Assembly (NCBI GenBank): GCA_023251875.1
Contig: JAHEXY010000008.1
Span: 186,001-250,000, forward strand
Length of the DNA stretch: 64,000 bases
Direction of reading: 5' to 3'
Origin: Bacteroidota bacterium
GTDB lineage: Bacteria; Bacteroidota; Bacteroidia; JAHEXY01
Below the pieces are notes generated by a model, which saw only the letters and a program-made list of their open reading frames with translations, was not told the DNA's origin and did no database searches. A program made the position numbers and the translations under genes. This document shows, piece by piece, positions 1 to 64,000 of this stretch. The stretch's first letter is position 1. Every line of letters starts with the position of its first letter.

Positions 1-135
1 CAATTCATTTCCATTTGCATCACGAGCTACAGCTTGATAATTCATTCCCTGAGGAACACTTTGCGAAAACACATTAAAAAAACTCAACAAACCAAGTGCC
101 AATAACATGGATGCAATTAAAAATACCTTTTTCAT
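1..135 (-). CDS. Partial S74/tail-fibre-type secreted protein (N-terminus only)
   Basis: Forty-five codons from an ATG at 135 run off the window edge. They encode a signal peptide (MKK, hydrophobic core, ending FSQ) followed by SVPQGMNYQAVARD. That mature start is identical to the one in the neighbouring 527-residue protein at 722-2305, so this is a tandem paralogue. By analogy it probably continues as a fibre-like protein ending in an intramolecular-chaperone domain, but that part is not visible. It follows the small T9SS protein by 47 bases on the same strand and is probably the last gene of a three-gene operon. The coding call is firm; the rest of the product is inferred. Confidence 0.8.
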   Translation of the reverse strand, partial: MKKVFLIASMLLALGLLSFFNVFSQSVPQGMNYQAVARDANGNEL

Positions 136-182
136 TTTGTCGATTATTTATTTTTAAATAGTATTAAATTCTAAAACGATAA

Positions 183-704
183 TTAATTTATTTTTTGAAC
201 ACGAATTGTTTTATTATAGGCTTCGTCTTTTGATGAAATCTTCACGAAGTATAATCCGGAAGAATATTCACCTAATTCACATTGATAGGTTGAATGACCG
301 GTAAACGGATTCAATTGTTTTACTTTTCCTACCACTTTTCCTAACATATCTATTACTTCTATTTTTAAATCAATTTCCTTATCAGTTGTTATTTCTATTG
401 AAATATTATCAGGTGTAGGATTAGGATACACATTTACAGAAAAATTTGCATCAGCATACTCCTGAATAAATGTAGATGTTCCATTTGCTAATGGCTGATG
501 AAAGCCTTGTGTTAATACTAAAGAACTAGAAGGTTGAGTAGCTACAACCACTTCTCCTGCTGTATATGAATAAGTATTGGATGAGGTAGAAGCAAAACTT
601 CCTGTTGAAGCAATTACTGATTGTGATAAATTTACCTGCGAAAATCCGGTATATGCAGATAGTATTAAAACAATAGTTAAAAAATATTTTATTGTTGTTT
701 GCAT
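183..704 (-). CDS. Small secreted protein with T9SS type A sorting domain
   Basis: This 173-residue protein has a signal peptide (residues 1 to about 22, ending GFSQ). A short region of about 65 residues contains a TAGEVVV...LTQGFHQP segment, which is common just before sorting domains in Bacteroidota surface proteins. Residues from about 92 (VYPNPTPDNISIEI) to the end form a type A sorting domain ending in an IRVQKI strand. The domain directs export through T9SS, after which it is normally cleaved. There is almost no passenger domain, so the function cannot be told; it may be a small surface partner of the flanking fibre-like proteins. It lies 17 bases downstream of the S74 gene and is probably cotranscribed with it. 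Confidence 0.9.
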   Translation of the reverse strand: MQTTIKYFLTIVLILSAYTGFSQVNLSQSVIASTGSFASTSSNTYSYTAGEVVVATQPSSSLVLTQGFHQPLANGTSTFIQEYADANFSVNVYPNPTPDNISIEITTDKEIDLKIEVIDMLGKVVGKVKQLNPFTGHSTYQCELGEYSSGLYFVKISSKDEAYNKTIRVQKIN

Positions 705-721
705 AAAATTATTTTAAAAAT

Positions 722-2305
722 TTATTTAGAACTTAATTTATTCAATTTCCTTTCTAAATTCTCAATTTTTTCATTTTGAGTTTCTATCATTTTTTGTTGC
801 TCTTGAATTGCTTTTGTTAAAATTGGTATTAGCCCTACATAATTCACTCCTTTAAAATCAAATGAATCATTTATCTTTTCGCCTTTGTCATTATATTTTG
901 AGGGTTGTTTCATAGTATTTACAAGTTCCGGTAAAACAGATTCAACTTCCTGCGCAATAAATCCAAATTCAGGTTTTTCTGTAAAATTCATATATGGATA
1001 TTCATCCAGCTTATAATTATATAATTTAGGATTTAATGCTCCTATTTTATCCAAAGCATTATCTATCGATTTAATATCTTTTTTAAATTTTAAATCAGAA
1101 GCCTTGCTTAAACTTCCTGAATACCACATATCACCAATTGCATATACTCCAACATCATCAGCCTCACCTACAACCCCATAATTATAAGTACCTCCCGTTC
1201 CTTCTCCATATACTCCATAATTAAAACCAACATCTGTTGCTTTACCATATACTCCGTAATTTCCATTTGAATAATTAGATGAACCGGAACCGGTAACTCT
1301 TGATCTGATTCCATATAATGAAGTATTGGTTGTATTTTCACTATATACTTGCAGCTTTATATTAGAACCATAAATAGAGCTTGTTGTATTCAAACCAAAC
1401 AACGCTTGCCCACTAACATATAAGCCATCAGTAGGAGAATTTTCATTATTAGTTCCTATTGTTACACCATGATTTCTGTTCACTAAAAATTCAGTCGACC
1501 CACCAATTCTTACTCTAAATGCATTGGAGTCTTCAGGAGCTTCAATTACTGCATAAGCATCAGGGCTACTTGTTCCTAAACCCATTTGACCATTTTCGTC
1601 AATAATAAATTTTGTAGTTCCATTAATTGAGGCTCTAAGCGGACTTTCTCCTGAACCTGCAGCAACAAGTAAAGTGGCAAGATCTGAAGATGTTCCTAAA
1701 GAAACATTCCCACTGGATTGCAATCTCATTACTTCTGAATTATTGGTTTTAAATAAGAAATCTACATTATCAGTTGTTCCAATAAAATTTGAGCTTGTAG
1801 AAGTACCTGAATTTCCAGTTAAACTCCATGCATCTTTAGAACCATCTGCACCTGTTGGGCCCGTTGCTCCTGTTGCACCTACACTTGAACTTACTGTTGA
1901 ACCCGAAACAAAAGCATAAGGTACTGAAACCAATTGCGTTTTTCCTAAATCAACATACCCACCCCCATCATCAACAGAAACATTTAAATACATATCATAA
2001 GATGCCCAAGGAATAGAAGCAAAAGTGCCACTTGTTACAGTGCCTTGTCCAATCACTAAAGTAAATAAGCCATAAGTATTAGTTGTTACAGCATGTGTTT
2101 CTTCGTACTGAGTTGTATAATTACTTCCCGATTTTGATTTAACTGCAAGTTTAACTGTTAAAGATTTACTTGCTAATTCATTTCCACTAGTATCTCTTGC
2201 TACAGCTTGGTAATTCATACCCTGAGGTACACTTTGTGAAAAGCCACACATACTATGTAAAAATGCAGCTACAACAATAATTACTGATAAAATTTTCTTT
2301 TTCAT
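722..2305 (-). CDS. Secreted tail-fibre-like protein with C-terminal S74 intramolecular chaperone domain
   Basis: This 527-residue protein has a signal peptide ending GFSQ and then SVPQGMNYQAVARD, a start seen in many Bacteroidota surface proteins. A short collagen-like stretch (GATGATGPTGADG) lies near residue 145. Glycine/serine/asparagine-rich beta repeats with several VYG motifs follow. From about residue 403 (SDLKFKKDI) there is a Peptidase_S74 domain, including FGFIAQEVESVLPELV. The last 30 residues are a coiled coil (EQQKMIETQNEKIENLERKL). In phage fibres, S74 domains drive trimerisation and then cut themselves off at the Ser of the SD motif; Ser403 is the likely site. There is no T9SS sorting domain. 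It is probably the first gene of an operon with 183-704 and the partial paralogue. Confidence 0.9.
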   Translation of the reverse strand: MKKKILSVIIVVAAFLHSMCGFSQSVPQGMNYQAVARDTSGNELASKSLTVKLAVKSKSGSNYTTQYEETHAVTTNTYGLFTLVIGQGTVTSGTFASIPWASYDMYLNVSVDDGGGYVDLGKTQLVSVPYAFVSGSTVSSSVGATGATGPTGADGSKDAWSLTGNSGTSTSSNFIGTTDNVDFLFKTNNSEVMRLQSSGNVSLGTSSDLATLLVAAGSGESPLRASINGTTKFIIDENGQMGLGTSSPDAYAVIEAPEDSNAFRVRIGGSTEFLVNRNHGVTIGTNNENSPTDGLYVSGQALFGLNTTSSIYGSNIKLQVYSENTTNTSLYGIRSRVTGSGSSNYSNGNYGVYGKATDVGFNYGVYGEGTGGTYNYGVVGEADDVGVYAIGDMWYSGSLSKASDLKFKKDIKSIDNALDKIGALNPKLYNYKLDEYPYMNFTEKPEFGFIAQEVESVLPELVNTMKQPSKYNDKGEKINDSFDFKGVNYVGLIPILTKAIQEQQKMIETQNEKIENLERKLNKLSSK

Positions 2306-2705
2306 AATCAGGATTTACAAATTTAGCATGTCTAATTAATTTAATAGATTCTTGGGGCAAAATCTTTTACCGCTAAAGTAAAAGGATTAAAAAGGTATAT
2401 CAAGAACAAATTGGCTAAGAAATCAAACAGCATAGGCAAGAATCAAAATAAATATATCTTTAAAATTCTGATATACAGTATATAATAGTTTACATCTTTT
2501 ATTCCACAAAATTAAGTTTTAGCTATTTTATACAGTAGCGTTTATTATAGATTAGAACCTATTTCAAGAGAAGATAGTAGATTTTTTTGAGTAAAAATAT
2601 CCAAAGAAAAATCAATCTCAAATCCATATATATTGATTTATATGGATTTGAGAAAACTCAAAAGAAATGATCTATTGACAAAGGGTGTGCATTATAAAAA
2701 TATTC
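2306..2705. other. Intergenic region, 400 bases, with two hairpins
   Basis: No credible gene lies here. A short plus-strand frame starting at 2633 falls in a hairpin and then runs antisense to the SprB-repeat gene. Two structures are visible: a perfect 15-base inverted repeat at 2616-2653 just beyond the SprB-repeat gene, and a shorter hairpin at 2361-2388 (AATCTTTTAC paired with GTAAAAGGATT, one bulge) upstream of the S74 gene. Confidence 0.6.
2616..2653 (-). terminator. Probable terminator hairpin of the SprB-repeat gene
   Basis: TCTCAAATCCATATA at 2616-2630 pairs perfectly over 15 bases with 2639-2653 across an 8-base loop. On the minus strand it lies about 50 bases past the stop codon of the SprB-repeat gene and is followed by a T-rich run, as expected for intrinsic termination. 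Confidence 0.6.
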
Positions 2706-4202
2706 TTATTTATTGGCTTTCACTATCTGGTATTTTAAAGGATCATTACTTGCCTCGGATACATAAACAAAATAAATTCCATTTGAAAAATGACTTAAAT
2801 CTATTGAAGTATTAAAAGCACTTGTTTCAATAGAAATATTTTTAGAATATATAATCTCCCCTAAAGAATTTAATAATTTCAATTCTACCTTCTCATTTTC
2901 ATAATCAGAAAGTTGAATGCTTAAAAGATCATTAACCGGATTAGGGTAGATTGAAATTGTTTTTTCATCAACCAAATCTCCATCAACATTTCCGGATGTT
3001 TTAGCACTTGATGCAGTTAAAACATACGTTTTATACATATAACAACCCAAACTATCAGTCATAAGAACAGTATATGTTCCAACGCCCATGTTTGAACGAA
3101 TTTTATTATTATAACCATCATCCCATAACCATGTGTAAGGATATACACCACCTGTTGGTATTGGTATAATTAACCCATCTGTACATGTTTGGCAAGTAGG
3201 CATTTCAAGTTGGCCATTTACAACAAATGGATCAAGAGAATCAACCGTAAATGAAGATGAGGCAGAACATTTATTAGCATCTGAAACGGTTACAGAATAT
3301 GTGCCATTCATAACACTACTTAAATCTTCAACGCTACTTCCGTTTGACCATGTGTAAGAATAAGGTGAAATTCCGCCACTTACAGAAATATTTACTTGCC
3401 CATCGTGAGCACAAGTATAATCAAAGGTTGAACCACTCAGCATAATGACTGACGGCTGATTTACTGTATAAAATGAAGTGTTTTTACATGCTTTTGAATC
3501 TACAACCGAAAGGCCATATGTCCCACCAACACTTAAACTATTTAAATCTTGAGAAGTAGATCCATTCGACCATGTGTACGTATAGGGACTCGTACCTCCA
3601 CTTACGCTCACATCAACACTGCCATTAGCATCGCCATTGCATTTAATATCTGCTACAACACCGCTTACAACAACTTGTGTTGGCTCTGTAATAGTTGCTT
3701 TGCCTGAAACGGAACATGATTTTACATCCGTTACAGTATAACTGTAAGTTCCTTTGGTTAAACTTCCAATGCTTTTTGTAGTAGATCCGGTTGACCACAA
3801 ATAAGTATAACCGCCACTTCCTCCACTTGCAACTAGGCCAATGCTACCCGTTGATCCTCCATAGCAATTTTCATTTACCACCAAAGTGGTAGCGCTAACT
3901 GCATTGGGTTGTCCAACCGTTATTGTTTTCGAAAGTTGCTTAGATGCTGCATCTTTAACGGTAATGGTATAAGAACCCGCAACAAGATTTGATAAATCTT
4001 GAGTTGTTGCACCATTCGACCATACATAAGTATAAGGAGAAGTACCTCCCGAAACAGAAACATCAATGCTTCCATTTTTGCCTCCATTACAGCTTACATC
4101 TGTTTTAGCATAAGTTACCGTTAATGCAGAAGCTGCTGATAAATTGTGGGCCGTTAGCACAGACAAGCCTAAAACGGCAATTTTTGTAAAAAGTTTTTTC
4201 AT
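2706..4202 (-). CDS. SprB-repeat surface protein with T9SS type A sorting domain
   Basis: This 498-residue protein has a signal peptide (residues 1-23, ending NLSAA). It carries five tandem repeats of about 75 residues of the SprB family; each begins with a cysteine motif such as SCNGGKNGSI and continues through GGTSPYTYVWSNG to GSYTITVKDA. The fifth repeat is degenerate (TCQTCTDG). A type A sorting domain follows from about residue 420 (ISIYPNPVNDLLSIQL). SprB repeats occur in the mobile gliding adhesin SprB and in many T9SS surface proteins; at this length it is far smaller than SprB, so it is a repeat protein rather than SprB itself. It is divergent from the TPR-like gene at 4514. An 8-base palindrome (4248-4267) lies in its leader. 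Confidence 0.92.
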   Translation of the reverse strand: MKKLFTKIAVLGLSVLTAHNLSAASALTVTYAKTDVSCNGGKNGSIDVSVSGGTSPYTYVWSNGATTQDLSNLVAGSYTITVKDAASKQLSKTITVGQPNAVSATTLVVNENCYGGSTGSIGLVASGGSGGYTYLWSTGSTTKSIGSLTKGTYSYTVTDVKSCSVSGKATITEPTQVVVSGVVADIKCNGDANGSVDVSVSGGTSPYTYTWSNGSTSQDLNSLSVGGTYGLSVVDSKACKNTSFYTVNQPSVIMLSGSTFDYTCAHDGQVNISVSGGISPYSYTWSNGSSVEDLSSVMNGTYSVTVSDANKCSASSSFTVDSLDPFVVNGQLEMPTCQTCTDGLIIPIPTGGVYPYTWLWDDGYNNKIRSNMGVGTYTVLMTDSLGCYMYKTYVLTASSAKTSGNVDGDLVDEKTISIYPNPVNDLLSIQLSDYENEKVELKLLNSLGEIIYSKNISIETSAFNTSIDLSHFSNGIYFVYVSEASNDPLKYQIVKANK

Positions 4203-4513
4203 ACGGATGAATAGTTTAGAAGAGTAATGAATAGAATAAAAAAGACAGAACTAGAAAAATCTAGTTCCGAAAAGTAGAAAGAGTTTACTGCGTTTTCAAA
4301 CAAACTTTATGGGTTAAATTACCAGTCTGATAAATCTCAAAATGGTATTTCTATTTTTAATACATAAGAAGTATTTTGTTTGGAACTTAAAATTATTACC
4401 AGTCTGAAAAGCATAAAACCAGTAAGAATAGACGAGAATTGTATTTTAATTATTGATATTATTAAAAATTAATTGTAATTCGTAATAATATTTACCAAGT
4501 TCCCGAATTCAAT
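4203..4513. promoter_or_regulatory. Divergent promoter region with direct repeats and palindrome
   Basis: These 311 bases separate the SprB-repeat gene from the TPR-like gene. ATTACCAGTCTGA occurs twice in direct orientation, starting at 4318 and 4395 (77 bases apart), and ACCAGTAAG follows at about 4418. GAACTAGA/TCTAGTTC (4248-4267) is a perfect 8-base palindrome with a 4-base loop. The direct repeats look like an operator, but no protein is known to bind them; this is inference. Confidence 0.4.
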
Positions 4514-6094
4514 ATGAAAGCAACCAATGAATTATTCGACTTAATAAAATCTCTTTCTCCTTCAGAGAAAAGGTCTTTTAAAATTTTTGCTTCGCGCCAT
4601 GTATTAGGCGAAGAAAATAATTACGTTGCGCTTTTTGAAGCTATTGATCATCTCGAAGTTTATGATGAAGACTATTTATTGGATAAATACAAAGGCAAAC
4701 CATTTACAGAAAATCTATCGCGTTCAAAAAACTACCTAACTAATTTAATTTTAAAATCACTGCGTTCATACCATGAACAAGCCAATGTTAGAATAGAATT
4801 AAGAAACATACTAACGGATGTAGATATTTTATTCAGAAAATCGCAATTTGAATTAGCCGCTAAACTCTTAAGAAAAGCAAGGCAAATTGTTGAAGATTAT
4901 GCTTTGCTATGGCAATTATCAGAAATACTGGATAAAGAAAAAAATTTATTACATGCTTGGCAACCCAATATCGACAAAAAAAATATCGGTCTAAAGAGTA
5001 ATATAGAAGAACAAAATAATCTTGTAAATAAAATTAAATTGCAACAAGATTTTGTTTTATTTTATAACAAAATGGCTCGCTTGGCCGACTCATTTTGGAA
5101 TAAAAATACCGATAAAGAGAAAATTGAAATTGAAAAACTCTCAACCTCTGATTTTTTTACTAATGACGCATTACCCCCTACTCCTGTTGCTAAATTAAAC
5201 CAATTATTAGGTAGGGTAATTTATTATACCCATAAATATGATAGTGAAAAAGCATTTCCGGTAGTAGAAGACTACCATAATTTTCTTGTTGAATATGAGT
5301 ATTTAAAGCCAGTATACCCACTTTTGTATTTAGTGCATTTTAGAAATTGTATTTTCTCTCTCATTCGGTTTAAAAAATACGAACAGGCCGTTGAATCAAT
5401 AAAAAAATTAAGAACATTGGTTACTGAAGTTAAAAAAGATCTTATACATCAATCGCAACGGTACATATTAACCTCTAAAATTAATATGGAATTGCTTTAT
5501 TTTAAAATGACCGGGCAATTTGATAAAGGCATTGAAAGTTTTTTGCAAATTAAAAATTCTGGAGACTTAGCTACCTTCAACAATCACAATTCTGCATTAA
5601 CGGATATCTATTTTAATATCTCCATTTGTTATTTTGGGCTTGGTAATTACCAACATGCTATTACTTGGCTTAAATACATGAGCAATACCTTAGGAGATGA
5701 TTTATCTAAAAGCCAGTTTTTAAGTGTTAAATTATTACATATTCTTTGCCAGTATGAAGCAAATGAATTTGATGACCTTGAGTACCTAATAAGAAATACT
5801 TTATCTGCTTTAAAAAAGTATGAAAATACTTTTGAAGGAGAAATCTCGATGGCTTCTTTTATTAATAAATTAGTGCTCGATAGAAAAAAACAAAACCACA
5901 AAAAATACTTTGTTGAACAAAAAGAAAAACTATTGGAGATATTAAAAGACTCTAGTGAAAAAAACTTATTAATAAAATTTGACTATTTATCATGGCTCGA
6001 AAGTAAAATTGAAAATAAGCCTTTTCCAGAAGTAATTAAAGAAAAAGAACTGGGTAAATCTACATTATTCCCTAAGCTCGAAATTTCTGCCTAA
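4514..6094 (+). CDS. Helical TPR-like protein of unknown function (paralogue of 28338-29819)
   Basis: This 526-residue protein has no signal peptide or membrane segment and is probably cytoplasmic. Its N-terminus carries a conserved block ([45 protein letters not shown]). The rest looks like tetratricopeptide-type alpha-helical hairpins, with Ala/Tyr-spaced pairs such as [12 protein letters not shown] and [13 protein letters not shown]. The end ([12 protein letters not shown]) also matches the paralogue. I recognise the type as a widespread uncharacterised Bacteroidota protein but know no function. Both paralogues are divergent from a T9SS cargo gene. The last 30 bases overlap the convergent lptB gene. 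A scaffold or regulatory role is possible but is inference. Confidence 0.85.
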
Positions 6095-6790
6095 ATATAC
6101 TTTACGTACTTGTTCATTTTCTGATAATTCTTTGGCTGACCCTGCCATTAATATGCTTCCTTCAAATAACAAATAGGCCCTATCTGTTATAGAAAGCGTT
6201 TCCCTTACGTTATGATCTGTAATTAAAATACCAATATTTTTTTCTTTGAGTTTTGCAATAATCTCTTGAATATCCTCAATTGCAATTGGGTCTATACCCG
6301 CAAAAGGTTCATCCAGTAATATAAATTGAGGATTTACTGCTAATGCTCTTGCTATTTCTGTTCTTCTTCTTTCTCCTCCTGATAATAAATCGCCTCTATT
6401 CTTTCTAATGTGTTGCAACCCGAATTCATTAAGTAAAGTTTCTAATTTTAAGTTTTGTTCTTGCTTATTTAACTTGGTCATTTGCAAAATCGACAAAATA
6501 TTATCCTCTACACTTAATTTTCTAAAAACAGAAGCCTCCTGAGCCAAATAACCTATGCCCAATTGAGCCCTTTTAAACATAGGCTCATTGGTAATATCTA
6601 AATCATCGAGGTATATTTTTCCGGCATGCGGCTTAATAAGACCAACAATCATATAAAATGAAGTTGTTTTACCCGCTCCATTGGGGCCAAGCAAGCCTAC
6701 AATTTCACCTTGTTTTACTTCAACAGTAACATTTTTCACAACAGTTCTGCCTCTGTATACTTTAATAAGATTATCTGTTCTTAATAGCAT
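6065..6790 (-). CDS. lptB: LPS export ABC transporter ATP-binding protein LptB
   Basis: This ATPase of about 241 residues belongs to the LptB2FGC machine that extracts lipopolysaccharide from the inner membrane and pushes it across the periplasm. Visible motifs are Walker [10 protein letters not shown] (residues 35-43), the Q-loop YLAQEASVF, the LptB-type signature [15 protein letters not shown], Walker [14 protein letters not shown] and the H-loop [10 protein letters not shown]. The start is placed at the ATG at 6790, giving MLLRTDNL as in other LptB proteins; a longer frame would need a TTG at 6808. The stop overlaps the convergent TPR-like gene by 30 bases. LptFG and LptC are not in this window. 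Length and motifs are normal. Confidence 0.95.
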
Positions 6791-6929
6791 GGCACTAAAG
6801 ATAAGCAAGCTTTTGCAAAGTTTGAAGCATAAAATACCTACAAGCAGGAGATAATAGTATGATAATTTTAAAATTTCTTCCTACTTTTAGGTTTTTCAAA
6901 CATCTTATTTAATCAACTAACAACAATTT

Positions 6930-7457
6930 ATGAGTTTAGAAGGTATCGTATCAATTGCCGGTTTTGGTGGGCTTTTCAAGGTAATTTCCTCAACAAAAAA
7001 TGGAATTATTGTAGAATCATTGGAAGATCAAAAAAGAATGCAGGCTTTTGCCCATTTTAAAATAAGCGCTCTTTCAGAAATTAGTATTTATACAAATTCT
7101 GATAATGTTCCTCTTTCTGATGTATTGAAAAATATATATACAAAAGAAAAAACAGGAAAAACTTCAGTTGAAAGCAAGGCAGATCCTAAGGAATTAAGAA
7201 AATATTTTAAAGAAGTTTTACCTGAATATGACGAAGAAAGGGTCTATATATCTGATATAAAAAAGGTAATTACATGGTATAATAATCTTCATTTACATAA
7301 TTTATTACCAAGTCAAATTGAAGTAGATACAAAATCTGAAACGTCCCTGGCAGAAACACCTATTTCTGAAACAGAAGTAGAATCAAAACCTAAAAAGGGA
7401 ACCGGTAAAAAGAAAGGCTCTTCTAAAAAATCAGAAGCTACCAATTCAGAGGCATAA
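6930..7457 (+). CDS. DUF5606 family protein
   Basis: This 175-residue protein starts MSLEGIVSIAGFGGLFKVI, the hallmark of a small Bacteroidota-specific family (DUF5606). That start resembles a compact beta-barrel that could bind nucleic acid, and residues about 85-125 resemble a short helical domain. The tail from about residue 135 is a low-complexity acidic then lysine-rich stretch (KPKKGTGKKKGSSKK). It is probably cytoplasmic; the basic tail suggests RNA or ribosome contact, but that is inference. The stop codon lies inside an intrinsic terminator stem, so it is probably transcribed alone. Confidence 0.88.
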   Translation: MSLEGIVSIAGFGGLFKVISSTKNGIIVESLEDQKRMQAFAHFKISALSEISIYTNSDNVPLSDVLKNIYTKEKTGKTSVESKADPKELRKYFKEVLPEYDEERVYISDIKKVITWYNNLHLHNLLPSQIEVDTKSETSLAETPISETEVESKPKKGTGKKKGSSKKSEATNSEA

Positions 7458-7476
7458 TTTATTTTATGCCTTTTTT
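7451..7476 (+). terminator. Intrinsic terminator of the DUF5606 gene
   Basis: GGCATAA (7451-7457) pairs with TTATGCC (7464-7470) across a 6-base loop and is followed by six T. The gene's stop codon forms the end of the left arm. Confidence 0.85.
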
Positions 7477-7510
7477 GATAATTAAATTATTTACTTTTTA
7501 CTAGAGAAGA

Positions 7511-9247
7511 ATGGAGATAAATCATATAGCGACAAAAAACAATATTCTCCCCAAAATTAAAAGATGTTTTTTACCGGAAAAATTAAATATAGATTCTTGG
7601 AATACAGTAGAGCCCTATTTTAAAAATTTAAGCGAAAGAAAAATTAATTCTTGGCAAGATTTAGAGCAATGGCTATACGACAAAAGCGAAGTAGAGGCAT
7701 TTCTTGAAGAAGACATGGCATGGAGGTATATTAAAATGAGTTGTGATACCTTAAATCCTGATTTAAAAAAATCTTTCTCTTTTTTTATATCCGAAATTGA
7801 ACCCAAATCATCTATTTATCTCAATAATTTTGATAAACGATTATTATCTCCCAACGTTATAAAATATATAGATAGAGAAAAATATTTTATCTATTTAAGA
7901 AAAGTTCAGAAAAAGATTGAGATTTTTAGAGAAGAAAATCTTCCCATTATTACTCAATTACAATCAGAACAACAAAAATACCGTGCCACTTCTGCTGCAA
8001 TGACTATTAAATTTGATAGTCATGAAATTACCATGCAAAAAGCATACGATTATTTTCGTAGCCCTGATCGTAGTTTAAGAGAAAAAGTATACGGCCTTAT
8101 TAAAGAACGAAAAAGTAAAGATGCTCAAAACCTTCATAATTTATTTACTGATTTAGTACAGTTAAGGCATAAAGTAGCCAAAAATGCAGGATTCGAAAAT
8201 TTTAGAGATTATACTTTTGCCTCACTAGGAAGGTTTGATTATAATGTTCAAGATTGTTACGATCATCACCAAGCTGTTGCAAGTGAAATTGTTCCCTTAA
8301 CCAGAAGCTTTGATGAGATTCGTAAAAAAAACATGGGACTAGATGTTCTTAAGCCCTGGGATACAGAAGTAGATACCTCCGGAAGAGCGCCAATTGTTCC
8401 GTTTACAACCACAGAAGAATTAATTGATAAAACCATAGAGTGTTTCCATCGCCTTAATCCATTTTATGGAGATTGTATCCGAATTATGAAAGCAATGGGC
8501 CATTTAGATCTCGATTCGAGAAAAGGAAAAGCTCCTGGAGGTTTTAATTATCCTTTATATGAATCGGGCGCACCATTTATCTACATGAATTCAGTTGGTT
8601 CTGTTAGAGATTTAGTAACCATGATGCATGAAGGGGGGCATGCTATTCACTCCTTTTTAATCAAAGATTACAAGATCACTGATTTTAAAATGATTTCTTC
8701 TGAAGTAGCTGAATTGGCATCAATGTCAATGGAACTAATTTCGATGGAACATTGGGATGTGTTTTTTGAAAACAAAGAAGATTTACAAAGAGCCAAACGG
8801 TTTTTGCTTGAAAAAGTAGTACGCATCTTACCATGGGTGGCTCAAGTTGATAAATTTCAGCATTGGGTTTATATGTATCCCAATCATACTGTTGAAGAGC
8901 GAAACAAAAAATGGACAGAATTAAATGCTGAATTTGGAAGTGAAATTATTGACTGGACAGGAAATGAAATCATGCCTCAAATTTCATGGCAAAAACAATT
9001 GCATATTTTTGAACTTCCATTTTACTATATCGAGTACAATGTAGCGCAGTTAGGTGCTATGGCTATGTGGCGCAATTATAAAAAAGATCCTGAAAAGGCC
9101 TTAAGAAATTATGAGTATGCGCTTAGTTTAGGCAATACAGTTTCTATGAAAGAACTTTATAAAGCTGCTGGTATTGAATTTAATTTCTCAAAAGATTATG
9201 TAAACGAGTTAATTGAATTTGTGAAAGAAGAATACTATAAGGTTTAA
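7511..9247 (+). CDS. M3 family oligoendopeptidase (PepF-like)
   Basis: This 578-residue zinc peptidase of family M3 would cleave short oligopeptides in the cytoplasm; no signal peptide is present. The zinc motif is H373-EGG-H377 in MMHEGGHAIHSF, and the helix carrying the third ligand is EVAELASMSMELIS about 25 residues on. The C-terminal FELPFYYIEYNVAQLGA segment is typical of bacterial M3 oligoendopeptidases, supplying the substrate-binding Tyr/His face. The length matches the family. It follows the DUF5606 gene's terminator and is followed by a MITE-like element, so it is probably a single transcription unit, with a likely role in peptide turnover. Confidence 0.93.
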   Translation: MEINHIATKNNILPKIKRCFLPEKLNIDSWNTVEPYFKNLSERKINSWQDLEQWLYDKSEVEAFLEEDMAWRYIKMSCDTLNPDLKKSFSFFISEIEPKSSIYLNNFDKRLLSPNVIKYIDREKYFIYLRKVQKKIEIFREENLPIITQLQSEQQKYRATSAAMTIKFDSHEITMQKAYDYFRSPDRSLREKVYGLIKERKSKDAQNLHNLFTDLVQLRHKVAKNAGFENFRDYTFASLGRFDYNVQDCYDHHQAVASEIVPLTRSFDEIRKKNMGLDVLKPWDTEVDTSGRAPIVPFTTTEELIDKTIECFHRLNPFYGDCIRIMKAMGHLDLDSRKGKAPGGFNYPLYESGAPFIYMNSVGSVRDLVTMMHEGGHAIHSFLIKDYKITDFKMISSEVAELASMSMELISMEHWDVFFENKEDLQRAKRFLLEKVVRILPWVAQVDKFQHWVYMYPNHTVEERNKKWTELNAEFGSEIIDWTGNEIMPQISWQKQLHIFELPFYYIEYNVAQLGAMAMWRNYKKDPEKALRNYEYALSLGNTVSMKELYKAAGIEFNFSKDYVNELIEFVKEEYYKV

Positions 9248-9289
9248 CATAATTAGAAGATTGGAAAATTAAAAATTGGAAAATTTATA

Positions 9290-9460
9290 GAGCCTGTTTA
9301 AAATTTATTTGAAAAAATGATTATATCCTTTTTTTAGGGCAAAAGCCCGTATCTTTGATTGATTTTTAACCTCAGACTTAAGTCTGGGGTTGTAAAATGA
9401 GATGTAAAAAGGGGCTTTAGCCATGACAGTAAAATAAAACTATAAAATTTAAACAGGCTC
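9290..9460. repeat. MITE-like palindromic element, 171 bases
   Basis: GAGCCTGTTTAAAATTT at 9290-9306 is mirrored by AAATTTAAACAGGCTC at 9445-9460, so the ends are near-perfect terminal inverted repeats (one-base indel). Inside are CAGACTTAAGTCTG, a perfect 14-base palindrome at about 9373-9386, and GGGCAAAAGCCC. There is no coding capacity. It occupies most of the gap between the M3 peptidase and miaE genes. The remaining flanks carry related ATTGGAAAATT and CAATCTTCCAATC stretches. Confidence 0.6.
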
Positions 9461-9546
9461 ATAATGTTCCATCATTTTTTTAATTAATAAAATTTCCTTC
9501 ACTAATTTTTCAATCTTCCAATCTTTAATATTTCAATTATAAAAAA

Positions 9547-10128
9547 ATGCTTGGCTTAAAACTTCCTACCGACCCTCGCTGGGTAAACATTGCAGAACAA
9601 AACATTAAAGAAATATTAATTGATCATGCTTTTTGCGAACAAAAGGCTGCTTCAAATGCAATTTCTATAATTGTTCAACATCCTGAATATTCTGATTTGG
9701 TAACCGAAATGGCTGCTCTTGCAAAAGAAGAATTAAGCCATTTTGAAATGGTACATGAAAAAATAAAATCAAGAGGTTGGATATTGGGCAGAGAAAGAAA
9801 GGATGCTTATGTAAATGATTTACTCAAATTTGTAAAAAAAGGAGGATCAAGAATTGAAGCATTGGTAGAAAAATTATTATTTGGAGCATTAATTGAAGCC
9901 CGCAGTTGTGAGCGTTTTAGAATATTATCAGAAAATATACAAGATCAAGAATTAGCTGAATTTTACAGAATGCTTATGGTTAGTGAAGCCAATCATTATA
10001 CCTTATTTTTATCTTTTGCTCGTAAACTAGGAGAAGGAATAGATGTAAATAAACGCTGGCAAGAATTTTTAGATTATGAAGCTAGTGTAATTGCACAATA
10101 TGGAAACAAAGAAACTATTCATGGATAA
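9547..10128 (+). CDS. miaE: tRNA-(ms2io6A)-hydroxylase MiaE
   Basis: This 193-residue ferritin-like diiron enzyme hydroxylates the isopentenyl side chain of 2-methylthio-N6-isopentenyladenosine at position 37 of tRNAs reading U-starting codons. The first iron-ligand helix is IDHAFCEQKAA. EELSHFEMVHEKI supplies a carboxylate and histidine. The second pair lies in LIEARSCERFRIL and VSEANHYTLFLSFAR. The opening LGLKLPTDPRWV is typical of the family, and the length is normal. No membrane segment is present. A large hairpin element separates it from gldG, so cotranscription is uncertain. Confidence 0.93.
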   Translation: MLGLKLPTDPRWVNIAEQNIKEILIDHAFCEQKAASNAISIIVQHPEYSDLVTEMAALAKEELSHFEMVHEKIKSRGWILGRERKDAYVNDLLKFVKKGGSRIEALVEKLLFGALIEARSCERFRILSENIQDQELAEFYRMLMVSEANHYTLFLSFARKLGEGIDVNKRWQEFLDYEASVIAQYGNKETIHG

Positions 10129-10132
10129 ATGT

Positions 10133-10199
10133 TGGCTTCGAGAGCCTCAGCCACCAATATGGGGGTTTAGATACACGGTGGCTGAGGTTCTCGAAGCCA
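10133..10199. repeat. Large hairpin repeat (23-base arms)
   Basis: TGGCTTCGAGAGCCTCAGCCACC at 10133-10155 pairs with 10177-10199, with one mismatch in 23 and a 21-base loop. It is GC-rich compared with its surroundings. It fills nearly all of the gap between miaE and gldG and may reduce readthrough or protect the 3' end of the miaE transcript. The sequence looks like a dispersed palindromic repeat; only this copy is in the window. Confidence 0.75.
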
Positions 10200-10215
10200 C
10201 AACTAACAAAATAAA

Positions 10216-11919
10216 ATGAATAACAAAAAAAAAGATATAAGCTTTTTAATTTTAGCAATCGTTATTATTCTATTGGTAAACATAATTACAGGCTTTACTT
10301 TTAAGCGTTTCGATCTTACTTCTGATAATCGTTACTCTCTTTCTCCTGCCACAAAAAATATTTTAAAAAATCTAGATGACCTTATTTACATAAAAGTGTA
10401 TTTAGAAGGCGATTTTCCGGCAGGTTCCGAAGGTTTTGTAAAATTACACAATGCTGCAAAGGAAATGTTGGATGAATTTCATTATTATGCCAATGGTAAT
10501 TTAGAATATGAATTTGTTGATCCATTTAAAGAGACATCAAATCCCAAGGCACAATATGCCATTATTCGCCAATTACAAGACAAAGGCCTCTATTGTACTA
10601 CCCTTAAAGTAAATACCGATAATGGCGTTTCTCAAAAAAATATTATCCCGGGTGCATTAGTAAACTATAAAGGAAGAGAATTGCCTTTACAAATTTTACA
10701 AACACAAATTGGTACAGATCCCGAAGTGGTGTTGAATAATTCTATTCAGGCATTGGAATACAATTTATCGAGTGTAATTAGAAATTTAACCGTTAACCAA
10801 AAACCTAAAATTACTTTTATTGAAGGGCATGGAGAACTAGCTGAAATTCAAGTGGCAGATATTACAAGCAGTTTGCAAGAATACTATCAAGTTGATCGCG
10901 TAAAAATAGATGGACAGCTACATGCCTTAGAAAAGTACAAAGCCATTATTATTGCCAAACCCGATTCTGCCTTTGATGAAAAAGACAAATTTGTAATAGA
11001 TCAGTTTATCATGAATGGAGGAAAAGTACTTTGGTGCATCGATAACATTGCAGCTAACATGGATAGCTTAAGTACGCATGATGAAACCTATGGTATTCCA
11101 ATGGATTTAAATTTAGATGACCAGCTTTTTAAATACGGGGTGAGAATAAATTCAAACCTACTTTTAGATATATATTCCATAAAAATTCCGATGGTAGTGG
11201 GCACTTCTGGAAATCAACCACAAATTGAAATGTTTCCATGGTTTTTCTTCCCCCTCATTTTTTCTAACTCCAATCATCCAATAGTAAATAATTTGAATGC
11301 TATTCGTACAGAATTTGTAAGCAGCATGGATACCGTGGAATCAAAAGGCATAAAAAAAACGATTCTATTAAAAACTTCAAACTATTGCAGAATTATCAAT
11401 TCGCCTGTGCGTATTAATCTTGAATTGGCTCGCCATGAACCTAAAGAAGGAGATTTTATAGATAAGTATTTACCAATTGCGGTTCTTTTAGAAGGCGAAT
11501 TTCAATCTAATTTTAAAAATAGAGTTCCTGAAACCATTCAAAACAGCAAAGAAATTGGTTTTAAAGAAAAAAGTACAGCTACCAAAATGATTGTTATTGC
11601 AGATGGAGATATACTGAAAAATCAAATTAGAAAAACACAAGGAAAGTTGGAAGCTGAACCACTAGGTTATGATAAGTATACACATGAAACTTATGGAAAC
11701 AAAAATTTTATCTTAAATGCTGTAAATTATTTATTAGACGAATCAGGACTGATTGTTTCTCGGTCAAAAGAATTAAAATTGCGATTGCTTGATGCTACGA
11801 GAGCAAAAGAAGAAAAAATAAAATGGCAAGCTGTCAATACAGCATTGCCAATTTTATTAGTTATAGTATTGGGAATTTCACTTAATTTTTTAAGGAAAAG
11901 AAAATTTTCAAAAATTTAA
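10216..11919 (+). CDS. gldG: Gliding motility ABC transporter subunit GldG
   Basis: This 567-residue protein has an N-terminal membrane segment (about residues 8-29) followed by FKRFDLTSDNRYSLSPATKNILKNL, the GldG signature. A large extracytoplasmic region follows, including KPKITFIEGHGELAEIQ, the ABC-type gliding substrate-binding fold. A second membrane helix (about 541-560) precedes a basic tail. GldA, GldF and GldG are thought to form an ABC transporter needed for gliding in flavobacteria; its cargo is unknown. gldA is present 42 kb away at 53714, but gldF is not in the window, so the usual gldF-gldG pairing is not seen. It ends two bases before the convergent C10 peptidase gene. Confidence 0.92.
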   Translation: MNNKKKDISFLILAIVIILLVNIITGFTFKRFDLTSDNRYSLSPATKNILKNLDDLIYIKVYLEGDFPAGSEGFVKLHNAAKEMLDEFHYYANGNLEYEFVDPFKETSNPKAQYAIIRQLQDKGLYCTTLKVNTDNGVSQKNIIPGALVNYKGRELPLQILQTQIGTDPEVVLNNSIQALEYNLSSVIRNLTVNQKPKITFIEGHGELAEIQVADITSSLQEYYQVDRVKIDGQLHALEKYKAIIIAKPDSAFDEKDKFVIDQFIMNGGKVLWCIDNIAANMDSLSTHDETYGIPMDLNLDDQLFKYGVRINSNLLLDIYSIKIPMVVGTSGNQPQIEMFPWFFFPLIFSNSNHPIVNNLNAIRTEFVSSMDTVESKGIKKTILLKTSNYCRIINSPVRINLELARHEPKEGDFIDKYLPIAVLLEGEFQSNFKNRVPETIQNSKEIGFKEKSTATKMIVIADGDILKNQIRKTQGKLEAEPLGYDKYTHETYGNKNFILNAVNYLLDESGLIVSRSKELKLRLLDATRAKEEKIKWQAVNTALPILLVIVLGISLNFLRKRKFSKI

Positions 11920-11921
11920 AT

Positions 11922-14240
11922 TTACTCCACATTTATTTTCCTTACCCAAGTATTTTTTTCATCGCTTAGTTTTAAGAAATACATGCCATGAGATAAATCG
12001 CCAACTGAAATGCCCTCCTTAAAACCATTATTTGTTGCTTTAATCTCTCCATTCTTTACTTGCTTACCGGATACATCTGCAATAACATAATGTACTTTAC
12101 CATTATATTGAAAGCCTTCAATTGTAATTGATGTACTTGCCGGATTGGGATATACTTCTATATTTTCTAATTCATTTATATCTGAAATACTACTTACTGT
12201 ACTTGAGGTAATATTAATATCATCTAGGTAAATCCACTCTCCCCAATCAGATCTGTTTTCAAAAGCAAACATAACATTTGATTGTCCGGCTAATGAATTA
12301 AGGCTAATATTTTCTAATCGCCATTGCGATGATGAAGGCTCCCAACAACCGGATGTAGAGGTTAACTTATAAGCTGGAGCTGTAGCAAGTGTTGAACCAC
12401 CTTTAGAATACAATTGACTCCAAGTTGATCCACAATCTATAGAATAATAAACCAACAATGTATCGTTATATAGTACACTTTGATATGAACATGGGGCATA
12501 TGCAACATCAAAATCCATAGCAGCAGTTGTTGCTGAAGAAAAATCATAAGTAGTTGTATAAAGTCGATCAAGCGTTCCTGTCATATCACTACTTCCATTT
12601 CCATCGCAATTATTAAAGCCTACACATTGTGTTCCATTATGTGAAATACTTGTATTAATTTGCCATTCTGCATCTCCATCAGGATTATAAATATCCCAAC
12701 CTGTTGGAAGGCTGGTAATACTTTCAAAATCTGCAGTTGCGGGTAGTGTAGCCCCAACACTATTTACATAAAATGAATACGTAGTTAAATCATTTGCAGA
12801 ATTTCCATCAGTAGATCCGTTAGGATTACTGCTGTAACAAGTTAAGGTATGAGAACCGGATGTTGTAGTAACTGAATTAAGAGTAACACTAGTTGATTGA
12901 TTACTTGCTAATGATCCCGTCCAACTTTGGTTTTTTGTAGTACCATTATCAATAGTGTAATTAATTTTACAAGATGTTAAAGTAGATGTTCCATAATTTG
13001 TTAAGGTAATTTCAGGGCTAAAAGTAGTATTACAATTTAATCCGGTTGGAGATAAAACAGATTGTATACCTGCATCAATTGCAACAGCAATTTTTGGCTG
13101 AATACCAATTAATGCTTCTTGATAATCAGAAAAATTATAAGTGCCTGGGCTTAGTGAATTAATAGAAAAATAACCATTATCATATCCTCCCCATCCCCAA
13201 TTCATGTGAAAATTACTGCTAGCATCATATCCATCGCAAACCCAAGTATGCCCCCCATTATTGGGATCATCACCCACATATTGTATTGGGCGACTATTGT
13301 CCAATTCATTTTTTAATAAAGTGGTCCAAGCATTATCAGAATAATTTTGCCTAACCAAACCTTGTATTGTTGCAGGATCATAACCAAAATAAGTAACATA
13401 AGAAGTTTGCGCACAAACTGTATCATCTGCAGTTATCACCCATGAACCACTACCATCAGGACTATAATCCATTTCAACACTTACTCCACAATGATACATA
13501 AGCGCAGCTACATAGGTATTGCTAGTGCTAACATTATTTGGCATACTCGACCAACTGTAGGTAGCAGCTCCATAATTTGCCGAAAGCGTTCCATAATTTT
13601 TTGTAAAACCTTGTGAAGTACAATCGCAATATGAACTTGAACCAGTACCCATAGTTGGAAAGCTCCAAAATTTCATGATTTGAGCCATAGCTGTAGCTGT
13701 ACATCCCGTAAGTGATCCTCCGGGGCATTGATCATTATAGTATGGAGATTGATCCCAAGTTGTTTTTAAAAGAGGAGAAACACTTGCTGTTGTATTATTT
13801 GAAGAAGTTTTTCCTTTTTGTTTAGTTGCATATAAATTCCATTCATTAGCAATTTCTTCGGTAGCAATAATTTTTTCAGAACGAATAAAATTTATTTCAT
13901 CAACTCTTTTGCTTAACCACTTTTGAATGGCAGCAGCAGATTCCGATCCCTGTGGTAAAACAAATTTCCCTTCAGTTGAATAGCCTATAATAGGATAAGC
14001 GGCATCATCTCCTGAAACAATTACAAAGCCATCATTCGAATTGATGTTAAATACAAAATAAGCAGGATCATCAATATTTTTTGTTTCTGAATAAAAAAGA
14101 GAAATGCCTGAAATAGTTTTAGAAGCTTGTTGTAGATAAAAATTTTCAGCTATTGTTTGAGCTGTTGTTTGAGAAACAGGATTTGCTTTTACACTTGCCA
14201 ATAAAGCAAACATAAACATAAGGGAATACATTTTTTTCAT
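11922..14240 (-). CDS. Secreted C10 (streptopain-type) cysteine protease with T9SS sorting domain
   Basis: This 772-residue protein has a signal peptide (to about residue 19). A Spi-type propeptide follows (about 20-130, AENFYLQQASK...FVIVSGDDAAYPIIGYS), then a family C10 catalytic domain. The domain opens with LLKTTWDQSPYYNDQCPGG and has nucleophile Cys180 in TGCTATAMAQIMKFW and catalytic His331 in GGHTWVCDGYD, followed by FHMNWGWGGYDNGYF. A beta-sandwich region of about 300 residues leads to a type A sorting domain (IEVYPNPASTSITIEG to the end). The family includes streptopain and interpain; the propeptide inhibits until cleaved. A secreted, self-activating protease is a confident inference. 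Confidence 0.94.
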   Translation of the reverse strand: MKKMYSLMFMFALLASVKANPVSQTTAQTIAENFYLQQASKTISGISLFYSETKNIDDPAYFVFNINSNDGFVIVSGDDAAYPIIGYSTEGKFVLPQGSESAAAIQKWLSKRVDEINFIRSEKIIATEEIANEWNLYATKQKGKTSSNNTTASVSPLLKTTWDQSPYYNDQCPGGSLTGCTATAMAQIMKFWSFPTMGTGSSSYCDCTSQGFTKNYGTLSANYGAATYSWSSMPNNVSTSNTYVAALMYHCGVSVEMDYSPDGSGSWVITADDTVCAQTSYVTYFGYDPATIQGLVRQNYSDNAWTTLLKNELDNSRPIQYVGDDPNNGGHTWVCDGYDASSNFHMNWGWGGYDNGYFSINSLSPGTYNFSDYQEALIGIQPKIAVAIDAGIQSVLSPTGLNCNTTFSPEITLTNYGTSTLTSCKINYTIDNGTTKNQSWTGSLASNQSTSVTLNSVTTTSGSHTLTCYSSNPNGSTDGNSANDLTTYSFYVNSVGATLPATADFESITSLPTGWDIYNPDGDAEWQINTSISHNGTQCVGFNNCDGNGSSDMTGTLDRLYTTTYDFSSATTAAMDFDVAYAPCSYQSVLYNDTLLVYYSIDCGSTWSQLYSKGGSTLATAPAYKLTSTSGCWEPSSSQWRLENISLNSLAGQSNVMFAFENRSDWGEWIYLDDINITSSTVSSISDINELENIEVYPNPASTSITIEGFQYNGKVHYVIADVSGKQVKNGEIKATNNGFKEGISVGDLSHGMYFLKLSDEKNTWVRKINVE

Positions 14241-14310
14241 TAGGATTTTTTATAAGAGATTTTTTTTAAGGAAAATCAATTTATAAAATTTTGCTCAAGA
14301 AGGAAAGCAA

Positions 14311-15498
14311 TTAGGCAAGTTTTTCAATTGCATCTATAATAATATGACAAGCTTGTGCAATTTCATCTTTAGTAATAATTAATGGAGGAGCAATACGAAT
14401 ACAATTTGAAGCAAATAAAAACCAATCAGAAATAAGTCCGTTTTCAATACATTGATCAATCACAATTTTTACTTGATCAAAATTATTTAATTCTATTGCA
14501 AGTAATAATCCTTTACCTCTAACTTCTTTTATTTTGGGATGCTTTAATAAGGATAAAAACAAGTTTGATTTTTCTTCAACTTCTGAAATGTATTTTTCTT
14601 CTAAGAGCACTTGTAATGTTGCAAGACTTGCCGAACAGCTTACCGGATGTCCGCCAAATGTAGTGATGTGGCCTAATACAGGATGATGCGATAAATCACC
14701 CATCATTTCTTTTGATGCAATAAACGCACCAAGTGGAAGTCCTCCTCCAAAACCTTTTGCCAATACTAAAATATCCGGCACAACATCATAATGTTCAAAG
14801 GCAAATAATTTTCCTGTGCGGCCATAGCCGGTTTGTATTTCGTCAAAAATAAGTAAGGCTCCTACGCGATTGCATTGTTCGCGCAAGCGTTTTAAATAAT
14901 TTTTTTCGGGAACTCTTATACCTGCTTCTCCTTGTATGGGTTCTACTATTACACAAGCTGTTTTAGGAGTAATTTGATTGAGTTGATCTTGATTATTGAA
15001 ATCAATCCAGGTAACATCTGAAAGCAATGGGCCATAGGCTTCTTTGTATACATCACTTCCCATTACGCTCATAGCACCAAAGGTGCAACCATGATATGCA
15101 TTGCGGCAAGAGATCATTTCTTTTTTACCGGAATGCCTACGGGCTAATTTTAATGCACCTTCAACGGCTTCGCTTCCGGAATTCACAAAAAAAACTGAAT
15201 TTAAATTTTGCGGTAATTGATCCGTTAGCAACTTTGCCAATTTTACTTGTGGGCTTTGAATAAACTCTCCATACACCATTAAATGCATGTATTGATCCAA
15301 TTGATGTTTGATTGCATCAATTACTTTTGGATAGCCGTGCCCAAGATTACTAACAGAAATTCCTGAAATAAGGTCTATGTATTTTTTTCCAGCAGTATCA
15401 TAAAGATAAACCCCTTTGGCTTTCTCTATTTCGAGAGCCAAAGGGGCTTTGGATGTTTGTGCTATGTGTTGGAAGAAGAGTTGGCGTTGCGTTAGCAT
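14311..15498 (-). CDS. Class III PLP-dependent aminotransferase (ArgD-like)
   Basis: This 395-residue protein is a fold-type I, class III aminotransferase, cytoplasmic. Motifs are NSGSEAVEGALKLAR (phosphate grip), LIFDEIQTGYGRTGKLFAFEH (the D-E-x-Q that contacts the pyridine ring) and ILVLAKGFGGGLPLGAF, whose Lys binds PLP. The family covers acetylornithine, ornithine, 4-aminobutyrate and lysine aminotransferases; sequence alone does not fix the substrate, and no arginine-pathway genes are adjacent. The HEPN/MNT pair lies just upstream on the same strand, 27 bases away. Confidence 0.9.
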   Translation of the reverse strand: MLTQRQLFFQHIAQTSKAPLALEIEKAKGVYLYDTAGKKYIDLISGISVSNLGHGYPKVIDAIKHQLDQYMHLMVYGEFIQSPQVKLAKLLTDQLPQNLNSVFFVNSGSEAVEGALKLARRHSGKKEMISCRNAYHGCTFGAMSVMGSDVYKEAYGPLLSDVTWIDFNNQDQLNQITPKTACVIVEPIQGEAGIRVPEKNYLKRLREQCNRVGALLIFDEIQTGYGRTGKLFAFEHYDVVPDILVLAKGFGGGLPLGAFIASKEMMGDLSHHPVLGHITTFGGHPVSCSASLATLQVLLEEKYISEVEEKSNLFLSLLKHPKIKEVRGKGLLLAIELNNFDQVKIVIDQCIENGLISDWFLFASNCIRIAPPLIITKDEIAQACHIIIDAIEKLA

Positions 15499-15525
15499 TA
15501 TTACATTATCAGTAAAAAATAAAAA

Positions 15526-15921
15526 TTACATTTCTAGTAAAAGCGCCTCTACTTTTGTTATTAATTTGTTCGCAGAAACAGTTAAATCCATTACATCTTC
15601 TTTAGTAAATTCAATGTAATCATCATAATCTCCAGTTTGTCTCATATCATAAATGTCAGTAAAAAATTTACCCAATTCATTTTCAACAATGCCAGACTTA
15701 ACAAAATGTAATCCGAACATTTGTCTCACTCCTGAATGAGTTTGAGTTTGAATTTCTTTATCAATTAGTAGTGCGGTTACTGCATAAAAACATGAATAAT
15801 AAAGTCTGTTTACAGCAGTATTCCAAAATTTATTTTCGATGTGGAACTCAACTTCACCAAAAGTCGTTCTTGCTTTTGCAATTCTATATTTTACTAATTC
15901 TTGACGTTCTTGGTAACTCAT
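15526..15921 (-). CDS. HEPN domain protein, putative toxin of a HEPN/MNT pair
   Basis: This 131-residue all-helical HEPN protein has NKFWNTAVNRLYYSCFYAVTALL as its core helices and ends with MRQTGDYDDYIEFTKEDVMDLT. It overlaps the MNT nucleotidyltransferase gene by four bases (ATGA), the classic arrangement of HEPN/MNT toxin-antitoxin systems. In those systems the HEPN protein is an RNase, or is silenced by adenylylation by its MNT partner. The R-x4-6-H RNase motif is not evident here; instead there is an R-x3-DY motif, typical of another HEPN branch, so RNase activity is doubtful. Function as a toxin is inferred from context. Confidence 0.85.
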   Translation of the reverse strand: MSYQERQELVKYRIAKARTTFGEVEFHIENKFWNTAVNRLYYSCFYAVTALLIDKEIQTQTHSGVRQMFGLHFVKSGIVENELGKFFTDIYDMRQTGDYDDYIEFTKEDVMDLTVSANKLITKVEALLLEM

Positions 15922-16235
15922 AATACTTTACCTTCTCTAATAACATTTTCATAAAAGGGAGTAATTCTATGTTTGGTTTCCCAATCCTTTTTAGAAAAAA
16001 CCAATGGGCTAATTATGGTGCCGGTTTCAAACTCGATATCATATAAAGGATATTTTATTTTTTTTTCGTCAACCCTAGAAATCGTATCCTTATCAAGAAG
16101 GACTAATAAATCTACATCGGAATTATCATTAAAATCACCTCTTGCGTACGATCCATATAAAATTAATATTGCATTTGGATCAGTTGAGCTAACGGATGTT
16201 TTAATTAATTTTAATATGTAGTTTTTATCTTTCAT
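15918..16235 (-). CDS. MNT-type minimal nucleotidyltransferase, putative antitoxin
   Basis: This protein of about 105 residues belongs to the minimal nucleotidyltransferase family. It shows the pattern GSYARGDFNDNSDVDLLVLL, where GS is followed by the two catalytic aspartates of SDVDLL; a third acidic residue lies in YDIEFETG. In HepT/MntA-like systems this enzyme adds AMP to the HEPN partner and neutralises it. The start is placed at ATG 16235 (MKDKNYILKL), giving the usual family length; an ATG at 16250 would add five residues. It is first of the two-gene operon, and a CCCCTCTC palindrome lies just upstream. Confidence 0.88.
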   Translation of the reverse strand: MKDKNYILKLIKTSVSSTDPNAILILYGSYARGDFNDNSDVDLLVLLDKDTISRVDEKKIKYPLYDIEFETGTIISPLVFSKKDWETKHRITPFYENVIREGKVL

Positions 16236-16254
16236 ATAAAATACTTTCATTTTT

Positions 16255-16288
16255 CCCCTCTCTTATGGAGAGGGGCTAGGGGTGAGGT
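16255..16288. repeat. Dispersed CCTC/GAGG palindromic unit (copy 1)
   Basis: CCCCTCTC at 16255-16262 pairs with GAGAGGGG at 16268-16275, followed by CTAGGGGTGAGG. Similar units occur near 26.8, 32.5, 38.4, 39.0, 39.1 and 56.1 kb. This one sits between the acyl-CoA dehydrogenase stop and the HEPN/MNT operon start. Confidence 0.6.
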
Positions 16289-16289
16289 C

Positions 16290-17471
16290 TTACGCTTTTG
16301 CTCCAGCCAATTTGTTTTCATGTTTAACATCATCCAATACAAGCTTGCTAATAATTTCATACATAATTTGAGTGGTTCCTCCACCAATGGTTAATAATCT
16401 GGCATCTCTCCAAGCACGAGCTACACCATAATCTTCAACATAGCCATTGCCACCATGTAGTTGTAATGCTTGGTTAATAACCCATTGACTTTCTTCAGTA
16501 GTAAATGCTTTTGCCATTGAAATAATGCCTTCTGCTTTATTTCCTTTTTCTAAAAATTCAGCCACCGCACGGTATGAAATAGAACGACAAGCTTCTACTT
16601 TAACAGCCATTTGTGCAAGAATATGACGTAAGGATTGAAAATTTACAATTGCTTTTCCAAATGCTTTGCGTTCTTTGGTATATTGTTTTGCTTTTTCCAA
16701 GGCCCATTCGGCCATTGCTGTTGCAGATACGGCAGCCAACAAACGTTCTTCTTGAAAATTATTCATTTGATAATAAAATCCATGGCCCGGCTTACCCAGC
16801 ACATTAGCTTTTGAAATTTTACAATTTTCGAAAAACAGTTGAGCAGTATCAGATGAATGCATTCCTAATTTATTATGAATGGCAAGCGTAGAAAATCCCG
16901 GTGTATTAGCATCAACAATAAATAAAGTAAAATGAGATGCTTCTCCTGTACGTGCTAATACAACTACAAAATCAGCAATGGTTCCATTGGTAATAAAAGT
17001 TTTTGATCCATTTAATTCCCAATAGTCGCCCATATCTTTAGCTGTAGTAAGCATACCAAAAACATCAGAGCCTCCATTAGATTCTGTAATACCTAAAGCA
17101 GTTATTTTTTCTCCTTTGAGTGCAGGTGTTAAATAGTTGCGTTTTTGTTCATCATTACCAATAGCTTTAATTAAAGGCAATGGTAAATGTGTATGTGCAT
17201 AAATAGACATTGATAAACCTGCTATATTTGCTTTGGCCATTTCTTCCGTTACAACAACTGCAGCCCAAAAATCCATACCGCTACCGCCTACATTTTCAGG
17301 AAAGCTAGAACCAATATAGCCTTGCTGTCCCATTTTACGAAAAACATCTTTGCTGCAATGGTGATCTTTTTCCCATTTTTCTACATTGGGAGTAATTTCT
17401 GTTTCTACAAATTTTCTTACTGATTGACGAAGCAATTTATGCTCCTCATTAAATGGATTGGTTGTTATCAT
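16290..17471 (-). CDS. Acyl-CoA dehydrogenase
   Basis: This 393-residue FAD flavoenzyme would carry out the first step of fatty-acid or branched-chain acyl-CoA beta-oxidation, transferring electrons to ETF. The N-terminal helical domain opens with FNEEHKLLRQSVRKFVETEI. The flavin-contact segment is ALGITESNGGSDVFGMLTTA. The C-terminal domain has QALQLHGGNGYVEDYGVARAWRDARLLTIGGGTTQIMYEII, including the usual catalytic-Glu region near the end. The length is typical. Substrate chain length cannot be read. It is probably a single gene; the HEPN/MNT pair follows after a palindromic repeat. Confidence 0.94.
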   Translation of the reverse strand: MITTNPFNEEHKLLRQSVRKFVETEITPNVEKWEKDHHCSKDVFRKMGQQGYIGSSFPENVGGSGMDFWAAVVVTEEMAKANIAGLSMSIYAHTHLPLPLIKAIGNDEQKRNYLTPALKGEKITALGITESNGGSDVFGMLTTAKDMGDYWELNGSKTFITNGTIADFVVVLARTGEASHFTLFIVDANTPGFSTLAIHNKLGMHSSDTAQLFFENCKISKANVLGKPGHGFYYQMNNFQEERLLAAVSATAMAEWALEKAKQYTKERKAFGKAIVNFQSLRHILAQMAVKVEACRSISYRAVAEFLEKGNKAEGIISMAKAFTTEESQWVINQALQLHGGNGYVEDYGVARAWRDARLLTIGGGTTQIMYEIISKLVLDDVKHENKLAGAKA

Positions 17472-17628
17472 ATTTTTAGTTTTAAAAAATTTAAACCACG
17501 AAACCTAAAAGTACCAAATTTTCTTTAAAACTACTCACTGAAATTTAGCTTTCATTCCTCTATTAAGATTTATTCAAGCATTACGAGAAACGATTTAAAT
17601 TTTATTTCGTAATTATTTTTAGAATTTC

Positions 17629-17643
17629 TGGCACGATCGTTGT
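17629..17643 (+). promoter_or_regulatory. Sigma-54-like promoter
   Basis: TGGCACGATCGTTGT matches the -24/-12 pattern TGGCACG-N4-TTGC except for the final C to T; the GG and G(T) are separated by the required ten bases. It lies about 50 bases upstream of the lipoprotein start at 17694. Whether this organism has RpoN is not visible. Confidence 0.45.
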
Positions 17644-17693
17644 TTAGTCGGCAGCAACAAACTCAAATTATTAATTCTAAAATTATTTTTACT

Positions 17694-18209
17694 ATGAAAA
17701 AAACAGCTCCCCTATTAACACTTATTTGTTTATCTCTTATTCTGCTATCTATCTATTCTTGTAAAAAAGATAGTGATACAACTAACAATACCAATACCAA
17801 TACTACAACTGATACCGACCCTAATTTGCATGGCAAAATATTATCAAGCGCATGGGTTTATAATTCAGGAACTGCAAGTAATGATTATTCTGATTCAACG
17901 CATATGTATTTGACTCTTTATGCCGATACATTTGCTGATCCTTGTAACTCTTCAAATAACATTTACAATTCTGCTTATTTTTCTATACTAAAAAAAGTTG
18001 GAACATATTCAATTGGAGGCTCATTCGACAGCGATATTTGGATGGTGATATTTACTGACCCCAATTGGAGTTCATTTGTAGATATTAGTAGTGGAACAGT
18101 AAAAATTACTTCCATAGATTCCAGTTCAATTTCAGGATATATTGATGTAACTTTTGATGCAAATAATTATATAAAAGGAAACTTTACTGTAAATGCTTGT
18201 TTCCAGTAG
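17694..18209 (+). CDS. Small exported lipoprotein of unknown function
   Basis: This 171-residue protein begins MKKTAPLLTLICLSL and has a lipobox ending IYSC23, followed by KKDSD and an Asn/Thr/Asp-rich linker. The mature part looks beta-rich, with NLHGKILSSAWVYNSG and KVGTYSIGGSFDSDIWMVIFTDPNW. The start was set at the ATG at 17694 because the longer frame would need a TTG and place the signal peptide internally. I do not recognise the family. A sigma-54-like site lies upstream, which could make it conditionally expressed. It is followed 96 bases on by another exported protein gene on the same strand. Confidence 0.75.
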   Translation: MKKTAPLLTLICLSLILLSIYSCKKDSDTTNNTNTNTTTDTDPNLHGKILSSAWVYNSGTASNDYSDSTHMYLTLYADTFADPCNSSNNIYNSAYFSILKKVGTYSIGGSFDSDIWMVIFTDPNWSSFVDISSGTVKITSIDSSSISGYIDVTFDANNYIKGNFTVNACFQ

Positions 18210-18305
18210 CAATATTATTACCTTTGCGCTCGATTTGTTTTACCCTTCCCCTGAATGTTTAATTTTTTACTTCTTTCATTAGTAATTTTATTTAATTCTT
18301 TTTCT

Positions 18306-19931
18306 ATGAAAAAAATGACTTATCAAGTATTAGCAATATGTATTGCTATATTATTTATTAAAAATTTATCTGCACAAAACATAACCCTTGAAGATGTTTC
18401 TTCAAGGAGTTTTTCTGGTGTTCACGTTATGGAAGGTAAAGGATATTACACCTTTTATTTTGGAGAAAAAACAGAAACAAAAGGTATGGCAAATTTTGTT
18501 CTAGAGCTTTTTGATCTCAACCTCAACCATACAAAAACAGTAACTATAGAAATGACAAAGTTCTCTGAACTTTCGGGAAGTGCTTTTTCAGACAATACTT
18601 TTCTTTTTTCATTTGCTGATCAAATGAAAAAAACTGCTACCTGGGTAACCATAGATGAAAATGGCAATACCATTGATAAAAAAGTTGAGGAAGATATTAA
18701 AATGTCATTGCTATCTCCTGATAACTATCCAACCATATATCCAATAGGTAATGGTGAATTTGTAGTTATTAAACCCATTAAAGAAAAAAAGATTGGATAC
18801 AATCTTGAAAGAATAGATGCCCATTTTAATGCAAAATATGAAACTTCTTATTCTCCTGAAAAAGGATCGTTTAAAGTTTTAGATTCAGAAGTTAAGGATA
18901 ACAAAATTTTTGTATTAAAAGAATTTAAACCAAGTATTTTAACCCGTGATTTTGAAAATAAAATTATATGTTATGATTTAGCAACAGGAACAGAAACCTA
19001 TTCTTATAATCTATTTGATGGACAAGATTCCGGATTTCCTTTTATATTAAAAGCAGGAGATAATGGAACGGTAACAACGAGTGGGATGTTTTTTAAAGGG
19101 GATAAATTTGATGGAAAAAATTCAGATGGTATTTTTTATTTGACCTTGGATGCTGAAGGGAAAGAACAAGCTTATGGTAAAACTTCATGGAAATTTGTGC
19201 AAGATTTAATAAAAGGAGACTTCTCAAGTGCATTAATTGGAGGCAAAACAAAAGTTTTAGTTGAAGATATTATTACCCATGACGATGGAACATACAGCAT
19301 TCTTGGAGAAACTTTTAGAAAATCAGAAAATCCTAATATGGTTGGTAATAATTTGATGAAAGCTTCATTGGGCATGGGATCTAACACAGCAGGAACTAGT
19401 GGAAATCAAGATGTAGATGGTTTTACCATTATGGATTTTGTGCTATTTAATTATAATAAAGCTGGAGTTCTTACCGGCTTAGATAAAATTGAAAAACCAA
19501 CAAAAGATTTAATTATTAAAGGTGAAGTTGCCAATTGGAATGCATTGAGTGTTGCTCTTTTCTTAAAAAAGGCCGATATTTTTACCTATCAATATCAAGT
19601 TAAAACAGCAAGTCAACAATACGTTGTTTATATTAATTATGATGGTGTAAAAGAAATGGCTTATTTTTTACCAACCAATGCAAAAACTGTTGACGGAATC
19701 CAATCAATCGATATGAATAAAGGCATTTCAGAAAGCCTAAATAAATTTGCAAAGTTTGATCAAGCTCTAAATGGAAAAGCCATTACTTATGATACCGGCA
19801 CTTTTGGTTACATTAACGATAATCCTAATAAATATAGAGGTATTACACCTGCCAAAGAAGGCTATATGTTAATGTATAAATACTTCAATCAAAAATTAAA
19901 TATTTGGTTGGAGCCTGTGCCTTCAATTTAG
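18306..19931 (+). CDS. Exported beta-rich protein of unknown function
   Basis: This 541-residue protein has a signal peptide (MKKMTYQVLAICIAILFIKNLSAQ), cut after SAQ. The mature part shows repeated strand patterns with DG/NG turns and could form a beta-propeller-like fold. It has no T9SS sorting domain and no lipobox, so it is predicted to be periplasmic or peripherally outer-membrane associated. An upstream in-frame ATG at 18255 would bury the signal peptide, so 18306 is preferred. It is followed 31 bases on by the futalosine hydrolase gene on the same strand and may be cotranscribed. I know no function. Confidence 0.8.
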   Translation: MKKMTYQVLAICIAILFIKNLSAQNITLEDVSSRSFSGVHVMEGKGYYTFYFGEKTETKGMANFVLELFDLNLNHTKTVTIEMTKFSELSGSAFSDNTFLFSFADQMKKTATWVTIDENGNTIDKKVEEDIKMSLLSPDNYPTIYPIGNGEFVVIKPIKEKKIGYNLERIDAHFNAKYETSYSPEKGSFKVLDSEVKDNKIFVLKEFKPSILTRDFENKIICYDLATGTETYSYNLFDGQDSGFPFILKAGDNGTVTTSGMFFKGDKFDGKNSDGIFYLTLDAEGKEQAYGKTSWKFVQDLIKGDFSSALIGGKTKVLVEDIITHDDGTYSILGETFRKSENPNMVGNNLMKASLGMGSNTAGTSGNQDVDGFTIMDFVLFNYNKAGVLTGLDKIEKPTKDLIIKGEVANWNALSVALFLKKADIFTYQYQVKTASQQYVVYINYDGVKEMAYFLPTNAKTVDGIQSIDMNKGISESLNKFAKFDQALNGKAITYDTGTFGYINDNPNKYRGITPAKEGYMLMYKYFNQKLNIWLEPVPSI

Positions 19932-19962
19932 TGCTAAAGAAAAATAAAACCTAGATTCATTA

Positions 19963-20640
19963 ATGAATATTCTCATCGTTTCTGCAACTGAAGCTGAAAT
20001 TGCCCTATTTATAAAAAAGAGGGAAGCAAATAAAATTTCCCCCAATTTATTCCAAATTAGTTATCAAAATCAAATCATTGATATTTTGATATCAGGCATT
20101 GGCATGGTTTCAACTTCATACCATTTAACCAAACATCTTGCTTTAACTAATAAAAAATATGATTTAGCTATTAACACCGGTATTGCAGGATGCTTTGATA
20201 GAAATATAGATTTAGGTGAAGTAGTACATGTTGTAATTGACAGTTTTCCTGAATTAGGTGCCGAAGATGGTGATCAATTTATTCCATTTGAGACCAGAAT
20301 TCCGCTCCATATACATAGAGGAGGAGAGCTGAAGGATACTTTTGAAATTGTACAAATTGGAAATTTGAAAAACGTAAGAGGGATAACGGTAAATACAGTT
20401 CACGGTAATGAAAAAAGTATTGAAAGAATAAAAAGACAATCTAATGCTGATGTTGAAAGCATGGAAGGAGCCGCTTTTTTTTACTGTTGTTTACAAGAAA
20501 ATATTGCCTGTGTTCAGATAAGGGCAATTTCTAATTATGTGGAGAGAAGAAATAAAGAAGCTTGGAAAACAGATTTAGCCATTCAAAACCTTAATGAGGC
20601 TATTATAAGATTAATGGAAGGCATTGAAAGGTATTTCTGA
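19963..20640 (+). CDS. mqnB: Futalosine hydrolase
   Basis: This 225-residue protein belongs to the nucleoside phosphorylase/MTAN superfamily and matches futalosine hydrolase. That enzyme removes hypoxanthine from futalosine to give dehypoxanthine futalosine in the alternative menaquinone pathway. Motifs are ILISGIGMVSTSYHLTKHL, AINTGIAGCFDRNIDLGEVVHV, and the substrate-binding VESMEGAAFFYCCLQENIACVQIRAISNYVERR, where the E and D/N positions set base specificity. No other mqn genes are in the window. It is cytoplasmic. It ends four bases before the convergent DUF983 gene. Confidence 0.92.
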   Translation: MNILIVSATEAEIALFIKKREANKISPNLFQISYQNQIIDILISGIGMVSTSYHLTKHLALTNKKYDLAINTGIAGCFDRNIDLGEVVHVVIDSFPELGAEDGDQFIPFETRIPLHIHRGGELKDTFEIVQIGNLKNVRGITVNTVHGNEKSIERIKRQSNADVESMEGAAFFYCCLQENIACVQIRAISNYVERRNKEAWKTDLAIQNLNEAIIRLMEGIERYF

Positions 20641-20644
20641 AAAA

Positions 20645-21019
20645 TTAAGTTTTATCCTTATAGTGAATAAAAAAATTAATCCATACGGCACGAGAATATC
20701 TAAAAACCAAGGGAGAAAGAATAAATAAGAGTAATAAGTTAAAAATAACAATGAAGGCGATATTTATTTTAAATACAAAATAAAGGAGGAGAGCACTTAT
20801 CCCGGATGCAAAGACTGTAATTAAGTAGCTTACATACATGGCTCCTAAATAAAAGCCTGGTTCAATATCGTATTTTTGTCCACAGCAGGGACAGTACTTT
20901 GGCATTTTATCAAAATCCTTGAGATTATAAGGATTTTGAGTTAGATATAAATTTCCATCATGACACTTAGGACATTTTAGCTTAAGCACACTGTATAATT
21001 TGGTTCCTTTTTTCAACAA
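20645..21019 (-). CDS. DUF983 membrane protein with two CxxC-type motifs
   Basis: This 124-residue protein has an N-terminal zinc-ribbon-like region, with cysteines in LKCPKCHDGNLY and YCPCCGQKYDIEPGFYLGAMYVSY. Two membrane helices follow (about residues 60-82 and 86-108). The family is common in Bacteroidota and alphaproteobacteria and is uncharacterised; it is sometimes linked with cytochrome oxidase assembly, but nothing here supports that. It is convergent with the futalosine hydrolase gene. The SWIB gene's terminator lies between the two minus-strand genes, so they are probably separate units. Confidence 0.9.
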   Translation of the reverse strand: MLKKGTKLYSVLKLKCPKCHDGNLYLTQNPYNLKDFDKMPKYCPCCGQKYDIEPGFYLGAMYVSYLITVFASGISALLLYFVFKINIAFIVIFNLLLLFILSPLVFRYSRAVWINFFIHYKDKT

Positions 21020-21043
21020 AACGTAGCAATAGATTTAAAGAAA

Positions 21044-21086
21044 CAAAAAAAATACCCTAAGAGATTTTAAACCTTTAGGGTATTTT
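21044..21086 (-). terminator. Intrinsic terminator of the SWIB gene
   Basis: AAAATACCCTAA at 21049-21060 pairs perfectly with TTAGGGTATTTT at 21075-21086 across a 14-base loop. On the minus strand the stem is followed by a run of T, which fits termination of the SWIB transcript. Confidence 0.8.
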
Positions 21087-21156
21087 ATAGATAATTAAAT
21101 CACTGAACCATTAAACTTTTAAACTATACAATTTAAAAGAGTAAATCTTCATTAAT

Positions 21157-21492
21157 TTATTTTACTTGTTTTGAAATTAGCTTTGCTAATTCAAACATTG
21201 AAATTTGGTTTTTTCCTCCAAATACCGGTTTTAATTTTGCATCAGCATTTATCATTCTTTTGTCTTTTTTATCCTGCATGCCATTTTTCTTAATGTAGTC
21301 CCAAATCTTTTTAACAATTTCAGTTCTTGGCATTGCTTTGTTACCGATAACTTCTGCTAGTGCAGTACTAGGAGTTAAAGGTTTCATAAATGCTGCATTA
21401 GGAGTTTTTTTTGCCGCAGGTTTTTTTGCCGCAGGTTTTTTTGCAACTGCTTTTTTAGGTGCTGCTGCTTTTTTTGTAGTTGTTTTAGCCAT
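21157..21492 (-). CDS. SWIB/MDM2 domain protein with histone H1-like basic N-terminus
   Basis: This 111-residue protein has residues 1-32 made of KKAAAPKKAVAKKPAAKK-type lysine/alanine repeats, like histone H1 tails and bacterial H1-like proteins. Residues about 33-111 form a SWIB/MDM2 fold (FMKPLTPSTALAEVIG, MPRTEIVKKIWDYIKKNGMQD, KPVFGGKNQISMFELAKLISKQV). Bacterial SWIB proteins with basic tails are thought to bind DNA and compact the nucleoid; that role is inferred here. Similar proteins occur in chlamydiae and Bacteroidota. It has its own terminator downstream and is probably monocistronic. Confidence 0.93.
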   Translation of the reverse strand: MAKTTTKKAAAPKKAVAKKPAAKKPAAKKTPNAAFMKPLTPSTALAEVIGNKAMPRTEIVKKIWDYIKKNGMQDKKDKRMINADAKLKPVFGGKNQISMFELAKLISKQVK

Positions 21493-21605
21493 AGCTTTTT
21501 ATTGGTTAAAGTTTAATGGTATAATTATAAGAATAATTATTAAGAGAATAAAGCAATAAACCAAATTTGTTGAAAATACTTTCATCTATGGCTTTTCCAA
21601 TAAGC

Positions 21606-23039
21606 TTAATTTATAAGCAATTTTCCTGAGCTAAAAACATTTTCTTTGCTTTTTACTTGATAGAAATAAAGTCCGGAATTAAGATTTTTCCTTGATAATA
21701 CTGTATTTCCATCATTTATTTTTATTTCTTTTACTTGTTTACCTTGGCTATCATAGAGCATGAAAGTTATGGTTTCATTATTATAATTTGAAAAATGCAT
21801 AGTTGCTTCACCGTTCATTGGATTTGGATATATTGAGAATCCGGTATTTTCTTTTGCTTCTGTAATTTCAGTGCTTACATTAGGGTTATCGTAATTAGTG
21901 CATTGATAATTCAATTCCCATTGAGTGCCATCCCATGAATAATAAAATTTTTCAATCATATTACTAGAATAAGCAATTATTGTTTTTGATGAACTATCCC
22001 ATGAACTTCCATTCCAGATCGTGCCAATAGATTCAATTAGATTGCCATCTATATCATAGGAATAGATACTATGAGAAGCTTGGCCAAAAGAGCTTGCGTT
22101 AACCCAATCTTGATAATAATAGGATTCAATTATATTTCCATTATTATCATAAATGGTTTGAGAATAATTGTATGTGCCATTTGAATATTCAAGGCTTGAT
22201 GTTTGTTGGTTATTTGAGTTAAATGTATATTGTACACTAGAGGAAAAATTCCAAGCATTGGCTGTTTTATCCCAAGAATAAAACGTATATCCGGTAGCAT
22301 TACCATTAGCATCATTTGTTTCAATACATTTACGCGATTGAATCCATGTATATGTAAATGTAGTTGATGAATAGCCCCATGAATAACCAATACTCTCAAT
22401 TAAATAATTATTTGCATCGTATTGAAATTCTCCTTTGCCATTTGACGACCAACTTGAATTTGCGCTATTCCATGTATAAACATAATCTTCAAGTACTAAA
22501 TTATTAGAATCAAAAGAATAAGATACTTTAAAGCCATCAAGCCATTTTGTGCCATCCCAATTGCTATAACTTATACTCGTAATTGTATTCCCATTGTTAT
22601 CATAGCCGTATGATGCATAGCTGCTTTTTGTCCATTGTGTTCCGTTTGCATCATAAGTTGCATTTTCAATTAGTCTGTTATTAGCATCGTATGTATAGGT
22701 ACTCTTATTCATAGAATACCAATCGCTACCATCCCATCCATAAGCTTCTGTTTGAATTAAGGTTTCATTAGAGTCGTAATTTTCAATGCCCATATAGCTA
22801 TTAGTAGCAATACCATTTGAGTCAACCGACTGGCAAATCATAGTATCAGCAGAATTACTATTGGTTTTGGATTTTAAAAACGATGATTTGTCAATATTGG
22901 TTTCCGTTTTTTGTTGAGTATGATTTATTAATTCTTTTTGTGCTGGTAAAGCATTTGTTAGATGATTTTGTTTTAATTGTTGGGCATTTACATAGAATGC
23001 GCAAACAACCGCTGTTAGCGTTAGTATAGCTTTTTTCAT
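21606..23039 (-). CDS. Secreted repeat protein (YD/RHS-like) with T9SS type A sorting domain
   Basis: This 477-residue protein has a signal peptide (to about residue 19, ending VNAQ). Residues about 80-385 consist of about ten imperfect repeats around YDNNGN or YDANNRLIE plus aromatic SSWDS/DGTKW motifs, reminiscent of RHS/YD repeats but with more Trp. A type A sorting domain follows (SIYPNPMNGEATMHFSNY to SGKLLIN). The repeats suggest a long beta surface fibre or a sugar-binding face; the function is not known. It is the last of five consecutive T9SS cargo genes on the minus strand. A palindromic hairpin lies upstream (23083-23118). Confidence 0.9.
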   Translation of the reverse strand: MKKAILTLTAVVCAFYVNAQQLKQNHLTNALPAQKELINHTQQKTETNIDKSSFLKSKTNSNSADTMICQSVDSNGIATNSYMGIENYDSNETLIQTEAYGWDGSDWYSMNKSTYTYDANNRLIENATYDANGTQWTKSSYASYGYDNNGNTITSISYSNWDGTKWLDGFKVSYSFDSNNLVLEDYVYTWNSANSSWSSNGKGEFQYDANNYLIESIGYSWGYSSTTFTYTWIQSRKCIETNDANGNATGYTFYSWDKTANAWNFSSSVQYTFNSNNQQTSSLEYSNGTYNYSQTIYDNNGNIIESYYYQDWVNASSFGQASHSIYSYDIDGNLIESIGTIWNGSSWDSSSKTIIAYSSNMIEKFYYSWDGTQWELNYQCTNYDNPNVSTEITEAKENTGFSIYPNPMNGEATMHFSNYNNETITFMLYDSQGKQVKEIKINDGNTVLSRKNLNSGLYFYQVKSKENVFSSGKLLIN

Positions 23040-23082
23040 TTGTAGAATAATTTAATTGTTAATTTTGGGTATAATCAATTTG

Positions 23083-23118
23083 ATCAATGAAAACTTACGG
23101 CCGTTTATTTTCATTGAT
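23083..23118. repeat. Hairpin with nested palindrome
   Basis: ATCAATGAAAA (23083-23093) pairs perfectly with TTTTCATTGAT (23108-23118), and the loop contains the palindrome ACGGCCGT. It lies between the 23172 gene's stop and the 21606 gene's start. There is no T-run, so a protein-binding site or attenuating hairpin is as likely as a terminator. Confidence 0.5.
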
Positions 23119-23171
23119 ATTTTTCAGTATATTTTATTTACACTGCATAGGCTAATCTCTCGTCAATAAAT

Positions 23172-24365
23172 TTATTTTTCTATAAAATACTTTGCATATT
23201 CTATAAAATTATTTCCAACAATATTAATGGTGTATATTCCTGTCGAAATAGTAAGGGAATTTAAATCTAAGGAGTAGTAATTAGGATTTTTTATGGTTGA
23301 CGATAGCATTAATTTCCCGGATGCATCGAATATGTTTAATTGAATTGGAGAAATATTTGTGGTGGATTTAATAATCAAAAAATTACCTTCTTTATGAAAT
23401 AAAATAGTTGAATTTAATGGTACTTCTATATTAGTGTTTAGCTCTCCTCCATTGGTAGTTTTTAAGATGGTTCCATTTTCTCCCGCTGCTACTGCTAATG
23501 TAGCCCATTTAGCATAGGTACAATTTAATTTTTGGGCAGTGCCAGAATTCTGTTTCAGCCAAGTTATACCACCATTAATGGTTTTTAGAATAGCTCCATT
23601 GTTTCCCACACAAAATCCGGTATCTAAATTGGTAAAATGTATTGCATTTAAATTTTCTTGTGTAGTAGAATTGAGTATTTGCCAACTTTGACCAGCATCA
23701 ATAGTTTCAAATATATAGCCACTATCTGCTGCAATGTAACCTATAAAATGATTTACAAAATGAATAGAATTTAGATTGGCAATTGTTTGAATACTGATTA
23801 GAGTCCAATTGTTACCACCATCGAATGTTTTATACAAAGTTCCCTTATTGCCAACGACTAGCCCTATGCTATCAGTTAAAAAATACAGGTCATTTAAATT
23901 TTCATTGCCTCCATAAGCTATGTTGTTCCATGTATTGCCTCCATTATAAGTACTTGAAATACTACCGGAATCTCCCACTACAATGCCTGTATCCATGTTA
24001 AGGAAAAACAATTCATTCGCTTTCGTTTTTATAAATGGAGATGTTATATCTTTCCAATTTATGCCTCCATTTATTGTACTTTTTACAACAGGGTTGCCGC
24101 TATTTCCTCCCACTACAATTCCCTTTGTATCGTCTTCGAACCAAATTGATTCGTCTTCTTCTCCAGCCGCAATGCTAAGGCTATTCCAAGTATTGCCACC
24201 ATCAATAGATTTTACTAATGCTACTCCTACTGCATAACCTGTATTTGTATCAGGAAAAAAAATAGCATTGCAAGAGTAGACACTACCTGTAGTGGGTAGC
24301 CATTGTGCCTTTAGCGTAGGGATATTTATTATAATAAGCAAAATAGCTAGATAAAAATATTTCAT
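23172..24365 (-). CDS. Secreted Ycf48-like beta-propeller protein with T9SS type A sorting domain
   Basis: This 397-residue protein has a signal peptide (to about residue 20). It has seven or so blades of the Ycf48/BNR type, each with a DTGYAVG/GLVVGNKGTL motif followed by KTFDGGNNW. Ycf48 is a photosystem II assembly factor in plants and cyanobacteria; in Bacteroidota the same fold is used for secreted propellers of unknown ligand. A type A sorting domain starts near residue 322. A 27-base upstream element matches one found upstream of the other Ycf48-like gene (26891-28171). Ligand and role are unknown. Confidence 0.92.
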   Translation of the reverse strand: MKYFYLAILLIIINIPTLKAQWLPTTGSVYSCNAIFFPDTNTGYAVGVALVKSIDGGNTWNSLSIAAGEEDESIWFEDDTKGIVVGGNSGNPVVKSTINGGINWKDITSPFIKTKANELFFLNMDTGIVVGDSGSISSTYNGGNTWNNIAYGGNENLNDLYFLTDSIGLVVGNKGTLYKTFDGGNNWTLISIQTIANLNSIHFVNHFIGYIAADSGYIFETIDAGQSWQILNSTTQENLNAIHFTNLDTGFCVGNNGAILKTINGGITWLKQNSGTAQKLNCTYAKWATLAVAAGENGTILKTTNGGELNTNIEVPLNSTILFHKEGNFLIIKSTTNISPIQLNIFDASGKLMLSSTIKNPNYYSLDLNSLTISTGIYTINIVGNNFIEYAKYFIEK

Positions 24366-24606
24366 ATGTATATAATTTTATTTTTTAGCAGTCATCCCAA
24401 TGTATCGGGACCCCATTCAATGTTCATCAATAAAATCAAAGGTCAGGTAATTATAATTCTTTTCATAATTAAAATATGTGCCATTCATAGTCTTCGAAGT
24501 TCAGTTATTTAAATAAATACACATGTTATCATCTAAATATAAGCACGTTGCGTTTTTCATATTCATAGTATTCCATTTTGCTTCTTAGTTTTTAAAGAGA
24601 TCGTAA
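24366..24606. other. Intergenic region with repeated ATTCATAGT motif
   Basis: There is no gene. ATTCATAGTCTTCGAAGTT begins at 24483 and a shorter copy, ATTCATAGTATTC, is at 24561-24573. The first has a 24/27 match at 28247-28273 upstream of the other Ycf48-like gene. It may be a shared regulatory site or a trace of duplication. Confidence 0.5.
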
Positions 24607-25977
24607 TTATTGAACAATAATTTTTGTTGTATATCTATTTTCTCCATCATAAATACTAGCTAAATAAATTCCGGGAGGTTCTTTGTTTAGGTCTATTTTA
24701 TTAGCATTTTGCAATTGGATTTTTGAATTTGAATACACCTTTTTTCCTGATGCATTGTAAATTTCAATATTTTCTTTTATTTTTTGGTTTTCATTAAACT
24801 CAATAGTAAAGACTCCTTTATTGGGATTAGGATATAATTTTAATTGCTTGTTATTTTCTGTTAATTGACTTACTTCTGTTGTTGTAGAATTTAAAAATAC
24901 TTCTACATAGCCGGTATCATATCCTTGAGTATAAACAGCAGCAAGTGCTAAATCTATTTTACCATCTTTATTAAAATCTGCACTAATAATTGAATTTGGG
25001 TAAAGATTTCCGACTGTAAGAATAGTTGAGGTTAGAAAGCTACCATTTCCATTGCCTTCTAATAAATACACATCACTTGAATATTCATTGGTTACTGCTA
25101 TATCCATTTTATTATCGTTGTTAAAATCTGCACTAACTATTGATTTTGGATAAGTGCCAACAGCAAAATTGGTAGCAGTTCCAAAACTACCTTGTCCGTT
25201 TCCAATGAGTATTGATATATCGTTTGATAGATAATTGGCTACTGCTAAATCAAGAATGGCATCTCCATTAAAATCAGCTGTTGCAATAGATCGAGGTGAA
25301 AGGTTTGCAGCAAAAGGAGCCGCCATAGAAAAACTACCTAATCCATTACCCATAAGAATAAATATGCCCGATGTAGAAGTAAGCGCCAAATCAGCATTAC
25401 CATCTTTGTTAAAGTCTGCCGTTATTATTGAACTATAAGAGTAACCAGAAGCAAATTCTATAGGATCAGCAAAGGTACCCAAACCTTTACCTATAAGTAT
25501 TGTTACATCATATTCAGTAGCTAGGGCTAAATCAATAATAGAATCGTTATTAAAATCTGCATTAACAATTGCAACAGGGCTATCTATTTGCCCTGAATAA
25601 TTTGTGTCTTCAATAAAACTACCCGATCCATTTCCAAATAGAGTTTGCTCATTCCATGGCCCCATGTTAGCAGTTGCCAAATCTGCTTTACCATCGTTGT
25701 TTAGATCGGCAGTACAAATTGAATAAGGAAAAGCTCCACAATAAAAGTTTGAGTCTGCTTCAAATCCTCCCAATCCATCACCTAGAAGTATCGATACATT
25801 TCCTCCTTTTAAATTAGCTACAGCTAAATCAATAATATTATCTCCATTAAAATCAGCATAGCAAAGTGATTGTGGATTATAACCTACTGCATAATCTATT
25901 TTAGGACTAAAGCTTATTTGTGCGTTTACTTGTTGTAGGCAAGCAAGTAAAATAAATAATAGATATTTTGGTCTCAT
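24607..25977 (-). CDS. Secreted FG-GAP/VCBS beta-propeller protein with T9SS type A sorting domain
   Basis: This 456-residue protein has a signal peptide (to about residue 19, ending VNAQ). It has seven tandem FG-GAP/VCBS repeats. Each has the calcium-binding-like loop ADFNxDxxxDLA followed by ILxGxGxGSF, so a seven-bladed propeller is expected. A type A sorting domain starts around residue 380 (LYPNPNKGVFTIEF). Such propellers bind ligands or mediate adhesion; the specific role is unknown. It is the middle gene of the five-gene minus-strand run of T9SS cargo. Confidence 0.93.
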   Translation of the reverse strand: MRPKYLLFILLACLQQVNAQISFSPKIDYAVGYNPQSLCYADFNGDNIIDLAVANLKGGNVSILLGDGLGGFEADSNFYCGAFPYSICTADLNNDGKADLATANMGPWNEQTLFGNGSGSFIEDTNYSGQIDSPVAIVNADFNNDSIIDLALATEYDVTILIGKGLGTFADPIEFASGYSYSSIITADFNKDGNADLALTSTSGIFILMGNGLGSFSMAAPFAANLSPRSIATADFNGDAILDLAVANYLSNDISILIGNGQGSFGTATNFAVGTYPKSIVSADFNNDNKMDIAVTNEYSSDVYLLEGNGNGSFLTSTILTVGNLYPNSIISADFNKDGKIDLALAAVYTQGYDTGYVEVFLNSTTTEVSQLTENNKQLKLYPNPNKGVFTIEFNENQKIKENIEIYNASGKKVYSNSKIQLQNANKIDLNKEPPGIYLASIYDGENRYTTKIIVQ

Positions 25978-26027
25978 AATATACTTTTGTTTTAGAATAA
26001 ATAATTAATGTTGCTTTTAATAAAATC

Positions 26028-26633
26028 CTATTTGCTTATATATATATTTTGAACATACTTTTCTTTTGCCGTTGTTGTTTCTAACAAATAAATTCCTGCA
26101 TTTAAGAAATCAATAGAAATACTGTTAATAAATGATGTAATTTTAGTATTCTCATAAACCAGTTTACCCATTAGGTTATATAGTTTGATAGATTGCAATA
26201 ATTCTTTTCCTGAATAATTAATATTTAAAATTGATGGTGTTGGGTTAGGATAAATAGAAAGATTGGCTTGTAATTTATTTTCAATAATTTCTGTAGGGGC
26301 TTCAACAATAATTACCCCTTTCATTCCCATTGCGGCATGTTTTGAACACACATAATAATGGGCTCCAACGCTCAGTTGAGCGGGAAGTACTAAACCTCCA
26401 CCAAAAGCAGTAGAAAAACCTGAATTAGAAGTATTACCATTAGAGTTCCATGTTACTTCACTTACTTCTATTGCATTGTGTGATGAAGAAAGAGTAAATT
26501 GTACCGAATCACCAACATTTATTGTAATGGTATCAGGTGTAAAGGTAGTCCCTGAATTAGTAATGGTTATAGTGGTACAAAAACACGTAATGCTTATTAG
26601 CAAAAGCAAAATAGAAAATATACTTTTTTTCAT
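26028..26633 (-). CDS. Secreted plastocyanin-like cupredoxin with T9SS type A sorting domain
   Basis: This 201-residue protein has a signal peptide (to about residue 19). A cupredoxin domain follows (about 20-112): TITITNSGTTFTPDTITINVGDSVQF, then type I copper ligands His in SSHNAIE, and Cys, His and Met in YYVCSKHAAMGMKGVIIV. A type A sorting domain follows from about residue 128. The copper site predicts a surface electron carrier or copper-binding protein. Its sorting domain shares 47 of 72 residues with that of the next gene (26891-28171) though the passenger domains are unrelated. Confidence 0.92.
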   Translation of the reverse strand: MKKSIFSILLLLISITCFCTTITITNSGTTFTPDTITINVGDSVQFTLSSSHNAIEVSEVTWNSNGNTSNSGFSTAFGGGLVLPAQLSVGAHYYVCSKHAAMGMKGVIIVEAPTEIIENKLQANLSIYPNPTPSILNINYSGKELLQSIKLYNLMGKLVYENTKITSFINSISIDFLNAGIYLLETTTAKEKYVQNIYISK

Positions 26634-26729
26634 TTTATAAAATTTATTTCTGTTTCCTACTCATAAAGCTTTTCGGTATCGCTCCGTTTTGGGAGTGGTT
26701 TCTGGCCTCCACTTTTATTTTCTTTTTAT

Positions 26730-26880
26730 TAGAGTTTATATAAGTTAAGCAACATATCAATAAATATTCATTTTCTTATGCCCTCACCCTACCTCCCGAA
26801 ACAAGTTCGGGACAGGCTCTCTCCCAAAGGAGAGGGTAAGTTTGGAATTTTTAATAATCTCTTAACTTATATAAACTCTA
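26730..26880. mobile_element. MITE-like element A, 151 bases, perfect 20-base terminal inverted repeats
   Basis: TAGAGTTTATATAAGTTAAG at 26730-26749 is the exact reverse complement of 26861-26880. Inside are ATGCCCTCACCC, a CCCGAA/TTCGGG hairpin and CTCTCC-CAAA-GGAGAG. There are no open frames. A second, decayed copy lies at 38355-38468. It sits between the two T9SS genes 26028-26633 and 26891-28171. No transposase is in the window. Confidence 0.7.
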
Positions 26881-26890
26881 TTGTATATTA

Positions 26891-28171
26891 TTATTTAATT
26901 AGATCTATTTTTTGTACATACTTTTTTTTTGCCGTTGTTGCTTCCAACATATAAATTCCTTCATTAAAAAAATCAACTGAAATTCTATTTGTGTTGGATG
27001 AGATTTTATTGTTCTCGTAAACCATTTTACCCATCAGGTTAAATATCTTTAGAGATTGCAATGGTTCTTTTCCTGAGTAATTAATATTTATGGATGTTTG
27101 TGCGGGGTTAGGATAAATATTAAGTTGTGGATTACCGATTAAAATATCATTCATTGAAGATGTACCTGATGAACTTAACGTATCAAAACGTTTATAAATT
27201 TCACCATTAAGGCCAACCATAAATGAAATAAATCCATTATGAGTTTTATATGATTCAATATTATAGCCAAAAATAAATGGACTTAATTTAATTGAAGAAT
27301 TAGCAGAATGAGACCAAGTATTTAAACCATCATTGGTTTCTAATGGTAATGTGTCGTTAGCTAAACTGATAAATCCATTATCTGCAGTAATAAAATTAAT
27401 ATGAGCAACAGAAGCTCCCATACTTATTTCTTGCCAATTTTGGCCCCCATCAATCGTTTTTAAAATAACATCGTCATTTTCTCCTTTTGTAGCACTCCAT
27501 CTAATGGCATACATTGTATTTTCATTTACAACTGACAATTCAAAAATACCATCATAACTATTTGTAACAGGAATATATGAATTGATTAACCAGGTTTCAC
27601 CTTGATCTGTTGTTTTATATATTGCATGTGATCCATATTGATAACCGGGTGCATAAAAATATCCTACAGAATCGTTAATAAATTTAAATCTGGGATCACT
27701 TGTTACATCATTGTTACCCATAATTAATTTCCAGCTTATTCCACCATCATAGGTTTTATAAACTTCTCCCCAATAGCCCGTTGATATGCCAGTATCTTTA
27801 TTGAAAAAATACAATGAGCTACTTCCGCTGCTACCGGGAGTTCCTCCATCTGTCCATGTTTTGCCATTATCTTTGGTTTTGCCTACTTGATTAGACGTTA
27901 ATTCACCAAAACCTCGATATCCATTTCCTTCTTTGTCAAACCAAATAGTTGTATAGTAACTAAAATTGGTATCTAAAATTTCCCAATTACTTCCTCCATC
28001 TGTTGTATGAAGTAATGTTTTGCTTCCCCATACATAAAAGTTTAAACTATCAACAAAAAAAGTAGATTGTAAATAATCATTTGTTATTGGTGAAATTTGA
28101 ATCCACTGCGCTTTTGATGTGTAAATTCCTACATAAAAAATTAGTAGTGCTGAGATGATATTTTTCTTCAT
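26891..28171 (-). CDS. Secreted Ycf48-like beta-propeller protein with T9SS type A sorting domain
   Basis: This 426-residue protein has a signal peptide ending SKAQ. Ycf48/BNR-type blades follow (TTDGGSNWEIL, KTKDNGKTWTDGG, KTYDGGISWKLI, KTTDQGETWLI, KTIDGGQNWQEI). A type A sorting domain occupies about residues 352-426 (LNIYPNPAQTSININYSGKE). It is a relative of 23172-24365 but not a close copy. It is first of the minus-strand T9SS run and divergent from the TPR-like gene at 28338, mirroring the SprB-repeat/TPR-like arrangement at 4.2 kb. Its ligand is unknown. Confidence 0.92.
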   Translation of the reverse strand: MKKNIISALLIFYVGIYTSKAQWIQISPITNDYLQSTFFVDSLNFYVWGSKTLLHTTDGGSNWEILDTNFSYYTTIWFDKEGNGYRGFGELTSNQVGKTKDNGKTWTDGGTPGSSGSSSLYFFNKDTGISTGYWGEVYKTYDGGISWKLIMGNNDVTSDPRFKFINDSVGYFYAPGYQYGSHAIYKTTDQGETWLINSYIPVTNSYDGIFELSVVNENTMYAIRWSATKGENDDVILKTIDGGQNWQEISMGASVAHINFITADNGFISLANDTLPLETNDGLNTWSHSANSSIKLSPFIFGYNIESYKTHNGFISFMVGLNGEIYKRFDTLSSSGTSSMNDILIGNPQLNIYPNPAQTSININYSGKEPLQSLKIFNLMGKMVYENNKISSNTNRISVDFFNEGIYMLEATTAKKKYVQKIDLIK

Positions 28172-28337
28172 TTGGGGAGGTTTTTAAAAATTTAATAGAT
28201 CAAAGTTCAGCAAATCAAAAGTTTTTTTATAAATAAAATATATTTGATTCATAGTATTCGAAGTTTTGTTATTGGAATATATTTTGTACTTTTATATTGT
28301 ATTTCAAGTAATTACAATAATTACACCATAAGTTTCA

Positions 28338-29819
28338 ATGAAGCCTTCAGAAGATCTATTTCTTTTAATAAAATCTTTATCAAAAACAGAAAAGGGGTAT
28401 TTTCAAAAATATGCTCAACTGCACTCTTCAGGAAAGGAAAATAATTACATCAAACTTTTTTATGCCATAGAAAAACAAGCTTCTTATGAAGAAAGTAAAA
28501 TTGTTGCACAGTTTAAAAAAGAAGCTTTTGTAAAGCAGTTAACCGTTACAAAAAATTATTTATACAAACTTATTTTAAAAAGTTTACGGAGTTATTATTC
28601 AGAAATTTCTACTGATAGTGAATTAAAAATTTTATTACACGAAAGTGAAATACTTATAGCAAAACAATTATACAATCAAGCTGCCAAGCATCTTGATAGA
28701 ATTAAAGAAAAAGCCAAACAGTTTGAGCTTTATAATTGCATTCTTGATGTGTTAAATATGGAGAGAGGTTTGATTTTAAAAACAAAAAAAATAAAAGAAT
28801 TAGAAGAAGAATATGAAAAAATAGCATTGGCCGAAAAAGATGCTATTAATAAAATCGGAAATATTTTATTTTATAAAAATGAAAGCAATCGATTGTACAA
28901 CCTTTATTTAAAAACAGGAGAATCACAAAATAAAGATGTTTTAAAGGAAACTAAAAAATTATTAGAACATCCATTTATGCTTAATGAGGAAAAGGCATTA
29001 AGCATTACTGCTAAATGTTATTTTAATAAAATACAAAGCACTTATTATTTTATTACATGTGATTACACCCAAGCGTTGGTTTACACAAAAAAATATTTAG
29101 CTTATTTAGAAAAAAGCTCAACCATACTCTCATTGCGTTCTCTTGTTTCAGAATATTTAAATGTACTTTCACTATGTATTAAATTAAATGCATGGAGTGA
29201 TTTTGAAATTTATCTTAATAAGGTAAGAGAGCCTGCTCTTTATTTTAAAGAAAAAGAAAATGTGAAGCATTTTGCTATTTCAAGTTCCTATTTATTGGAA
29301 TTAAAAAAGGAAATTACTTTAAAATCTACTTCAAAGGCTGAAATAATTATCAATCAGCTTCAAATGTATCTCGAAAATCATGCTCAATATATGCATAGAG
29401 ATTTTGCAATCGTTTCTTATGCCTACATCTCCATTATGTATTTTTACATGAAAAATTATAAACAAGCTTTAAAATGGGTTAATGAAGCTATTAATAATAC
29501 TGATACTTCGGCAAGAATAGATGTACAATGTTTTATTAGAATATTTAATCTTTTAGTCCATTATGAATTGGGTAATTTTGATTTGATTGAAAACAACTAC
29601 CTCACTACTTATAACTACATTAAACGAAATGCAAAATTAAGTATGTTTGAAACAAGCATTTTAAAATTCATTAGAGAAATTGCTTCAGCTAAAAATCAGG
29701 CCAGCAAAAGTAAACTATTTCAGCAATTTCATTTAGAACTATCAAGCGGTAAACTCAATACCGATAATGAATTCTTTACCATTTTCGATTTCTCGGGATG
29801 GGTAACGAGCAAGAAGTAA
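28338..29819 (+). CDS. Helical TPR-like protein of unknown function (paralogue of 4514-6094)
   Basis: This 493-residue protein has no signal or membrane segments and is alpha-helical throughout. It shares the N-terminal block of the 4514 protein ([46 protein letters not shown]) and the C-terminal FDFSGWVTSK. The middle is TPR-like, with YNQAAKHLDRIKEKAKQ and NYKQALKWVNEAINN. No known function. It is divergent from a T9SS Ycf48-like gene with 166 bases between them. It ends three bases before the convergent kinase-like gene. A regulatory or scaffold role is inference. Confidence 0.85.
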   Translation: MKPSEDLFLLIKSLSKTEKGYFQKYAQLHSSGKENNYIKLFYAIEKQASYEESKIVAQFKKEAFVKQLTVTKNYLYKLILKSLRSYYSEISTDSELKILLHESEILIAKQLYNQAAKHLDRIKEKAKQFELYNCILDVLNMERGLILKTKKIKELEEEYEKIALAEKDAINKIGNILFYKNESNRLYNLYLKTGESQNKDVLKETKKLLEHPFMLNEEKALSITAKCYFNKIQSTYYFITCDYTQALVYTKKYLAYLEKSSTILSLRSLVSEYLNVLSLCIKLNAWSDFEIYLNKVREPALYFKEKENVKHFAISSSYLLELKKEITLKSTSKAEIIINQLQMYLENHAQYMHRDFAIVSYAYISIMYFYMKNYKQALKWVNEAINNTDTSARIDVQCFIRIFNLLVHYELGNFDLIENNYLTTYNYIKRNAKLSMFETSILKFIREIASAKNQASKSKLFQQFHLELSSGKLNTDNEFFTIFDFSGWVTSKK

Positions 29820-29822
29820 TTT

Positions 29823-30842
29823 CTAAAGATGTTTCCGCAATACCATTCTCAAATTTTTCTTCAATACATCTCCCATGTGTAATAGGTTTAAAAAACTTTC
29901 TTCATTATAATGCTCTGAAAGATGCTCCCTAAGCTCTTTGATTTTTTCTTGAGATGAAACCTCATCTTGTATCATGGCATCAAACATATCTTTTAGTCGA
30001 TAACGCGAACTTTTTAATCTCTTGGCAATAAGTGATCTTTCTTCTTTTTGGTATTGTTTTACTGTTTCGGCATTTAAATGTTTTTGACAAAGATCAACAA
30101 AGGCTTTATTTTCTTTAAAAAATTGAGGCATGTACAATGATTTTCTTCCTTCGTAAGATTGTTGATCAAAATCAATAGCACGAATACGGTATTGTACTTC
30201 TTCAAAGTCAGGAGTAATATCAATTACATAATTATACGATCGCATATCGCCCAATAAACGAACAAAGCAACGCTCATTGAATTTTACAAACTCTTTAGCA
30301 ATACGAATTTCATTGGTTTCTTTATTATTCAGCCAGTTTTTTATAAACTGATCTCCCGGAATACCGGCAATATGCTCTTCAATTAATGTATTTCCGTCAA
30401 CCATATAATTAATACGATTGGGAGAAAGAATATGCTCCAGCTCTAAGCCATACACTCTTGAAGCATCGGCTATCTTTACATAAAAATAATCGTAGTTATC
30501 GTTAAAATGATTTACAATTCTTATTCTAAAAGGGTTAGTATTACCAAAAGTACAGTAATCAATTCTATCAACATATAAATGTTCCATTACCGAAGTATCG
30601 CCACCGGCTTTTAGCATGGAATATATTTGTGTAAGCCCACGATTTAGTTCATCCATTTCATGCTGAGGAAAAAATACTTTTTCCCAGAAAGTGTCTTTTC
30701 CATGCTTGTCAAGTAAGGGTATTGCTATTTCATACCTAAGCAAGTCTTCATACTTAACGGGTAGTTTTGCTATTCTAGAATAATGCTGAAGATATTTACG
30801 AAGTGGTATCCCTACTTTATAAATAATCTTCTTTTTTGACAT
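29823..30842 (-). CDS. Uncharacterised protein, possibly with a protein-kinase-like fold
   Basis: This 339-residue cytoplasmic protein has ELEHILSPNRINYMVDGNTLIEEHIAGIPGDQF, which resembles the kinase beta-5/hinge region. It also has GDMRSYNYVI followed by RIRAIDFDQQSYEG, which resembles a catalytic loop (D-x4-N) and the metal-binding D of DFG. The C-terminal third is helical and basic, with repeated KELREHL-type heptads. No glycine-rich loop is obvious. I do not recognise a named family; the kinase link is my inference from motif order. The start was set at ATG 30842 because the longer frame would need a GTG. It is divergent from the rRNA methyltransferase gene. Confidence 0.75.
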   Translation of the reverse strand: MSKKKIIYKVGIPLRKYLQHYSRIAKLPVKYEDLLRYEIAIPLLDKHGKDTFWEKVFFPQHEMDELNRGLTQIYSMLKAGGDTSVMEHLYVDRIDYCTFGNTNPFRIRIVNHFNDNYDYFYVKIADASRVYGLELEHILSPNRINYMVDGNTLIEEHIAGIPGDQFIKNWLNNKETNEIRIAKEFVKFNERCFVRLLGDMRSYNYVIDITPDFEEVQYRIRAIDFDQQSYEGRKSLYMPQFFKENKAFVDLCQKHLNAETVKQYQKEERSLIAKRLKSSRYRLKDMFDAMIQDEVSSQEKIKELREHLSEHYNEESFLNLLHMGDVLKKNLRMVLRKHL

Positions 30843-31204
30843 GCTGTTCACTTTGAAAAAATAATAAATGAGTAATTATGTTGCCTTTTCTAGGCTTATT
30901 TACAAATACAAAAATAGTTCAATTCTTTAAAGAGTAAGCCATTTCAATTTCATTAATACCTATAGAAAGGTATGAAATGCAATAATTCTTCATATTTATA
31001 TAAATGAAAAAGCAGGTAGGCATTAAATTTACAGTCATTAGCGAAACTTTTAAATAGCTAATAGTCAATGTAATGAATGTTGATATGGCCACATAAGCCT
31101 AGAATAGAATTTTAATTCTAGCCTCTTTTTGTAATTGATGGATATTAAAATGTAGAATATATTAGATATAAGAAAATACTTCAAATAATAATCTTAGGGG
31201 GCTT

Positions 31205-31256
31205 TAATCTCCGCACATACACAAAATCCTTCCTACAAGGTGTATGGCGGAGATTA
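31205..31256 (+). repeat. Long imperfect hairpin before the methyltransferase gene
   Basis: TAATCTCCGCACATACAC at 31205-31222 pairs with GTGTATGGCGGAGATTA at 31240-31256 with a single bulged base and a 17-base loop, followed by GCATTTTT. It lies just upstream of the promoter box of the downstream gene. It may be a terminator of upstream transcription or a dispersed palindrome. Confidence 0.6.
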
Positions 31257-31283
31257 GCATTTTTAATAGGCCATAATTCTGCG

Positions 31284-31291
31284 TAGTTTTG
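31284..31291 (+). promoter_or_regulatory. Bacteroidota-type -7 box (TAGTTTTG)
   Basis: TAGTTTTG fits TAnnTTTG and lies 17 bases upstream of the start of the methyltransferase gene, implying a very short leader. A clear -33 TTTG was not seen. Confidence 0.4.
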
Positions 31292-31308
31292 TAAAAGAAT
31301 CTATCATT

Positions 31309-32490
31309 ATGCAAATACCACAAATTATATTAAAGCCCGGCAAAGAACAATCTCCTAAAAGATTTCATCCTTGGATATTCTCAGGAGCCATAAAAAAAAT
31401 AATAGGTGAAGTTAAAAGCGGAGATCTTGTAGAGGTATATTCAAACCAAAACGAGTTTTTAGGTACCGGCCATTACCAGGATGGTTCTATTGCAGTAAGA
31501 ATAATTTCTTTTAATCAAACCGAAATTAATGCAGGCTTTTGGGAAGAAAAAATTTATGCCGCCTTAGAACTAAGGAATCAATTGAATTTAACCGATAATA
31601 GCCATACTACCATTTATCGCTTAATAAATGCAGAAGGAGATGGCTTACCCGGACTGATTATTGATTTTTACAATGGCACAGCCGTTTTACAAGCTCATTC
31701 ATTAGGCATGAATAATTGTAAAAATGAAATTACAAAAGCTTTACAAAAAGTATACGGTGAAAAATTAAAAGCAGTGTACGATAAAAGTGCAGAAAGCTTG
31801 CATCATAAAGAATTAAATATTCAGAATGGTTATTTATATGGAAATTCTGAAAGTACAGAAGCATTGGAAAATGGACTTAAATTTCATATTAATTATATAG
31901 AAGGTCAAAAAACCGGTTTTTTTATTGACCAGCGAGAGAACAGAAAATTACTAGCCCAGTATGCAAAAGACAAAACGGTATTGAATACATTTTGCTATTC
32001 TGGAGGATTCTCGATTTATGCCCTACAAGCCGGAGCAAAAAAAGTTTGTTCTGTTGATAGTTCAAAAAAGGCCATTGAATGGACTGATAAAAATGTAACA
32101 TTAAATGGTTTTTCTACTGAACAGCATAGTTATGAAGTAGCTGATGTAATGCAGTATTTAAAAAAAATAAATGATCAGTATGATGTTATTGTACTTGACC
32201 CACCTGCTTTTGCTAAACATGTTGAAGCAAGGCACAATGCTGTTCAAGGCTATAAAAGACTAAATGCAGAAGCATTAAAACAAATTAAAAAAGGTGGCAT
32301 TTTATTTACATTTTCTTGCTCACAAGTTGTAACAAGATCTCTATTTACGGGAGCTGTATTGGCGGCAGCCATTGAAGCAGGAAGAACTGTAAAAATTATT
32401 CATCATCTATCGCAACCGGCTGATCATCCCAACAACATTTTTCATCCCGAAGGAGAATATTTAAAAGGCTTGGTATTGTATGTGGAGTAG
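31309..32490 (+). CDS. Class I SAM-dependent 23S rRNA (cytosine) methyltransferase, RlmI-like
   Basis: This 393-residue protein has an N-terminal PUA domain (about residues 1-75, RFHPWIFSGAIKKIIGEVKSGDLVEVYS). An RlmI-like methyltransferase domain follows: SAM-binding NTFCYSGGFSIYALQAGAKKVCSVDSS and the catalytic motif YDVIVLDPPAFAKH. A C-terminal SCSQVVTR follows, with the Cys typical of m5C enzymes. RlmI methylates C1962 of 23S rRNA; target identity here is by family only. A -7 box lies upstream. It converges with yicC, with a palindromic terminator-like element in the gap. Confidence 0.92.
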   Translation: MQIPQIILKPGKEQSPKRFHPWIFSGAIKKIIGEVKSGDLVEVYSNQNEFLGTGHYQDGSIAVRIISFNQTEINAGFWEEKIYAALELRNQLNLTDNSHTTIYRLINAEGDGLPGLIIDFYNGTAVLQAHSLGMNNCKNEITKALQKVYGEKLKAVYDKSAESLHHKELNIQNGYLYGNSESTEALENGLKFHINYIEGQKTGFFIDQRENRKLLAQYAKDKTVLNTFCYSGGFSIYALQAGAKKVCSVDSSKKAIEWTDKNVTLNGFSTEQHSYEVADVMQYLKKINDQYDVIVLDPPAFAKHVEARHNAVQGYKRLNAEALKQIKKGGILFTFSCSQVVTRSLFTGAVLAAAIEAGRTVKIIHHLSQPADHPNNIFHPEGEYLKGLVLYVE

Positions 32491-32495
32491 TATTT

Positions 32496-32580
32496 AAATT
32501 TTTCTAAAAATTACAATTTATCTCCCTCTCTTTGAGAGGGCAAGGGAGAGGAAATAAAAAACTAATTTTTAGAAAATTTT
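32496..32580. repeat. Palindromic element between convergent genes (probable bidirectional terminator)
   Basis: AAATTTTTCTAAAAATTA at 32496-32513 pairs with 32563-32580 with one mismatch in 18, enclosing the dispersed unit TCTCCCTCTCTTTGAGAGGG...GGGAGAGG. It fills the 101-base gap between the convergent methyltransferase and yicC genes and could terminate both. Confidence 0.6.
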
Positions 32581-32591
32581 AAAACGAATAC

Positions 32592-33470
32592 TTACAAAAT
32601 ATTCATCGATTGTTCTTTCAATTTTTCTAGTTCGTCTTTCATTTCTATAACGATTCTTTGCATTTCGGCATTATTGGCTTTTGAACCAATGGTATTTATT
32701 TCACGCCCCATTTCTTGTAAGATAAAACCAAGTTTCTTGCCTTTAGACGTTTCTGATGAACCTATATTGGTAAGAAAGTACATTATATGACTATTCAATC
32801 GTACAACCTCTTCCGTTACATCAAGCCTTTCGATATAAAAAATTAGTTCTTGCTCTAAACGATTTTGATCAATTTTATCTTTGCCAATGGCCTCTTCAAT
32901 ATTGGTTTGAAGTTTTTGTTTTACCTGTTCTTTACGCTTAGGCTCTAATTCCTTTATTTTTTCTAATAATTGATCAATAAGTTTGGTTCTTTTTAGTAAT
33001 TCAGTTTGCAAGCCATCTCCTTCTTTTTCTCTAAATTCTAATAAGGCTTTTATAGCAGCATCTATAGCTTTTTGAATTTGAGCCCATTCCGTTTCATTAA
33101 ATTGCTCAACATCATTTTTAACTACATCAGGCAAACGAGCAATAATACTTAAATATTCAGGTTCAGATTTAACAGCAAATTCATTTGATAATGCTTTTAA
33201 ATCTTCATAATAGGCTAAAGCCAAACTCCTATCAATTATATATTTTTTACTGGCCCCAATATTTTCAACCGAAATGTAAACATCTATTTTACCTCTTTCT
33301 AATTTTTGAGAAATGTAATTTCTCAACTCCGATTCTTTTTCCCGATAAATAAGGGGAATTCTAGTATTTAAGTCAAGTTGCTTGCTATTAAGCGAACGAA
33401 GTTCTACCGATACTTTTTTATCTAAAAACTCTGCTGTGGCTTTTCCAAAGCCGGTCATTGAATACATCAT
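32592..33470 (-). CDS. yicC: YicC family endoribonuclease
   Basis: This 292-residue protein has an N-terminal MMYSMTGFGKA and ELRSLNSKQLDLNTRIP. A coiled central region follows. The C-terminus is DVTEEVVRLNSHIMYFLTNIGSSETSKGKKLGFILQEMGREINTIGSKANNAEMQRIVIEMKDELEKLKEQ, the conserved YicC/DUF1732 ending. E. coli YicC is a manganese-dependent endoribonuclease acting on RNA hairpins and on the small RNA RyhB. It is cytoplasmic, of full family length. Upstream on the minus strand is a TAnnTTTG box at 33495-33502. The start at 33470 gives the usual family N-terminus; ATG 33467 is possible. Confidence 0.95.
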   Translation of the reverse strand: MMYSMTGFGKATAEFLDKKVSVELRSLNSKQLDLNTRIPLIYREKESELRNYISQKLERGKIDVYISVENIGASKKYIIDRSLALAYYEDLKALSNEFAVKSEPEYLSIIARLPDVVKNDVEQFNETEWAQIQKAIDAAIKALLEFREKEGDGLQTELLKRTKLIDQLLEKIKELEPKRKEQVKQKLQTNIEEAIGKDKIDQNRLEQELIFYIERLDVTEEVVRLNSHIMYFLTNIGSSETSKGKKLGFILQEMGREINTIGSKANNAEMQRIVIEMKDELEKLKEQSMNIL

Positions 33471-33494
33471 AATGATTAATTAACTTTATAAAAT

Positions 33495-33502
33495 CAAATG
33501 TA
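33495..33502 (-). promoter_or_regulatory. Bacteroidota-type -7 box of yicC (TACATTTG)
   Basis: On the minus strand, TACATTTG fits TAnnTTTG and lies 25-32 bases upstream of the yicC start codon. No convincing -33 partner was seen. Confidence 0.35.
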
Positions 33503-33531
33503 TCATTTTTGCTCAACAATTGTTTGTTCTG

Positions 33532-34002
33532 ATGGAAAAATTAAAAATTGGGAATATTCTTATATTACTTCTCTTATTCAGTTCATGTCTTACAATAAGG
33601 CCTGTATACATTACCAAAATAAAGTCGATGTCGGTTGAGAAAGTATCAATTAATGAAGCAAAATTAAAAGTAAACATCGTTATTAGTAATCATAATCCAT
33701 TTAAAATAAAACTTAAAGATCCTAATTTTGAAGCTTATTTAAATAATTCTTTATTAGGAAGAATAGATATGGATACAAGCAAAGTAATTATTCCTAAACG
33801 ATCAGAACAAGAATATAGCGTGTTTGTAAATGCCGATATTTCAAATAGCTTATTTAGTTCATTTATTAGCATTGTAAAAAGCAAAGAGCTACCCATTGCA
33901 ATAAAAGGAGATGTAATATTAAAGGCTTTTATTTTTTCAAAACATTTCGAAATAAATGCAAGGGATACCATTAGCATTAAATCAAACAAAAGTTTATTTT
34001 AA
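33532..34002 (+). CDS. LEA14-like lipoprotein
   Basis: This 156-residue lipoprotein has a lipobox LLLFSSC19. The mature part is a single LEA type 2/WHy-like domain of alternating strands, with SVEKVSINEAKLKVNIVISNHNPFKIKLKDPNFEAYLNNSLLGRI, matching small Bacteroidota LEA14-like lipoproteins. The start was put at ATG 33532 because the longer frame needs a TTG. It is first in a plus-strand run ahead of the O-antigen ligase gene, only 5 bases away, so it is probably in the same operon. The role is unknown. Confidence 0.85.
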   Translation: MEKLKIGNILILLLLFSSCLTIRPVYITKIKSMSVEKVSINEAKLKVNIVISNHNPFKIKLKDPNFEAYLNNSLLGRIDMDTSKVIIPKRSEQEYSVFVNADISNSLFSSFISIVKSKELPIAIKGDVILKAFIFSKHFEINARDTISIKSNKSLF

Positions 34003-34007
34003 TTTAA

Positions 34008-35261
34008 ATGCTTATAGATAATAAATATAAATTGGACCAGTATCTTTTTAATGCATTTGCATTTGCCATTCCATTTTTTCCATTAGCAAAAATTTTAGTC
34101 TTCATTTTTACAATACTATTTATAACGGAAAGAATTATTTATTTCTCTTCAGCAAAACAAAATTTTATAATCAATTCCGGCCAATATATTTACCTGCCTA
34201 TTGTGCTCATGTTGTTTTTTATCATGCATTTGTTTGGTATGCTATATACTAATGATATTGAAGAAGGTTGGATAGACATAGAATCTAAAATCGCACTTTT
34301 TGTTTTTCCATTATTATTTTTATTTCACAAAAACGTTTCTCAAGAGTATTTATTTAAAATATTAATTGCATTTATTATTGGTTGTTTTGTTATTTGTACT
34401 TATTTATTAGTTATTGCTGTTAATGAATTTATCCCAAGTAAAAACCCCTACTATTTATTTTACGGAAGTCTTTCAAAATTCCATCACCCTTCGTATTTAG
34501 CTATGTACGCATGTTGGTGCATAATAATTTTAATTTATTTCTTATTCAATACTATAGGTTCAAAATTTTTCTTATTATTAATTTTTTTAATCACTTTTTT
34601 TTCTGGCTATATTATACTTTTAGAATCTAAAACAGGTATAGCCATACTTGCAATTATTATTCTCGCCAGTATTACTATTGGTTTTATTATGAAAAAATAC
34701 CAAGTCACTATTGCCGGTTTGCTTTTTGTGTTGCTAGGGTTTTCTTGTTATATGTTATATGTGCCTGAAAAAAACAACAGAATTATTTTAGCTATAAAAG
34801 ATTATTCAACACGAAACGATAAAAAAGACAATGATACATTTATACGATTTAATATTTGGCAAAATACCATCCCCATGCTTACCAATAGTTGGCTTATGGG
34901 TAAAGGAACAGGCGATGTAGAAGAAACGCTTGAATTAGGCTATAAGCAAGCCAATTCAACGCAACTACAATCTGCCATTAAACATAATTTAAATGCCCAT
35001 AATCAATACTTGCAAACATTAATTGCTATTGGTATTATTGGAGAACTATTACTTTTAGCCAGCTTATTTATTCCTCTTTATTTAAGTATAACGGAAAGAA
35101 ATTATCTTTACATAAGTTTCATATTTTTGATAGGTGTTAATTTGTTAACAGAATCAATGCTTGAACGGCAAGCAGGAATCGTATTCTATGCTTTTTTTAA
35201 TATACTTTTATTTAAAATCGAGATGCAAAAAATAAAATCTCAATACAGTAATTATAAATAG
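34008..35261 (+). CDS. O-antigen ligase/polymerase family membrane protein
   Basis: This 417-residue protein has about ten to twelve predicted transmembrane helices. A large extracytoplasmic loop before the last helices has HNLNAHNQYLQTLIAIG, the Wzy_C signature (the conserved H). Earlier conserved segments are FHHPSYLAMYACW-like and LLESKTGIAIL. The family joins O-antigen to lipid A-core (WaaL) or polymerises repeat units (Wzy); the two are not separable here. It stands 2 bases before the DegT aminotransferase gene, so they form an operon. The product would act at the outer face of the inner membrane. Confidence 0.9.
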   Translation: MLIDNKYKLDQYLFNAFAFAIPFFPLAKILVFIFTILFITERIIYFSSAKQNFIINSGQYIYLPIVLMLFFIMHLFGMLYTNDIEEGWIDIESKIALFVFPLLFLFHKNVSQEYLFKILIAFIIGCFVICTYLLVIAVNEFIPSKNPYYLFYGSLSKFHHPSYLAMYACWCIIILIYFLFNTIGSKFFLLLIFLITFFSGYIILLESKTGIAILAIIILASITIGFIMKKYQVTIAGLLFVLLGFSCYMLYVPEKNNRIILAIKDYSTRNDKKDNDTFIRFNIWQNTIPMLTNSWLMGKGTGDVEETLELGYKQANSTQLQSAIKHNLNAHNQYLQTLIAIGIIGELLLLASLFIPLYLSITERNYLYISFIFLIGVNLLTESMLERQAGIVFYAFFNILLFKIEMQKIKSQYSNYK

Positions 35262-35263
35262 AT

Positions 35264-36499
35264 ATGAAGGTTCCATTTTCTCCTCCCCGAATTGATGAAA
35301 AAATAATTAATGAAGTAGTTGACACATTACGTTCAGGCTGGATTACTACAGGTCCAAAAACAAAATTGTTTGAAAAAAAAATAAAAGAATACATTCATTG
35401 TTCAGAAGTACTGTGTGTAAATTCCGCAACAGCAGGTCTGGAATTAATGTTAAGATGGTTTGGTATAAAAGAAGGGGATGAAGTAATTGTGCCTGCATAC
35501 ACCTATTGCGCTACAGCAAACGTGGTAATGCATTGTGGTGCAAAACCTGTAATGGTTGATGTAGGAAAAGATTTTAATATTGATGTGAGAGCAATTGAAG
35601 AAGCTATTACATCAAAAACAAAAGTAATTATTCCCGTTGATTTGGCCGGCTTACCATGCGATTACAATGAAATAAATGAGATCATCAATAGAAAAGAAAT
35701 TCGTAATAAATTTAATCCACAAACAAAAGAACAAAAACAATTAGGCAGAATACTTGTAATGTCTGATTCTGCACATTCATTTGGTGCTGAATATAACAAT
35801 ACCAAAGTTGGAAAAGTTACAGATGTAACCGTATTCTCATTTCATGCAGTAAAAAACCTCACAACAGCAGAAGGAGGGGCTATTTGTTTTAATCTTCCCA
35901 AGCCTTTTAACAACGAAGAATTATACAAATATTTATCTATAAAAATTCTTCATGGACAAAATAAAGACGCATTATCAAAATTAAAAGCCGGAGGATGGAA
36001 ATACGATGTTATAGAAGCAGGATATAAATGTAACATGACGGATATTCAAGCATCAATTGGTTTAGTAGAAATTGAGAGGTATGAAGAAGACCATTTGCCC
36101 TATCGAAGAAATATTTTAGAAAAATATACTAGGGCATTTAGCAAATTTAATTGGGCAGAAATGCCAACTTACGAAACTTCAATTAAAAAATCCTCTTATC
36201 ATATCTTTACTTTAAGAATTAAAAATATTACGGAACAACAACGTGATCAAATTATAGAAGAAATTACAAAACAACAAATAGCAGTGAACGTGCATTTTAT
36301 TCCACTACCACTTTTAAGTTTTTATAAAAATTTAGGGTACGAAATAAAAAATTACCCTATTGCTTACGACAACTATTCGAGAGAAATTACATTGCCTGTT
36401 TACTTTGGGTTAAAGGATGAACAAATTAGGTGGATTGTAGATGCGGTTGTAAAATCGGTTTCAAAAGTTTTAGAAATAACAAGCGATTTGGCTTTATAA
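35264..36499 (+). CDS. DegT/DnrJ/EryC1/StrS aminotransferase (nucleotide-sugar aminotransferase)
   Basis: This 411-residue PLP enzyme transfers an amino group to a keto sugar. It opens MKVPFSPPRIDEKIINEVVDTLRSGWITTGPKTKLFEKK. It has VNSATAGLELML, VIVPAYTYCATANVV, and the PLP-lysine segment VFSFHAVKNLTTAEGGAI. C-terminally RWIVDAVVKSV ends the fold. It is the second membrane-proximal sugar gene of a small polysaccharide run: LEA lipoprotein, O-antigen ligase, DegT, sugar transferase. The specific sugar (for example perosamine or an amino-deoxy sugar) cannot be told. Confidence 0.93.
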   Translation: MKVPFSPPRIDEKIINEVVDTLRSGWITTGPKTKLFEKKIKEYIHCSEVLCVNSATAGLELMLRWFGIKEGDEVIVPAYTYCATANVVMHCGAKPVMVDVGKDFNIDVRAIEEAITSKTKVIIPVDLAGLPCDYNEINEIINRKEIRNKFNPQTKEQKQLGRILVMSDSAHSFGAEYNNTKVGKVTDVTVFSFHAVKNLTTAEGGAICFNLPKPFNNEELYKYLSIKILHGQNKDALSKLKAGGWKYDVIEAGYKCNMTDIQASIGLVEIERYEEDHLPYRRNILEKYTRAFSKFNWAEMPTYETSIKKSSYHIFTLRIKNITEQQRDQIIEEITKQQIAVNVHFIPLPLLSFYKNLGYEIKNYPIAYDNYSREITLPVYFGLKDEQIRWIVDAVVKSVSKVLEITSDLAL

Positions 36500-36540
36500 A
36501 TATTTTACAACTTCCACTCTTGAAAAAAACAAATTAATAT

Positions 36541-36613
36541 AGATTGCTTCACTCATCCCTCGTTTACAATGACGGTAATAGAAGGCGTCATTGCGAGTGA
36601 AACGAAGCAATCT
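36541..36613. repeat. Dispersed repeat (AGATTGCTTC palindrome)
   Basis: AGATTGCTTC at 36541-36550 is the reverse complement of 36604-36613. Inner arms ACAATGACG and CGTCATTG also pair, with indels. The motif resembles repeats found in many bacterial genomes. It lies between the DegT gene and the sugar transferase gene. The longest open frame of the transferase runs into it, which argues for a downstream start. Confidence 0.65.
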
Positions 36614-36632
36614 TGTTATAAATTATTACATT

Positions 36633-37214
36633 GTGAAACGAATCTTTGATATTGCCTTTTCATTCTTTGGACTTATTCTTCTTTCGCCATTTTTTATATT
36701 GATTTCAATCTCTATTGCTATTGATTCAAAAGGGGAAATTATCTTCAAGCAAATTCGCGTGGGGAAAAACAATAAAGATTTTGCCCTTTTCAAATTTAGA
36801 ACCATGCAAACCAATGCTTCTAAAAAAGGATTTTTAACCGTAGGCAATCGCGATAGCAGAATAACAAAAATTGGTTATTATTTAAGGAAATATAAACTAG
36901 ATGAACTTCCTCAATTATTTAATGTTCTCATTGGGAATATGAGTTTGGTTGGCCCAAGGCCGGAAGTAAGAAAATTTGTTGATTTATATACTCCGGCACA
37001 AATGAAAGTGCTTTCTGTAAAACCGGGAATTACTGATTATGCCTCTATAGAATATGTAAACGAAAATGAAATTTTAGCCCAATCTTCCAACCCTGAAAAA
37101 ACTTATATAGAAGAAATTATGCCTGCTAAATTAAAACTGAATCAGCAGTACATAATAGAACAGGGATTAATTACAGATTTTAAAATTATTTTAAAAACAA
37201 TTATTTCAATTTAA
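36633..37214 (+). CDS. Bacterial sugar transferase (initiating glycosyl-phosphate transferase)
   Basis: This 193-residue protein starts at a GTG (VKRIFDIAFSFFGLILLSPF), so the N-terminal helix is the membrane anchor. It then has FKQIRVGKNNKDFALFKFRTM, KYKLDELPQLFNVLIGNMSLVGPRPEVRKF and VKPGITDYASIEY. This is the PglC/WcaJ-type sugar-1-phosphate transferase that loads the first sugar onto undecaprenyl phosphate. An upstream TTG at 36591 would add residues encoded by the dispersed repeat and is unlikely. Its 3' end overlaps the next convergent gene by 9 bases. It completes the small surface-polysaccharide run. Confidence 0.92.
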   Translation: MKRIFDIAFSFFGLILLSPFFILISISIAIDSKGEIIFKQIRVGKNNKDFALFKFRTMQTNASKKGFLTVGNRDSRITKIGYYLRKYKLDELPQLFNVLIGNMSLVGPRPEVRKFVDLYTPAQMKVLSVKPGITDYASIEYVNENEILAQSSNPEKTYIEEIMPAKLKLNQQYIIEQGLITDFKIILKTIISI

Positions 37215-38354
37215 AGAAATTGAAATTTGTTTATTGAATTGCTCCGATACACTAAATAATCTTAACACATATATTCCATTTGCAATATTTTTAGGGAGCA
37301 TTACAGTTGTTTCTAATAAATTATTTTTAATATTTGTATTAAACACAACTTCACCTATTTGATTAATTAATTGTAAAGTGATGTTTTGAGATTTAAAAAT
37401 ACCCAATCCTTTTACCGTAAATTGTGTTAGAATTGGATTTGGAAAAACACAAATTGGATTTACAAACAATCCGATATTGATATTGGTTATATTTGGAGAA
37501 AAAATTACTTTGTATAAAAAACCTCCATTACCGCTTCCATATTCATCCGTAATATACATAACGCTATCATTTGCATAAGAAATGCCTTCTTTTTGAGAAT
37601 CAAACGAGAAATTTAATTGTTGCATATTTCCTGAAAAAAAATCAGAACTATTGAAAGAAGAAAATATCCAGGCTTTTGAGTGACTCAACAAAAACAGTTG
37701 TTTTTTATCCGGATTTACATCTGCTGCAGTAATTTGGTAATCCCAAGCAGAACCGGAACCAGCATAAAAACTATCAACCAATTCAGCTACATAAGTTCCT
37801 GCAATAGCAGGTAATTGATAGTATTTTGTATAACCATTAAAAGGTATGGAACGGTTTTTAGAAAAGAGATAAAGCGAATCATCAAACCAAACCATAGCTT
37901 CAACATCAAAATTTAAATTAGCATTTGAAGGAGGAAATGTCGTTTGATCTGAAAGTGTAAAATTTATTTTTTGTGCATTTGTTGAAGTAGTAATAATAGA
38001 ATCGGGATTATCAATCAAATAAATTTTTAAATCAGTTCGAGTATTTGCATTATTACCAAAATCTCCAATGAAAATACGACCCTTATCATCTGCAGTGATA
38101 TCTTCCCAATCAACATTAGTCGCATTACTTATTGATAAAGTTCTAAGGAGATTTCCCAATGTATCTATCTCATACAATTCAGGCTGGCCACCACTATCAT
38201 TATGCGTCCAAAAGGTATTGTGATTTACCGTTTCAATTCCGGAGCTTTCTGCAATGGGAAGCGATCCTTTTGTTTCTAATGAAATATTCTGTGCAGTTAA
38301 TTTGAAGCAAATAAATATTTGAAATAATAAGAACGGTATATTTTTTTTTAACAT
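37206..38354 (-). CDS. Secreted propeller-like protein with T9SS type A sorting domain
   Basis: This 382-residue protein has a signal peptide ending LTAQ. Residues about 25-300 look like a beta-propeller. Conserved-looking pieces are SSGIETVNHNTFWTHNDSGGQPELYEIDTLG, WEDITADDKGRIFIGDFGNN and FDVEAMVWFDDSLYLFSKNR, typical of secreted esterase-like or SdiA-regulated-like families, though no active site is clear. A type A sorting domain starts near residue 300 (ICVFPNPILTQFTVKG). A decayed MITE-like element starts on the base just upstream of the ATG and may carry its promoter. Convergent with the sugar transferase gene. Confidence 0.88.
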   Translation of the reverse strand: MLKKNIPFLLFQIFICFKLTAQNISLETKGSLPIAESSGIETVNHNTFWTHNDSGGQPELYEIDTLGNLLRTLSISNATNVDWEDITADDKGRIFIGDFGNNANTRTDLKIYLIDNPDSIITTSTNAQKINFTLSDQTTFPPSNANLNFDVEAMVWFDDSLYLFSKNRSIPFNGYTKYYQLPAIAGTYVAELVDSFYAGSGSAWDYQITAADVNPDKKQLFLLSHSKAWIFSSFNSSDFFSGNMQQLNFSFDSQKEGISYANDSVMYITDEYGSGNGGFLYKVIFSPNITNINIGLFVNPICVFPNPILTQFTVKGLGIFKSQNITLQLINQIGEVVFNTNIKNNLLETTVMLPKNIANGIYVLRLFSVSEQFNKQISISLN

Positions 38355-38468
38355 TAGAGATTATATAGGTTAAGAAACATTTCTTTTTTTATGCCCTCAT
38401 CCCATCCTTCTCCCTTGGGAGAAGGGGCGTTTGGAATTATATATAACATCTTAAATAAAATCTATCTA
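38355..38468. mobile_element. MITE-like element B, decayed relative of element A
   Basis: TAGAGATTATATAGGTTAAG at 38355-38374 matches the left end of element A at 18 of 20 bases. It continues with AACAT, ATGCCCTCATCCC, a TCTCCC-TTGGGAGA core and TTTGGAATTATATATAAC, in the same order as element A but shorter. The right end is degenerate. It abuts the start codon of the T9SS gene at 38354. Confidence 0.6.
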
Positions 38469-38493
38469 ATAACTAACAACGAAAAACCAACAA

Positions 38494-39015
38494 CTATTTT
38501 TCACTCTTCTCACCCACAAAATAATTTTCTTGATCACGAAACAATACATTAAAAGTAGTTAAGCTACCATAAATTTTGGTAATGTATTGTTGCATGTGCA
38601 CTTTATCCTGATCATCAAGCTTAGGATGGCTGTTTATATTTTGTTCAAGCACACGCAATCTATCTCTTGCCATTACTATTTTATGAAAAAATACATCAAT
38701 CGGAATTTCTTTAGGTTTTAAAGAATCGCTAGAAGGTTGCATAATTAATTTCCCTCCTATCCATTTTGGTCCCATGTGAACGGTTTGTTGAACATCAGAA
38801 TATTCATCCAATACTTCCCGCATTGCTTTTTTTACTTCAGAATAAATGGTTCCTGCAGCTTCTTCAATACCTGATAAGCCTTCAAACTTTTGAGAAATCT
38901 CAACCGTACCGCGGTTTTTAAAGTTTACGAGATAGCTATATTCATTAATAGCTACCACTTTTCCTTCGCCATATTGGGTGTGAAGAACTGTGTCTCCGAT
39001 TGCAAATGTTTTCAT
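38494..39015 (-). CDS. Uncharacterised protein with UvrD-type Tudor/KOW-like N-terminus
   Basis: This 173-residue protein starts MKTFAIGDTVLHTQYGEGKVVAINEYSYLVNFKNRGTVEI, the small barrel found in the C-terminal Tudor domain of UvrD/PcrA helicases and in CarD-like proteins. Those bind RNA polymerase or ribosome partners. The rest is mostly helical (KKAMREVLDEYSDVQQTVHMGPKWIGGKLIMQP, HKIVMARDRLRVLEQNI). There is no helicase domain. The start is at ATG 39015; a longer frame would need upstream residues encoded by a palindromic repeat. It could be a transcription-coupled factor, but that is inference. Upstream is an inverted pair of palindromic units. Confidence 0.75.
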   Translation of the reverse strand: MKTFAIGDTVLHTQYGEGKVVAINEYSYLVNFKNRGTVEISQKFEGLSGIEEAAGTIYSEVKKAMREVLDEYSDVQQTVHMGPKWIGGKLIMQPSSDSLKPKEIPIDVFFHKIVMARDRLRVLEQNINSHPKLDDQDKVHMQQYITKIYGSLTTFNVLFRDQENYFVGEKSEK

Positions 39016-39029
39016 AAAAAAATAATTAG

Positions 39030-39152
39030 CCTCTCCTAAATCCTCTCCAAAGGAGAGGACTTTATTTTTCAATTTAAGGTTCGGCAGTTAATAAAATAAG
39101 TTCATTACTATTTTTGTTTCATTCCTCTCCCCTTTGGGGAGTTGGAGGGGCT
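39030..39152. repeat. Inverted pair of dispersed CCTC/GAGG palindromic units
   Basis: One unit has CCTCTCC-AAA-GGAGAGG at 39042-39058. The other has CTCCCC-TTT-GGGGAG at 39127-39141, in the opposite orientation, with about 65 bases between. They occupy the gap between the aminopeptidase stop and the Tudor-like gene start. Confidence 0.6.
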
Positions 39153-39153
39153 T

Positions 39154-41052
39154 TTATTTCAATACCTCCTCCACCGAACTAGCCGTTACAAAATGATAAT
39201 TTCCTTTTGCCTTTGCAAATATTGCTGCAGCCATTTTTTTGCCTTCTTCTGTTTTTACTAAATCTTTATAAAGTGGTAATACATACTTTCTTCTACCAAC
39301 TGTTGTAAGAAATTTTTCTAAAGAGCCATAACCGCTAGAATATTTGTTTAGAATTACCCAATGCAGCCATTCTGCTAAAATTTCGCAGTTGCCCGTATTT
39401 GTAAAATGAAAAGTATTATCTAGCTCTTTCATTTGATCTGGTAGTTGGGGATTAAACGGATAAGGTAAGTGACGAATAAAATGTACCCATTCATGGGTTG
39501 ACCATTCGCGAGTTGGTAAGTGAGAAAGAGGCTTTACTCCTTGCACCCAATCTTCAATAGCTTTATCTACTTTTTGTAAACGAGTAGAAATAATATTAGG
39601 GCAATTAGCCGGCATACCTGCATTGTATACCCACTGATCAATTGTGAGCTTTTCCTCTAAAATGGTATCTCCTTTTATTAATTCCTTTTTTAAATAATCA
39701 ATAAACATTTCTGTTGTCATGGTTTTAAAAGCAAACTCATTGAAATACTTATTTAAAAAAGCATCTAGTTTTTCTCTACCCACATTTTCTTCAATTAATC
39801 GTAAAAATAAACAGCCTTTTTCATACGCAATATCCGTCATTCCATCATCAGGATGGCGACCATTTAAATTTAATTTGAGTTTGGTATCTTCACTCGTCAT
39901 TCCCAGTTCATTCATAGTATTAATAGCATCTTGCTTACCCAATGCAGCTTGCATTTCGGCATAGTCGAGGCCATAAATTACTTCCAAAATTCTTCTTTCA
40001 AAATAAACGGTAAAGCCTTCGTTGAGCCAGAAATCATTCCAAGTAGCATTGGTTACCAAATTACCCGACCATGAATGCGCCATTTCATGTGCCACCAGGC
40101 TAGTAAGCGATCGATCGCCAGCAATTACAGTTGGTGTAGCAAAAGTTAATCTTGGATTTTCCATACCACCAAAAGGAAAACTTGGAGGCAATACAATAAT
40201 ATCATACCTACCCCAACGATAAGCTCCATATAATTTTTCGGCAGCAACTAGCATGTCTTCTGTTTCGCTAAATTCATAAACAGCTTTATCCAACATAGAA
40301 TGTTCAGCATAAATGCCCGTACGAGGGCCAACAGATTTAAATTCTATATCACCAACAGCTAATGCCAATAAATAAGCAGGAATAGCTTGTGGCATATTAA
40401 AATGATAAATACCTGAATCATTTTTTGCAATGGGATTTTCAGCACTCATTACAGCCAATAAATCTTTAGGAACTTTTACTTTTGCACTATAGGTAAATCG
40501 TATTCCAGGACTATCCTGGCAAGGCACCCAGCTTCTGGCAAATATTGATTCAGATTGTGTAAATAAAAACGGCTTCTTTTTATCGGCCGTTTGTTGTGCA
40601 TCTAACCATTGTAATGCCTGTGCCGCAGGGTTTGAAGAATAATAAATAGTAAGCATTTTTACCGTACTATCAATGGTAACTTTTAAGGCTTGGCCTAAAT
40701 TTTTATCTTTTGCTCCCAATTCAAATTTTGTTTCTTTTTCGGGATTACCAACAGTAACTTTTTGAATCGTTAAATCATAAGTATCAAATAAAATGTGATC
40801 TGTACCTATTACATTTTTAATTTGATAAGATGCTTTTCCTATAATTTGTTTCTTTGTAAAATCAACTTCAACATCTAAATCTAAATGCGTTGCTACAGCT
40901 TCATTAGGCATGGCACATGTATGCGCATCAATTGCAATTGTACTTTGTTTTTTTTCTTCTGTTACTACCATATTATTTGGGTTTTGATTGTTTTGCTGAT
41001 TGCAAGATGCAGTTAATAATGAAATAAAAAGTAAAGCGAATAATCTGTTCAT
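39154..41052 (-). CDS. M1 family aminopeptidase, leukotriene A4 hydrolase type, lipoprotein
   Basis: This 632-residue protein has a lipobox near residue 16 (SLLTASC). Residues about 35-240 form the N-terminal saddle. The catalytic domain has the substrate-binding GGMENPRLTF and the zinc site H322-E323-xx-H326, with the third ligand Glu345 after the usual 18 residues (NEGFTVYFE). A C-terminal Leuk-A4-hydro_C helical domain completes the fold. It hydrolyses N-terminal residues from peptides; the lipobox places it in the envelope. In Bacteroidota these are common peptide scavengers. Regulatory sites were not seen; palindromic units lie beyond its stop. Confidence 0.95.
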   Translation of the reverse strand: MNRLFALLFISLLTASCNQQNNQNPNNMVVTEEKKQSTIAIDAHTCAMPNEAVATHLDLDVEVDFTKKQIIGKASYQIKNVIGTDHILFDTYDLTIQKVTVGNPEKETKFELGAKDKNLGQALKVTIDSTVKMLTIYYSSNPAAQALQWLDAQQTADKKKPFLFTQSESIFARSWVPCQDSPGIRFTYSAKVKVPKDLLAVMSAENPIAKNDSGIYHFNMPQAIPAYLLALAVGDIEFKSVGPRTGIYAEHSMLDKAVYEFSETEDMLVAAEKLYGAYRWGRYDIIVLPPSFPFGGMENPRLTFATPTVIAGDRSLTSLVAHEMAHSWSGNLVTNATWNDFWLNEGFTVYFERRILEVIYGLDYAEMQAALGKQDAINTMNELGMTSEDTKLKLNLNGRHPDDGMTDIAYEKGCLFLRLIEENVGREKLDAFLNKYFNEFAFKTMTTEMFIDYLKKELIKGDTILEEKLTIDQWVYNAGMPANCPNIISTRLQKVDKAIEDWVQGVKPLSHLPTREWSTHEWVHFIRHLPYPFNPQLPDQMKELDNTFHFTNTGNCEILAEWLHWVILNKYSSGYGSLEKFLTTVGRRKYVLPLYKDLVKTEEGKKMAAAIFAKAKGNYHFVTASSVEEVLK

Positions 41053-41150
41053 ATTTTATAAAAATAATTTAGGGTTGCTAAAATACAAATTAGCTGTAAT
41101 ACTTCCTTATTAAATGTAAGTCTTGTACATTTATAAAAAATAAAAGACAA

Positions 41151-41741
41151 ATGAATTTCGAAGCAATAATCAAACAAAATATCCAAGCATCTTTAAGTAC
41201 TAAGGAGGCTCTGCTTAATGACGCCAATTTATTGAAGCAAATCCAAACCATTAGTGAAAAAATAATTACTACTTATAAAAATGATGGAAAGGTTCTTTTT
41301 TGTGGAAATGGAGGCAGTGCTGCTGATGCACAACATTTAGCTGCAGAGTTTTCAGGTAGGTATTATTTCGATCGCCCTCCTCTATTTGCAGAAGCCTTGC
41401 ATGTCAATACCTCTTACCTTACCGCTGTTGGAAATGATTACTCTTATGAGGAAGTATTTTCAAGAATAGTAAAAGCAATGGGCCGTAAAGGAGATGTGCT
41501 TGTTGGAATTTCTACAAGCGGTAATTCTAAAAATGTGGTAAGGGCCCTTAAAGTAGCTCAAGAAATTGGGATGACATGTGTAGCATTTACCGGAAAAACA
41601 GGTGGAGAAATGAAAAACCATTGTGATCATCTCATTAATATTCCTTCAACAGATACGCCCAGAATTCAGGAATGCCATATTTTGGTTGGACACATTATTT
41701 GCGAAATAGTAGAAGCTAGTTTATTTGTTAAACCAGCTTAG
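41151..41741 (+). CDS. gmhA: Sedoheptulose 7-phosphate isomerase
   Basis: This 196-residue SIS-domain enzyme converts sedoheptulose 7-phosphate to D-glycero-D-manno-heptose 7-phosphate, the first step of ADP-heptose synthesis for the LPS inner core. Motifs are KVLFCGNGGSAADAQHLAAEFSGRY, DVLVGISTSGNSKNVVRAL and QECHILVGHIICEIVE, with the conserved His/Glu of the active site. It stands 14 bases before the next heptose gene, which fits an operon. Its 5' region has no strong -7 box that I can see. Confidence 0.94.
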   Translation: MNFEAIIKQNIQASLSTKEALLNDANLLKQIQTISEKIITTYKNDGKVLFCGNGGSAADAQHLAAEFSGRYYFDRPPLFAEALHVNTSYLTAVGNDYSYEEVFSRIVKAMGRKGDVLVGISTSGNSKNVVRALKVAQEIGMTCVAFTGKTGGEMKNHCDHLINIPSTDTPRIQECHILVGHIICEIVEASLFVKPA

Positions 41742-41755
41742 GTAGATCTAAATTT

Positions 41756-42319
41756 ATGCAAAAGCCCAATTTATCCATTGATCATTCTTGGACCTTATTT
41801 CTCGATCGAGATGGAGTGATTAATGTGCATTCTGAAGGCTATGTAAATAACATTAAGAATTTTATTTTTATAGATGGGGTTTTAGAAGCCCTGAAAAAAC
41901 TATCCAATATTTTCGGAAAAATAATTGTAGTAACAAATCAACAAGGTATAGGCAAAAAAATGATGACAGTTGAAGAACTCCATATTGTTCATGAATACAT
42001 GCTTAAAACTATTAAACAAAATGGTGGCCGAATTGATAAAATTTATTTTGCCCCACACCTTGAATCGGAAAATAGCCAATACCGTAAACCTAATACAGGC
42101 ATGGCATTACATGCCAAACAAGATTTTCCGGAAATTGATTTTAAAAAATCGATAGTAGTTGGAGATTCTTTAAGTGATATGCAATTGGGAAAAAAGATTG
42201 GAGCTTATACGGTATATGTAGGAAAACCTTTAACTACATACGATCCTCTATTAATAGATTATATATTTTCTTCGCTTTATAAATTAAGTGAGATGCTAAA
42301 TAACAACTCTCTTATATAA
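41756..42319 (+). CDS. gmhB: HAD phosphatase of the GmhB/HisB-N type
   Basis: This 187-residue HAD-IIIA phosphatase would remove the phosphate at C7 of heptose-1,7-bisphosphate. Motif I is LFLDRDGVINV; motif II VVTNQQGIG; motif III YRKPNTGM; motif IV VGDSLSDMQLGKKIG. Position after gmhA supports the heptose role. In typical GmhB the segment before RKP is a Cys-rich zinc loop; here it reads FAPHLESENSQYRKP, so the zinc cysteines are absent. It could also be a related sugar-bisphosphate phosphatase. The last 24 bases overlap the convergent bshA gene. Confidence 0.85.
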   Translation: MQKPNLSIDHSWTLFLDRDGVINVHSEGYVNNIKNFIFIDGVLEALKKLSNIFGKIIVVTNQQGIGKKMMTVEELHIVHEYMLKTIKQNGGRIDKIYFAPHLESENSQYRKPNTGMALHAKQDFPEIDFKKSIVVGDSLSDMQLGKKIGAYTVYVGKPLTTYDPLLIDYIFSSLYKLSEMLNNNSLI

Positions 42320-43423
42320 ATCTTCATACAAAGGCATTATTTTTTGAATGTCAAACTCAGCAGCTTTTTTTCTTGCATTAGATTTAAATAATTTAAAATT
42401 ATTTTCATCAGTTAAAATGTTAAGCGCATTTTTAGCCATATCATCAACATCACCAACATTACTTGTAAATCCACTATATCCATGCTCAACTACTTCAGGC
42501 GTTCCTCCGGTATTGGTTGTTATTACAGGCACTGAGGCCGCCATGGCTTCTAATGCTGCCAAACCAAAACTCTCTGTTTCTGATGGCAATAAAAACAAAT
42601 CGGCCAATGATAAAATCTTTTCTGTCGATTTCATTTTTCCTAAAAACTTAACATCATCACAAATAAAATATTGGGTACGGCACATCTGCTCTATTTTATT
42701 TCGGTCGGGTCCATCGCCAATTAAAACCAATTTAGCAGGCGTTTTTAATCGTATTTGATAGAATACTTTCACCAAATCTTCAATTCTTTTTACCGGCCTA
42801 AAATTGGAAACGTGCATTACAATTTTTTCTCCATTAGGGGCCAAAGCTAATTTTGCCTCATGATCTAAAGGGAAATCAAATTTTTTAAGATCAATAAAAT
42901 TGGGAATTACTTCTATCGCCTTATCTTTTACTTTAAAATATTTGTAAGTATCTTCTTTTAAACTTTTTGAAACTGCCGTAACTGCATTCGATTGATTAAT
43001 TGAAAATGTAATAACAGGCTCAAACGATGGGTCTTTTCCTACCAAAGTAATATCAGTACCGTGCAGTGTAGTAATAAAGGGAATATTGATGCCTTCTGAT
43101 TTTAAAATTTGTTGGGCCATGTATGCCGCAGATGCATGTGGTATTGCATAATGCACATGTAACAAATCAAGCTTTTCATATTTAACTACATCAACTAATT
43201 TACTTGTTAAAACCAATTCATACGGAGTATAATCAAATAAGGGATAATCCGAAACGCGTACTTCATGGTATGAAATTCGTGTAGAATGATCATCTAATCT
43301 AAATGGTTGTCCATAAGTAATAAAATGAACATGATGACCTCTTTCTGCCAAAGCAATACCAAGTTCAGTAGCAACTACACCACTTCCGCCATAAGTTGGG
43401 TAACATACTATTCCTATTCTCAT
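42296..43423 (-). CDS. bshA: N-acetyl-alpha-D-glucosaminyl L-malate synthase BshA
   Basis: This 375-residue GT4-type glycosyltransferase opens MRIGIVCYPTYGGSGVVATELGIALAERGHHVHFIT, the usual BshA start. It has HVHYAIPHASAAYMA, TTLHGTDITLVGKDPSF, NFRPVKRIEDLVKVF and LPSETESFGLAALEAMAASVPVITTNTGGTPEVV with the E-x7-E nucleotide-sugar site. BshA joins N-acetylglucosamine to L-malate in the first step of bacillithiol synthesis, used in redox balance. The other bsh genes are not here. It is 92 bases downstream of the GH3 fusion gene, across a short repeat. Confidence 0.95.
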   Translation of the reverse strand: MRIGIVCYPTYGGSGVVATELGIALAERGHHVHFITYGQPFRLDDHSTRISYHEVRVSDYPLFDYTPYELVLTSKLVDVVKYEKLDLLHVHYAIPHASAAYMAQQILKSEGINIPFITTLHGTDITLVGKDPSFEPVITFSINQSNAVTAVSKSLKEDTYKYFKVKDKAIEVIPNFIDLKKFDFPLDHEAKLALAPNGEKIVMHVSNFRPVKRIEDLVKVFYQIRLKTPAKLVLIGDGPDRNKIEQMCRTQYFICDDVKFLGKMKSTEKILSLADLFLLPSETESFGLAALEAMAASVPVITTNTGGTPEVVEHGYSGFTSNVGDVDDMAKNALNILTDENNFKLFKSNARKKAAEFDIQKIMPLYEDLYKRVVI

Positions 43424-43485
43424 TTTAGTTGTTCGTTTTGGTTATTCGTTATTAGGAAATCAAAATAAATAATTAAATCAATTCC

Positions 43486-43520
43486 CATTAGCTCATTAGC
43501 TAATCATCTCATTAGCTAAT
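43486..43520. repeat. Short CATTAGCTAAT repeats
   Basis: CATTAGCT at 43486-43493, CATTAGCTAAT at 43494-43504 and again at 43510-43520 are near-tandem copies. The last overlaps the 3' end of the GH3 fusion gene. They look like a dispersed simple repeat of no clear function. Confidence 0.55.
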
Positions 43521-46482
43521 TGGTTTTATTTATTGCATCATACACCACTTCCTGAATTCTCGACCTTATACTCATTTTATTCAATTTAGAATTTGTTGCA
43601 TCAGGGTAAACACGGTTGGATAAAAAGATATACAAAACACCATTATCAGGATCCATCCAAACTATGGTTCCGGTAAAGCCTGTATGGCCAAAACTTTCAG
43701 CAGAAACACAAGAACATGGGACACCTCCTGAGGGGTCTTTGCGATCAAATCCCAAAGCTCTTCTATTGTTTTCCGCACAATAATGACATTTTGTAAATTC
43801 ATTTACCGTGGTTGAATCAAAATATTTTTCTCCACCATAAGAACCCTTCCATAAATACATCTGCATAAGCTTAGCCAAATCATTGGCATCAGAAAAAATT
43901 CCTGCATGACCGCACACGCCACCCATCATGGCCGCACCCGGATCATGCACATAACCTTGTACCAATTGTTTTCTGAAAATTTGATCGTTTTCTGTAGGAA
44001 CAATTCTATTTTTTTGAAATCGATCCAAAGGTTTGTATCCAAGTGTTGTTGCCCCTAATGGTTTATAAAAATTTTCATTTACATATTTATCGAGCTGAGT
44101 ACCCGTTTGTTTTTCGGCAACATACATCATTAAATAAAATCCTAAATCACTGTATAAATAATCCTTTTTATCAAGCAATGAAGAAGCTAAAATTTTTTTG
44201 AAAATAGTATCTCTATAAGTTCCCTTAATAAATAATTCACGCGCTACTTTTACCGAACATTCTCCTGTTGAATCGCAACTGTATATTGCAGGAATACAAT
44301 CTCCATCTTTCATGGTTTCTGTGTAAAATGGAATCCAACCCTGTAAGCCTGCTTTATGTGAGAGTATTTCTTTAATAATTAAATTTCCTTTGTTTGTGCC
44401 GGTGGCTTCTGGCAAATAAGTTTGAAGTGTAGCATCGAGATTTAATTTTTTTTGGTCGTACAAACGCATGATAGAAGGAAGCGTTGCCGATACTTTAGTT
44501 ACAGAAGCCAAATCATAAATAGATTTATTATTTACTACAGTACTTGTATCATCATAAGTAAAATGGCCAAAAGATTTTTGGTAAAATATTTTTCCATCTT
44601 TTGCAATTAAAATCTCACAACCCGGAGTAGCTTTACTATTGATTGCTTCATAAGCAATAGAATCTATTTTATTTAAATCAATTGAATGAATACCTACTTC
44701 TTCAGGAATGGTATATTTTAAACGACTAGCATTTTCTGTTTGCATACCCATTCCTCTTGTATATTGAGAAGAAACATTGATGGGCAATTTTCCTAGTGAA
44801 GAGATTCCTCCAAAAATCATTTGTGCTGATGAAGATTCAAATAAAGGAGAATCTTCATACGACATTATTAATGCCTCCAAAGACACATTAGCATCAAATT
44901 GAGATAAGCTATACGGATTAGCAAAAATATCAAGGATTACTTTTTTTTGTTTTGAAAGTGTTTTGATTAAATCAATAGTTGCATCAGCAATTCCAAAATT
45001 TCTCCTGGGATTATTAGTAGCATTATGCAAACTAATTACAATTAAATTATACGATTGTAAAGTGTCGATAATATTTTTAATTTGATTTTCTGATGGCTCT
45101 TTACCAATGCGAAATGTTTGCACATTGGTATAATTACCAAGCATTTCTTGAAAGATGTTATCGCTATCACAATTTATCGCGAGTGATGCAATTGACAAAG
45201 TATCTAAACGCTTAAGCGGAATAAGATTATTTTTATTTTTTAATAATGTGATAGACGATTCAGCCAATTTACTATTGATGAGTTGCGCTTCTGGAGTATG
45301 CAAATCTTCATACAAATTTTTAAGCTCAAGAGGCTTCCATTTATCAAGACCAGTCCATTTTTTTACTGCTAATATTTTACGGCAATGGTAATCAATTTCT
45401 TCTTGTGTAATTAATGTATCGGCAATGGCTTTTTTAATTTGTTCAATTGCTGTAGGCACATCTTCAGGAAAAAGCAATACATCGTTTCCTGCTAATAAAG
45501 CTTTTACTGCCACTTCTCCTGGTTTATAAAAACTGCTTACGCCTTTCATATTAAGCGCATCGGTAAAAATGAGTCCTTGAAAATTCAATTGTTTTTTCAA
45601 CAAACTATCTACCACAATTTTTGATAAAGTAGATGCTCGGTTAGGTGTTGAATCAAGTGCCGGAATATACAAATGGGCAACCATCATACTTCCCAAGCCA
45701 TTTTTAATTAATTGCTTAAAAGGATACAGATCGAGGGTATCAATGGTTTCTTTTGAATGTGTGATGATGGGTAATTCTTTATGAGAATCTTTATCAGTAT
45801 CACCGTGTCCGGGAAAATGTTTGGCATTGGCAAGCACTCTTGAGTCTTGTAATCCATTCATATATTGAATACCAAGGCTTGCTACACTTAATTTATTGTC
45901 ACCAAAAGAACGATTACCAATAACAGGATTAAGCGGATTGCTATTTACATCAACAACAGGAGCAAAATTAACTTGAATACCCAAACGCTGGCATTGGCGA
46001 CCAATTTCACGACCCATTTGGTAAATTAATTGTTCGTTTTGAATAGCACCCAAAGTCATTTGATGCGGAAACTGCATGGTGCTATCTAAGCGCATAGCCA
46101 ACCCCCATTCTCCATCTATAGCAATAAGTAAAGGTGCTTTTGAAGAATCTTGGTATTGATTGGTAAGTTTAGCTTCACGTATTGGGCCTCCTTGAAAAAA
46201 AATTAATCCACCAATTTTATATTTTGTTATTAATTGATTGATTTGTGCAACATGCTCATCGCCTTTATTTGAATAAGCAGCCACCATAAAAAGCTGTGCA
46301 ATTCTTTCATCGGGCGTTAATGCACTCATAATTGAATCAACCCAATGATCATTCATGTATGCAAGAAAAGGCGGTGAAGAAATTTCTTTGTCTAAATAAT
46401 CAGGATCATAATTGGCATGGGTAAATCTAGGATTGATACAAGAAACCAATACAAGAAATAATAATATATAGACTGAACGCAT
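43516..46482 (-). CDS. GH3 beta-N-acetylglucosaminidase fused to a beta-lactamase-like serine hydrolase
   Basis: This 988-residue two-enzyme protein starts with a signal peptide ending at Cys (VLVSC), likely a lipoprotein. Residues about 45-380 are a GH3/NagZ domain with the K221-H222-FPGHGDTDKDSHKELP motif and the nucleophile Asp in FTDALNMKG. Residues about 390-560 are a GH3 C-terminal-like domain. Residues about 595-985 are a beta-lactamase/penicillin-binding-protein-like domain with SVTK (Ser660, Lys663), YSDLGFY and HTGFTGT motifs. Likely role: recycling or remodelling peptidoglycan at the cell envelope. The fusion is common in Bacteroidota. It is transcribed ahead of bshA. Confidence 0.93.
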   Translation of the reverse strand: MRSVYILLFLVLVSCINPRFTHANYDPDYLDKEISSPPFLAYMNDHWVDSIMSALTPDERIAQLFMVAAYSNKGDEHVAQINQLITKYKIGGLIFFQGGPIREAKLTNQYQDSSKAPLLIAIDGEWGLAMRLDSTMQFPHQMTLGAIQNEQLIYQMGREIGRQCQRLGIQVNFAPVVDVNSNPLNPVIGNRSFGDNKLSVASLGIQYMNGLQDSRVLANAKHFPGHGDTDKDSHKELPIITHSKETIDTLDLYPFKQLIKNGLGSMMVAHLYIPALDSTPNRASTLSKIVVDSLLKKQLNFQGLIFTDALNMKGVSSFYKPGEVAVKALLAGNDVLLFPEDVPTAIEQIKKAIADTLITQEEIDYHCRKILAVKKWTGLDKWKPLELKNLYEDLHTPEAQLINSKLAESSITLLKNKNNLIPLKRLDTLSIASLAINCDSDNIFQEMLGNYTNVQTFRIGKEPSENQIKNIIDTLQSYNLIVISLHNATNNPRRNFGIADATIDLIKTLSKQKKVILDIFANPYSLSQFDANVSLEALIMSYEDSPLFESSSAQMIFGGISSLGKLPINVSSQYTRGMGMQTENASRLKYTIPEEVGIHSIDLNKIDSIAYEAINSKATPGCEILIAKDGKIFYQKSFGHFTYDDTSTVVNNKSIYDLASVTKVSATLPSIMRLYDQKKLNLDATLQTYLPEATGTNKGNLIIKEILSHKAGLQGWIPFYTETMKDGDCIPAIYSCDSTGECSVKVARELFIKGTYRDTIFKKILASSLLDKKDYLYSDLGFYLMMYVAEKQTGTQLDKYVNENFYKPLGATTLGYKPLDRFQKNRIVPTENDQIFRKQLVQGYVHDPGAAMMGGVCGHAGIFSDANDLAKLMQMYLWKGSYGGEKYFDSTTVNEFTKCHYCAENNRRALGFDRKDPSGGVPCSCVSAESFGHTGFTGTIVWMDPDNGVLYIFLSNRVYPDATNSKLNKMSIRSRIQEVVYDAINKTN

Positions 46483-46702
46483 TAAAAATTAGTTATGGGT
46501 TATTGGGTATTTTCTTAAAGAAGATAAATATACGTACATACTTTTTAGACGAAGCCATTGATGCTATAAATTTTTAAGAATTTTTGAACGTTTTGCTATA
46601 ATTTTGAAATTTTACATTACAAAAATAGTTTTTTGATGTATTGATATTAGGCATAAATCTATGCCACTAAATAAATTCAATTAATTCACCATATTTAATT
46701 GT

Positions 46703-46710
46703 TAAATTTG
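46703..46710 (+). promoter_or_regulatory. Bacteroidota-type -7 box (TAAATTTG)
   Basis: TAAATTTG fits TAnnTTTG and lies about 130 bases upstream of the nuclease start, ahead of both copies of the duplicated leader segment. A -33 box is not clear. Confidence 0.4.
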
Positions 46711-46761
46711 CAAAGAAATTTTTGAGCATAGAAAATCAAATTATCTACGTATGAAATAGTC

Positions 46762-46815
46762 ATGCACGAACAGTGCGCAAATACCTCTGAAGAGGGTATG
46801 ACGTATTCCATATGA
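46762..46815 (+). CDS. Possible leader peptide, 17 residues
   Basis: A short frame reads MHEQCANTSEEGMTYSI then TGA. It lies between the duplicated start segments, overlaps the ATACCTCT/AGAGGGTAT stem, and ends 25 bases before the nuclease start. There is no independent evidence that it is translated. Confidence 0.2.
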   Translation: MHEQCANTSEEGMTYSI

Positions 46816-46840
46816 CATTTAAAAATCAAATAATCTACAT

Positions 46841-48835
46841 ATGAAATTATTAGACTTAAAACTTATCAATTTTAGAAAGTTGAGTTCATTACCTCAGCCT
46901 ACTATGATATTTAATTCAGATATAAATATTTTAGTTGGCGCAAACAATGCAGGTAAAACAAGTATACTAAAGGCCATTCAAAAGTTATTTGAAAATGAAG
47001 AGTTCGATGCAAAAAAAGATCTAAACTATTTAGTGAAAGATGGTAATTTAACAATTGAGGCTACTATTAAAATTACTATGGAACAATGGAAATCTTATTT
47101 AAGGGTTGCATTAGGGCAACATACTCAAATTTCCTTTAATGCTGTAAATATTGATACAATGGCAGAGTCCTTATTTGATTTGCCAATAAAATTAAAACAC
47201 AATGTTAGTTTTGTGAATGAAAAAGAATCTAACTACCAAATAAGTGGAGATTTATACAATGAAGATTTAAATAAAGTTGCAACAGATAATGATAAACGTA
47301 CGTTAATTACAACAGCAATTCAGTTATTCATAAATGCTGATTTTTATAATGTTTACAAAACGCCCTTATACCTTGATTCGAAAGGTGAAATAAAAGAACA
47401 AGAAAAGTTTAAACCATTAAATCAGATCGAGAATACTAAAAACAGCAAAGATATTGAAATTAGAGGTCTACTATATGCCTTAAAGAAAAAAGATCCAGAG
47501 CAATTTGTTTTATTTAAAAAGAGACTCTTAGAAATATTTACTGAGCTAAATGATATAGATGTAATACATAATGAAGATTCGGGTTATTTTGAATTGCAAC
47601 TTCACGAAAAACTTAAAAAAAATGGCGATACACAAAATGTAAAGTACGACATAAAAAATGTTGGTGAAGGCATGCAAACCTTAGTAAAAATGTTCTCTAG
47701 TATACTATTGCACAAACCCTCTATTGTATTAATGGATGAACCCGAGGTACACATGCACCCTAGTTTGATAAAAGAATTTGTGAGATATATTAAAGTGCTC
47801 TCAGCCGAAATTCAATTCATTATTACTACACATAGTATAGTATTAATGAATGAAATTGGAGAGGATAAAATATTTACACTTAGAAATGAACTATCACAAA
47901 AGGGCATTATAGTTAAAAAAGCAACTGAAAAACAAGATGTACTAAATTCATTTTCTGATTTAGGGTTTGAGCTAAGTGCCTTTAATTATGGACAAAATCC
48001 AAACTTTTATGTTTTTGTTGAAGGCGAGAGTGATGAGAGTTACATAAAGGTTTTTGCTGAAAAATTATCGAAAGCCAAAGAGCTTAATAATAAACACGTT
48101 GAATTTGTAAGTTTAAAAGGAAAAGGAGATCGTTATAAATTATCGCTTTTAATTCAAAAACTTGAAACCGAATTTGCCGACAAACCGGTATTAGTAGTAC
48201 TTGATGAAGATGAAACCACTGCAGGCGAAAAGCAACAATTAGAAGCCAAATTTAAAAGCCCCAATAAACTTTATTATTTATCGAAACGACAAATTGAATC
48301 ATATTTGATAAACGATAGGATTATTCAAACCACATTATTAAATAATTGCAAAAGCGAAGGAGAGAAGAAAAAGGTAATAGGTACAAACTTTAATAACGTA
48401 TTATATGACTTGGCTAATGAACAAAAAGAGGATGTATTTCATAGAATACTTCGCGATTTTTACATTAATGGCACGCTGTTGAGAGAATTTGAAATGAGAG
48501 ATGCTATAAACCAGCTCAGAAATACAGAAAAAGTAGATTTAAGCGGGAAAATTTTAGCTAAACTCGTTTCAGCTACCACCGAAAAATTTTATACCCTTTC
48601 TAAAAACTCTGTTATTTCAATTGAAGAATTTGAAAAAAACTGGAATAATAATAATTACAGATTAAGCCGTTGTGATGCACGGGTGTTACTCTCTTCATTA
48701 AATAAATGGATGATGAAAAATGAAATAAAAACACCCTTACAATTAAGGCCAATTAGTGAAATTGCAAATCATTTTACTCAAGAAACAATTCACCAGGATA
48801 TTGCCAAACTAATAGATCATATTTTAGCACTTTAA
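46841..48835 (+). CDS. OLD-family ATP-dependent nuclease (AAA ATPase plus TOPRIM)
   Basis: This 664-residue protein has an ABC/RecF-type ATPase domain. Walker A is GANNAGKTS (residues 33-41) and Walker B is IVLMDEPEVHMHP (Asp299-Glu300), followed by the H-loop FIITTHSIVLM. It then has a TOPRIM domain with EGESDESYI (Glu394) and VVLDEDETT (Asp455, Asp457) for metals. A C-terminal helical region of about 180 residues follows. OLD nucleases cut DNA and are often phage-defence proteins, as in Gabija (GajA), PARIS or retron systems; no GajB helicase or other partner is adjacent, so a class 1 standalone OLD is the best call. A RhuM remnant lies immediately downstream. Confidence 0.88.
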   Translation: MKLLDLKLINFRKLSSLPQPTMIFNSDINILVGANNAGKTSILKAIQKLFENEEFDAKKDLNYLVKDGNLTIEATIKITMEQWKSYLRVALGQHTQISFNAVNIDTMAESLFDLPIKLKHNVSFVNEKESNYQISGDLYNEDLNKVATDNDKRTLITTAIQLFINADFYNVYKTPLYLDSKGEIKEQEKFKPLNQIENTKNSKDIEIRGLLYALKKKDPEQFVLFKKRLLEIFTELNDIDVIHNEDSGYFELQLHEKLKKNGDTQNVKYDIKNVGEGMQTLVKMFSSILLHKPSIVLMDEPEVHMHPSLIKEFVRYIKVLSAEIQFIITTHSIVLMNEIGEDKIFTLRNELSQKGIIVKKATEKQDVLNSFSDLGFELSAFNYGQNPNFYVFVEGESDESYIKVFAEKLSKAKELNNKHVEFVSLKGKGDRYKLSLLIQKLETEFADKPVLVVLDEDETTAGEKQQLEAKFKSPNKLYYLSKRQIESYLINDRIIQTTLLNNCKSEGEKKKVIGTNFNNVLYDLANEQKEDVFHRILRDFYINGTLLREFEMRDAINQLRNTEKVDLSGKILAKLVSATTEKFYTLSKNSVISIEEFEKNWNNNNYRLSRCDARVLLSSLNKWMMKNEIKTPLQLRPISEIANHFTQETIHQDIAKLIDHILAL

Positions 48836-48845
48836 TTATTTAGCA

Positions 48846-49031
48846 ATGGAAGAAACCCTAACCCCCATGCTTAAAAACGGTGGCAAAGGAAATTATTTTG
48901 AAGAATTACTTGCCCGTATTCGTGATATACGCAGTAGTGAAAAAAATTTTTGGCGAAAAGTGCTGGATACTTATGCAACCAGTATTAAAAAACCATGCAT
49001 GCATGACATCATGACTTTTTATTTAGCATAA
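48846..49031 (+). pseudogene. Probable RhuM family remnant
   Basis: Sixty-one codons remain. Residues about 15-47 (YFEELLARIRDIRSSEKNFW, then RKVLDTYATSI) closely resemble the conserved helical segment of RhuM family proteins as I remember them. The first 14 residues and the last 14 (KKPCMHDIMTFYLA) do not fit. The family is normally around 300 residues, so this looks like an internal fragment left after deletion. It lies 10 bases past the OLD-like nuclease gene. RhuM genes are often in restriction-modification or mobile islands. It could be an expressed mini-protein instead. Confidence 0.55.
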
Positions 49032-49175
49032 TATTTCGGACATAATTTCTTGTTATTTACATAACACCCGACAAAATGCCATTTTTGTAATTTTGGCATC
49101 AACAAATAAAATCAATTAAAAAAATATTATTTTTATTTATAATTAATTAATATACAATTATATAAATACATACAA

Positions 49176-49206
49176 TTGCATAATTAGTTTAATTTTTATA
49201 TATTTG
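49176..49206 (+). promoter_or_regulatory. Promoter of the phasin-like gene (TTG-N20-TATATTTG)
   Basis: TTG at 49176-49178 and TATATTTG at 49199-49206 are separated by 20 bases, close to the Bacteroidota -33/-7 consensus (TTTG-N19-21-TAnnTTTG). The leader to the start codon at 49290 would be about 75 bases. Confidence 0.6.
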
Positions 49207-49289
49207 CACTCGATTTATAGCATACTATTTGACTATAGCGAAACAACAATTAATCAATCAAAATTTTAACCAATTAAAAAACAATCACC

Positions 49290-49613
49290 ATGGAAGAAAC
49301 ATTAAAAAACTTCTTGTACGCAGGAGTAGGCTTAACAAATGAAGCAACAGACAAATTCAAAAAATCTTTTGACGAATTAGTTCAAAAAGGTAAAGTTTCT
49401 GATACAGAAGCTAAAAAATTTGTAGATGAGTTTATCAACAAAACTACAACTACAAAAACTGAATTTGATTCAAAATTCAATGAATTTTTAGGAAAATGGG
49501 GCTTCTCTAAAACTGAAGAAGTTACATCTTTGAAAAAAAGAGTTGAAGAACTTGAAGCTAAATTAGCTGAAAAAACTACTAAAACTACAACTACAGCTAA
49601 AGCAACTGCTTAA
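49290..49613 (+). CDS. Phasin-like, granule-associated coiled-coil protein
   Basis: This 107-residue protein is helical: MEETLKNFLYAGVGLTNEATDKFKKSFDELVQKGKVSDTEAKKFVDEF, then a coiled coil (SLKKRVEELEAKLAEK) and a Thr/Lys tail (TTKTTTTAKATA). This resembles the PhaF/PhaI phasin-related family that coats polyhydroxyalkanoate granules, and small Bacteroidota proteins annotated as phasin. No PHA synthase is in the window, so a general stress or granule-coat role is as likely. It has a good promoter and a strong terminator, suggesting a highly expressed single gene. Confidence 0.85.
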   Translation: MEETLKNFLYAGVGLTNEATDKFKKSFDELVQKGKVSDTEAKKFVDEFINKTTTTKTEFDSKFNEFLGKWGFSKTEEVTSLKKRVEELEAKLAEKTTKTTTTAKATA

Positions 49614-49635
49614 TCTTAGTTTTGTTTTATAAATT

Positions 49636-49672
49636 AAAAGCCGAGCAATAAATTGTTCGGCTTTTGTTTTTT
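49636..49672 (+). terminator. Intrinsic terminator of the phasin-like gene
   Basis: AAAAGCCGAGCAAT pairs with ATTGTTCGGCTTTT (one G-T-type mismatch position) and is followed by a T-run. It lies 23 bases past the stop codon. Confidence 0.9.
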
Positions 49673-49791
49673 ATAATTGAGCTAACAACAGGTTACGCAT
49701 ATTATTTTTTATAGCACAAAAATACAATAAGTATCCTTCTATCCCAAAAAACTTTTATATTGCAAAAGCTTTCTGAAAACCCCCGTATACA

Positions 49792-51498
49792 ATGATAGAG
49801 GCTGGTGTAGCAAAAAAAGATATTACGTATTTCGAAGATGGATTAGGCATGTTTGGCTATGGCATGGATTTTCATGTAATGAAAGGGATAAAAACGCATT
49901 TATACGCTCGCGCTTTTGTATTTAAAAATTCAGTTTCTGAAAAAATAGTTTTTGTAAATGTTGATTTAATGTCTGTTTCTACTGCTGTTAGAAAAGGAGT
50001 ATTAAAAAAACTTCAGAGAAACTATACTCACCTTGGTTATAATGAGCATAATGTAATGCTTACGGCTACACATACGCATAATGGCCCGGGAGGGTATTCT
50101 CATTATGCGTTTTATAATTTAACCATTAAGGGATTTGTTCCTAAAGTATATAATATCATTGTAGATGGTATTGTAGATGCAATTGTTAATGCCGATCAAT
50201 CAGCAAAACCATGCAACATTTATTATGGGGAGGGAAATTTTGAACCGGAAAAAGAAGTCGCATTTAATCGTTCTATAAAAGCATACAATCAAAACCCAGA
50301 TGTTGAAAAAGTAAATTTAAAGAATAGGCATTTAGCTTTGGATAGAACAATGTCATTATTAAGAATTGATGCTTTGGATGGAACACCACTTGGTTGTCTT
50401 TCTTGGTTTGGTGTACATCCAACAAATATAGGTAATGACAATTTTCTTCTTTGTGGCGATAATAAAGGCTATGCGGCATCTTTTATGGAAGAAGATAGTA
50501 AATCTCCAAATTTTGTTGCATCATTTCCCCAAAAACCATGTGGAGATGTAAGCCCTAATTTTATTTGGAGTTCTAAGCGAAATAAAATGTGTGGTAAATT
50601 TCCTGACGATTTTGAAAGTGCCATATACAATGGAAAATTACAGTTTCAAAAAGCAAAGGAAATTTATGAACAGATTGTTAAAACAGAACCCATAAATAAT
50701 AGTATTGATAGTGGGTTACTTTTTGTAAACTTTACCAATGTTACAGTTGATCCTGAATTTGCCGGAGGTAAAGAAGGCGAACGAACAGGACCGGGAGCCA
50801 TTGGTGTTGGTTTTATGCGGGGTACCGATGACGGAAAAGGAATAAATTCATTGGTAGCCGTAGCTATTAATTTTTTAGTTTTTATTAGTAAGAGCCTCGA
50901 CTATATTAAATCATGGTTTGCTCCTGTATCAATAAAAGAAAGATTTATTGGCAAGTATAAATACCAAGGCAATAAAAAAATTATTATTGAAACTACTGAG
51001 AGAAAAGTACTGGGATATACTGATCTAAGAGTGTTTCCAACCATCTTGGATAGATCAGTAGCTACTTTTAGAAATCACTATGAAAATGGCAGTTTAGGTG
51101 ATAAACCATGGACTCCAAATGTATTGCCCATTCAAATTTTTATTCTTGGTAATATTGCAATTGCAGGCATGTCAGGTGAATTAACAACAGTAGCAGGAAA
51201 ACGATTAAAAAAAACAATACAAGATATTTTATGTAAAAGAGGCATTGATAAAGTTATACTTTCGCCCTATGCAAATGCATATTCAGGATATGTTACCACT
51301 TATGAAGAATACCAAACCCAGTGCTATGAAGGAGGGCATACCATGTATGGTAAATGGACCCTGGCTGCACATCAAACCAAGTTTAAACAATTGTGTTTAG
51401 AAATGCTTAAACCTAAAAAAGATAGAGTTTTTGATAATACAGTAAGACCTGTGCAATTTTCAAAAGAAGAAATACAAAAACGAACAAGAATTTCCTGA
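49792..51498 (+). CDS. Neutral/alkaline ceramidase-type hydrolase
   Basis: This 568-residue protein matches the neutral/alkaline non-lysosomal ceramidase family, which hydrolyses the amide bond of ceramide with one zinc ion. Seen here: IEAGVAKKDITYFEDGLGMFGYG, TATHTHNGPGGYSHYAFYN (the first His ligands), LSWFGVHPTNIGNDN (His ligand) and FVASFPQKPCGDVSPNF near the active-site Ser region. The C-terminal part is KVILSPYANAYSGYVTTYEEYQTQCYEGGHTMYG, with the conserved Tyr/Glu ligands. No signal peptide is evident, which is unusual, since many family members are secreted. Bacteroidota make sphingolipids, so a role in their turnover is plausible. Confidence 0.92.
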   Translation: MIEAGVAKKDITYFEDGLGMFGYGMDFHVMKGIKTHLYARAFVFKNSVSEKIVFVNVDLMSVSTAVRKGVLKKLQRNYTHLGYNEHNVMLTATHTHNGPGGYSHYAFYNLTIKGFVPKVYNIIVDGIVDAIVNADQSAKPCNIYYGEGNFEPEKEVAFNRSIKAYNQNPDVEKVNLKNRHLALDRTMSLLRIDALDGTPLGCLSWFGVHPTNIGNDNFLLCGDNKGYAASFMEEDSKSPNFVASFPQKPCGDVSPNFIWSSKRNKMCGKFPDDFESAIYNGKLQFQKAKEIYEQIVKTEPINNSIDSGLLFVNFTNVTVDPEFAGGKEGERTGPGAIGVGFMRGTDDGKGINSLVAVAINFLVFISKSLDYIKSWFAPVSIKERFIGKYKYQGNKKIIIETTERKVLGYTDLRVFPTILDRSVATFRNHYENGSLGDKPWTPNVLPIQIFILGNIAIAGMSGELTTVAGKRLKKTIQDILCKRGIDKVILSPYANAYSGYVTTYEEYQTQCYEGGHTMYGKWTLAAHQTKFKQLCLEMLKPKKDRVFDNTVRPVQFSKEEIQKRTRIS

Positions 51499-51511
51499 TA
51501 AACTTAAAATT

Positions 51512-51558
51512 ATGTACATCAAAAGATAATTAGATGTACGTACATTTTTTTATTTTTG
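51512..51558 (+). promoter_or_regulatory. TGTAC palindromes and -7 box before the M43 protease gene
   Basis: TGTACATC (51513-51520) and GATGTACG (51533-51540) pair over seven bases, and TGTACGTACA is itself a 10-base palindrome. TATTTTTG at 51551-51558 fits TAnnTTTG. The arrangement could be a promoter with an operator, or a terminator of the ceramidase gene. Confidence 0.35.
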
Positions 51559-51621
51559 GTTTTACCCACCTAGTCCTGACATTTATGTAATTGTTTAGTA
51601 TTAATTAACAAAAAAACTCCT

Positions 51622-53382
51622 ATGAAAAAATTATTACTGTCATTAGCGTTAACATCATGCATGGGCTTTTCAGCTTATTGCCAAAATGAAGTACCTTCTT
51701 TTAAAAATTGCGGAACAGTTGATTATTACAATCAACAAAAGGAATTGCATCCAGAAATGGAAATTAATAAAATCAAAATTGAACAGTTTACTCAGGAATG
51801 GATTCAAAATAATGCAGGAAAGAAAAATAAAACAGAAGCAACCATTGTAACTATTCCCGTTGTTGTGCATGTTGTTTACAATACTGCAACAACTGCCGGT
51901 AATATTAGTGATGCACAAATACAATCTCAAATTAATATACTCAATGCTGATTATAGTTTGGCTAATACAGATTTTTCAGCTGTAGTGCCTGCAGAGTTTA
52001 GTTCATTAGGAGCAAATGTGGGTGTACAATTTTGTTTAGCATCCATTGATCCGGATGGCAATGCTACTAGTGGTATTACAAGAAATACAACAACCAAAAC
52101 AAGTTTTTCTACAAATGATTATGTAAAATATGCTTCAAAAGGCGGTGCCGATGCTTGGAACAGTAGTAAATATTTGAATCTTTGGGTTTGTAAAATTAGT
52201 GGAGGAATTATTGGTTATGCTCAATTTCCAGGTGGTGCAGCCGCTACTGATGGTGTAGTAATTGATTACAGATATTTTGGTAACCAAGGTACAGCTACAG
52301 CTCCGTACAATTTAGGTCGTACTGCAACACATGAAGTAGGGCATTGGTTAAACTTATATCATATTTGGGGTGATGATAATGGTGCTTGTAGCGGAACAGA
52401 TTATGTTGATGATACTCCTAACCAATCCAATTATAATTTCGGATGCCCAACTTATCCTCATGCTGATAATTGTTCTTCATCAACCATGTTTATGAATTAT
52501 ATGGATTATGTTGACGATGCTTGTATGGCTATGTTTTCAGCAGGTCAGGCTGCTCGTTGCCAGGCTTTATTTGCAAGTGGTGGTGCACGAGAAAGTTTAT
52601 TATCATCTAATGGATGTGGTGCAAGCCCTGTTGATACGACAATTGATACAACAACTACAACTCCTGTTACCTATTGTGCTTCTAAAGGAAATAAATCAAA
52701 TGCAATGTATCTTAAAACGGTTACTTTAGGATCTTATAGCAATAACTCAGGAAATAATAATGGTTATGCAGATTTTACTTCTAGTTCATCAATTGCATTA
52801 ACTTCGGGTTCTGCTTATACTTTAAGTTTAGTACCAGGCTTTGGAGTTAAAGCTCAAATGGCCTATTCAACCGTTTGGATTGATTACAATAACAATGGCA
52901 GTTTTGATGATGCAGGTGAAAAGGTTGCATACGGGCAAAGTAAATCAACTCTTAATTTATTATTTACAGTTCCTTCAACCGTTACCGGAGGCTTATCTGT
53001 AAGAATGAGAATAGCAATGAAGCAAGGGGCATATTCAACTTCTTCTTGTGAAACATTTACCATGGGTGAAGTAGAAGATTATAAAGTAACACTTTCTGCC
53101 CCATTGCGATTATCAAGTGGTAATGAAAACTCAGAAATTAATGTTTATCCAAATCCTGCTAAATCAAACTTAACAGTAGAAATAGGTGTTGATGAAAATA
53201 GTAGTAATAATGTATTAAGAATGATTGATTTGCAAGGAAGAGAAGTTGTGAATACTGTAGTTGTTGGTATAGGTTCTATTACTAAAACAATTGATTTATC
53301 TGCAATACCTGCCGGTATTTATATACTTTCAGTAAAAACAGCTAATTATACATCTTGTAAAAAAGTTGTAGTAGAAAAATAA
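51622..53382 (+). CDS. Secreted M43 (pappalysin-type) metalloprotease with GEVED domain and T9SS sorting domain
   Basis: This 586-residue protein has a signal peptide ending AYCQ. After a propeptide of about 60 residues comes the M43 catalytic domain (about 68-330). Its zinc motif is H237-E238-VG-H241-WLNLY-H247-IWG, and FMNYMDYVDDACMAMFSAGQ provides the Met-turn. A GEVED domain follows (about 353-490), with FDDAGEKVAYG and GEVEDYKV. A type A sorting domain ends the protein (about 505-586). Such proteases digest extracellular protein. The domain order is the classic one for Bacteroidota T9SS proteases. Confidence 0.94.
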   Translation: MKKLLLSLALTSCMGFSAYCQNEVPSFKNCGTVDYYNQQKELHPEMEINKIKIEQFTQEWIQNNAGKKNKTEATIVTIPVVVHVVYNTATTAGNISDAQIQSQINILNADYSLANTDFSAVVPAEFSSLGANVGVQFCLASIDPDGNATSGITRNTTTKTSFSTNDYVKYASKGGADAWNSSKYLNLWVCKISGGIIGYAQFPGGAAATDGVVIDYRYFGNQGTATAPYNLGRTATHEVGHWLNLYHIWGDDNGACSGTDYVDDTPNQSNYNFGCPTYPHADNCSSSTMFMNYMDYVDDACMAMFSAGQAARCQALFASGGARESLLSSNGCGASPVDTTIDTTTTTPVTYCASKGNKSNAMYLKTVTLGSYSNNSGNNNGYADFTSSSSIALTSGSAYTLSLVPGFGVKAQMAYSTVWIDYNNNGSFDDAGEKVAYGQSKSTLNLLFTVPSTVTGGLSVRMRIAMKQGAYSTSSCETFTMGEVEDYKVTLSAPLRLSSGNENSEINVYPNPAKSNLTVEIGVDENSSNNVLRMIDLQGREVVNTVVVGIGSITKTIDLSAIPAGIYILSVKTANYTSCKKVVVEK

Positions 53383-53713
53383 TTTAGAATTAGAAGAGAA
53401 TGATTTCTTCTTTTATGACGCTTGAACTCCGTTCAGCGAAGACAGAGTAAAGATTATACGTAAATGTTTTTAATAAAATTTAAACAGTTTATGAAATACA
53501 AAATTTATTGGTTCTAGTCTAAAATTTGATTGATAGCTATGGTTTGCTGATATAAGCTACCTGGGTTTCCATCAGTCAGTTTATAGACTAGAGCCAATTT
53601 ATTTTAGAAAAACGTCTAACTTTACGTAAATGTTACTCAAAATGAATGGCGAAATTGATATCAATATCTATAATCAATTAAACTCGAATCTGAGGACATT
53701 ATTTCAACTTTAA
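53383..53713. other. Intergenic region, 331 bases, with palindromic element
   Basis: There is no gene. It holds a palindromic element at 53507-53598 and the remaining leader of gldA. AAAATTTAAACAG at 53476-53488 matches the terminal repeat of the 9290-9460 MITE-like element over its first 13 bases, but that may be chance. Confidence 0.5.
53507..53598. repeat. Palindromic element upstream of gldA
   Basis: ATTGGTTCTAGTCTAAAA at 53507-53524 and TTATAGACTAGAGCCAAT at 53581-53598 are inverted copies, matching at 16 of 18 bases; flanking AAAAT also pairs. The spacer is 56 bases. It could be a terminator for the M43 gene or a small MITE-like repeat. Confidence 0.55.
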
Positions 53714-54622
53714 ATGTCGATACAAGTTCAAAATACTAGCAAACTCTACGGCAAACAAAAGGCATTAAACAATGTTTCTTTTGAAGTGGCCTCAGCTGAA
53801 ATAGTTGGTTTTTTAGGCCCCAATGGAGCCGGCAAATCAACCATGATGAAAATTATTACTTGTTTTATTCCTCCTACCTCGGGTAAAGTAAATGTTTGTG
53901 GTTTTGATATTGCCGAACAATCTATAGAAGTAAGAAAAAATATTGGATACTTACCCGAACACAATCCGCTTTATTTGGACATGTACGTAAAAGAATACCT
54001 TTTATTTATTGCAGGCTTACATAAACTTGCAGGCAATCGCACTCAAAGGGTAAAAGAAATGATAGATAGAACCGGATTGGCAATAGAGCAGAATAAAAAA
54101 ATAGGAGCTTTATCAAAAGGTTATCGTCAGCGTGTGGGCCTTGCACAAGCCATGATTCATGATCCCAAAGTTTTAATTTTAGATGAACCTACATCCGGGC
54201 TCGACCCTAACCAATTAACGGAAATACGAAATTTAATTAGAGAAATAGGTAAAGAAAAAACGGTAATGCTTTCTACCCATATTATGCAAGAGGTTGAAGC
54301 CATTTGCAATAAGGTAATTATTATTAATAAAGGTGAAATAGTTGCCAATACTACAACCTATGAACTTCGTAACAATAGCGGAAATAATCAAATTATTAAT
54401 GTTGAGTTTGATAAGTCTATACTTCCCTCTTTACTAAAATCAATTAAAGGAGTAAAGAGCGTAGAAAATATAAACGGCAATAGTTGGACAATTACAGCTT
54501 CAAGTGCTTTGGATATTCGACCGGAAATATTTCAATTTGCTGTACAAAATAATTTAACGGTGCTTACCATTACTAAAACCATTCAATCATTAGAAGAAGT
54601 TTTTCAACAGCTAACGCGTTAG
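53714..54622 (+). CDS. gldA: Gliding motility ABC transporter ATP-binding subunit GldA
   Basis: This 302-residue ABC ATPase has Walker A GPNGAGKST (residues 35-43), the Q-loop region NIGYLPEHNPLYLDMYVKEYL, the signature LSKGYRQRVGLAQAM, Walker B VLILDEPTSGLDP, and the H-loop STHIMQEVEAIC. A C-terminal region of about 90 residues is typical of GldA. GldA is needed for gliding in Flavobacterium johnsoniae and pairs with GldF and GldG; gldG is at 10216-11919. gldF is not in the window. It is probably a single gene here, with metK 137 bases downstream. Confidence 0.93.
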   Translation: MSIQVQNTSKLYGKQKALNNVSFEVASAEIVGFLGPNGAGKSTMMKIITCFIPPTSGKVNVCGFDIAEQSIEVRKNIGYLPEHNPLYLDMYVKEYLLFIAGLHKLAGNRTQRVKEMIDRTGLAIEQNKKIGALSKGYRQRVGLAQAMIHDPKVLILDEPTSGLDPNQLTEIRNLIREIGKEKTVMLSTHIMQEVEAICNKVIIINKGEIVANTTTYELRNNSGNNQIINVEFDKSILPSLLKSIKGVKSVENINGNSWTITASSALDIRPEIFQFAVQNNLTVLTITKTIQSLEEVFQQLTR

Positions 54623-54759
54623 TTGCTCGTTATTTGTTATTAGTTATTAGGTATATAAATAATATATTTCTTACCTTTACCCTCCTTGTAAAAAGCCATT
54701 TTTCTTTTTATTCAAGAAATTTAATATTGAAATTCTAACTTTAAACTTTAAACTATTTT

Positions 54760-56106
54760 ATGGCCTATTTATTTACCTCAGAGTCGGTATCAGAAGGACA
54801 TCCCGACAAAGTTGCTGATCAAATTTCAGATGCAATTTTAGATGCATATTTAACTTACGATCCACAATCAAAAGTGGCTTGCGAAACACTTTGTACTACA
54901 GGTCTTGTGGTAGTTGCAGGAGAAGTAAAAACCAAAGGTGTTATTGATCACCAAAGTATTGTTCGTGGAGTTATTGAAAAGATAGGTTATACCAAAGGAG
55001 AATATATGTTTGAAGCCCAGTCATGCGGAGTTATATCTGCAATTCATGGTCAATCTCCTGATATTAATCAAGGTGTTGAACGTACCAATGAAGATGAACA
55101 AGGAGCGGGCGACCAAGGTATGATGTTTGGTTATGCCAATAAAGAAACAGATAATTATATGCCGCTTCCGCTGGAATTGGCACATACTTTTTTAAAAGAA
55201 TTAGCCGAAATTAGAAGAGAAGGCAAAAAGATGAAATACCTTCGTCCGGATGCTAAATCACAAGTAACGATTGAATACAATGATAATGATAAACCATTAA
55301 GAATTGATGCTATTGTTATTTCAACACAACACGATGACTTTGTAAAACCAACTGAAAATACTTCTAAAGCCAATCAAGAAGCTGATGATAAAATGTTGGC
55401 TCAAATTAGAAAAGATGTTGAGGATGTATTGATACCAAGAGTTAAAAAATTATTACCGTCAAGAGTAAAATCACTTTTCAACAAAGATTTTAAATTATAT
55501 GTAAACCCAACCGGTAAGTTTGTAATTGGCGGACCACATGGAGATACCGGTTTAACAGGCCGTAAAATTATTGTTGATACTTATGGGGGTAAAGGAGCAC
55601 ATGGTGGTGGCGCTTTTTCAGGAAAAGATTCATCAAAAGTAGATCGTTCTGCTGCATATGCCGCTCGCCATATTGCTAAAAATCTTGTTGCTTCTGGTGT
55701 TTGTGACGAAGCTTTGGTGCAGGTAGCTTATGCCATTGGTGTTGCTCAACCTGTAGGTTTGTATGTAAATACCTATGGAACATGTAAAGTAAAAGGAGAA
55801 AACGGTAAAAAAATGACTGACGGAGAAATTGCTCAGCATTTATCTACAATATTTGATATGCGTCCGGCTGCAATTGTTAAGCGTTTAGGCTTAAGAAATC
55901 CTATTTTTTCTGAAACAGCTGCTTATGGCCACATGGGTCGTACGCCTTATACTAAAAAAATAACAACACATTATAATGGTAAAACAGAAGAAAAAGAAGT
56001 AGAATGTTTTACTTGGGAAAAACTTGACTATGTTGAGAAACTTAGAAAAGCTTTTAAAGTAGAGGAAAAAAAAACGGTTGAAGAAACTGAAGTTGTTTTA
56101 AATTAA
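54760..56106 (+). CDS. metK: S-adenosylmethionine synthetase
   Basis: This 448-residue enzyme makes S-adenosylmethionine from methionine and ATP. Visible: [31 protein letters not shown] with the ATP-binding His/Asp, [16 protein letters not shown], and [52 protein letters not shown], the two family signatures. It is a little longer than E. coli MetK because of inserts and an acidic tail ([14 protein letters not shown]). No SAM riboswitch is visible in the 137-base leader. It is followed by a palindromic unit and a strong terminator. Confidence 0.97.
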
Positions 56107-56109
56107 TAA

Positions 56110-56136
56110 CCCCTCCTAACCTCCCCAAAGGGGAGT
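56110..56136. repeat. Dispersed CCTC/GAGG palindromic unit
   Basis: CTCCCC at 56121-56126, AAA, GGGGAG at 56130-56135, preceded by CCCCTCCTAAC. It is the reverse complement of the unit at 39.1 kb and lies just before the terminator after metK. Confidence 0.6.
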
Positions 56137-56147
56137 AATAAAAAAAT

Positions 56148-56187
56148 AAAAAAAGCTTCTCAGATTTTCTGAGAAGCTTTTTTTTGT
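56148..56187. terminator. Bidirectional terminator between metK and the T9SS type B gene
   Basis: AAAAGCTTCTCAG (56151-56163) and CTGAGAAGCTTTT (56169-56181) form a perfect 13-base stem with a five-base loop, T-run on the plus strand and A-run on the other side. It should end both metK and the convergent type B cargo gene. Confidence 0.92.
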
Positions 56188-56201
56188 ATATAATTTTTTT
56201 A

Positions 56202-58732
56202 TTATTCTCTAATCAGCGAAATAAATCCGCTTCCTGAATAATCTTTAAAAGGAGAAACAGCCGTAGTTATGTAATAGTAAGTTCCTGCAGGAGCATTAGA
56301 TCCTGATTTGGTTTTACCATCCCAATATTTTGTTGCATCTGTAGTTTCAAACATTAATTTTCCCCAACGATTATAAATTTTTATCTCAAATTGATCTAAG
56401 CCACTATTAGGAATTGAAAAGTAATCATTTATACCATCACCGTTTGGCGTAAATACATTTCCTAAATTGTATTTTTCAAAAACATCTATAGTGCTGTACA
56501 ATGTATCCAAACAACCAATACTATTTTGAACAATTACACTAACATTATAAGTGCCTTGTAAAAGATAAGTATGATCAGGATTTTGAAGTGTAGAAGTTGT
56601 GCTATCACCAAAATTCCATTCTAATACTGTACCGCCATTTGTGATAGTAGGATCAAACTGAATATGATTTTCTGAAATTTGAGTAGAAACAAAACTAGCT
56701 ACAAAAGTAAGAGCTGTTACTTGCACACTTTGGTTTACGGTAGTTCCACAGCTATCTTTTACAGAAATAGTAATGGTAGTTACACTATCAGCAAATACTT
56801 GTAATGAGTCTCCTTCATAAGGCAAATTATTCCATAAAATGGTATAATCTTCTTGGCCTCCGCTAATAATTGGGCTTACCCAAATACTTTCGCCTTTACA
56901 TAAGTTAGTATCATTGGGTAATAGTATTGATAGAGGACTAATATTGGGCATCGTAACGGTAACTTTTTTAACAACTGAATCAAGTTTACAAGAGTCGCTA
57001 ACCGTAACTAAATATTGCGTAGTAGATGTTGGAGATACAACAATAGAATTGGTAGTAGATGCATTATTCCATTCATAATGATAATTGCCATAACCTCCTG
57101 TTCCCTGAGTAAACAATGTAATTTCTGCAGGGCAATACAATGTTGTATCATTACTAATATTAGCTCCAAGCGGAGAAATAACCGGTAAGGTAATGGTTAC
57201 GGCATCGGTAGTTTTAGTTCCGCAAATATCTTTTAGTGTAACTATATAAGTTGTGGTTGTAGTAGGATTTACTGTTACTACAGAATCTGAACTTAAAATT
57301 GTAGTCCAACTAAAAGTATGAGCTCCCACACCTCCACTGGCTAATGCCGTTAATGTTACAGGAGCCGGGCAAAATAATGTAGTATCTGAAAGTACATTTA
57401 GTTTTAAGCTATCGGCAATGGGAATGGTTACTTTAATAGTATCAGATACAGGTTGTACTCCACAAGTATCACTTACTACAACATAATACGTTGTTGAAAC
57501 TTTTGGAGAAACATTAATAGTTTCAAGTGTATCAGTAGTACTCCATAAATATTGGTAATTGCCTGTGCCGCCTTGAACAAAAGTTGAAAGTGTAAGTGAA
57601 TTGGGGCAAAGTATTGTTGTATCATTAGAACTTGAAATGGTTAAGGGCACGATATCATTTACTATAAGTGTAAGCGGAATAGTAATGGTATCGGTTCCGC
57701 TAATAGAAGTAACATTAATGTATAAATCTTCAGGCCCCTCTGTCATGGTATCTACCAAAGCATTAAAATAAAGTTGCATGGTATCTGAATTGGTAAAAAT
57801 AAGTGTGTCGGGCAAGGTTGTAACATCTATACCATTAAGAGCTGTACCCGAATAAGATAAATAAATAGTATCGGATGTCATTAATGCTGATTTAACAAAA
57901 GTAATTTCAGCTTGTCCGCAACCTTCAAAAAGTGTAGAGTCGTTTCCTGGGGATAAAATAGTAAGTGTAGTTGTAACATTTCCTTTAAAGCTTTTTGCTT
58001 CTAAAAGTACTCCTGAATCTAAACTATGATCACCGGCATCTGCAACAGCAATTTTAATATGATAGGTTTGGCCTGGAACAAGACTATCAGCAATAGCTTC
58101 TAGAACCGTTGTAAATCCATCGTATTCTATCGTTTTTCCTTTAGGATTTTCATTATCGAAATAATAACTGCTGTTTTTATTTTTATTTACATTGTCAATA
58201 GATACATAGCTACTGGTATTGGGTATTAATGCAATATTTTTTTTACCGATAATTTGATAGCCACTTAAAAAAAAACAAATACATCATTGTAACTAGAGTT
58301 AACATATTCCATGTATTCTTCAGAACCAAATACATAACGAAAAGTAATTTTTGAAGAAGTGGGAATAAAATCGAACTCAAGAATACATGCATCATAAGTA
58401 GTTTTACTGCATAATGCAGTTAAATCAGCATCTCCATTTAAACTATTACTGGTTGATTTACCAGTTGAGTTATTAGGGCCAACAGCATTTACAATATCTC
58501 CACTTGTTAAAACAATACCACTATCAAGCCCAATATTTGAGTTTGTACCGTTAAAATAGCCAATAGCTTTTGATGCCCCTGTATAAGTAATATTACTAAC
58601 CGAAACACCTGAACCTAAAAAAACATCTTTAACCAATTGGGTGGTTGTATATGAGTTATTAACTACCAATTGCGCCTGTAGTAAGGAGTTAAGAGCAACA
58701 ATAAAAAAACTTAATAGTGCTATTTTTTTCAT
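56202..58732 (-). pseudogene. T9SS type B surface protein with choice-of-anchor L domain, frameshifted
   Basis: Read as one gene it would encode about 843 residues. The N-terminal frame (58265-58732) has a signal peptide ending LQAQ and the first half of a choice-of-anchor L domain (SGIVLTSGDIVNAVGPNN, FRYVFGSEEYMEYVNSSYNDVF). It stops at a run of nine T on the minus strand. The second frame begins just beyond it at SGYQIIGKKNIALIPNTSSYVSI and completes the domain with YDGFTTVLEAI and YHIKIAVADAGDHSLDSGVLLEA, then runs on without interruption. It continues through four Ig-like repeats of about 85 residues, a PKD domain (NGGTVLEWNFGDSTTS) and the type B sorting domain (FTPNGDGINDYFSIPNS...IYNRWGKLMFE). 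One added T would restore the gene. It could be a sequencing error, a real mutation or a phase-variable switch. Confidence 0.85.
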
Positions 58733-58837
58733 TTTTTTATAAAAAAATTATTAATAAATCCATCAGGCATTATAGGTCAATGCAAAGATACCATCTTTCG
58801 TAATTAGGTAATAGAACATAACAAAAGAAATATCAGC

Positions 58838-60118
58838 TTATTTTTTGCCGACTACTAATTCAGTTATAGTATTGATGATAAAATATTGTTGGGCAAGCTC
58901 TTGTATTTTATTTGGGGTGATGGTTTTAATGGTATTGAGGTATTTGTTATAATATTCATAATCCAAGTCATAAAATAAGATAGATTTAAAACGATCGGCC
59001 AAGGCAAAAGGTCCGTCAATACCTTTTAAAAACATCCCCGTCATATAATTTTTTACCAATTGAAGTTCTTGTTCAGGCACTAAATATTTTTTTAGCATTT
59101 CTATTTCTTTTTTTGCTTCATCAATAGTGGCCTGACACACATTTACTCCTACTTCTGTGCTAATAAAAAAGTATCCTGAATGTTTAAAGGAGGCAATTAC
59201 CGAATTAATACCATACGTATAGCCTTTGTCTTCTCTAATGTTTTTCATTAGTCTTGATCCAAAATAACCTCCCAATAGGGTATTTAGAACTTGCATGGCA
59301 TGGTAGTCGGGATGGGTTTTATTAAACAATTTAAAACCAATTCGAATAGCAGATTGCAAGGCATTTTCTTTTAAAACGAGTTCTTGAGTAATAATTTTAT
59401 GTTCTTCTTCATGAAGAACATTTACTGTATTCATTGGTTTTTCCCAATCATTGCCACCAAAATGTTTATTAAGAAGAGAAATAAATTTTTCCGGAATTTT
59501 TCCGGAAGCTATTATGGTGCAGTTACCGGCATGGTGGTATTTGTTATAAAATTCAAGAAGATCGTTTCGGGTTATGTTATTATAATCTTCTATTTTAGGG
59601 TAAAGGCCATAGGGGTGGCGTTGGCCATAAAGCAGTTCTCTAAATCGTTTTCTACAAACATCAGCAACTTTTTCTTCGCTTACTTGTAAACGCTGCTTGC
59701 TATTTTGAAGATGAATGTGTAATTCGTTTTCCGGAAAAACGGCCCCTTTTATTAATTCTTCAATATAGGGTAATACATGGTTGAGATGTTTATTTAGAGT
59801 ATAAACAGCAACAATACCATGATCAAAATCTGAGTCTAATTCAAGATAAGCGCCATAATAATCGATATGATCGGCTAATTGTTCTGAGCTTAGGCGATTG
59901 GTACCGGCATTGAGTAATGCATTGGTTGTATCGGAAAGTAAAGGCTTTGTTTCAAACCATGATCCTGCATTAAAAATAAATTCAATTTTTATTACTTCCT
60001 GTGTTCCTGCATGTATCGTATAAGCAGGAATTCCATTATTGAGTTCTTGTTTTTGTGCTTGTATTAATTCTATTTTTTCGAGTTGTTGTAGGGTAGGAGC
60101 GGTTATTCTATCAAGCAT
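58838..60118 (-). CDS. M16 peptidase-like subunit, probably inactive
   Basis: This protein of about 426 residues has the two-domain M16 fold. In the N-terminal half, where active enzymes have HxxEH, the sequence is DTTNALLNAGTNRLSSEQLADHIDYYGAYLEL, so the zinc ligands are missing. The C-terminal half carries HAMQVLNTLLGGYFGSRLMKNIREDKGYTYGINS, the R/Y substrate-binding motif. This is the pattern of the non-catalytic partner in heterodimeric M16B peptidases. The active partner is immediately upstream (60213-61469). The start at ATG 60118 is used because the longer frame would need a TTG inside a tandem repeat. Confidence 0.92.
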   Translation of the reverse strand: MLDRITAPTLQQLEKIELIQAQKQELNNGIPAYTIHAGTQEVIKIEFIFNAGSWFETKPLLSDTTNALLNAGTNRLSSEQLADHIDYYGAYLELDSDFDHGIVAVYTLNKHLNHVLPYIEELIKGAVFPENELHIHLQNSKQRLQVSEEKVADVCRKRFRELLYGQRHPYGLYPKIEDYNNITRNDLLEFYNKYHHAGNCTIIASGKIPEKFISLLNKHFGGNDWEKPMNTVNVLHEEEHKIITQELVLKENALQSAIRIGFKLFNKTHPDYHAMQVLNTLLGGYFGSRLMKNIREDKGYTYGINSVIASFKHSGYFFISTEVGVNVCQATIDEAKKEIEMLKKYLVPEQELQLVKNYMTGMFLKGIDGPFALADRFKSILFYDLDYEYYNKYLNTIKTITPNKIQELAQQYFIINTITELVVGKK

Positions 60119-60127
60119 AGTTTTTAA

Positions 60128-60178
60128 GTTCAAGGTTATACAGTTCAATGTTCAAGGTTATACAGTTCAATGTTCAAA
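60128..60178. repeat. Tandem 22-base repeat
   Basis: GTTCAAGGTTATACAGTTCA with two more bases (AT) occurs twice in tandem (60128-60149 and 60150-60171), and a third copy starts but stops after eight bases. It lies in the leader of the inactive M16 gene, between it and the upstream active one. Confidence 0.75.
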
Positions 60179-60212
60179 GTATCATGTTTGTTCAAGTAGA
60201 AACTTTAAACTT

Positions 60213-61469
60213 TCAAACATTAAACTTTGAACTATTTTCTGCTAAATAATAAAGTACGGTACTATTGGTTTCTACAAAAGTTTTTTTCGCAAGTGTTTGC
60301 ATTTGTTCGGCTGTTACAACTTGGTATTTTTCATTTTCATGATTAAGCATATCGGCATCACCTAATAATTCAAAATAAGCAAGATTCATAGCTTTATTAA
60401 GGATGCTCATTTCAGAAAACTCAAAGGTTGATTCTGCCTTGTTTTTTACTTTTTGTAATTCGTCTTTTTCGATGGTTTCTGTTTTTAGTTTTTCAATTTC
60501 TGTATCAATAGCAGCTTCTGCATCTTGCATGGAAATGCCTTTTAGTACTCTACCTGAAATAACAAATAAACCCTCGTCAATTTCACCACTCACAAAACAA
60601 TTGATATCACTGAATAAATTTTTCTTTTTGATTAATTCTTTATGCAAGCGGGCGGATGTTCCTCTGCCAAGTATATCGGATAAAAGATCTATTCCATAAT
60701 AATCAGGATGGGTACGTTTACAAATATGATAGGTTTTGTAAATGGTATCGTAAGGAACATTTCTTTTAACAGTTAAAGTTCTTTTTTCTGTTTGAATAGG
60801 CTCTTGAGGTAAATTTCGTTTTTTAATTTCTCCTTTTTCAATAGGGCCAAACCATTTTTCAGTTAATTGTTTTGCTTCATTTAATTCAATATTGCCTGTT
60901 AAAACTAAAATGGCATTATTGGGTTTGTAATGCGTATGAAAAAATGATTTTACATCTTCCATTTTTGCATTTTCTATATGAGAAATTTCTTTTCCAATGG
61001 TGGGCCATCGATAAGGATGTACTTTAAATGCTAAAGGTCGAAGCAAAAGCCAAATATCGCCATAAGGTTGATTCAAATAACGTTGTTTGTATTCTTCAAT
61101 TACAACGGAGCGTTGCACTTCTAAACTTTTTTCAGAAAAAGCAAGACTCAACATTCTATCCGATTCTAACCAAAAAGCGGTTTCTTTATTTATAGATGGA
61201 AGGGTTAAATAATAATTGGTAATATCATTATTGGTAAAAGCATTGTTATCGCCACCGGCACGTTGCAATACTTCGTCATAACTTGGGATATTGATTGAAC
61301 CTCCAAACATTAAATGTTCAAACAAATGTGCAAAGCCTGTTTTTTCAGGATTCTCATCTCTTGCTCCAACATCATACAAAATATTCATTGCTATTTGTGG
61401 CGTAGAATTATCTTGGTGCACAATTACGCGTAAGCCGTTTGGCAATGTGTATTTTTCGAATTTGATCAT
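60213..61469 (-). CDS. M16 family zinc peptidase (active subunit)
   Basis: This 418-residue M16B peptidase has the inverted zinc motif H48-LFE-H52 in TGFAHLFEHLMFGGS, and a downstream Glu around residue 128 in VVIEEYKQRYLNQPYG. The C-terminal half has GIDLLSDILGRGTSARLHKELI. It pairs with the motif-lacking partner downstream. No signal peptide is seen, so the pair is probably cytoplasmic or loosely envelope-bound. Family members digest short peptides or process precursors; the substrate here is unknown. The GTTCAA-type repeats flank both ends of the gene. Confidence 0.95.
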   Translation of the reverse strand: MIKFEKYTLPNGLRVIVHQDNSTPQIAMNILYDVGARDENPEKTGFAHLFEHLMFGGSINIPSYDEVLQRAGGDNNAFTNNDITNYYLTLPSINKETAFWLESDRMLSLAFSEKSLEVQRSVVIEEYKQRYLNQPYGDIWLLLRPLAFKVHPYRWPTIGKEISHIENAKMEDVKSFFHTHYKPNNAILVLTGNIELNEAKQLTEKWFGPIEKGEIKKRNLPQEPIQTEKRTLTVKRNVPYDTIYKTYHICKRTHPDYYGIDLLSDILGRGTSARLHKELIKKKNLFSDINCFVSGEIDEGLFVISGRVLKGISMQDAEAAIDTEIEKLKTETIEKDELQKVKNKAESTFEFSEMSILNKAMNLAYFELLGDADMLNHENEKYQVVTAEQMQTLAKKTFVETNSTVLYYLAENSSKFNV

Positions 61470-61490
61470 TTTTTTAGTTCAAGGTTTTTT

Positions 61491-61555
61491 AGTTCAAGGT
61501 TCAAAGTTTTTTGTTCAAGCAGTAAATTGAACTCTCAAACTTTGAACCTGGAACT
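61491..61555. repeat. Inverted GTTCAA/TTGAAC repeat
   Basis: AGTTCAAGGTTCAAAGTTT at 61491-61509 pairs with 61537-61555 at 18 of 19 bases, with a 27-base loop. Its right arm reaches into the stop codon of the alpha/beta hydrolase gene. It is a member of the dispersed AACTTTGAAC group seen near 54.7 and 60.2 kb and may act as a terminator. Confidence 0.65.
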
Positions 61556-62552
61556 ATTTATTAATCGGCTTTAAGCCAAGAATTTCTTCTGCAAACCTAA
61601 ATGTTTCATTTCTTACTTCATTTACAGAATGAGAACATAAGGGAGATGCAATTACATGCGCACCGGCTTCAGGAAATGCAATTTTTCTTTTTTGATTTTC
61701 GGCTGTTTCTAATTGATCAAACATTTCGAGCATTCGTTTTACAGAAACCGTTTTGTCTTGTTGTTCTTCATCTTTATAATAATATCCTAAAAAAACCGGC
61801 TGTTTTATTTTTGAAAAAACTGTTTGGTTCATAGTTGCTTCAAGCATGGCTTGCATGTTTACAATACCCTCAATTCTGTATTTAGAATACCAATACATTT
61901 TTATACTGTCACTTTCTTCTTTTTCTCTATAATTGCCTCCCAAAACCATACGCGCAATTTGTAATCCCCATGGTTTGGTTAAAAGAACTGCTGTAGGATC
62001 ATACAATTGCACATTGGGTGAATATAAAATTAATGCGGCAATTTCAGGATGTTCTGATGCTAAATACAAGGCTTGTGTGCCACCGGTTGAGGTTGACATT
62101 ACAATTACCTTTTTTCCTAATTGCTCTCCAATAGCAATCGCTTGCTTGGCTGATTCCATATAGTTTTCGGGTGTAAGATCGAGAAGAGCTTCGTTGGTAT
62201 TTAAACCGTGCCCATATAAACGAGCTAAATACAAATTAAATCCATAGCGTTTTGCAAATTCAGTGTGAATAGGGGCTCCTTCTTTTTCTGAAGCGCTAAA
62301 GCCATGCAAATAAACCAAACAATATTCTGTTTTTTGTTTTAAGGAATCATTGGCCCAAACAATTTGTGCTTGGTTACCGGGTTTTATATTTTGTTTTTGC
62401 TCAGATTGAATAATTTCTTGTTCAATTTGAGTTAAATTTGAATTTACTTGGGGTAGGGTAGTATTTAAATTGGGTTTAGAGGTAGAGGGGCCTAAAAAAT
62501 ATACTGCCAATACAATGGCAATGATGAAACTAAACCAACGTAAAAACTTCAT
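61554..62552 (-). CDS. Alpha/beta hydrolase, membrane-anchored
   Basis: This 332-residue protein has an N-terminal hydrophobic anchor (MKFLRWFSFIIAIVLAVYFLG) and then an alpha/beta hydrolase domain from about residue 78. It shows EYCLVYLHGFSASEKEGAP (oxyanion region), the nucleophile elbow VIVMSTSTGGTQALYLA (variant S-x-S-T-G-G), and the catalytic His in AFPEAGAHVIASPL. The lipolytic or esterase substrate is not predictable. It could be a serine esterase or thioesterase facing the periplasm. It is upstream of the M16 pair on the same strand. Confidence 0.85.
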   Translation of the reverse strand: MKFLRWFSFIIAIVLAVYFLGPSTSKPNLNTTLPQVNSNLTQIEQEIIQSEQKQNIKPGNQAQIVWANDSLKQKTEYCLVYLHGFSASEKEGAPIHTEFAKRYGFNLYLARLYGHGLNTNEALLDLTPENYMESAKQAIAIGEQLGKKVIVMSTSTGGTQALYLASEHPEIAALILYSPNVQLYDPTAVLLTKPWGLQIARMVLGGNYREKEESDSIKMYWYSKYRIEGIVNMQAMLEATMNQTVFSKIKQPVFLGYYYKDEEQQDKTVSVKRMLEMFDQLETAENQKRKIAFPEAGAHVIASPLCSHSVNEVRNETFRFAEEILGLKPINK

Positions 62553-62574
62553 TGTTGATAGATTTTAAAATTTC

Positions 62575-63693
62575 CTATAAATCTAATGTTTTTTGAGATG
62601 GCTTTGATGATAAAATAATTTTTTTAGGAAGAGAAAATTTAATAATAGTTCCATGTTCGTCAGTTGATTCAATACCTACTTTTCCTTTTAATCTAGAAAC
62701 CAAACGTTTTACAATACTTAGGCCAATTCCTGAACGTAAGTAAATATCTCTTTTGTCCGGATCATTCAATACTTCAAAAATCATTTGTTGTTTATCAAGA
62801 GGTATACCTGTTCCGTTATCTCTTACATAAAATTCCCATCCACCCTTTTTTTCTTGTGCAGAAATTTCAATGTATCCCTTTTCCGGATTCACAAATTTCA
62901 TTGCATTGTTAATAAGGTTGTAAAAAATTTGAAAGATGAAATATTTATTTGAATTTACAACGGGGAAATCAGATGTAATTTTTATTTCAATATTACTGGC
63001 AGGATTTAGGGTATTTATTACTTCATCAATGCATTCAGATACGCTAATTTTATGAACTAAAAATTCTTCACCGTTCATTCTTGAATAATCAAAAACGTGA
63101 TCGAGCATTTTATTAATATCAGAAAGATTCCGTTTTACAATATGTTCAGGACTTTCTTCTTTTATTTCATTAAAGGGATCAGGAAATAGTTGATGAATTA
63201 ATACGGCAATCTCATATAGGGGATCTTTAATATGATGAGCAAGTATATTGTTAATATATTTTAATTCTTGATTTAAAAATTTGGAATCTGTTATTAATCT
63301 TGATCGTTCCAGATTATAAAAAATAGTACGTTCAAGTATTTCGAGACTTATCGTTTCTTTTAATAGGTAATCAAGAGCTCCTGCCTTTACCAATAAATTG
63401 GCAATGGCTTTTTGATACATTCCCGTATATAAAATAATAGGAATGTGTGGATATTTAGAATAGATGGCAGAAAAAGTTTCTGCACCAAAAGAATCGGGTA
63501 AACTAAGATTTAGGATAATAATATCAATTGTTTGTTCAGAAAGAACTTTAAATGTTTCTGCCAAAGAAGTTGTATGGAATATCTTTTTAAAGTCAAGATC
63601 AGAGTTTTGAAGGTAGCCTAATACTCTCGTACTGTCTTCTGGTTTGTCTTCAACTAATAATAAACTAATATTATTTACTTGTCCGTAATGCAT
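62575..63693 (-). CDS. Receiver-histidine kinase hybrid with degenerate receiver
   Basis: This 372-residue protein has an N-terminal receiver domain (about 8-125): acidic pocket VEDKPED, TG at 90-91, and Lys112 in LLKET. The phospho-acceptor position reads IIILNLSLPDS, so Asn62 replaces the usual Asp. A HisKA-like helix with H153 in ILAHHIKDPLYEI follows, then a HATPase_c domain with NLINNAMKF, DNGTGIP and GIGLSIVKRL. No membrane segment is present. It is a soluble kinase whose input receiver probably cannot be phosphorylated in the normal way. The partner is unknown. The upstream region is the edge of the window. Confidence 0.9.
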   Translation of the reverse strand: MHYGQVNNISLLLVEDKPEDSTRVLGYLQNSDLDFKKIFHTTSLAETFKVLSEQTIDIIILNLSLPDSFGAETFSAIYSKYPHIPIILYTGMYQKAIANLLVKAGALDYLLKETISLEILERTIFYNLERSRLITDSKFLNQELKYINNILAHHIKDPLYEIAVLIHQLFPDPFNEIKEESPEHIVKRNLSDINKMLDHVFDYSRMNGEEFLVHKISVSECIDEVINTLNPASNIEIKITSDFPVVNSNKYFIFQIFYNLINNAMKFVNPEKGYIEISAQEKKGGWEFYVRDNGTGIPLDKQQMIFEVLNDPDKRDIYLRSGIGLSIVKRLVSRLKGKVGIESTDEHGTIIKFSLPKKIILSSKPSQKTLDL

Positions 63694-63869
63694 ATTAATT
63701 TCCTACTTTCCTCTTTAATTTAATTAACAAAAGCTAAATGTAAACACATTTATAAGTAGAAAGTAATAATTTTTTTTCAATGTATGAACATTAAATTGTC
63801 AATATTATTTTTTTGGAGGATATTCCTATAAGTTTGTGGCGAAAAAGGAATGAAGATTAAGAGTTTAAT
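63694..63869. other. Intergenic region, no gene seen
   Basis: AT-rich gap between the hybrid kinase gene and the partial gene at the window edge. It presumably holds the kinase promoter on the minus strand, but no box was convincing. Confidence 0.4.
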
Positions 63870-64000
63870 TTATGATGTAATTACTTTTGCTATTGTTTCA
63901 TCCAATTTTTTAAAGAAAACAACATTTCCATTTTGTTTGTAAGCAGAGAGATTTTCTTCAAAAGTATCTAAATCGTATAAAAATGATTTCAAGGGATTGG
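63870..64000 (-). CDS. Partial gene, C-terminus only, unknown
   Basis: The last 42 codons of a minus-strand frame are visible, ending in TAA at 63870-63872. They read NPLKSFLYDLDTFEENLSAY, then KQNGNVVFFKKLDETIAKVITS, with no interruption. The start lies beyond the window. This resembles the C-terminal end of a response-regulator-like domain (VVFFKKLDETIAKVI), which would fit its position before a kinase gene, but the fragment is too short to be sure. Confidence 0.5.
   Translation of the reverse strand, partial: NPLKSFLYDLDTFEENLSAYKQNGNVVFFKKLDETIAKVITS

Follow-up and report, generated by a model that had tools for sequence, protein, structure and literature searches.

One of the five choice-of-anchor L paralogues in the genome of a Bacteroidota bacterium is divided between two reading frames at a run of nine T residues, and our favored explanation, held at about even confidence, is that a recent replication slip of one base switched the gene off. 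The frame break is most likely an ordinary event. The gene lies within a 64,000-nucleotide stretch of DNA (the window; C14:186001-250000), which belongs to a 4,807,429-base, 100% complete assembly in 23 contigs. All of the 39 genomes offered as relatives share only the class with it; among one genome per species of GTDB 220 there is no close relative (four are weakly related), and none was found in the viral contigs scanned. The locus has no second copy in the genome, where its four paralogues show 66-71% DNA identity.

The gene would normally encode one secreted surface protein, about 840 residues long. Midway through the domain lies a conserved Phe-Phe-(Leu/Ile/Val) motif; this motif, the AT-rich genome and an adjacent Gly-to-Val change adding a T may together have produced an unusually long T run, on which DNA polymerase would have slipped and left the length off by one base. 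Translation would now halt in mid-domain. The short product would keep the signal peptide and be without the T9SS sorting domain, and the remainder would have the sorting domain without a signal peptide; with the two elements on separate products, no product should reach the surface. The event is presumably recent, because there is no other break in the 688 codons that follow. Slippage of RNA polymerase or of the ribosome on the run could yield a trickle of full-length protein.

Anatomy of the split gene

The coding strand is the minus strand, and the nine T residues correspond to nine A residues on the plus strand at 58267-58275. The upstream frame (58265-58732, minus strand, 155 amino acids) starts with an ATG at 58732 and ends at the run with a TAA at 58267-58265. 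The downstream frame (56202-58268, minus strand, 688 amino acids plus stop) encodes the second half of the choice-of-anchor L domain, a repeat region that shows SprB-like matches, PKD sequence and a T9SS type B C-terminal domain. It is one frame away from the upstream frame and is open from 58283 to 56202, with 688 stop-free codons past the run. In the two other forward frames of this part, the 688 codons contain 47 and 74 stops. A TGA at 58286-58284 closes the downstream frame and the TAA at 58267-58265 the upstream frame, so that the change of frame must sit within the 19 bases from 58283 to 58265, which include the run; this argument is independent of homology. The initial annotation had placed a one-base frameshift in the run of nine T, and the stops in both frames confirm that placement to within this interval. 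The downstream frame has its first ATG at 57881, 383 bases beyond the upstream stop, and the listed open reading frame at 56202-57881 is a mechanical one only.

The identity proposed for the protein, a choice-of-anchor L protein with T9SS type B sorting, is borne out by profile matches. The NF038133 (choice-of-anchor L) profile, with a cut-off of 27 bits, is matched at positions 2-124 by the upstream frame (155.8 bits, E 1.1e-45) and at positions 127-219 by the downstream frame (111 bits, E 5.5e-32; residues 3-94 of P0001, 57987-58262, minus strand). The domain is not in a single frame but is split at profile position 124/127, and both of its halves are conserved, as had been claimed. Matches on both sides of the run, together with the 688 stop-free codons, exceed what chance coincidence of two frames would give. 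The T9SS type B sorting domain, at 56208-56462 on the minus strand (C14:242208-242462 in the genome), scores 55.3 bits with TIGR04131 (cut-off 35) and 78 bits with PF13585 CHU_C (cut-off 27), and is preceded in the downstream frame by PKD and SprB-like stretches. The upstream frame opens with a signal-peptide-like start, MKKIALLSFFIVALNSLLQAQ, as judged by eye and by hydrophobicity rather than by SignalP. This start is found on the upstream frame only and the sorting domain on the downstream frame only; inspection by eye found no signal peptide after the first ATG of the downstream frame. A search of solved structures found none related to the first half of the domain (best E 0.15); for the second half and the remainder of the protein, the matches were confined to PKD domains of collagenases and similar proteins. 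A literature search under the name of the choice-of-anchor L domain found nothing.

The sequences flanking the gene were also inspected. A terminator-like hairpin of 17 pairs with a T tail lies at 56148-56184 (minus strand), between the split gene and a convergent neighbor that appears from its sequence to be metK-like. Two terminator-like sites were found in the region, with 1.5 expected by chance. The hairpin has an A stretch before it and a T stretch after it, and it is probably a terminator shared by both convergent genes. At the other end of the gene, 58 bases before the ATG, the octamer TATCTTTG (58783-58790, minus strand) fits TAnnTTTG, which we take to be the -7 element of Bacteroidota promoters; such octamers occur 101 times in 128,000 bases (both strands of the window), and the assignment as a promoter element is suggestive only. 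Apart from the reading frame, all features of the gene look intact.

Conservation and family survey

The two halves of the domain give summed scores of 157.6 + 118.9 = 276.5 bits in a six-frame search, a value beaten by only two of 206 unbroken family domains (279.5 and 277.5). The halves therefore score jointly like the best intact relatives, which argues that the break is recent, false or bypassed. There is no general decay of the split gene. In an alignment with 34 unbroken members, where a conserved column was defined as one that is the same in at least 90% of the others, the split gene deviates at four of 82 conserved columns; the unbroken members deviate at between 0 and 20. Two of the deviations adjoin the run. 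Just before it the split gene has Val, where all 34 others have Gly or Ala, and four residues past it there is a Tyr, where 33 of the 34 have Pro. The clustering of deviations near the run (two of nine near columns vs two of 73 elsewhere) is borderline, with a Fisher p of 0.058. The claim that the gene carries no other lesions was thus upheld for the frame, the stops, the signal peptide and the terminator-like hairpin, but not for these two near-invariant residues. Their alteration so close to the run (no more than four codons away) is not accounted for by a single recent slip on its own; it counts against the slip that we favor, as does the fact that the base count rests on one assembly.

The Gly-to-Val change lengthened the run: in the four intact paralogues the TTT codons follow GGT, GGC or GCT, and the run at the same motif is six or seven T long. 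By eye, eight or more T at the motif were seen in none of the 32 aligned members that had not been picked by a T-run pattern. The other two aligned members, L056 (C3:471026-471046) and L059 (C6:34917-34937), are from a single genome of the class (G275) and entered the alignment through that pattern; they have T9 and T8 at the motif, in unbroken frames. The split gene resembles the NF038133 paralogues L001-L004 in its domain, its signal-peptide-like start, its C-terminal sorting domain and its T-rich Phe-Phe motif. It differs from them in the frame, which is broken at the motif, and in two residues beside it, where Val replaces Gly/Ala and Tyr replaces Pro. Two of the paralogues, L002 and L004, are intact choice-of-anchor L, T9SS type B genes arranged in tandem on one strand (G000 C19:373349-377391).

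The family was surveyed in 97 of 295 drawn genomes (40 including its own, yielding 86 rows, and 57 more, yielding 129 rows). The 215 rows comprise 206 domains that cross profile positions 124-127 in one frame, the two halves of the split gene, and seven rows that were set aside as not crossing these positions. Of the latter, G023 C85 and G022 C29 stop at contig ends, G013 C176 and G049 C88 begin at bases 3 and 35 of their contigs, G048 C2 and G088 C419 match only within the first 48 profile positions, and G012 C41 is a first piece from a gene with an in-frame TAA elsewhere. Only one of the 207 spanning domains in the 97 genomes, that of the window gene, is broken at profile positions 124-127, and a conserved programmed frameshift is rejected on the strength of the 206 unbroken domains. 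A DNA pattern for the shifted motif had matches in eight of the 295 genomes, including its own, and no match in the seven other genomes reads as a member of the choice-of-anchor L family. Judged by eye, with no profile run, the pattern hits L051-L055, L057, L058, L060-L064, L066 and L067 are not choice-of-anchor L; L056 and L059, which the T-run pattern had picked, do read as choice-of-anchor L and are unbroken.

The T9SS type B sorting domain has 50 matches in the genome, 46 of them over the cut-off. Three of the 50 were left out because the sequence before them is unusable: L162 is preceded by an N gap, L170 lies at a contig end, and the stretch fetched for L180 is too short. By a hydrophobicity rule and by eye, rather than by SignalP, the 47 assessable genes comprise 38 with an ATG before a hydrophobic stretch, eight with a GTG or TTG before one, and one that is broken, the window gene. 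The eight without an ATG before the hydrophobic stretch, with apparent GTG or TTG starts, are L134, L136, L139, L148, L166, L173, L175 and L179.

Homopolymer runs in the assembly

The main rival to a replication slip is that sequencing or the consensus got the length of this one run wrong, in which case the living cell would have an intact gene; we regard this as possible, if on the whole doubtful. Such errors are typical of runs like these nine T, and the gene is otherwise undecayed, as the error would have it. In addition, the GeneTack survey expects singleton frameshifts that are validated by BLASTP to be mostly sequencing errors rather than true indels (PMC3711429).

The evidence on the other side comes from the assembly itself. 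A census of homopolymers covered the window and 20 stretches of 20 kb (464 kb, 400 kb of it outside the window), a non-random sample in which several stretches were placed to take in T9SS paralogues. It found 18 intact coding A/T runs of at least nine bases (12 A9, 2 A10, 3 T9 and 1 T10) and a single shifted one, in the window gene. The 18 intact runs bound the error rate loosely, below about 16%. Gaps of 10 and 100 N were found in three of the fetched stretches, and we take such gaps to be the sign of a short-read assembly. Assemblies of this kind are less prone to homopolymer length errors, which again speaks against a consensus error. Some of these gaps (100 N in L034, 10 N in L045/L162) interrupt long stretches of repetitive coding DNA and thereby leave some large surface genes incomplete.

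A frame-change model applied to the same 464 kb returned 52 events, of which 23 had flanks of at least 150 bases on both sides. Two of these 23 are at N gaps, and 20 others are read as overlapping or adjacent genes because a downstream ATG, GTG or TTG lies at most 85 bases past the upstream stop, vs the 383 bases from upstream stop to downstream start in the window gene. Shifts were also flagged at shorter runs (2 A7, 2 A8 and 1 T7), and these are read as neighboring or overlapping genes or as short model noise. No comparable run-linked break was found in the 400 kb outside the window. An error-ridden assembly is disfavored by the run census, with which a single error is still compatible. The break is singular in the family, among the T9SS type B genes and in these 400 kb, which argues against a conserved programmed frameshift as well as against a homopolymer-ridden assembly.

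Long coding runs are scarcer than the codon usage of the genome would give. Relative to an expectation from shuffled synonymous codons (259 open reading frames, 121,156 codons), coding T9 was seen twice vs 9.6 expected, a depletion of about fivefold, and runs of at least ten T once vs 6.8. The corresponding figures for A are 16 vs 27.6 for A9 and 2 vs 17.6 for at least ten. The fivefold depletion of T9 argues that such sites are costly, and the pattern is the one expected if runs slip and are selected against. Selection against A/T runs is reported to be evident from nine bases upward in many of 108 bacterial genomes, and, as that study notes, run depletion does not separate slippage in replication from slippage in transcription (PMC1088944).

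Switching, recoding and the fate of the gene

The run might instead turn a surface protein reversibly on and off and have been caught in the off state, but such phase variation seems improbable here. As would be expected of a phase-variable locus, a homopolymer whose length sets the frame is present inside the coding region, exactly at the break, and the gene is otherwise preserved. The product would be surface-exposed, and T9 runs are also present in two more T9SS type B genes, where they may be further slip sites. On the other hand, nine bases is short for a contingency locus. Long coding T runs are depleted rather than enriched, 46 of the 47 assessable T9SS type B genes are unbroken (among them the two with T9 runs, L147 at C22:119198-125041 and L159 at C22:485490-490445, both G000), and no other choice-of-anchor L member in the 97 genomes is broken at this point. 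The GeneTack survey names surface proteins as the usual phase-variable class (PMC3711429). Like surface genes that vary in phase by slipped-strand mispairing in homopolymers, the window gene encodes a surface protein and has its frame break in a homopolymer; it is unlike them in that its run is only nine T and all the remaining T9SS type B genes that could be assessed are unbroken. Among the papers listed for homopolymer-tract phase variation in Bacteroidetes or with T9SS, none was of this kind.

Recoding, in which RNA polymerase slippage on the U9 or a -1 ribosomal slip would make some full-length protein at a reduced level, also appears rather unlikely. The message has a slippery U UUU UUU directly before the UAA, and in many genomes selection against A/T runs shows from a length of nine bases (PMC1088944). 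Comparable genes in insect endosymbionts are known to be rescued by transcriptional slippage; Blochmannia keeps genes in poly-A/T tracts that are frameshifted and undegraded, with about 30% full-length transcripts cited from earlier work (PMC3017870). In E. coli and Buchnera, transcriptional single-base insertions rise exponentially with the length of an A/T run (PMC5574713), and insertion is the direction that fits the window gene. Against recoding, relatives do not share the frame transition (206 of the 207 spanning domains keep to one frame), long T runs are depleted in the genome, and RNA structure around the site is not beyond chance (z 0.21; 107 of 200 shuffles fold as well). The genome-wide study of transcription errors, moreover, saw none that restored a frame (PMC5574713). 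The window gene resembles the Blochmannia and Buchnera genes in being AT-rich and otherwise undecayed, with one indel in a long A/T run and with recoding a possibility. In contrast to those genes, it belongs to a genome of 4.8 Mb in which long coding T runs are selected against, encodes a surface protein with four intact paralogues, and is known from DNA alone (PMC3017870).

A broader proposal is that the Phe-Phe-(Leu/Ile) motif of choice-of-anchor L domains serves AT-rich relatives as an inbuilt contingency site, and that in this species the run has been allowed to grow, so that polymerase slippage at the DNA or RNA level would set the fraction of cells or transcripts that make this T9SS surface protein; this we consider unlikely. 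If the break is the isolated replication slip that we favor, it has little consequence: in the sequenced strain, one surface protein out of five paralogues is probably switched off, and the split gene will appear as two fragments in annotation. If run lengths were mixed, the locus would act as a simple switch for a T9SS surface protein, with a run that arises from the domain's own conserved motif.
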